Origin: a virus
Reading direction: 5' to 3' (one strand)
Virus record (IMG/VR): IMGVR_UViG_3300032893_000293
Span: 1-22,016 of that record
DNA: 22,016 nt
Both the position numbers and the translations under genes were made by a program. The notes beneath the pieces are model-generated. The model saw only the letters and a program-made list of their open reading frames with translations. It had not been told where the DNA came from and ran no database searches. Positions 1-22,016 of this stretch are shown in pieces. Positions within the stretch are counted from its first letter, which is position 1, and each line of letters starts with the position of its first letter.

Positions 1-42
1 GAACGTCGTTATGGGGCCGAATGCCCCAAGCAGTAGAAACAT
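1..42 (-). CDS. N-terminal fragment of an unrecognised gene running off the left edge
   Basis: An ATG at 42-40 on the minus strand opens a frame with no stop before the window edge, reading MFLLLGAFGPITTF. A GAGAGGAGAG Shine-Dalgarno stretch lies about 9 nt upstream. The visible residues are hydrophobic, as in a membrane segment or signal anchor. Only 14 codons are present, so neither function nor length can be judged. It would be the next gene of the leftward arm, 79 nt after the stop of the preceding gene. Confidence 0.45.
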   Translation of the reverse strand, partial: MFLLLGAFGPITTF

Positions 43-121
43 GGTCAGTTACTCTCCTCTCGGCGACGACGTTGTGCCCTCGCCTGCATATGTGCTAGGT
101 AGTTGGGAGTCAGATGTGCCA

Positions 122-328
122 TCAGAACTTCATCCCCAATCCGGGCGGATGCCCTTGCATAGTGCTCTCCGTTTCGGTGCCGTTCACCAGGCCAACGGCG
201 CTCCAAACCAGGTCTCCCGCATCCAGCACGGAGCCAGTCTCCAGGTCGCTGACGTACGGTGCTCTCTCACCGTGCGGGATAATGCATAACTTAGCCAGCC
301 ACCGAACGAACTCCTCGTACTTGTCCAT
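122..328 (-). CDS. Small hypothetical phage protein (68 aa)
   Basis: The product starts MDKYEEFVRWLAKL and I do not recognise it. It has an amphipathic N-terminal helix followed by a polar, Gly-rich remainder. I chose the ATG at 328 because an AAGGGG Shine-Dalgarno lies 7 nt upstream and the ATG overlaps the stop of the upstream gene as TGATG. A GTG one codon earlier (331) is also possible. The overlap places it last in a four-gene leftward cluster (1555 to 122), so it is probably co-translated with its neighbours. No domain or catalytic motif is visible. Confidence 0.6.
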   Translation of the reverse strand: MDKYEEFVRWLAKLCIIPHGERAPYVSDLETGSVLDAGDLVWSAVGLVNGTETESTMQGHPPGLGMKF

Positions 329-939
329 CACAAATCCCCTTCCAGATGAATGGGCGCGCCCGAGCCGTCCTCGGCCTCCGGGTTATCGGCAGGGAGCGCG
401 AACAGGTATGCTGTGACGGCGACGCGAGCGACTAGCGACGGCTGCGCACCGTAGAGCACGACGAGCAGCATCGCTTCGTCGGCGGCTTTGATGGCCGCTT
501 CCATCGCGGACTCGTATACGCCGACGCCAATGCGCCCATCGGCTGCGCTCGTCGGGGCGGGCTGCGCCTGGGCGCTGAGAGCGGCGCGCAGGTCGGCGGC
601 TGCTGCCGCCGTGTACTTGCACCCGCGGCAGTTTCGCGACGGGCCGCTCCCGTCGTAGTGCGGAGCCGTTTCCCAGCGGTCCACAAGCGCCCGCACTCGC
701 GCCAACACCGCCTCCGCTCCCGTGTGCTGGCGCAGCCGCTCGGCGTGGGAGCGGAGGGCCTTGTCTCGCATCTCCAGCGCGAGGCAGACGGCGAGAACAT
801 CGTCGCGCAATCGGTCCTTGAACGCGGTCCCGACCTTCGCGGTGCGGATGCGCTTCAGTAGCGCCTTTGTGTACCGCTCCGCAGGGGCTGGCGGCAACTT
901 GACGCGGACATCGTCGTCCATGCCAGGGCTAACAGGCAT
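328..939 (-). CDS. Hypothetical protein with N-terminal helices and a CxxC pair (203 aa)
   Basis: Function not recognised. The N-terminal third is basic (AERYTKALLKRIRTAKVG), followed by Arg/Ala-rich helices that could form a coiled coil. A short NCRGCKY motif lies mid-protein and an Ala-rich C-terminal half follows. The single CxxC pair is not enough to call a zinc finger. The start chosen is the ATG at 939, because GGAGG lies 8 nt upstream. An earlier in-frame ATG at 960 overlaps the upstream stop as ATGA but has no Shine-Dalgarno, and would give 210 aa. The gene sits in the middle of a tightly overlapping leftward cluster. Confidence 0.6.
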   Translation of the reverse strand: MPVSPGMDDDVRVKLPPAPAERYTKALLKRIRTAKVGTAFKDRLRDDVLAVCLALEMRDKALRSHAERLRQHTGAEAVLARVRALVDRWETAPHYDGSGPSRNCRGCKYTAAAAADLRAALSAQAQPAPTSAADGRIGVGVYESAMEAAIKAADEAMLLVVLYGAQPSLVARVAVTAYLFALPADNPEAEDGSGAPIHLEGDL

Positions 940-956
940 TTTCGGTTCCTCCATGT

Positions 957-1364
957 TCATTGTACGTCATACGTAGTCAAAGGGCCGGTAGCGCTTTGCC
1001 ACTCTACACCGGCATGAGGCCCAAGCCCGAAGTTTTGGGCGAACTCAGGGGGCAGTGTTATGCCCGCGCCGCGAACATATGTACCACTCCTGTGCCCCCC
1101 TCTGTGGCCACCCATTCGTATGCATTGGACACCCGCGGGCAGATTTACGTTGCGATGCTGGCATACATCCGGACCGAAGTAATAGATAATCAGACGGTGG
1201 TTGAGCCATTCCGGCCTCGTTCTCCGTGGTCCTAGTGTGTTTGACGGCAACTGTTGTGAGTACGTTACAGTCGAGGACAGGCCAACTGCCCGTTCCTCCC
1301 TAGCCTTGCGCGCCTTCATGTTCTCCTCGTGCTGCAAGGACTCTCTATCACGAAACTCCGGCAC
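957..1364 (-). CDS. Hypothetical phage protein (135 aa)
   Basis: The product begins MPEFRDRESLQHEENMKARKAREER, a strongly charged helix. A central part follows with scattered His and Cys (DVCQHRN, QCIRMGGHRGGH) and a Gly/Pro-rich end. I recognise no family. The start is GTG at 1364-1362, with GGGGAG about 9 nt upstream and the upstream stop overlapping it by one base (TAGTG). The downstream gene's upper start candidate overlaps its TGA. Cys and His residues occur, but not in an ordered zinc-ribbon spacing. The overlaps on both sides are the best evidence that it is expressed. Confidence 0.55.
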   Translation of the reverse strand: MPEFRDRESLQHEENMKARKAREERAVGLSSTVTYSQQLPSNTLGPRRTRPEWLNHRLIIYYFGPDVCQHRNVNLPAGVQCIRMGGHRGGHRSGTYVRGAGITLPPEFAQNFGLGPHAGVEWQSATGPLTTYDVQ

Positions 1365-1555
1365 TATGTCACGCTCCCCTTCATGACTTTCTCGCGCTTC
1401 TTCAGCACCGCTGCCTGATTCGTCAGTGGCCCTGATGCTGGTTCTGTGCTGCTCTTGCCTGTTGTGACGAACTTACCAGGGTAAGGCTTGCCCGTCGTTG
1501 GGTCAATCTCGTCGTTACGTGGGTCTGCTGTTGTTTTCGGCGTCACGTTCCGCAT
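1364..1555 (-). CDS. Small basic hypothetical protein (63 aa)
   Basis: This is the first gene of the leftward cluster that ends at 122. The product, MRNVTPKTTADPRNDEIDPT..., is polar, rich in Lys, Thr and Pro, and has no hydrophobic core, so it is probably disordered. The ATG at 1555 is preceded by a purine-rich GAAAGGACGAGG stretch serving as Shine-Dalgarno. A perfect hairpin (1598-1628) separates it from the metallopeptidase gene, so it may begin a new transcript or be expressed by read-through. No function can be assigned. Confidence 0.5.
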   Translation of the reverse strand: MRNVTPKTTADPRNDEIDPTTGKPYPGKFVTTGKSSTEPASGPLTNQAAVLKKREKVMKGSVT

Positions 1556-1597
1556 CCCAGTTCCTCGTCCTTTCTGTGCTTAGTGTGGCGTTCAGGG

Positions 1598-1628
1598 CTG
1601 CACCACGGGGCAGACTTCCGTGGTGCAG
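1598..1628 (-). terminator. Intergenic hairpin, possible terminator without a U-tract
   Basis: An 11-bp perfect inverted repeat (CTGCACCACGG / CCGTGGTGCAG) encloses a 9-nt loop. It begins 10 nt beyond the metallopeptidase stop on the minus strand. No T-run follows on either strand, so it would be a weak intrinsic terminator, a processing site or an mRNA-stabilising stem. Confidence 0.5.
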
Positions 1629-1637
1629 CGGGGAACG

Positions 1638-2315
1638 TCAGATGTTCCAGAGAGCCTTGAAGCGTTGTTCGGACGCTGCTGCCTCCGCCGGCGTTACGAC
1701 AGGTGACAGGTGCGTCGAGAGGTCAATAGGCCCTCGTGGCTCGAAGCCCTTGCTGGACCGAACCTGGTAGTGTTCGTCCAACGCATCCACCAGACCGGAG
1801 ATGAACGCGTGCAACTTCGGGTTGTAGGTGTAGAGCGGTGCTGTCTTTGCTTGACAGTTACAGAAGCCGCCGCAGTCCTTGCGAGCGCCACAGAAGGCAC
1901 GGAAGCCTTCGGCGAAGAACTCGAAGGGGGACCGCAGAGCGTACCGGCTAGGTGCCTCGTCCGGTACACGTTTGGCGCTGTGGAACATAGACAGCATATC
2001 GCTGTGATACGACAGCGGCTTGGACTCCTTCTTCGGGTCGTCTATCTCGTGTCCATACATGGCCGCGTCGAGCAAGTGCCCCACCTCGTGCACCACGGTG
2101 CCTGCTGAATCTCTTAGAATGTACGCTTTCAGGCGCTTCATGTCTGTGTAGCCCGTGGTGCTGCTATCCATAGCAGCGGTACCGTGAACGTTGATATGCG
2201 TCACGGCATGAAGCAGTCGGTTCTTCACGAAGTGAACCTCGGCCCCGTTGTCCTCCAGAAACAGGAGCACGCTGGACGGGATGGCGCTAAAGAGTGCCTG
2301 TTGTTCTGGTGTCAT
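1638..2315 (-). CDS. Zinc metallopeptidase, anthrax lethal factor-like (ATLF/M34-type) fold
   Basis: The 225-aa product carries the gluzincin zinc site VVHEVGHLLD (H76, E77, H80) and a downstream SPFEFFAEGFRAF helix. A glutamate of that helix (E132 or E136) would be the third zinc ligand. The HExxH plus EFFAE-type pair matches the ATLF-like domain, which folds like the catalytic domain of anthrax lethal factor. A Cys cluster (C142, C148, C152, C154) follows. The start is the ATG at 2315, overlapping the TGA of the 56-aa gene as ATGA; a longer frame exists but would duplicate that gene. No signal peptide is visible, so action inside the host is likely. The substrate is unknown. The peptidase call is good; the exact family is less certain. 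Confidence 0.65.
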   Translation of the reverse strand: MTPEQQALFSAIPSSVLLFLEDNGAEVHFVKNRLLHAVTHINVHGTAAMDSSTTGYTDMKRLKAYILRDSAGTVVHEVGHLLDAAMYGHEIDDPKKESKPLSYHSDMLSMFHSAKRVPDEAPSRYALRSPFEFFAEGFRAFCGARKDCGGFCNCQAKTAPLYTYNPKLHAFISGLVDALDEHYQVRSSKGFEPRGPIDLSTHLSPVVTPAEAAASEQRFKALWNI

Positions 2316-2482
2316 GGCAGCGGTACCTCCCCCGGCAGGATGATGTGCAGTGCGGTCTGTGCTACTCGTAGCACTTCGTGGCTGACGCCGAATGTGATAC
2401 CGAACGTGACGACGATGTCGTACACAGCGCCGATGCGCTGTGTGTGCTGTGTCTGATTCCACTTATCCAACAACTTACCCAT
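2312..2482 (-). CDS. Small protein co-translated with the metallopeptidase (56 aa)
   Basis: The product begins MGKLLDKWNQTQHTQRIGAV and continues with a moderately hydrophobic stretch of mixed beta/helix character (about residues 18-50). It has no clear transmembrane segment, although the YDIVVTFGITFGV part could associate with membrane. TAGGAGG lies 9 nt before the ATG at 2482, and its TGA overlaps the peptidase ATG (ATGA). Stoichiometric coupling is therefore likely. It could be an inhibitor, chaperone or anchor of the peptidase, but that is inference from position only. I do not recognise a family. Confidence 0.6.
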   Translation of the reverse strand: MGKLLDKWNQTQHTQRIGAVYDIVVTFGITFGVSHEVLRVAQTALHIILPGEVPLP

Positions 2483-2830
2483 AGGTCTTGTGCCTCCTAG
2501 TGGTGTAGTGTGTCGTGAGATTCAAGGTGGGACACGAGGAGGTGCGGCTCCTCGTGTCCCAGTTTTGCCCAGCAGAGTTGACGTTGGTTAGAAATCTTGT
2601 TAGGTGTTAACCTTTCAAGGGTGCCTCCTTGGAGCGTGGTGCTCCAGGCTATGCTGCCATGCCTGTCCTTGCGCTGTGTTGGCTCTTAAATCAGCGGCGG
2701 CCTCTTTTAGCCTATACGCACCGGCTCTTGATAATGTCCGATGCGCAGCGGGGAATCACAGCCCCGCACTTTCCGCCTGCAAAAGAGCCGTAAGGCGGGG
2801 TGTCAGTGCATGACAACATAGCCTGCAGCA
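2483..2830 (-). other. 348-nt structured noncoding region in the leftward arm
   Basis: No convincing gene lies here. On the minus strand it holds several hairpins: GGCTCTT/AAGAGCC (2723-2729 with 2783-2789) enclosing a GCGGGG/CCCCGC stem (2748-2753 with 2762-2767); CCGCCT/AGGCGG (2773-2778 with 2793-2798), which excludes the first helix; TGGAGC/GCTCCA (2630-2646); and the 13-bp stem at 2529-2560. An ideal AAGGAGG (2624-2630) is followed 5 nt later by TTG and a stop after three codons. This looks like a regulatory leader or a small RNA ahead of the 2482-1638 pair. Confidence 0.4.
2529..2560 (-). terminator. 13-bp GC hairpin upstream of the metallopeptidase pair
   Basis: A perfect inverted repeat (GGGACACGAGGAG / CTCCTCGTGTCCC) has a 6-nt loop. 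AGTTTTG follows on the plus strand, while no T-run follows on the minus strand. It lies about 47 nt before the ATG at 2482, in the expected 5' leader of that pair. It could attenuate or stabilise that message rather than end a transcript. Confidence 0.45.
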
Positions 2831-3151
2831 TCAGGCTACAGGGAGCGTGGCATACACCACGGTCCACTTGTCCGGTCGCCACAGCGACGGCTTGTAGTCC
2901 TTCGCTGGGATGGGATGATAGTAGCCGCTGCTGTCCTGTGCCCTAGTGGCCTCAGTGACCACCAGGAACGGTCGGCCCTTGTGATACCGTGACTCGTGGT
3001 CGGCCCGACCGCATGCATCTCGTAGGTTGTTGACCTGCTGCTCATCCCGAGTCAGTTTGCAGGTCGGTGGTGTGCCCCTCCAGAACTCCTGGAGCATGCT
3101 GGCCTTCTGCTCCTCGCGAGCCTTGATGGTTGGCTTGCTCTTGGTGCTCAT
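2831..3151 (-). CDS. Hypothetical phage protein (106 aa)
   Basis: The product begins MSTKSKPTIKAREEQKASML with a charged helix. It continues with a Trp/Pro/Tyr-rich C-terminal half (YHPIPAKDYKPSLWRPDKW) ending in a beta-like VVYATLPVA. I recognise no family. The start is the ATG at 3151, which overlaps the upstream stop as ATGA. The frame stays open further upstream, but that part lies over the neighbouring gene. It is the second gene of a two-gene leftward cluster. Its stop precedes the long structured region, so this cluster's transcript may extend into that region. Confidence 0.6.
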   Translation of the reverse strand: MSTKSKPTIKAREEQKASMLQEFWRGTPPTCKLTRDEQQVNNLRDACGRADHESRYHKGRPFLVVTEATRAQDSSGYYHPIPAKDYKPSLWRPDKWTVVYATLPVA

Positions 3152-3453
3152 GCTTGCACCGTGTTGACGCTGAGGTTCGTGACGCCCTTGTAGGTCCTGA
3201 GCACGAGGTCCTTCCAGTACGCAGCGTCGTGCTCGACGCCTGGGATGACCGCTGAGATGTGTGTGCCGTACTGCACTGGCTGCGGTCCAGCCGGCGACAG
3301 GATGCGAAGCGTCTGCTGGATGTGGATGTAGTGCTTCGTGACCCACTGCCACTCGTAGGCAGTCAGCGGCGTCACGTTGAACCAGCCACCGATGGACTCA
3401 TGCTTGCCGGGAACGTCGAACGAGACTATCGTGTTGCGATTCAGGTCTGCCAT
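3148..3453 (-). CDS. Hypothetical phage protein (101 aa)
   Basis: The product reads MADLNRNTIVSFDVPGKHESIGGW and continues as an alternation of beta-type segments (TYKGVTNLSVNTV) with one central helix (YEWQWVTKHYIHIQQTLRIL). It is likely a compact cytosolic protein; no known motif was recognised. I chose the ATG at 3453 because GAGAGGAG lies about 8 nt upstream, whereas the upstream extension of the frame runs through an intergenic hairpin. It is first in a two-gene cluster and is coupled to the next gene by an ATGA overlap. Confidence 0.6.
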   Translation of the reverse strand: MADLNRNTIVSFDVPGKHESIGGWFNVTPLTAYEWQWVTKHYIHIQQTLRILSPAGPQPVQYGTHISAVIPGVEHDAAYWKDLVLRTYKGVTNLSVNTVQA

Positions 3454-3490
3454 GCTCTTGCTCCTCTCGTGGGTTAGAGGGCTCTTGTGT

Positions 3491-3552
3491 CCCTCTCTCA
3501 AGCGTCATCTGCTGTGGCGCTTGAGGGAGAGAGGGGTGGGTTGCCCCACCCC
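3491..3552 (-). terminator. Tandem hairpins between leftward genes
   Basis: Two stems follow the stop of the 3568-3918 gene. The first is GGGGTGGG/CCCACCCC with a 4-nt loop (3533-3552; GCAA on the minus strand). The second is a long stem, CCCTCT+CTCAAGCG pairing CGCTTGAG+AGAGGG with a 4-nt bulge (3491-3535). They share a few bases, so only one can form fully at a time. No T-run follows. The region is a likely weak terminator or processing signal. Confidence 0.45.
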
Positions 3553-3567
3553 GTCCCTGTGTGCTGT

Positions 3568-3918
3568 CTAGGCTGCCTCGATGTCCCACCGGTACGAGCC
3601 CGCCCGGCTGAGTTCGGTCTTGACCAGCACGGCCCCAGTGACCTCGGCGCCCTTCTGCGACTGCACGAAGGCCACAGCGGCCTTGTGCCGGCCGCCCTTG
3701 TCATCACCCAGCAGGAGCCCACGCACCGCACCTGACCCGAGCCTGACCGTGAAGCGGCACTTCGGGCGACCGCGCACTTGCGCCTCCTCGGCCGTGAGTA
3801 TCGTGAATGAGCCCTGCTGGCTCAAGTCCTCTGGGCTGATGAGTTCAGGCAGGTTACCCACGCTCGTCGGCGTGACGTACGTGCTCGTGAAGGCTGAGAA
3901 CGCTACTGACTTCGCCAT
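3568..3918 (-). CDS. Hypothetical phage protein, first gene of the leftward arm (116 aa)
   Basis: The product begins MAKSVAFSAFTSTYVTPTSVG and is predicted mostly beta (FTILTAEEAQVRGRPKCRFTVRL, AVLVKTELSRAGSYRWDIEAA), with a central basic GDDKGGRHK loop. I do not recognise it. The start is the ATG at 3918, with AGAGGGG about 8 nt upstream; the frame extends further but into the divergent promoter region. As the promoter-proximal leftward gene it should be among the earliest and most strongly expressed of this arm. That position is typical of early host-takeover or DNA-binding proteins, but its role is unknown. Confidence 0.6.
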   Translation of the reverse strand: MAKSVAFSAFTSTYVTPTSVGNLPELISPEDLSQQGSFTILTAEEAQVRGRPKCRFTVRLGSGAVRGLLLGDDKGGRHKAAVAFVQSQKGAEVTGAVLVKTELSRAGSYRWDIEAA

Positions 3919-3961
3919 GTGTCTGTGTCCCCTCTGCGCTATCTGCGCGTCGTGAGTGTGT

Positions 3962-3976
3962 GCCGGTCGTTCCGGC
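3962..3976. promoter_or_regulatory. Short inverted repeat near the leftward start site (possible operator)
   Basis: GCCGG and CCGGC are separated by TCGTT, a 15-bp palindromic site. It lies just downstream of the leftward -10 element, where a repressor could block initiation. It is short, GC-rich and unique in the region, so chance cannot be excluded. Confidence 0.2.
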
Positions 3977-3983
3977 TTCGACC

Positions 3984-3992
3984 ATCGTATCA
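3984..3992 (-). promoter_or_regulatory. Putative extended -10 promoter for the leftward arm
   Basis: The minus strand reads TGATACGAT, an extended -10 (TGn plus TACGAT) about 66 nt before the ATG at 3918. No recognisable -35 hexamer is present. It is the best candidate for the first leftward promoter in the divergent intergenic region. Confidence 0.3.
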
Positions 3993-4039
3993 GCCCTTCC
4001 CGCGCACGGGGGCAGGCCCCGCGGGCGGGCGCCGGCGTT

Positions 4040-4067
4040 TTGACGACCTCCCGACTTCCTTTATACA
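4040..4067 (+). promoter_or_regulatory. Putative sigma-70-type promoter for the rightward arm
   Basis: TTGACG (4040-4045) and TATACA (4062-4067) are spaced 16 bp apart, a near-consensus pair. They lie in the AT-richer right half of the divergent intergenic region. Transcription would start near 4074, leaving a leader of about 50 nt before the first ATG at 4127. Confidence 0.5.
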
Positions 4068-4105
4068 CCACAAAAAGTTCCAGTATTCCGCATTAGTGAC
4101 GAATA

Positions 4106-4114
4106 TGGTACAAT
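4106..4114 (+). promoter_or_regulatory. Second putative rightward promoter (extended -10)
   Basis: TGGTACAAT matches an extended -10 (TGn plus TACAAT) just upstream of the first rightward gene. The -35 region is poor. A start about 7 nt downstream would fall inside the AGGAGG ribosome site (4116-4121), so this site may instead be a leftover or a regulatory overlap. Confidence 0.3.
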
Positions 4115-4126
4115 CAGGAGGACTTA

Positions 4127-4156
4127 ATGGTTCCTTTGGCGAATAGAGGCTTATGA
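4127..4156 (+). CDS. 9-codon leader peptide
   Basis: The ORF encodes MVPLANRGL. An ideal AGGAGG (4116-4121) sits 5 nt before the ATG, the best ribosome site in this part of the window. Its TGA (4154-4156) overlaps the ATG of the next gene (4153-4155) as ATGA. The downstream gene has only a poorly spaced AGAGG, so the leader probably loads ribosomes for it by translational coupling. The peptide itself has no recognisable attenuator codons. Confidence 0.45.
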   Translation: MVPLANRGL

Positions 4157-4299
4157 ATGAAACGTTCACCGTACAGCTGACGATGGAGCAGTGGGATACG
4201 GTTGTCGCTGCCCTGGACTCGGGCATGTACCGGACTGAGGGGACGGCGCTCTACGAACGCTACCTAGCCGTACAGGACGCCATCCGGAGGCAGCTCTAG
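4153..4299 (+). CDS. Small hypothetical protein (48 aa)
   Basis: The product, MNETFTVQLTMEQWDTVVAA..., begins with a short beta strand followed by two helices, ending DAIRRQL. The TVQLTMEQWDTVVAALD pattern is common at the start of small phage proteins whose function is unknown; I make no assignment. It is the first substantial gene of the rightward arm, coupled to the 9-codon leader. Base use is like its neighbours. Confidence 0.5.
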   Translation: MNETFTVQLTMEQWDTVVAALDSGMYRTEGTALYERYLAVQDAIRRQL

Positions 4300-4310
4300 C
4301 CGCCGTGTTC

Positions 4311-4421
4311 ATGGAGACTTACGACGACGAGTACGTGGCTGACCTGGAGGACGACATCAGCGGCCCGTACCAGGGCTGGAACGAGCCCGAGACACAACCA
4401 TCTGACGAGGAAGAGGACTAA
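4311..4421 (+). CDS. Small acidic hypothetical protein (36 aa)
   Basis: The product starts METYDDEYVADLEDDISGPY and is strongly acidic, with 14 Asp/Glu in 36 residues and an EEED tail. Its stop overlaps the next ATG as TAATG, which supports expression. A GTG at 4305 is an alternative start. Acidic mini-proteins of phages sometimes mimic DNA or inhibit host proteins, but nothing here proves that. Confidence 0.4.
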   Translation: METYDDEYVADLEDDISGPYQGWNEPETQPSDEEED

Positions 4422-4888
4422 TGACTGAACCCAAAGCAACCTTCAACGCCGCGGCGGAGGAGACACTCGCCAAGGCGCTTGAGATTTGTACCCAGCGAGG
4501 TACCGAGTACCAGGACTCCTGGGCTACCGAGAACCTGAAGACCCCGTTCCTGGACAACCTGGTAGCGGCGCTCCGCCCCCAGGTAGACTCCCGAGGGGAG
4601 GTCTTCTATAGCTCCGCCGAGAAGAGACTCATCGTGCTGGCGAGCCTGTGCGATGTCAAACTCAGCCGGCTGACCGGCGCCTACAAGGAGGACACGGCGG
4701 TCGACCTCATCAACTACGTGGCGGCGTACAACGCACTCCGCCTCGCCTATGATGAGGAGCACAAGACCTGGACGGAGACGTACCCGAGCGCCGGTGGGGT
4801 CACTCCCATCATTGAGCACGGGAATGCTATAGACCCCGTGGCGCTCAAGAAAGAGATACTCCGCGTCTTCGGAGAGGGCAGCGTCTAG
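4421..4888 (+). CDS. Nucleotide-modification-associated (Nmad1/DUF1599-like) all-alpha protein
   Basis: The 155-aa product has the layout of the DUF1599/Nmad1 and MazG-like phage proteins. An RGTEY motif (R26-Y30) is followed by a helix. AEKRLIVLASLCDVKLSRL comes next, then an EDTAVDLINYVAAY helix (D91, D95, Y99) that would carry metal- or phosphate-binding residues. Such proteins are linked with phage nucleotide hydrolysis or base modification. It overlaps its neighbours as TAATG and TAGTG. Its coupling to a deoxyribosyltransferase-like gene supports a nucleotide role. The family assignment is by pattern only. Confidence 0.5.
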   Translation: MTEPKATFNAAAEETLAKALEICTQRGTEYQDSWATENLKTPFLDNLVAALRPQVDSRGEVFYSSAEKRLIVLASLCDVKLSRLTGAYKEDTAVDLINYVAAYNALRLAYDEEHKTWTETYPSAGGVTPIIEHGNAIDPVALKKEILRVFGEGSV

Positions 4889-5286
4889 TGTACACCGTCT
4901 ACATTGCCGGCCCGATGCGCGGGCTACCGCAGTCGAACTTCCCGGCCTTCGACCGGGCCGCTACCATACTCCGCGAGAACGAGTTTGAGGTCTACAGCCC
5001 CGCCGAGCACGACCGTCAGATGGGGTACGACGGCGAGCGCTGGTTCGACGGCAGCGACACCGTCAGCTATGAGGACCAGTGCGAGATGATTTCGTGGGAC
5101 CTAGCGACCATCATCTGGGCCTGCGACGCTATCGTGCTGCTGCCTGGATGGGAGAAGTCCAAGGGCGCTGCCGTGGAGAAGGCACTAGCCGACTTCCTGG
5201 GCATCGACGTGCTTTACTTCAAGGACCCGGACGAATGTCCCAGCGACTGGCTTACTGCCGAACGTGCAGTAAGCGCCTCAGCTTAA
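4888..5286 (+). CDS. DUF4406 family, nucleoside 2-deoxyribosyltransferase-like protein
   Basis: The 132-aa product starts MYTVYIAGPMRGLPQSNFPA, the family's characteristic YIAGPMxG...NFPAFxRA signature. SPAEHD (37-42) and AIVLLPGWEKSKGAAVEKALA follow, with the expected DxIxxLPGWxxSxGAxxE pattern. Relatives adopt a Rossmann-like fold and are thought to cleave or transfer deoxynucleoside bases. Phages use them for nucleotide pool or base metabolism. The start is GTG at 4888, overlapping the preceding stop as TAGTG. The length is normal for the family. Confidence 0.75.
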   Translation: MYTVYIAGPMRGLPQSNFPAFDRAATILRENEFEVYSPAEHDRQMGYDGERWFDGSDTVSYEDQCEMISWDLATIIWACDAIVLLPGWEKSKGAAVEKALADFLGIDVLYFKDPDECPSDWLTAERAVSASA

Positions 5287-5423
5287 GACTCGTGGAGCCG
5301 GAAGAGGCGTTGCGACGGGGACGACACGAGGCGGCCTACAGTGAGCAGGCGGACGCCGCCGGTGTCGTGCAGTACTACTGTAAGAGTTGCACCGCCCAGC
5401 TCTGGAAGGAATACGATGCGTAA
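5235..5423 (+). CDS. Small zinc-ribbon-like protein (62 aa)
   Basis: The product, MSQRLAYCRTCSKRLSLRLV..., has two CxxC knuckles (C8/C11 and C49/C52) separated by a basic, then acidic linker. This is typical of a small zinc ribbon that binds nucleic acid or protein. AAGGA lies about 10 nt before the ATG at 5235. The gene overlaps the end of the DUF4406 gene by 52 nt in another frame and the next gene by 8 nt. The knuckle spacing makes the reading frame convincing despite the overlap. Confidence 0.5.
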   Translation: MSQRLAYCRTCSKRLSLRLVEPEEALRRGRHEAAYSEQADAAGVVQYYCKSCTAQLWKEYDA

Positions 5424-5589
5424 GGAACACTTGACGGTTAGGGTAAGCCCCGAAACCCAGGACCGTATCCGCGACCGTGCTAAAAAAGAAGGGCTGAACG
5501 AGGCCCGTACGCTGCGGTCTCTGATACTCGCCGGGCTGTGGGTCTACGATATAATCGAGAGGTACCACGACAATGCCGAAACGCCCTAA
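5416..5589 (+). CDS. Ribbon-helix-helix (Arc/CopG-like) small protein A (57 aa)
   Basis: The product starts MRKEHLTVRVSPETQDRIRD. It shows the beta strand (HLTVRV), first helix (PETQDRIRDRAKKEG) and second helix (EARTLRSLILAGLWVYDII) of ribbon-helix-helix DNA-binding proteins, which act as dimers on operator DNA. AAGGA lies 6 nt before the ATG at 5416. It overlaps the zinc-ribbon gene and the next RHH-like gene, so all are co-expressed. It may be an autoregulator of this arm; its target is not visible. Confidence 0.55.
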   Translation: MRKEHLTVRVSPETQDRIRDRAKKEGLNEARTLRSLILAGLWVYDIIERYHDNAETP

Positions 5590-5857
5590 AGACAAGAACG
5601 TCCTCACGCTGCTGTGCCCGGAGGGCACGAACCTCTGGCTGAACCGCTACGCCTTTGAGCGTGGGGTCAGCAAGAACAAGCTGTGCATGGACCTGCTCAC
5701 GCTGGCGGTCATCGCCGGCTGGGACCCGGACGACCCGACGCTCCAGCCGAAACGAGTGGGGGCTCCGCTCCCGCAGCCGCCGGTGAACCCACCGGGCAAG
5801 CCGTTCTACCTCGATACGCTCCCGTTCCGTCTCCCGCAGGATAGCGATGGCGACTAA
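5573..5857 (+). CDS. Ribbon-helix-helix-like protein B with Pro-rich tail (94 aa)
   Basis: Residues 9-50 (NVLTLLCPEGTNLWLNRYAF and onward to LLTLAVIAGW) repeat the strand-helix-helix pattern of its neighbours. The rest is a Pro-rich tail (PLPQPPVNPPGKP) that probably binds partners. GAGAGG lies about 11 nt upstream of the ATG at 5573, which is 17 nt inside the previous gene. The tandem arrangement suggests a duplicated regulator family. The strand carries a Cys in the DNA-facing region, so binding is less certain than in protein A. Confidence 0.45.
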   Translation: MPKRPKDKNVLTLLCPEGTNLWLNRYAFERGVSKNKLCMDLLTLAVIAGWDPDDPTLQPKRVGAPLPQPPVNPPGKPFYLDTLPFRLPQDSDGD

Positions 5858-6335
5858 CGAGTACACAAAGCTAAAAGAAAGGGCTGACCGCGCCGCCCGC
5901 AAGGCGAAGGGCACGGTGCCCCTGTCACGCATCCGCGTGAGCATCGCGCTGTACCGTAGCCTCGTCGAGATGTGCGAGAAGCACGGCTGCACCATGTCCG
6001 AGGCGATGAAGTGGGCACTCGAAGAAGGAGTCAAGGTCTTCGGGGCTCGCGTCCAACGCCCGCGTCTCAACATCACACGAGCGATGCCTGAGTTTAACGA
6101 CGAGGCGCTCCGCATCGGCGACGACAGCGTGAAGGCGCTGCTGAAACGGGCGCGGCAGAGCCGCGCAGCAGGAACCAACACGGTCGTTATCGAAGAAGAG
6201 CCGTCGGACATTGAGCGGTTCATTAAAGCCGCAGTAGACTCCGGAGCACTGTCCGCGATTCCCGCAGACGTGCTCCTGCCGAGCACCGGGCCAGAGGCAC
6301 CGGAGCCAGAAGAGGAACCCATTGAGCAAGAGTAA
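5847..6335 (+). CDS. Ribbon-helix-helix-like protein C with extended C-terminus (162 aa)
   Basis: After a basic N-terminal helix (YTKLKERADRAARKAKG), residues 26-66 show strand and helices (SRIRVSIALYRSLVEMCEKH and onward to ALEEGVKVFG) like the two preceding proteins. The C-terminal 95 residues are unique and end in an acidic tail (PEAPEPEEEPIEQE). Acidic tails of DNA-binding proteins often modulate DNA or protein contacts. The start at 5847 overlaps the previous gene by 11 nt. Its stop overlaps the exonuclease start. It could be a nucleoid-like or regulatory protein. Confidence 0.5.
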   Translation: MATNEYTKLKERADRAARKAKGTVPLSRIRVSIALYRSLVEMCEKHGCTMSEAMKWALEEGVKVFGARVQRPRLNITRAMPEFNDEALRIGDDSVKALLKRARQSRAAGTNTVVIEEEPSDIERFIKAAVDSGALSAIPADVLLPSTGPEAPEPEEEPIEQE

Positions 6336-7014
6336 TGAACCCAAGATTCTACTGTACGATATCGAGACTACTAACCTCGCTGCAGACTTCGGTACTTGTC
6401 TCTGTATTGGTTACAAGTGGCTTGGGACTAATCGGGTGTCAGTACCTAGCATCATGGACTACGACGGCTGGCGGGATGACCCAACATATGATGGGCATCT
6501 TCTTGCCGACTTCCGCGACGTTTACGAGCAGGCCGACATGGTCGTCACCTACTACGGTAAGGGCTTCGATATTAAGTTCCTGCAAGCGAAAATGCTTGAA
6601 TGGGACTTGGGTATTCTTCCCAACACTCCCCACGTTGACCTATACTTTACTGTCAAGCACAACCTACGCTTGTCCCGCCGCTCCCTTGCAAACGTGGGTT
6701 ACTTTCTTGGACTCAACGCCGAGAAAACTCCAATCGAAGGCAAGATGTGGAGAAGTGCTCAGGCTGGTAACCACAAGGCTATCAAGTACGTCATCGACCA
6801 CTGTCGTGCAGACGTACTTGTGCTGGAAGAGGCATATCTCAAACTACGGCCCCTGGTACGCACTCACCCCCGTGTCCGTGGTTGGGACCCGTGTCGGGTC
6901 TGTGGAAGCAACCATCTGCAGCACCGTGGACCTGCAATCACTGTAACTAAAGGTGCCCGTCACCGCGTGCAGTGCCAAGACTGCGGTGCCTGGGAGACTC
7001 GCAGTGGCAAGTAA
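6322..7014 (+). CDS. DnaQ-like 3'-5' exonuclease (RNase H-like fold) with C-terminal zinc ribbon
   Basis: The 230-aa product carries the DEDD exonuclease motifs: YDIETT (D13, E15), YYGKGFDIKFL (D83), and YVIDHCRADVLVLEEAY (D159/D164). They fit the predicted RNase_H_2/DnaQ-like exonuclease family. A four-Cys zinc ribbon follows (C191, C194, C218, C221) and may guide it to DNA. The start is TTG at 6322, supported by GAGGA 5 nt upstream; no ATG is available in frame nearby. The gene looks AT-richer than its neighbours, hinting at a separate origin. It probably acts in phage DNA replication, repair or recombination. Confidence 0.7.
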   Translation: MSKSNEPKILLYDIETTNLAADFGTCLCIGYKWLGTNRVSVPSIMDYDGWRDDPTYDGHLLADFRDVYEQADMVVTYYGKGFDIKFLQAKMLEWDLGILPNTPHVDLYFTVKHNLRLSRRSLANVGYFLGLNAEKTPIEGKMWRSAQAGNHKAIKYVIDHCRADVLVLEEAYLKLRPLVRTHPRVRGWDPCRVCGSNHLQHRGPAITVTKGARHRVQCQDCGAWETRSGK

Positions 7015-7294
7015 ACCCATCGAGCCTTTCGAGGTCGTTGTCGTCACGTGGGTTGACGCATACCAGGACGGGTCCGCTCAGGTCAACACTATCCAGGAAG
7101 CACTGGATATTTACAAGCCGGCTGTGCGGCAAACCGTTGGGCACCTTGTCCACCGCGACGATAAGCTTACCATCACCGCCGACACGGCCGACCCGTCCAA
7201 AGAACATCCCAACGCCTGCGGTGGTTTGTTCTACATCCCATCGTCGCTAGTCGTCTCCGTCACGAGGCCCCGTAAGCGTCGTGCCAAAAAGTAA
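7004..7294 (+). CDS. Hypothetical protein (96 aa)
   Basis: The product begins MASKPIEPFEVVVVTWVDAY and alternates beta strands (FEVVVVTWVDAY, DKLTITADTA, LFYIPSSLVVSVTR) with a short helix (TIQEALDIYK), ending in a basic RPRKRRAKK tail. Such short beta proteins with this VxVxWxDA start are common beside phage replication genes, but have no known function. The start is GTG at 7004, with GGGAG 7 nt upstream. The gene overlaps the exonuclease by 11 nt and the phosphatase by 14 nt. Confidence 0.55.
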   Translation: MASKPIEPFEVVVVTWVDAYQDGSAQVNTIQEALDIYKPAVRQTVGHLVHRDDKLTITADTADPSKEHPNACGGLFYIPSSLVVSVTRPRKRRAKK

Positions 7295-7607
7295 CGGGTG
7301 GATTGGTGTTGACTTCGACGGAACCCTGGCCCACCATACCTCGGGCCAAGCCGGGCTCGGGGCGCCCCTACAGCCCATGCTGCGCCGAGTCAAGCGCTGG
7401 CTGGCAGACGGTAAGGACGTCCGCATCGTCACCGCCCGAGTCAACACCAAGAACGGCCACACAGAACGGGAGGCCATCAAGGCATGGCTGAAGAAACACG
7501 TCGGGCAGGAACTGCCCGTTACCGCATCGAAGAGTCCAAACATGACAGTGCTCTACGACGACCGTGCCGTACGTATGGTCAAGAACACCGGGAGGGTGAA
7601 GCGCTAG
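7281..7607 (+). CDS. HAD-superfamily phosphatase, small phage type
   Basis: The 108-aa product has all HAD motifs: VDFDGTLAH (D11, D13), VRIVTAR (T51), K84, and MTVLYDDRAV (D93, D94). Length and order fit the compact phage HAD hydrolases, which have no large cap domain. They probably remove phosphate from nucleotides or DNA 5' ends; the substrate is unknown. The start is GTG at 7281, without a strong Shine-Dalgarno, so translation may be coupled to the overlapping gene upstream. Its stop abuts the next ATG. Confidence 0.7.
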   Translation: MPKSNGWIGVDFDGTLAHHTSGQAGLGAPLQPMLRRVKRWLADGKDVRIVTARVNTKNGHTEREAIKAWLKKHVGQELPVTASKSPNMTVLYDDRAVRMVKNTGRVKR

Positions 7608-7883
7608 ATGCGGCTCGTCGCTCCTGGTTCACTAAGCATCGAGCCTTTCCTTGGCTCTGGTGTCACGCCTGGCGGTATACAAGTGGAGTACCACGAGAGC
7701 TACCCGCCCGTTCTGGGTCGTGTCCTTGCGGTACATCCGACTGTGACGGAATGCTCCCCGGGTGATGTCGTCGTGTTTCGCCCCTACGCGTACGACGAGG
7801 AAGACTATACCAGGGGCACAATCAAAGTTCTGTACGAGAAAGACGTACGTGCCGTAATAGAAGGGTATCCAGATGTCGAGTAA
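7608..7883 (+). CDS. GroES-like (Cpn10-fold) protein, divergent copy 1
   Basis: The 91-aa product follows the co-chaperonin pattern. A first strand LSIEP is followed by a flexible GSGVTPGGIQV segment at the place of the GroEL-binding mobile loop (GGI-x-V). Then come VLGRVLAVHP (the GxVLAVG strand), SPGDVVVFRPYAY (VGDxVxF) and DVRAVIEG (the ILAVIE end). It would form rings that cap host GroEL, or a structural relative of them. The ATG directly follows the phosphatase stop; GGGAGG lies about 12 nt upstream. It is more divergent than copy 2 at 8105. Confidence 0.6.
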   Translation: MRLVAPGSLSIEPFLGSGVTPGGIQVEYHESYPPVLGRVLAVHPTVTECSPGDVVVFRPYAYDEEDYTRGTIKVLYEKDVRAVIEGYPDVE

Positions 7884-8115
7884 AATACTAGGCCCGAAGG
7901 GGGAGCCCCTTGGGGAAGACACAAACCGACTCCCGCTTCCGATGGCGGAAATTCAAGTCGAGGGCGGAAAGGTGCTTCGCGTACCGCTTGTGGCTGTCGC
8001 AGCGCTCAGTATCGGAGCAGTCGACCAACTCACCACTGCCATCGTCGCCTGCCTCCGGGCCTCCGAGGCCGAAGCCACCGACGCCGAGTTCACGGAGGCT
8101 GTCGATGCGGCTTAG
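7873..8115 (+). CDS. Small hypothetical protein between the two GroES-like genes (80 aa)
   Basis: The product, MSSKILGPKGEPLGEDTNRL..., has a polar N-terminus, a strand-like EIQVEGGKVLRVPLVAV, an Ala-rich helix and an acidic C-terminus (ASEAEATDAEF). I do not recognise it. It overlaps copy 1 by 11 nt and copy 2 by 11 nt, so all three are co-translated. The GKVLRVPL segment hints at a small beta barrel, but this is weak. Confidence 0.5.
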   Translation: MSSKILGPKGEPLGEDTNRLPLPMAEIQVEGGKVLRVPLVAVAALSIGAVDQLTTAIVACLRASEAEATDAEFTEAVDAA

Positions 8116-8380
8116 GCCATGTGGCGACCGTATGGTCGTCAAGCAGGCGTTGAAGGATGAGCAGCTACCCAGCGGCATCTACCTGCCCGAGTTCGAGCTT
8201 GACAACTGCAACGAGGGCACGGTGTTGCGCCTCGGCTTCCCTGGGACCGCCCCAGCCGAGGTGGGGGAGCGCGTCGTGTTCGTCTCCTATGGTGGAACTG
8301 AGGTGACCCTGGACGGGGAAAAGTACCTCATACTGGACTACAAGCACATCCTCTGCGTGGTGGAACCCAAAGGTGCGTAA
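8105..8380 (+). CDS. GroES-like co-chaperonin, copy 2
   Basis: The 91-aa product aligns by eye along the whole Cpn10 family: LRPCGDRMVVKQ (RPLxDRVVVK), a mobile-loop-like LPSGIYLPE carrying the GI-x-L tripeptide, EGTVLRLGFPG, VGERVVFVSYGGTEV, LDGEKYLIL and HILCVVE. It should assemble into a seven-fold cap on host GroEL and help fold phage proteins, as gp31 of T4 does. GGAGG lies 6 nt before the ATG at 8105. The lysis genes follow directly (8-nt overlap). Confidence 0.8.
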   Translation: MRLRPCGDRMVVKQALKDEQLPSGIYLPEFELDNCNEGTVLRLGFPGTAPAEVGERVVFVSYGGTEVTLDGEKYLILDYKHILCVVEPKGA

Positions 8381-8843
8381 CGGCCTCGCGGCAGGGCCGC
8401 TCCCCCAAGGGCTCAACCTCCCCGGCGCGGCCATCATTGAGAAGGCATGCCTGGTCCCGCCGACGGCGTCTCCCTTCCTTGTCTACGCCATCAAGGTAAA
8501 CGAGACCGGCTCTAGCCTCGTGCCGGACGTCGTCTCTGGCGACGGCGGCCATGGCTGGATGCAGCTGACCTCTTCCTACCCAGACCCGGGTTGGGCGGAC
8601 CCCTACACCAACGTGCTATACGCCATTCAGCACTTCATCCTGCCAGCTGAGGACTTCTGGGCCGGCAAAGGCTACCAAGGCTACGACCTCGTCCGCTGTA
8701 TCGCCGCCGACTACAACGAGGGCGAGGGCGCAGCCTGGCGCGACCACATGGCTGGGGACGTTGATTGGCACACCACTAACCACTACGCCGACCGCGCCCT
8801 GGCTCACTACCGGGCTCTTGTGGGCGGCAAGCTCCCTTTCTAG
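8373..8843 (+). CDS. Endolysin, lysozyme/transglycosylase-like
   Basis: The 156-aa product has the core of lytic transglycosylase/lysozyme-like enzymes. The catalytic glutamate is in AIKVNETGSSL (E44). It is followed by GHGWMQLT (60-66, the GxGxMQLT motif), a NVLYAIQHF helix (80-88) and CIAADYNEGEG (the AYNxG motif, about 109-119). It cleaves the glycan strands of peptidoglycan at lysis. There is no signal peptide, so export through the holin next door is expected. The start is GTG at 8373 with only a weak ribosome site. It is one catalytic domain with no wall-binding domain visible. Confidence 0.75.
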   Translation: MRNGLAAGPLPQGLNLPGAAIIEKACLVPPTASPFLVYAIKVNETGSSLVPDVVSGDGGHGWMQLTSSYPDPGWADPYTNVLYAIQHFILPAEDFWAGKGYQGYDLVRCIAADYNEGEGAAWRDHMAGDVDWHTTNHYADRALAHYRALVGGKLPF

Positions 8844-8850
8844 GACCTGC

Positions 8851-8856
8851 TATACT
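8851..8856 (+). promoter_or_regulatory. TANNNT element, possible leaderless promoter of the holin
   Basis: TATACT lies 6 nt before the ATG at 8863, the spacing expected if transcription starts at the A of the start codon. No -35 is recognisable. It is one of four such sites in the window. Confidence 0.3.
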
Positions 8857-9054
8857 ATGGCTATGCCCTCCGTTACCGACATCCATCCTAAAGTCCAAGC
8901 CGGCGGCGTCGGTTTTTTCCTCGCCACCGTTGTCTTGTCGCTGCTCGGCCAGTATGCCAACTACCACCCCGACCAGGTTACGACTGAGGCCATCATCGGG
9001 CTGTTTACGTTTGCTGCAGCCTACATCCAACCTGCTACACCGAAAGGCGCCTAA
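8857..9054 (+). CDS. Holin (two transmembrane segments)
   Basis: The 65-aa product, MAMPSVTDIHPKVQAGGVGF..., has two hydrophobic segments (about 16-33 and 44-59) joined by a polar NYHPDQVTTE turn. This is the class II holin layout, and the IHPKVxAG start is seen in holins of actinophages. It forms the membrane lesion that releases the endolysin encoded immediately upstream. A second ATG at 8863 lies exactly 6 nt after TATACT (8851-8856), so a leaderless start giving 63 aa is possible. Otherwise only AGGA about 11 nt upstream supports 8857. Confidence 0.7.
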   Translation: MAMPSVTDIHPKVQAGGVGFFLATVVLSLLGQYANYHPDQVTTEAIIGLFTFAAAYIQPATPKGA

Positions 9055-9314
9055 TGACTACCCTCCAGTTCATCGAGGCCGCGCTCAAGGACTCCATTGA
9101 GTTCGAGCAAGGCAAACCGGTTACGATTCAAATTGACCCTTTGGTTCTCTCCAACGGGCTGAGCATCTCCCTCAAGATTGACAGCCTTGACGTTGTCATT
9201 CCGGGAGGCCAGTCCTACGACACGCCCATTCAAGCTGCGCACGTGACGCTCCCGCTTCTCGGCGCGGCCGTCATTACTGCCGGGGAAAACTCGGTCGTAA
9301 TCCAGAAAGCATAG
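9054..9314 (+). CDS. Hypothetical protein (86 aa)
   Basis: The product starts MTTLQFIEAALKDSIEFEQG. A helix is followed by strongly alternating strands (VTIQIDPLVL, LSISLKIDSLDVVIP, HVTLPLL, NSVVIQKA), so a small beta-sandwich is likely. I recognise no family. It begins one base inside the holin stop (TAATG) and belongs to the same operon. It could be a lysis accessory or a minor virion protein; nothing decides. Confidence 0.55.
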   Translation: MTTLQFIEAALKDSIEFEQGKPVTIQIDPLVLSNGLSISLKIDSLDVVIPGGQSYDTPIQAAHVTLPLLGAAVITAGENSVVIQKA

Positions 9315-9317
9315 CCT

Positions 9318-11246
9318 GTGGCAGACCAGGGAGCGCCCGGCCTTGACGAGATTCTCCGCGGCCTCGTACAACATCTAACCGGGGGCAACCCAGACCAGAA
9401 CGTACAGCCCCCACAAGGGCCAACCCCGACGCGTCCCGACCAGTTACCTGTGGTCGGGCGCGTCAAGGCGAAGCCGGCGAAGTCGTCCGCCCCGCCGCAG
9501 TCACCTGGTAAGGCCAGTAAACCACAACAAGGCTCGAAGCCGGCTGCAAAAGGGAAGCCCGCGCCTAAGATGACGGGCGGCGGTTTCGAGGCTCCCGGCA
9601 TCGGCAATGCCGACTATGGCAACCCGTACGCCAAGGCGCCGAAGGGTGAGACGGCTGAGCAGCACCGCATCCGTGAGAATGCGTACTACCAGTGGCAGCG
9701 CACGAACGCTGAGGCCTCTGGCGACCAGAACATGGTCAATCAGATTTACACGAAGCGCGGTGAAGTTGCGCCCGAAGTACGTGGCAACCTAGACCCGACG
9801 CAAGCGTTCATGAACCGCATCTCGAATGCAATGCAGCCGTGGGTCAACCCACAGGTGCCTATCATCGGTTCCGCTGCGCAGATGAATACGCCCGGCGGTC
9901 GTGAGCAGAACATGGTCGAGAACCTTGGGATAGGCGCATTGGGCGGTCGTGCCGCCGAGATGATTATCCCGAAACTGATTCAGACCATCGGTATGGAGCG
10001 TGTCATCGGCCTGTTCGGTCCGCGTGCGGTACAGGCGGCCGTTCGCGCAGGAGTACGTGGCCCCGCTGGTACCCGTGCTGCTGGTTACACGTCGCGCATG
10101 GGTAATATTGCAAAGACGGAGCCCGAGGTCGCCGCTAAGATGCGAGGACCGTCCGGTGCCGCTCCGAAGCCGCAAGCACCTGCTGGTCCCGCCGCTGCAC
10201 GTCCTGCCCCGGCTAGTCCGCAATCAGGGCTAACGCCGTCACAGATTCTCGCACAACGCGCTCAGGCTGCTGCGCCGAAGCCTGCGCAAGCCGCAGCCCC
10301 GCAAGCGCCGTCGCAAACGATTCAAGCGCGGCCCGCTCCCGCAGAGGCGGCGACTCCTCCGAAGCCGGCGGCTAAGCCAGCTCCGGCGAAGCCAGCGAAG
10401 GCTGCACCCGCAGAGGCCCCTAAGACGGCTGCAACGCCGGAGCGCAACGATGAGTGGTCGGAGTGGCTGAAAAAGCACCCGCACCCCGACAACTGGGACA
10501 GCATGTCGAAGGCGGAGCGCAGGGCGTGGAATAGCGACCAGGCCGCCAAGATGCGTGCTTCCAGGAGCCCGAAGACAAAGACTGAGAAGCCGGCGAAGAG
10601 TACGACCGCCCGTGAGAAGATAAAAACGCAGGCCGCGTCTACGGAACCGGATGTCGCGAAGCGACGCGCCGCGGCCGAGGCCAACCGCAAGGCGCTAGAA
10701 GCGGCGAATCCGCGGCGCGAAGGCGAAACCACGTCGGCGTACAACAAGCGCATTCACCAGCTAGGTCGTGCGGAGAAGATTGCTGCCAAGAAAGCTGCCG
10801 CTGCGGAAGAGCCAGCATTGGGTGCCAGCACCCAAGCCGCGCGGCGTAGCCAAGCCAAGAAGACGGAAGCGACATCATCCGACAAGCCGGCATCCGTTCC
10901 GTTTAGTAAGTTCACGAAGTCCAAGCCGCTTGAGGGTGACGCCCTCGACGCTAAGATTCGCGCTGACCGTCTGAAAGAGGCGGCCAAGAAGGCCGCTGCT
11001 GAAGGCAAAGGACATCTGCCCCAAACGCCCGAGCCCGCCCCCAAGCTGTCTGAGCTCGACGCGACTGCGACCAAGTTCAAGAAGTTCAAGGACCACTGGG
11101 ACGCGAAGAAGATGGGGACGCACGCTAAGATGGTGGAAGCGTGGGAGGCGTTCTCCAAGAAGTCGCAGGCGGAGCAAGACGAGATTATGCAGCTGTGGGA
11201 GGGCGCAACACGTAACCGCGGACGCGGCAGTAGGCCGAGGAGTTAA
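9318..11246 (+). CDS. Large Ala/Pro/Lys-rich, mostly disordered protein (642 aa)
   Basis: Function not recognised. A short N-terminal helix (GLDEILRGLVQHLTGG) and Pro/Lys-rich linker come first. A more ordered block follows (about 95-260: AYYQWQRTNAEASGDQNMVN and an AEMIIPKLIQTIGMERVIGL segment), which resembles membrane-interacting virion proteins. From about 275 to 375 it is a PAKPAP/APAPKP tract, then charged helices (EWSEWLKKHPHPDNWDSMSK, ATKFKKFKDHWDAKKM) to a basic end. It starts at GTG 9318 with a weak ribosome site. Its place before the terminase suggests a virion-associated or ejected internal protein, by inference only. Confidence 0.5.
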   Translation: MADQGAPGLDEILRGLVQHLTGGNPDQNVQPPQGPTPTRPDQLPVVGRVKAKPAKSSAPPQSPGKASKPQQGSKPAAKGKPAPKMTGGGFEAPGIGNADYGNPYAKAPKGETAEQHRIRENAYYQWQRTNAEASGDQNMVNQIYTKRGEVAPEVRGNLDPTQAFMNRISNAMQPWVNPQVPIIGSAAQMNTPGGREQNMVENLGIGALGGRAAEMIIPKLIQTIGMERVIGLFGPRAVQAAVRAGVRGPAGTRAAGYTSRMGNIAKTEPEVAAKMRGPSGAAPKPQAPAGPAAARPAPASPQSGLTPSQILAQRAQAAAPKPAQAAAPQAPSQTIQARPAPAEAATPPKPAAKPAPAKPAKAAPAEAPKTAATPERNDEWSEWLKKHPHPDNWDSMSKAERRAWNSDQAAKMRASRSPKTKTEKPAKSTTAREKIKTQAASTEPDVAKRRAAAEANRKALEAANPRREGETTSAYNKRIHQLGRAEKIAAKKAAAAEEPALGASTQAARRSQAKKTEATSSDKPASVPFSKFTKSKPLEGDALDAKIRADRLKEAAKKAAAEGKGHLPQTPEPAPKLSELDATATKFKKFKDHWDAKKMGTHAKMVEAWEAFSKKSQAEQDEIMQLWEGATRNRGRGSRPRS

Positions 11247-11452
11247 TGCCAAAACTAGGACCCAAGGCGCCGAAGGCGGCCAAGAATAAGCGTATGCACG
11301 AGGAGATGCACAAGTTTAAGCACGGCCTCCTCAAGAGCTCGTCTGGACAGAAGGTTACGAAGCGTAGCCAGGCCATCGCTATTGGCTTGTCAGAGAGCGG
11401 CCAATCGAAGAAGGATTCTAACCGAAAGAAGCGGAATAAGGGGAGGCACTAG
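11246..11452 (+). CDS. DUF6496-like small basic protein
   Basis: The 68-aa product matches by eye the phage DUF6496 pattern: MHEEMHKFKHGLLKSSSGQK (basic helix with M-x3-K-HG-LxSGS) followed by VTKRSQAIAIGLSES, then a Lys/Arg-rich tail. Such proteins are common beside phage packaging genes; their function is unknown and nucleic-acid binding is plausible. It starts at TAATG overlap with the preceding gene, with GAGGAG just upstream. Confidence 0.6.
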   Translation: MPKLGPKAPKAAKNKRMHEEMHKFKHGLLKSSSGQKVTKRSQAIAIGLSESGQSKKDSNRKKRNKGRH

Positions 11453-11531
11453 ACCTGAGTGTCAAACCGATTACCCTTGAGGTAAAACAGAAACGTCAAC
11501 GCTCGGGCAAGTCCTATCTAAAGGAGGTTAC

Positions 11532-11708
11532 ATGGCAAAACCCAGATGGGTGGGTAAATGCGGAGTCTGTAGCAAGCCAGGTAAGTGGAGCCCTAAATCA
11601 ACCGGCTCTGGTAATGGATGGCTCTGGGAACAAGCGTGTGATTGCGATGGCGTCAAGGCCGATGCTCCAACGCCTGCCACCGCTGGAGGGAAAACAGGAA
11701 GAGGCTAA
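11532..11708 (+). CDS. Small zinc-ribbon-like protein overlapping the terminase start (58 aa)
   Basis: The product starts MAKPRWVGKCGVCSKPGKWS and has a CGVC knuckle (C10, C13) and CDC (C37, C39), a likely treble-clef or zinc ribbon. An ideal AAAGGAGG lies 4 nt before the ATG, the strongest ribosome site near here. It overlaps the terminase frame by 95 nt from 11614. The terminase frame is also open, without a start codon, back to about 11440, so the two frames compete over this stretch. The second Cys pair spacing is unusual. Confidence 0.5.
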   Translation: MAKPRWVGKCGVCSKPGKWSPKSTGSGNGWLWEQACDCDGVKADAPTPATAGGKTGRG

Positions 11709-13377
11709 CGCTCTTCTTGTAGACTTCGACACGTTCGTCCGCGGTACGCGGATTCTACCGGACTACTGTGAGCAGCCACATAAGGAGATGTGCGACGAGC
11801 TCGAAGCTTGTGTCCCGGACTTCGATAGCGACAACCCGCGGCAGATAAAACAAATTTACATGGCCCCCCGCTACTCGTACAAGACGAGTATCCTGGTGGC
11901 CTTCGTTTGTTATTGCATCTTCAAGTACACCAACATTCGTATCACGCTTGGCCGTGCCACGCACAAGGATTCCCGCGAGACGCTGCGTTCCATCAAGGAC
12001 GCGCTGACTAAGGACAACCCGAAGATAACGGAGGTATGGGGGAATATCTCCCACAAGGCCCCAACGTGGACCGAGTCGGCCATCTCCCACGGCTTCCGCA
12101 CCATGGCACTAGTCGGTCCCACTGTGGTGACCGCCGGCATCGGCATCGGTCAGACCGGTACCCACCCCGACCTCGTGCTGCTCGATGACCTCGTGACTGA
12201 GGTCAACTACCTGTCCGAGCCCATCATCCTGCGCACCCGCGACTGGGTTACCTCCTTCTATGCCATCCTTCCGCCCCACGGCTCCATGGTCGTGTGTGGC
12301 ACCCGTTGGGCATACAACGACATTTACACCTGGCTGATGGAGCAGGATGACCAGGCCGAGGAGGATGCGCGTGCTGAAGCTGAGATGCTCGGTCAGCCCG
12401 AGCCGCCCGACGGTCGGCAGTGGCGTAGATACATCCGTCGCGTGTGGGAGTATGACGAGAAGGGGGAGAAGATTCTGTTCTTCCCGTCGAAGCTGGACGA
12501 GGACTTCCTCGCACGGCAGCGCCGCGCCCTGCGCGGGGACATGCACAAGTATTATGTCTGGTACTTCCAGCAACCCTATGAGCGCGGCACCAAACTCTTC
12601 CCAGCGGAGGACCTACAGACGTATGGCGGTAGCGTCCTACCGGGGGACTACCCCACGCTGCTGATAGACGAAGAGACCACCAACGACATCTACTCCATCG
12701 GCACCGAGATACCCGTTAACGTCACCATGACGGTCGACGCTGCCGCCACAAGCGGCAAGAAAGCGGACTTCACGGGTATCGTCATTGTTGGCTGCGACTT
12801 CTTCGACCAGTGGTGGGTCCTCCACGCAGAGGGCGTCCGGAAGACGCCGTCACTGCTGGCGGACTACTGCGCTATGCTCATCGCCGTCCATAGCGTCTCC
12901 GTCTGCTGCATTGAGACGGAACAGTCCGACCCCGTGTTTGTGTCCCGTCTGCAGCAGGCGCTGACTGCCATGGACATCAACTGTGCCATAACCTCCTACT
13001 CGGCCCTCCAGGACGAGGCGCATGGGGAGCGCGGTAAGGTCCAGCGCATCGCCGCCATGCAGTACCGCTACATCGACCACGACCTTTGGATACGCCGCGG
13101 CAGCCCCTGCCGGGACCTCTTGTCGCAGATGGACGGCTGGCCCACAGTCGACCACGACGACGTGCTGGACGCCCTGTCCATGCAGCGGCATGTGGCGCGT
13201 CCCAGCCCGTTGGCATCTTACGAGGACAAGAGCATGCTGATGGAGGCACTGGAGGAAGCCGACTCCTGGGGACCCAACGGCCGCCCACCGGCAACCCCGG
13301 CTAAGCCCACTCGTCACACCCCTCGGGGGTGCTGGACGGGTAAGGGGTCCTTGACTCTGCGGAATGTGGTAGTATAG
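11614..13377 (+). CDS. terL: Terminase large subunit (TerL), ATPase plus nuclease
   Basis: The 587-aa product is the DNA-packaging motor. The ATPase domain has a variant Walker A, APRYSYKTS (84-92), a Walker B, DLVLLDD (186-192), and a coupling motif, VCGTRWAYND (228-236). The RNase H-like nuclease follows with TVDAAAT (D375), CIETE (E434) and VDHDDVLDA (D515, D516, D519). The start is uncertain: ATG 11614, GTG 11638, ATG 11647 and ATG 11662 are all in frame. 11638 has GGGAA 7 nt upstream and 11662 has AAGG 4 nt upstream. No small terminase subunit is evident in the window. The C-terminal 20 residues run through a promoter-like sequence. Confidence 0.85.
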   Translation: MDGSGNKRVIAMASRPMLQRLPPLEGKQEEANALLVDFDTFVRGTRILPDYCEQPHKEMCDELEACVPDFDSDNPRQIKQIYMAPRYSYKTSILVAFVCYCIFKYTNIRITLGRATHKDSRETLRSIKDALTKDNPKITEVWGNISHKAPTWTESAISHGFRTMALVGPTVVTAGIGIGQTGTHPDLVLLDDLVTEVNYLSEPIILRTRDWVTSFYAILPPHGSMVVCGTRWAYNDIYTWLMEQDDQAEEDARAEAEMLGQPEPPDGRQWRRYIRRVWEYDEKGEKILFFPSKLDEDFLARQRRALRGDMHKYYVWYFQQPYERGTKLFPAEDLQTYGGSVLPGDYPTLLIDEETTNDIYSIGTEIPVNVTMTVDAAATSGKKADFTGIVIVGCDFFDQWWVLHAEGVRKTPSLLADYCAMLIAVHSVSVCCIETEQSDPVFVSRLQQALTAMDINCAITSYSALQDEAHGERGKVQRIAAMQYRYIDHDLWIRRGSPCRDLLSQMDGWPTVDHDDVLDALSMQRHVARPSPLASYEDKSMLMEALEEADSWGPNGRPPATPAKPTRHTPRGCWTGKGSLTLRNVVV

Positions 13378-13378
13378 G
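13351..13378 (+). promoter_or_regulatory. Putative promoter inside the end of terL
   Basis: TTGACT (13351-13356) and TATAGG (13373-13378) are 16 bp apart. The overlapping hexamer TAGTAT (13370-13375) lies 6 nt before the ATG at 13382, which lacks a good Shine-Dalgarno. Either way, the start of transcription would fall at or beside that ATG, giving a leaderless message for the head genes. Confidence 0.4.
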
Positions 13379-13381
13379 TCC

Positions 13382-13600
13382 ATGGGTAACGAAGCTGTTT
13401 TCAAGGCGCGAAAGCGCGGTTCCGAGGAAGCCCCCTCGTTCGGCACTCTTGGTGAACGAATGCACCAAGGCGGCCGGCAACACTACCCGTTGGGGGAGGT
13501 TGGGGACCTCGCTGAGTCCATGTGCCAGGGTGACCAACCCAAGCACGAAATGTCTAAAGACCGTCCGCCCAGTCTGGGCAGCCTCATGGGACAACGCTAA
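13382..13600 (+). CDS. Small hypothetical protein between terminase and portal (72 aa)
   Basis: The product, MGNEAVFKARKRGSEEAPSF..., is polar with a basic N-terminus and no hydrophobic core. It is Gly, Ser and Pro-rich and probably flexible. I recognise no family. The ATG at 13382 has no Shine-Dalgarno but follows a TANNNT element by 6 nt, which suggests leaderless translation. Its stop overlaps the next ATG (TAATG). Position suggests a minor head or packaging accessory. Confidence 0.5.
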   Translation: MGNEAVFKARKRGSEEAPSFGTLGERMHQGGRQHYPLGEVGDLAESMCQGDQPKHEMSKDRPPSLGSLMGQR

Positions 13601-13830
13601 TGAAACGCGGTAAAGACTATACCTTCAAGGGTATCGACCACGGCAAGGCCGTCGGCAAGGGCACGCACCTTGCGCTCGGCCCCGTCTCCGGTAAGGGGAA
13701 GGGTGGCGCGAAAGCGCAGGTCAAGGGTCATGTCGATTTTGCTAAACTGACGCACGATGCGAAAGGTCACGAAAAGGGGAGCCGTGGACCGTTCAAGAGC
13801 AAAGGCTCAGGCAAGTCCAAGAGTAAGTAG
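13600..13830 (+). CDS. Small Lys/Gly-rich basic protein (76 aa)
   Basis: The product, MKRGKDYTFKGIDHGKAVGK..., has about a quarter lysines and a GPFKSKGSGKSKSK tail, with almost no acidic charge. It probably binds DNA or RNA through charge, or coats packaged DNA; that is inference. It is co-translated with the preceding gene by TAATG and directly precedes the portal gene. Together with the DUF6496-like gene it gives two small basic proteins around the packaging genes. Confidence 0.5.
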   Translation: MKRGKDYTFKGIDHGKAVGKGTHLALGPVSGKGKGGAKAQVKGHVDFAKLTHDAKGHEKGSRGPFKSKGSGKSKSK

Positions 13831-13832
13831 CT

Positions 13833-15815
13833 GTGGCGCGTAAAACGCCGCTTACAGCTACTACCACGCTGGCGCCCCAAGACGCCCAGCTTGCGTACAC
13901 ATCCGACCCGGTCCGTATTACCGACTCTGACTGGACGGCGTTGTCGTATGACCTGTACCAGTCCATCAACGCGTCCCTCGGGGAGCGCGGCGCACTGGAG
14001 CAGAACCTCAAGGACTGGCTCGACCTCTACGAGATGCGCGTGGACCTGACCGGGTGGCCCTGGCAGAACGCCAGCAACATCTTCGTCCCCGTCATCCCCG
14101 CGCAGCTCAACACCGTCCTCGCGTACATCACCGGTAAGGTCTTCGTCCCCCGGTTCTACATCGTCAGCGGCAACACCGCTGACTCCGCGCTTGAGGCCCC
14201 CAACGTCGAGCGGTACTACAACGCCGAGCTGGTCCGCCAGCGCGGACAGACCACCTGGTTCGACGAGCACATCACTTGGATTCACGAGTCCTTCCGCGAC
14301 GGAACCTCCATCATGGAGGTACTGTGGCGCCGCACAATAGCGAAGCGCAAGGTCGTCTCGTTCGAGCCGGAGCTGTCCTCCAAAGGCGTCCCGGTCCTCA
14401 ACCCCGAGGATGGCAAGCCGAAGTTTAAGCGCAATGTCAAGGAGGTCGAAGTCGTCGAGTACGACGACGTAGAGCTCCAGCCAGTTCTTCTGCGCGACTT
14501 CCTCCTCATTCCCTCCGAGGCCGTCTCTATTGAGCAGGCTGTGGGGGTGGCGCGCTGCCTCTGGCTGTATGAGGATACGCTTCAGGAGATGATTAAGGAG
14601 GGGACCCTCGACGCCGACGAGGTCGAGAAGGCCCTCAACTACGTGCAGGACGGCTCGTCCAGCGACGTAGCATCCGACCGCCAAGGGTCGTATGACAAGA
14701 CCGCCGGCGACCAGATAAATCCAGGCCTAAACCAGGGCTCACAGACATCCCGCTTCTTCGCCAACCGCGGTCCCATCAAAGTGTGGCGTATCCATACCCG
14801 GCAGTACGACATGAACAGGGACGGTATAGCCGAGGAGAACATCTTCTGGCTTCACGAGTTGTCCCAGCGTATGCTAGGATGGAAACCGTACGAGTACATC
14901 GCTCCGGGGCGGCCCTTCTTCGCCTTTAGCCCGGACCCGCGTCCCGACCGTTTCTACGGCTACAGCCTTGTGGAGCGACTCGCACCCATCCAGGCCGAAA
15001 TCAACGGCATGTTCAATCAGCGGAACAACCTGATTGACTTGATGCTGAACCCGCCGTTGATGTACGTCCGCGGCTCCATCATCAACGACAAAAACGAGAA
15101 GTGGGGACCGGGGGTCAAGTGGGAGGTGGAGAGGCCTGACGCCATCTCCTTCCTGCAGTTCCCGAATCTTCCGTTGTCCTCGTTCCAGAACGAGTCTCTG
15201 CTTGACAACTACGTCGACAAGCTAACCGGTATCTCTGCCCCCGCCATGGGCCAACAGTCCTCTGGGCGACGCAGCGCCCGGGAGATTGGCGTCCAGGTCG
15301 CCGCGACCACCACGCGGAACGACCTGGTCGCCATGCGCCTTCGCATTGTCTGCCGCGCCATCCTCAACTTTATCCACAAGCTGAAGCTGCAATACATGAA
15401 CGAGGACCCCTCGTTCATTGACGCCCAGGAGAAGCTGACCATCCCCCGCCAGATTATGGCGAAGGACTACCAACTCGACATCGCCGGGTCCAGCGACCCG
15501 CTCGACGCGTCGTCCCGCCGGCAGGAGATGCTCGGCGCTATGCAGTTGTTAATGGGGGTCCCCTGGATTGGCCAGGACCGCGAGAAGTCCTTCGCGTTGG
15601 TTCGCAAGGTAGCCGACACATTCAACTGGCCGGATGCCATTGCCATCATCGGCACCGCCGACGAGGCGAAGCAGGCCAAGCAGCAGATGGCCGAGAAGCA
15701 GCAGAAGGACGAAGAGTTTGGCAAGATGCTGGAAGTAGCCAAGGCGACCAGCGGAAAAGGCGGTGGCGGAGGAGGAAAAATGAAACTTCCGCCGAAAGCT
15801 GGTATGCAGAGATGA
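13833..15815 (+). CDS. Portal protein
   Basis: The 660-aa product is the ring through which DNA enters and leaves the capsid. A typical portal core is visible: LYEMRVDLTGWPWQNASNIF and VPVIPAQLNTVLAYITGKVF near the N-terminus, an ITWIHESFRDGTSIMEVLWRR segment, and PDRFYGYSLVERLAPIQAEI with GMFNQRNNLIDLMLNPPLM (about 370-410). The last is the portal FYGxGxxExxxxxQxxxNxxxNxxxD pattern. A long amphipathic C-terminal helix ends in a Gly-Lys tail (GGGGGGKMKLPPKAGMQR). The start is GTG 13833, 2 nt after the previous stop. It fits the head gene order after the terminase. Confidence 0.8.
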   Translation: MARKTPLTATTTLAPQDAQLAYTSDPVRITDSDWTALSYDLYQSINASLGERGALEQNLKDWLDLYEMRVDLTGWPWQNASNIFVPVIPAQLNTVLAYITGKVFVPRFYIVSGNTADSALEAPNVERYYNAELVRQRGQTTWFDEHITWIHESFRDGTSIMEVLWRRTIAKRKVVSFEPELSSKGVPVLNPEDGKPKFKRNVKEVEVVEYDDVELQPVLLRDFLLIPSEAVSIEQAVGVARCLWLYEDTLQEMIKEGTLDADEVEKALNYVQDGSSSDVASDRQGSYDKTAGDQINPGLNQGSQTSRFFANRGPIKVWRIHTRQYDMNRDGIAEENIFWLHELSQRMLGWKPYEYIAPGRPFFAFSPDPRPDRFYGYSLVERLAPIQAEINGMFNQRNNLIDLMLNPPLMYVRGSIINDKNEKWGPGVKWEVERPDAISFLQFPNLPLSSFQNESLLDNYVDKLTGISAPAMGQQSSGRRSAREIGVQVAATTTRNDLVAMRLRIVCRAILNFIHKLKLQYMNEDPSFIDAQEKLTIPRQIMAKDYQLDIAGSSDPLDASSRRQEMLGAMQLLMGVPWIGQDREKSFALVRKVADTFNWPDAIAIIGTADEAKQAKQQMAEKQQKDEEFGKMLEVAKATSGKGGGGGGKMKLPPKAGMQR

Positions 15816-16051
15816 CAGAGAGCCAAGAGCGCCTAGCTGAGCTACTGGAACATGAGGGGTGGGAGGACTATGAGAACTTCGTCCTGGACTATGCCAAAGA
15901 ACGGGTCCACGCCCTCATCTACCTAGTTCAGCCCGCTGCACTGGAAGGCGCTCGTGGTGCCCTGGAGGCTCTGTATATTGCCGTCGCTGAACCCTACCGG
16001 CGGACCGGGCAACCTGTCCCGAAGAGAGTCGCCGAAGTATTCGGAAAGTAG
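15812..16051 (+). CDS. Small hypothetical head-region protein (79 aa)
   Basis: The product, MTESQERLAELLEHEGWEDY..., is almost all helix, with acidic N-terminal and Ala-rich central helices and a Pro-rich end. It starts four bases inside the portal gene (ATGA overlap), so it is made together with it. I recognise no family. Candidates are a portal-associated or scaffold-assisting protein. Confidence 0.55.
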   Translation: MTESQERLAELLEHEGWEDYENFVLDYAKERVHALIYLVQPAALEGARGALEALYIAVAEPYRRTGQPVPKRVAEVFGK

Positions 16052-16057
16052 TACAAT
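16052..16057 (+). promoter_or_regulatory. TANNNT element before the scaffold-like gene
   Basis: TACAAT lies exactly 6 nt upstream of the ATG at 16064, which has no Shine-Dalgarno in the 12-nt gap after the previous stop. A leaderless start from this -10 element is a reasonable reading. No -35 is visible. Confidence 0.35.
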
Positions 16058-16063
16058 ACCTAT

Positions 16064-16858
16064 ATGCCTGATGAACTGGAACTAGTAGACCTCCTGCCGA
16101 CTGTCGATGAGCGCCCAGACCCTGAGCCTCCGGCACCGGTCGAGGACCCTGCGAAGACTGCAGCGGCAGACGAGTTTGCCCGCCTGAAGGCAATGGCAGA
16201 CCGGCTACGCCCGCTGCAAGATGTCGCTGACGAACTGGACGCGGACCCGTCCAAAATCTACGCAGTCCGTGCGGCTCTGCAGGGCCGCGGTCCCCAACCT
16301 GCAGTGGCACCCCCGCAACCCCTACCCACCTTGTCCGCCGACCAATTAGCGCAATTAGACGAGCAGTTCCGGGAGCGGCCGGCTCAACTGACCGCGCAAG
16401 CGGCTCAGCTCGCCGCACGCCAGGAGCTTGACGCGTTCTACCGTAGCGTCGTAGAGCCTTTACGCGAAGCGTCCGGCGAAAGCCTCATTGATAACTATAA
16501 GGCCCAGAAAGCCGGCGACCCGCTGTTTAAGCAGATTTCGGCGCAGTTCGACAAGGAGATTGCCGACCTCGACCGCAAGGCCCTGCTTGGCGCTCCGTTG
16601 GCCGAACGCCGCCGGCAGCTGGACCTGCGCTACCGTGCAGCCACGGCCACCGTCCTAAAACAGGCGATGGACGAGAGCGCGGCCAAGCAACGGGACACAG
16701 CCCCAACGCTAGGGAGCGGGGGCGGTAGCGCGCCATCGAAGTCCCGTTCGAAGCTGGCGCAGAACCCCGACTTGGTCCGGTTGGCCCTAGCGACAGGAGC
16801 CATCTCGAAAGAGGACCTCGAAGATATTGCCTCAGTCGCCTCCGACCTACAGGACTAA
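16064..16858 (+). CDS. Scaffolding-like protein (264 aa)
   Basis: The product has an acidic, Pro-rich N-terminus (ELVDLLPTVDERPDPEPPAP), a long helical, coiled-coil-prone middle rich in Ala, Gln, Leu and Arg, and a short C-terminal helical domain (LVRLALATGAISKEDLEDI). It sits between portal and capsid genes. This combination is typical of capsid scaffolding proteins, which fill the procapsid and leave before packaging. No sequence motif proves it. No protease signature is seen. The start codon has no ribosome site but follows a TANNNT element. Confidence 0.5.
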   Translation: MPDELELVDLLPTVDERPDPEPPAPVEDPAKTAAADEFARLKAMADRLRPLQDVADELDADPSKIYAVRAALQGRGPQPAVAPPQPLPTLSADQLAQLDEQFRERPAQLTAQAAQLAARQELDAFYRSVVEPLREASGESLIDNYKAQKAGDPLFKQISAQFDKEIADLDRKALLGAPLAERRRQLDLRYRAATATVLKQAMDESAAKQRDTAPTLGSGGGSAPSKSRSKLAQNPDLVRLALATGAISKEDLEDIASVASDLQD

Positions 16859-16861
16859 CAG

Positions 16862-17401
16862 ATGCCATTAGACCAAGCTGAATCCGTACGCCAATCACTA
16901 ATCGCCGAGCAGACCATTCGAGCCCAACGCGGCCCGAAGGTACCGATGCCGCAGGGGCAGCGCATCAGTGCCCTCCCGTACATTGGCCAACGATACCAGG
17001 GCCCCGACTCGACCGTGCTTCTCGGCCGGCCAGAGTCGCTGTTGAAGGAGCCGACCCCCGGCAGTATGTACGTTTGGCGCACCTACCGCAAGGACCCCAA
17101 CACCTCGGCGAAGGAGCGGACCGGTATCCTCCGGCCTGTCACCCCCGAAGAGATTGACCCCGATAATCCCAATGCCGAGTTCTTGTGTGTCAAGACCCCG
17201 GACGGAGACTATGTCGTCTGGGAGAACCAGGCCCTATTCGAGATGCCCGCCAAGTGGGTTGAGCGGTACTACAAGTCTTACGAGCAATGGGCCATCGCCC
17301 GGCTCGCACAGCAGACGGTAGACTTCGCGGCCCGCATCGAGGAATCGACGCATGGCGCTTACCGCGGCCAGATGACCATCGGCTCCAAGGGCAAAGAATA
17401 G
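16862..17401 (+). CDS. Hypothetical head-region protein (179 aa)
   Basis: The product begins MPLDQAESVRQSLIAEQTIR with a helix, then a basic Pro/Gln-rich stretch. A folded part follows with aromatic residues (SMYVWRTYRKD, DYVVWENQALFEMPAKWVER) and a C-terminal helix (QWAIARLAQQTVDFAARIEE). I do not recognise it. It lies immediately after the scaffold-like gene and before a strong hairpin, closing this transcriptional block. A head accessory role is likely from position alone. Confidence 0.55.
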   Translation: MPLDQAESVRQSLIAEQTIRAQRGPKVPMPQGQRISALPYIGQRYQGPDSTVLLGRPESLLKEPTPGSMYVWRTYRKDPNTSAKERTGILRPVTPEEIDPDNPNAEFLCVKTPDGDYVVWENQALFEMPAKWVERYYKSYEQWAIARLAQQTVDFAARIEESTHGAYRGQMTIGSKGKE

Positions 17402-17463
17402 CCGGGTTTCCGCCCTCCTTTCCCCGGCTATAGAAGCCCCCGTTCTGAGAGAACGGGGGCTTC
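17399..17463 (+). terminator. Strong hairpin pair before the capsid genes
   Basis: A TAGCCGGG/CCCGGCTA stem (17399-17430) is followed by a perfect 13-bp stem GAAGCCCCCGTTC/GAACGGGGGCTTC with a 5-nt loop (17433-17463). No U-run follows on either strand. It is the most convincing terminator-like structure in the rightward arm and separates the portal-scaffold block from the capsid genes. Confidence 0.55.
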
Positions 17464-17501
17464 GCCATATAGGGGACTTCCTTGCCCACACTGTTGTCTG
17501 G

Positions 17502-17507
17502 TATGGT
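17502..17507 (+). promoter_or_regulatory. TANNNT element before the capsid gene block
   Basis: TATGGT lies 7 nt upstream of the ATG at 17515, with no Shine-Dalgarno. TTGCCC (17482-17487) is a poor -35 at only 14 bp. Its position right after the strong hairpin suggests a new transcript for the capsid genes. Confidence 0.35.
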
Positions 17508-17514
17508 TGGTTCC

Positions 17515-17565
17515 ATGGAGACCCTCCCCATCACTGATGTCAAGCCCGGCCGGAGTAAAGCTTAG
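17515..17565 (+). CDS. 16-aa leader peptide of the capsid block
   Basis: The ORF encodes METLPITDVKPGRSKA. Its TAG overlaps the GTG of the next gene (TAGTG). There is no Shine-Dalgarno; a TANNNT element lies 7 nt before the ATG. If translated from a leaderless message, it would deliver ribosomes to the next gene, whose own GGAG lies within this ORF. The peptide itself may have no function. Confidence 0.3.
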   Translation: METLPITDVKPGRSKA

Positions 17566-18545
17566 TGGCAACCTATAACTTTTACGAGCCCCAGCGCGTT
17601 GGCTCTAGCAACATGCTCAGCCCCTGGGAGATTGGCTATGCAGCCGCCCAGAATGCGCAGTTTAAGCGGGGGGACCTCCTCCAGCTCATCGCAACGGGCA
17701 CAGTCACTCTTCCGAACCCCAACGGTTCGATTTCCACGTCAGTAGGCCCCTCGCCCGCTGGCCCATTTAACTTGGTGACATCGTCCACCTCGTTGGTATC
17801 GGGTCCGGTGACCATTGCGGCCTCAACGTCGGCTGGTGCACCCGCCCAAACGTACTACTGCTTCCTGACATATCAGGGCGCAGCCAACATTGAAGGTGTG
17901 CCTGGTCAAGAGTTCATCATCAACTGTAACGCCGGGCTCGTCCCGACCATCACCGTTACCAACGTTGGAGCCCCGGCATCGACGACTGGCAACGGTGTGT
18001 ACGTCGGTCTGCTGCCTGGTTACGAGTGCCAGCAAGCGGTTACGGCGTTCGCGTCCACGACCACGCTGGCCTACCCGCTGACCAACTACCAAGGCGTCAA
18101 CGTTTCAGTCACCAACCCGAACAGCAATCTTGTTGGCGTCGCCGTCAACGGTTCGGACCGCCTGTACTTCTCAAGCGGTGGCGGGTCGTTCGCACAAGGC
18201 GGCAACTCGCAGTTCGGCTCGACCATGAACTTCGCACCGCTTAGCCCTGGCGAGGAACTGCTCAACTATGTTGACAAGTTCCAAAATGGGCAGCTGTTCG
18301 AGTTCAGTCTCAAGCAAGCCCTCTACCCGCAACTATTCCCGAGCACGGCCGGCTTCACGCTCGACTCGTCTACGGGAATCTGGGTCGTTGATACTGGCGC
18401 GTCCCACAAGATTGCCACCATCATCGGTCCCGCTCAAGGGGTTGTCGTCCAGCCCTACGGGCAACCTGTACCTGTCACCGGCTCAACGGGAGACATCGGA
18501 GCACGGGTCATCGTTTACGTCAGCACCGCGTCGGCCCTCGCGTAA
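17565..18545 (+). CDS. Virion protein next to the capsid gene, probable decoration protein (326 aa)
   Basis: The product begins MATYNFYEPQRVGSSNMLSP. It is rich in Ser, Thr, Gly and Val with beta-strand runs and few charges (about residues 45-230), then a more globular end (SPGEELLNYVDKFQNGQLFE, VVVQPYGQPVPVTG). A beta-rich protein just before the major capsid gene, where phages keep head decoration or capsid-stabilising proteins, suggests that role. No family is recognised. The start is GTG 17565, with GGAG 9 nt upstream. Confidence 0.5.
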   Translation: MATYNFYEPQRVGSSNMLSPWEIGYAAAQNAQFKRGDLLQLIATGTVTLPNPNGSISTSVGPSPAGPFNLVTSSTSLVSGPVTIAASTSAGAPAQTYYCFLTYQGAANIEGVPGQEFIINCNAGLVPTITVTNVGAPASTTGNGVYVGLLPGYECQQAVTAFASTTTLAYPLTNYQGVNVSVTNPNSNLVGVAVNGSDRLYFSSGGGSFAQGGNSQFGSTMNFAPLSPGEELLNYVDKFQNGQLFEFSLKQALYPQLFPSTAGFTLDSSTGIWVVDTGASHKIATIIGPAQGVVVQPYGQPVPVTGSTGDIGARVIVYVSTASALA

Positions 18546-18555
18546 GGAGTAACTA

Positions 18556-19512
18556 GTGGCTTCGATAATCAACACCCGGACCCCGAAACTTTCTGCCGCA
18601 CTCGTACTCGAAAAGGCGTTTACGAACCGTGCGCAGAAGGTTCCACCGCTGTACACGAAGTGGATGAATGTAATCTCCACAGATGAGAAGCGGTCGTTCG
18701 CGACGTTCCTCCCCATTGCCGAGCTCAGCACCCTTCGATTCAAGACCGAAGGCGCGGCACCCGAGTTCGACCAGCCGTTCGAGCTGATTCCCTCGACCTT
18801 CAACTACTTCACCTTCGCGCTGGCCTGCACGGTCACCGAGGAGGCCCAGTTGGAGGACCCCATCAACTTGATGGGCAAGCTCCCCGCGATGCTCGCGGAC
18901 TCAGAGCAGCAAACCAAGGACCTCACGTTCTGGAACACGCTTAACCTGGCGTTCTCCGGCAACGTGCTCGGCTCAGACGGGCAACCGCTCTGCTCGACGG
19001 CTCACCCGCTGGCCCCCATCACCGCTCCCGGTGTGGGTGTCATCTCGCAGATTGGCGCCACGTTCAGCAACTCGCTGGGCGCGACCCAACTCACAGCCGA
19101 GGCATTGCAGCAAGCGTACATCCTCTTTGAGACGCTGTTGTCGGACCGTGGCCTCCCGGCCCGCCGGACCCCCAAGTTCCTGCTTGTCGGCCCGCAACTC
19201 GCCAAGGTGGCTGAGGAAATTCTCGGCAGCCCGTATCGTCCTGGTACCAACCAAAATGACATCAACGTCATCAAGGATACGGTCCAGCTCTTGGTCGTGC
19301 GGTACTTCACCAGCCCGACTGCCTGGTTCGTCACCTCTGGGCCTGGCGATATCGAAGGGGACAGCCACAGCGTCATCGTGGCGCACAAGTGGGAAAACCG
19401 GGTTTCGACCTGGATGGACCCGCAAACGTCCAACTTCAACATCAAGACTTCGTTCCGGTCCACCTACGGGTTCATCGGATGGCGGGGCATCGTCGGCAGC
19501 CTGGGAGCGTAA
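18556..19512 (+). CDS. Major capsid protein (HK97-fold, Mu gpT-like)
   Basis: The 318-aa product has the layout of Mu gpT-type capsid proteins. It shows an N-terminal helix, IAELSTLRFKTEGAAPEFDQ, then DGQPLCSTAHPLAP (about 139-152, the DGxPLFSTAHP signature). LTAEALQQAYILFETLLSDR is followed by RRTPKFLLVGPQLAKVAEEI, then NQNDINVIKDTVQLLVVRYFTSPTAWFV, the typical closing motifs. It forms the icosahedral shell. The start is GTG 18556 with AAGGAG 6 nt upstream, one of the best ribosome sites in the arm, as expected for the most abundant virion protein. Confidence 0.85.
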   Translation: MASIINTRTPKLSAALVLEKAFTNRAQKVPPLYTKWMNVISTDEKRSFATFLPIAELSTLRFKTEGAAPEFDQPFELIPSTFNYFTFALACTVTEEAQLEDPINLMGKLPAMLADSEQQTKDLTFWNTLNLAFSGNVLGSDGQPLCSTAHPLAPITAPGVGVISQIGATFSNSLGATQLTAEALQQAYILFETLLSDRGLPARRTPKFLLVGPQLAKVAEEILGSPYRPGTNQNDINVIKDTVQLLVVRYFTSPTAWFVTSGPGDIEGDSHSVIVAHKWENRVSTWMDPQTSNFNIKTSFRSTYGFIGWRGIVGSLGA

Positions 19513-19515
19513 CCA

Positions 19516-20166
19516 ATGGCAGTAACCAAGACCGAATGGGCTCGTACGCCGCAGGCGTATATCTTCGACGCCGTCTCTGCTGAGTCGTTGTCTGTAGCCT
19601 CAATCGGCGCGGGCGTTGCGAACACCACTGTTCAAAACGCAGTCGTTCTGCCGTTCCTCTACAAGATTGCTAAGGTGACGGTCTACCTGACCGCCATCAA
19701 CGCAACCACTGGCCACTCGTTCAACCTGGTGGTCGGCACCGGGTCCTACACCAGCGCTGCGGCGTCGGGCGGGAACCCGGACAACTCCTTCGCACAAGCT
19801 GCGCAAGGCGCTGCAGCTGGTACTCCGTACGGGGTGGGGTATCCGACCAACGTTGCTACCGCCGGCACCACGGTGTTCGGCGCGGACGTGACGTTCAACA
19901 CGACCAACATCCCCAACCTGACGACCAGCACCGGTGGGTACGTGGAGCTCATCCCGGGCTACACGACTGGCATCGGCGGCTCGTACGACGCGGTGTATCC
20001 ACGAAGCACTCCGCTCACGTTGCGTGTAACTACCCCGGCATCGACTGGGTCCATCACTAACCTCAAGGTTACACTGGCCGTCATTCCCGTCACCCCGCGT
20101 CAGCTTTGGTACATCCCGGGCCAAACGCCCGCAGATACGCTCTGTATCCCTGGGGACAACTGGTAA
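19516..20166 (+). CDS. Beta-rich virion protein after the capsid gene (216 aa)
   Basis: The product begins MAVTKTEWARTPQAYIFDAV. It has alternating strands with Thr/Ser/Gly-rich loops (KVTVYLTAINATTGHSFNLV, LTLRVTTPASTGSITNLKVT) and a Pro-rich end. A jelly-roll or immunoglobulin-like fold is likely. There are no catalytic motifs. Its place after the capsid gene suits a head-decoration or head-tail protein. GGGAG lies 9 nt before the ATG. It resembles the 21374-21883 protein in style, but not clearly in sequence. Confidence 0.5.
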   Translation: MAVTKTEWARTPQAYIFDAVSAESLSVASIGAGVANTTVQNAVVLPFLYKIAKVTVYLTAINATTGHSFNLVVGTGSYTSAAASGGNPDNSFAQAAQGAAAGTPYGVGYPTNVATAGTTVFGADVTFNTTNIPNLTTSTGGYVELIPGYTTGIGGSYDAVYPRSTPLTLRVTTPASTGSITNLKVTLAVIPVTPRQLWYIPGQTPADTLCIPGDNW

Positions 20167-20176
20167 GAAGGTAAGC

Positions 20177-21094
20177 ATGCATTGGATGAAACGTAGCGCC
20201 CTGGTTCTTACGAGCGCCCTGGCGCTCTGGTTCAGTGCGCCTCAGCCGGCTAAGGCCGATGGTGTCTGTTGGGCGAACGGCGTTACGCCTATCGCTGGAT
20301 TGACCCTCACTTACCCTTCGTGTAACGCGTCTGGGTACCTTAACGTCAACATCGCCTCCGGTGGTGGGTCCATCGTCTTCTCGCTGCCATACAACGGCAC
20401 CAACGGACAGACGATTACTACAGCCTCGTTCCTGGGTGTCGGCGGTCTGGACGCCAATGGGAAGTTCTCGCCGTTGCAAGAGGACTCGTCCCAGAACCTC
20501 TTGGACAAGGAGGTTAACTCCGGCACCATCGCCACGCAGACAACCAACGCTGCCTCCAGCCTTTCAAGCCTGGTGACTAACCTGGGCACGCAAGCCTATT
20601 CGTCGGGCGACCTTCGCGTCAAGATTAACTCGGGGTCCATCGCCAACACAGCGTTCGGCATCACAGGCGTCACGACCGGCGGCCAACAGACCAAGGCTAA
20701 CTCGCTCTCGGTGACCATCGCCTCGGACCAGGGCGCACTTTCCACTACGGACACCAACGGCTCCAGCATCGCCACCAACACCAGCAATACCAACACGAGC
20801 GTTCAGGCCTTGCAGGCAACCCACTACGCAGTCGTTTCCGGTAACGGCAACACGGTCGTGAAAGGGTCCGCTGGGCGGTTTTTCGGCGTGCTTATCACAG
20901 TCACCTACGCCACTACCGCGCTGACGTGTTTTGACAATGCGTCCACCAACTCAGGAAATCAAATATTTTCGGGCGCGGTTACGTCAGGTCCGTCCACAAG
21001 CATCGACGCGGTCCCGGCTGGCGGCATCCCGGTTACAAACGGCATCACTTGCAACCAAGGCTCAACGGGCTCCGCGATTGTGGCTTACTCATAA
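20177..21094 (+). CDS. Secreted-type Ser/Thr-rich virion-region protein with Sec signal peptide (305 aa)
   Basis: The N-terminus is a clear Sec signal peptide: basic n-region (K5, R6), hydrophobic SALVLTSALALWFSA, and an AKA-D cleavage site after A27. The mature part is Ser/Thr/Asn/Gly-rich and beta-like, including LSVTIASDQGALSTTD, a phrase often seen in phage structural proteins. Four cysteines (C31, C49, about C251, about C292) would suit disulfides outside the cytosol. The start is ATG 20177, with GAAGG 4 nt upstream. A signal peptide is unusual for a virion protein, so it may act in the envelope or on the host surface. Confidence 0.6.
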   Translation: MHWMKRSALVLTSALALWFSAPQPAKADGVCWANGVTPIAGLTLTYPSCNASGYLNVNIASGGGSIVFSLPYNGTNGQTITTASFLGVGGLDANGKFSPLQEDSSQNLLDKEVNSGTIATQTTNAASSLSSLVTNLGTQAYSSGDLRVKINSGSIANTAFGITGVTTGGQQTKANSLSVTIASDQGALSTTDTNGSSIATNTSNTNTSVQALQATHYAVVSGNGNTVVKGSAGRFFGVLITVTYATTALTCFDNASTNSGNQIFSGAVTSGPSTSIDAVPAGGIPVTNGITCNQGSTGSAIVAYS

Positions 21095-21381
21095 TGCTGC
21101 GTAACAAGTTTCTGTCTATGCTCGCGGCCGTGCCGCTCCTCGGCTCGACCTTCAAAAAGAAGCAGTCGGAAATTACGTACAGGCTCTACGTCAATGGCGA
21201 GCCGAACACGCAAGGCTTTCGCACCTTGTCGCAGCTGTGCGACGAGATTAAGGGACTAGAGTGGGAAGGCGAGACGTACGGCGAGTGGCCTATCAGCATA
21301 TTTATCGCGCGGCAGGACTACACGCTTCAGGAGACAGCCGTCACGCTGCACGATATTCTGGAGAATCAACCTCATGGCTAG
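21094..21381 (+). CDS. Small protein with hydrophobic N-terminus (95 aa)
   Basis: The product starts MLRNKFLSMLAAVPLLGSTF. A short hydrophobic helix bounded by basic residues (R3, K5 and KKK) could be a membrane anchor. A compact domain with an acidic bias follows (YRLYVNGEPNTQGFRTLSQL, WPISIFIARQDYTLQETAVT). I recognise no family. It overlaps the previous stop as TAATG and the next gene by 8 nt. It may pair with the secreted-type protein upstream. Confidence 0.5.
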   Translation: MLRNKFLSMLAAVPLLGSTFKKKQSEITYRLYVNGEPNTQGFRTLSQLCDEIKGLEWEGETYGEWPISIFIARQDYTLQETAVTLHDILENQPHG

Positions 21382-21883
21382 CGGCGCAGGACTCAATCGC
21401 GTAGGCCAGCGTGGCGGGGAGATTCTTCTCTACCACGTCAACGCCAACGTCTCGGCCATCACGGTGACGGTTCCGACGGCCCCGTCTTATGGCACGCTGG
21501 GCGCCAACGACTCGGGCATCATCATGCCTGAAGGCATCGGCTTTACGAAGTGGACCTTCCAGATTCTGCAGGTTGGTTCGACTGCAGCGTCGGGGTACTC
21601 GTTCACATTGTACGGCACCGTCTCCCAGGGGGCATACACTGCCTTCCAGAATGGTCGCACCGGGGTGTTTACGGCTACGACCTCGCCGGATGTTCAGCCG
21701 GTCAACTGGTTCCAACTCCCCGCGCCCTCTGAGCAGGGTGGCACCGCCGTGGTTGTCAACCCCTTGACGGCCGTCGGTCAGGTGCTCACGGTCAGCATGC
21801 CGCTGGTCGCAGTACGGGCCGTCTTGACGGCGTCGGCAACGCCTCTAGGAACAGTAGACCTAGTCGGCTTCGCGGTACCGTAA
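21374..21883 (+). CDS. Beta-rich virion protein (169 aa)
   Basis: The product starts MASGAGLNRVGQRGGEILLY and runs as beta strands with small residues (NVSAITVTVPTAPSYGTLGA, SGYSFTLYGTVSQGAYTAFQ, GQVLTVSMPLVAVRAVLTAS). It is probably a small virion or neck protein, by style and neighbourhood only. GGAG lies about 10 nt before the ATG. Its stop overlaps the next ATG (TAATG). Confidence 0.5.
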   Translation: MASGAGLNRVGQRGGEILLYHVNANVSAITVTVPTAPSYGTLGANDSGIIMPEGIGFTKWTFQILQVGSTAASGYSFTLYGTVSQGAYTAFQNGRTGVFTATTSPDVQPVNWFQLPAPSEQGGTAVVVNPLTAVGQVLTVSMPLVAVRAVLTASATPLGTVDLVGFAVP

Positions 21884-22016
21884 TGGCTGTCGACTACAGC
21901 CAGGGTACCAATGGGGGCAACGGCCCCATCTCTTATCGGGAGGCAGTAACCACGTTCCCGACTAAGGAAGAGTTCAATGCGCGGTTCGACGACCTGAAGC
22001 AGACCCTCGGCGACAA
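21883..22016 (+). CDS. N-terminal fragment of a gene running off the right edge
   Basis: The ATG overlaps the preceding stop (TAATG) and the frame is open to the window end. It reads MAVDYSQGTNGGNGPISYRE and continues with VTTFPTKEEFNARFDDLKQTLGD, a helix that would suit the start of a tail or neck protein. No function can be assigned from 44 residues. Confidence 0.55.
   Translation, partial: MAVDYSQGTNGGNGPISYREAVTTFPTKEEFNARFDDLKQTLGD

Follow-up and report, generated by a model that had tools for sequence, protein, structure and literature searches.

The window that we analysed, a linear phage fragment of 22,016 bases which makes up the entire IMG/VR record IMGVR_UViG_3300032893_000293, carries in the late operon on its + strand two co-chaperonin (Cpn10) genes, the products of which, P0001 and P0003 (Table 1), are markedly dissimilar and both devoid of the roof hairpin. 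Phage co-chaperonins are the textbook case of a single-gene takeover of GroEL. In the window, the two proteins may instead represent two different lids for the host GroEL, acting separately, the second of which would be specialised for phage clients, and we assign to this reading a probability of about one half. Far from being peculiar to this contig, the pair recurs in a group of related phages, and a lineage that keeps two unlike lids makes it possible to test directly whether a virus adjusts the GroEL chamber to particular clients by exchanging or combining its lids.

Table 1. Location of the two co-chaperonin genes, their diagnostic segments and the neighbouring and late genes in the window
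Feature	Position	Strand	Basis or remark
P0001, divergent roofless Cpn10 ("P1-type"), 91 aa	7608-7883	+	Profiles, predicted fold, relatives
P0001 mobile-loop tripeptide IQV, residues 24-26, GroEL-contact position	7677-7685	+	Alignment
P0001 shortened roof segment, 9 residues vs 18-19	7734-7760	+	Spacer count
P0002, orphan ORF, 80 aa	7873-8115	+	Between P0001 and P0003
P0003, Cpn10 of canonical type lacking the roof hairpin, 91 aa	8105-8380	+	Pfam PF00166, model
P0003 mobile-loop tripeptide IYL, residues 25-27	8177-8185	+	Sequence, alignment
P0003 shortened roof segment, 10 residues	8234-8263	+	Spacer count
Terminase	11614-13377	+	PHROG 38
Portal, 660 aa	13833-15815	+	
Major capsid protein, HK97-type, 318 aa, ~34 kDa	18556-19512	+	PHROG 371

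The three open reading frames at 7608-8380 are as the preliminary description gave them, with P0002 overlapping each of its neighbours by 11 nt; all three show a coding-like GC content by codon position, and a ggagg sequence sits a few nucleotides 5' of the start of P0003. The absence of a chaperonin gene alongside them, which had also been pointed out, extends to the relatives, Cpn60 being found neither in the window nor in 10 related records.

P0003 is a Cpn10 by profile as well as by predicted fold. It scored 57.1 bits (E 1.9e-15) against Pfam PF00166, the cut-off of which is 21.1 bits, and received the same assignment from NCBIfam and PHROG. The five models of its predicted structure (pLDDT 84.7) were consistent, and the best Cpn10 match, with a Z of 13.0 (VIA), was to the protein of T. 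thermophilus. P0001 alone, in contrast, reached 16.1 bits (E 0.012) against the same Pfam family, below the cut-off, and is therefore classed as a Cpn10 by homology and fold, not by Pfam's rule. In particular, it matched PHROG 3188 (co-chaperonin GroES) with an E of 2.7e-5, and, with a profile built from the Cpn10s of other phages, it outscored every one of 2,000 shuffled versions of itself. A profile of the P1-type proteins gave 97% in hhalign against canonical Cpn10s and, when PDB sequences were searched with it, the top 14 matches were all Cpn10s, the best being Cpn11 (E 1.9e-7). In the set of loci available for a further search, which comprised 11,747 ORFs, the same profile retrieved its own family and then about 110 known Cpn10 ORFs, practically all of them, with nothing but Cpn10s above E 0.3.

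The template-free AlphaFold model of P0001, for which only P1-type sequences served as input, reached a pLDDT of 81 in the best of five predictions and of 51-57 in the other four; like the model of P0003, it shows the GroES beta-barrel with a disordered mobile loop. The top 35 Foldseek matches of this model were all Cpn10s, gp31 included, and it could be superposed over its full length (residues 1-86, 85 aligned) on GroES 4pko with a VIA Z of 10.1, as against at most 5.8 for dehydrogenase barrels. Thus, the proposal that both genes encode Cpn10 proteins is borne out by profile searches and predicted fold, and a different fold for the 7608 protein, the outcome set against that proposal, is ruled out by the Foldseek ranking and by the Z values. 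None of the nine P1-type members does better than E 0.011 in Pfam, so that proteins of this kind would normally be labelled hypothetical, and others have possibly been overlooked elsewhere.

The strong divergence of the two proteins outside the mobile-loop motif, already apparent on first inspection, amounts to 26% identity with a pairwise E of 0.30, and the P1-type family is itself highly divergent, with long branches; judging from the sequences, binding to GroEL is not guaranteed at such a distance. It is possible to hypothesize, on the basis of this very low similarity and of the occurrence of a GroES-type barrel also in alcohol dehydrogenases, seen among the lower fold matches, that P1-type proteins keep the barrel and have lost the lid role, acting, for instance, as an inhibitor of GroEL that shuts out host GroES, or else as a virion or regulatory protein. 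We consider this improbable, because the Cpn10s rank clearly above the dehydrogenases, the model leaves the mobile loop disordered and the GroEL-contact tripeptide is hydrophobic-x-hydrophobic in all nine P1-type proteins of the alignment. The mobile-loop motifs noticed at the outset were in fact confirmed, namely, GGIQV in P0001 and SGIYL in P0003, where IYL is in register with the IVL of GroES. In both proteins the loop is of GroES-like length, different from the longer gp31-type loop (22 vs 16 residues), and a 6-residue insertion in it occurs in locus L173 only.

The roof hairpin is missing from both proteins, whose roof spacers fall short of a median of 19 residues in 57 Cpn10s of the capsid clade described below and of 18 in 46 other viral Cpn10s. 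The spacer was counted between the chosen anchors, and the conclusion rests on these 103 rows, not on the additional row for E. coli GroES. In the P1-type family the spacer is 8-9 residues, with one exception of 13 in the relative G051, whose canonical Cpn10 is fully roofed (spacer 18). In the alignment, the roof region is short as well for the product of a groS gene that closely precedes the terminase gene in phage vir526, assigned to Methanomicrobiales (L014 1027-1380, BK063670.1).

Relatives of the window were obtained by alignment-based scans only, as scans of viral contigs with single P0001, P0003, terminase or portal proteins gave no match. A capsid alignment led to a wide clade, and a portal alignment, built from the window and the first relative, led to 17 closer contigs, with identities of 31-49% for the portal and 38-57% for the capsid protein; a portal scan of bacterial genomes revealed no prophage relative. 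The contigs are fragments. The P1-type gene is present in 10 of the 11 records searched, window included, the sole exception (G059) being a fragment that starts inside its canonical Cpn10. Canonical and P1-type genes occur together in the window, G051, G056, G060, G062 and the nearly identical G063 and G066. In most relatives, 1-2 kb separate the canonical gene from the P1-type gene downstream of it; in the window the canonical gene closely follows the P1-type gene, and in G060 tens of kilobases lie between them. In G055 (45.9 kb) the P1-type gene is present and a canonical copy was not detected, in a contig that may be incomplete. The latter contig (IMGVR_UViG_3300048502_000193) starts with AAGCAGTGGTATCAACGCAGAGT (L186 1-23), which resembles a template-switching library adaptor left in the assembly.

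In the tree, nine P1-type proteins form one clade, with support of 96/96, apart from all other Cpn10s and with P0003 outside it, which indicates two old lineages and no recent duplication. The tandem arrangement in the window could suggest a recent duplication with one copy decaying and no functional meaning, which in its simple form is refuted by the tree and which we regard as highly improbable in general: no fewer than eight further phage records contain P1-type orthologues, and the P0001 frame is intact, with its coding-like GC content. The tree (4 changes) does not group the canonical copies and P0003 into a single clade, so that P0003 may be a separate acquisition. Since the divergent type is kept by the whole group of related phages, it probably has a job of its own.

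A single copy is the rule among other phages, as the preliminary description had supposed. A second Cpn10 was found in none of the 98 viral loci outside the group, a count that spans flanks of 6-10 kb or up to the contig ends, and 16 of the 17 GenBank phage records have exactly one; among 47 viral loci retrieved through their similarity to Cpn10, a second, P1-type copy occurs only in L139, which is the relative G051. Two weak candidates for a second Cpn10 (L155 6648-6941 and L157 4487-4825) belong to an unrelated neighbour family. A literature search, within the papers open without subscription, found no description of two co-chaperonins in one phage. Of the wider capsid clade (L036-L114), 49 loci cover the 2.8 kb that precede the capsid gene; every one of them encodes exactly one Cpn10, 2.3-2.9 kb before that gene, and a search of whole records yielded one Cpn10 match in 47 of 50 and two in none. 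A capsid-linked co-chaperonin is thus near-universal in this clade; these proteins are nearly all roofed and mostly of 133-169 aa, and the distance of their genes to the capsid gene is nearly fixed. At the corresponding position the window has no Cpn10.

Nine annotated phages present a small gene of 55-79 aa just before the capsid-linked Cpn10. P0002 does not appear to be a counterpart of this gene, a search that took in those loci having given no match, nor does it look like a Cpn10 remnant, as it bears no similarity to Cpn10. It matched no family and has no homologue among the 11,747 ORFs, and its presence is probably incidental. The co-occurrence of the trio, which had been proposed as a check, therefore did not hold: P0002 is without relatives in the sequences searched, the order and spacing of the genes vary, and the pair of G060 is widely separated.

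The location of both genes in one operon, with overlapping frames, could also point to a mixed ring, in which P0001 would share one asymmetric heptameric lid with P0003 or with host GroES, a possibility that we hold to be rather doubtful. Its stricter form, a hetero-oligomeric roofless lid of two unlike Cpn10s, from the phage pair or from P0001 with host GroES, that would leave an asymmetric, open GroEL chamber, appears unlikely to us. To our knowledge, no mixed-subunit GroEL lid is known from any virus. The best PDB matches of the P1-type profile were Cpn11 and Cpn20 of one chloroplast chaperonin entry, 7ekq, which would favour a mixed ring, but the match is unspecific, because GroES follows close behind. 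A precedent exists in chloroplasts, where some co-chaperonins act in mixed rings only, as does Cpn10(1) of A. thaliana, active only as a hetero-oligomer with Cpn20 (PMC4242682). Chloroplast Cpn10, Cpn11, Cpn20 and Cpn23 resemble the present case in that several dissimilar Cpn10 subunits occur in one system; they differ in being organellar and partly double-domain, whereas the phage pair is known from genes and models. On the other side, the two genes vary in their order and in the distance between them, a loose linkage that fits separate rings, and in G051 the would-be subunits differ in their roofs. G055, with its P1-type gene and no detectable canonical copy, argues against a mixed ring for which a partner encoded by the phage would be indispensable; together with the distance between the genes in G060, it suggests that the P1-type function is separate from that of the canonical copy, although the missing copy of G055 is weak evidence in a contig of uncertain completeness.

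Under the preferred reading of two separate lids, P0003 would form a heptameric lid on host GroEL, replacing host GroES late in infection, and P0001 would form a second lid, most likely as a ring of its own, specialised for phage clients. Since no Cpn60 was found in the 11 records, the lids should act on host GroEL. As with T4 gp31, the absence of the roof may provide an opening or extra room above the folding chamber. The likeliest clients would be head proteins (capsid, portal), given that the pair lies in the late operon and that in the capsid-related phages a co-chaperonin is nearly always part of the head module; in particular, the genomic association in the wider capsid clade makes the capsid protein a plausible client. 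The small size of that protein means that room for a large chain is not an obvious reason for an open roof, which may alternatively serve the portal or partly protruding chains.

Compared with the GroES/Cpn10 family (PF00166), the window proteins share the fold, the mobile loop and the GroEL-contact tripeptide, and they differ in the lack of a roof in both, in the lack of a groEL partner gene and in the sub-threshold score of P0001 alone. T4 gp31, which is needed for folding of the capsid protein gp23, is without roof loops, a lack believed to help it fold that protein (PMC6318259). As with T4 gp31 and RB49 CocO, the system would combine a phage-encoded Cpn10 with host GroEL, a partnership that we infer here from the genes, and the shared absence of the roof accompanies matches to gp31 with a Z of 7.2 for the P0001 model and 9.1 for that of P0003. 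Different from T4, which has one such protein, the window has two from separate lineages, P0003 is nearer to bacterial GroES than to gp31, and the client gp23 is much larger than the capsid protein of the window. GroES is a core gene in HTVC023P-type pelagiphages (PMC9599517), which, with their relatives, share with the window related capsid proteins and the linkage of a phage Cpn10 to late genes. Theirs, however, is one roofed Cpn10, mostly of 105-180 aa, encoded between the portal and capsid genes, whereas in the window there are two, short and roofless, whose genes precede that of the terminase, and none before the capsid gene.

Some further observations concern neighbouring genes and other phages. 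The cultured Bacteroides phage DAC16 carries a full groES-groEL pair (L192 2504-4403, corresponding to MT074137.1:176197-178096; Cpn10 76.6 bits, Cpn60 247 bits), both annotated as hypothetical, and a weak partial Cpn10-like match at 67022-67129. In the window, a 274-aa HExxH metallopeptidase-like protein is encoded at 1638-2462 on the - strand, with a weak, sub-cut-off match to the ATLF metalloprotease family. Directly 3' of P0003 (8373-9054) come a gene resembling transglycosylases and one for a small hydrophobic, holin-like protein; judged by eye, a small hydrophobic product and a transglycosylase-like one are also encoded after the P1-type gene in G051. Positions 5341-6335 hold a tandem of three small genes, two or more of them weakly ribbon-helix-helix-like, and a relative of the third lies directly 5' of the P1-type gene in L166 (1870-2331) and also near the P1-type gene in L173.
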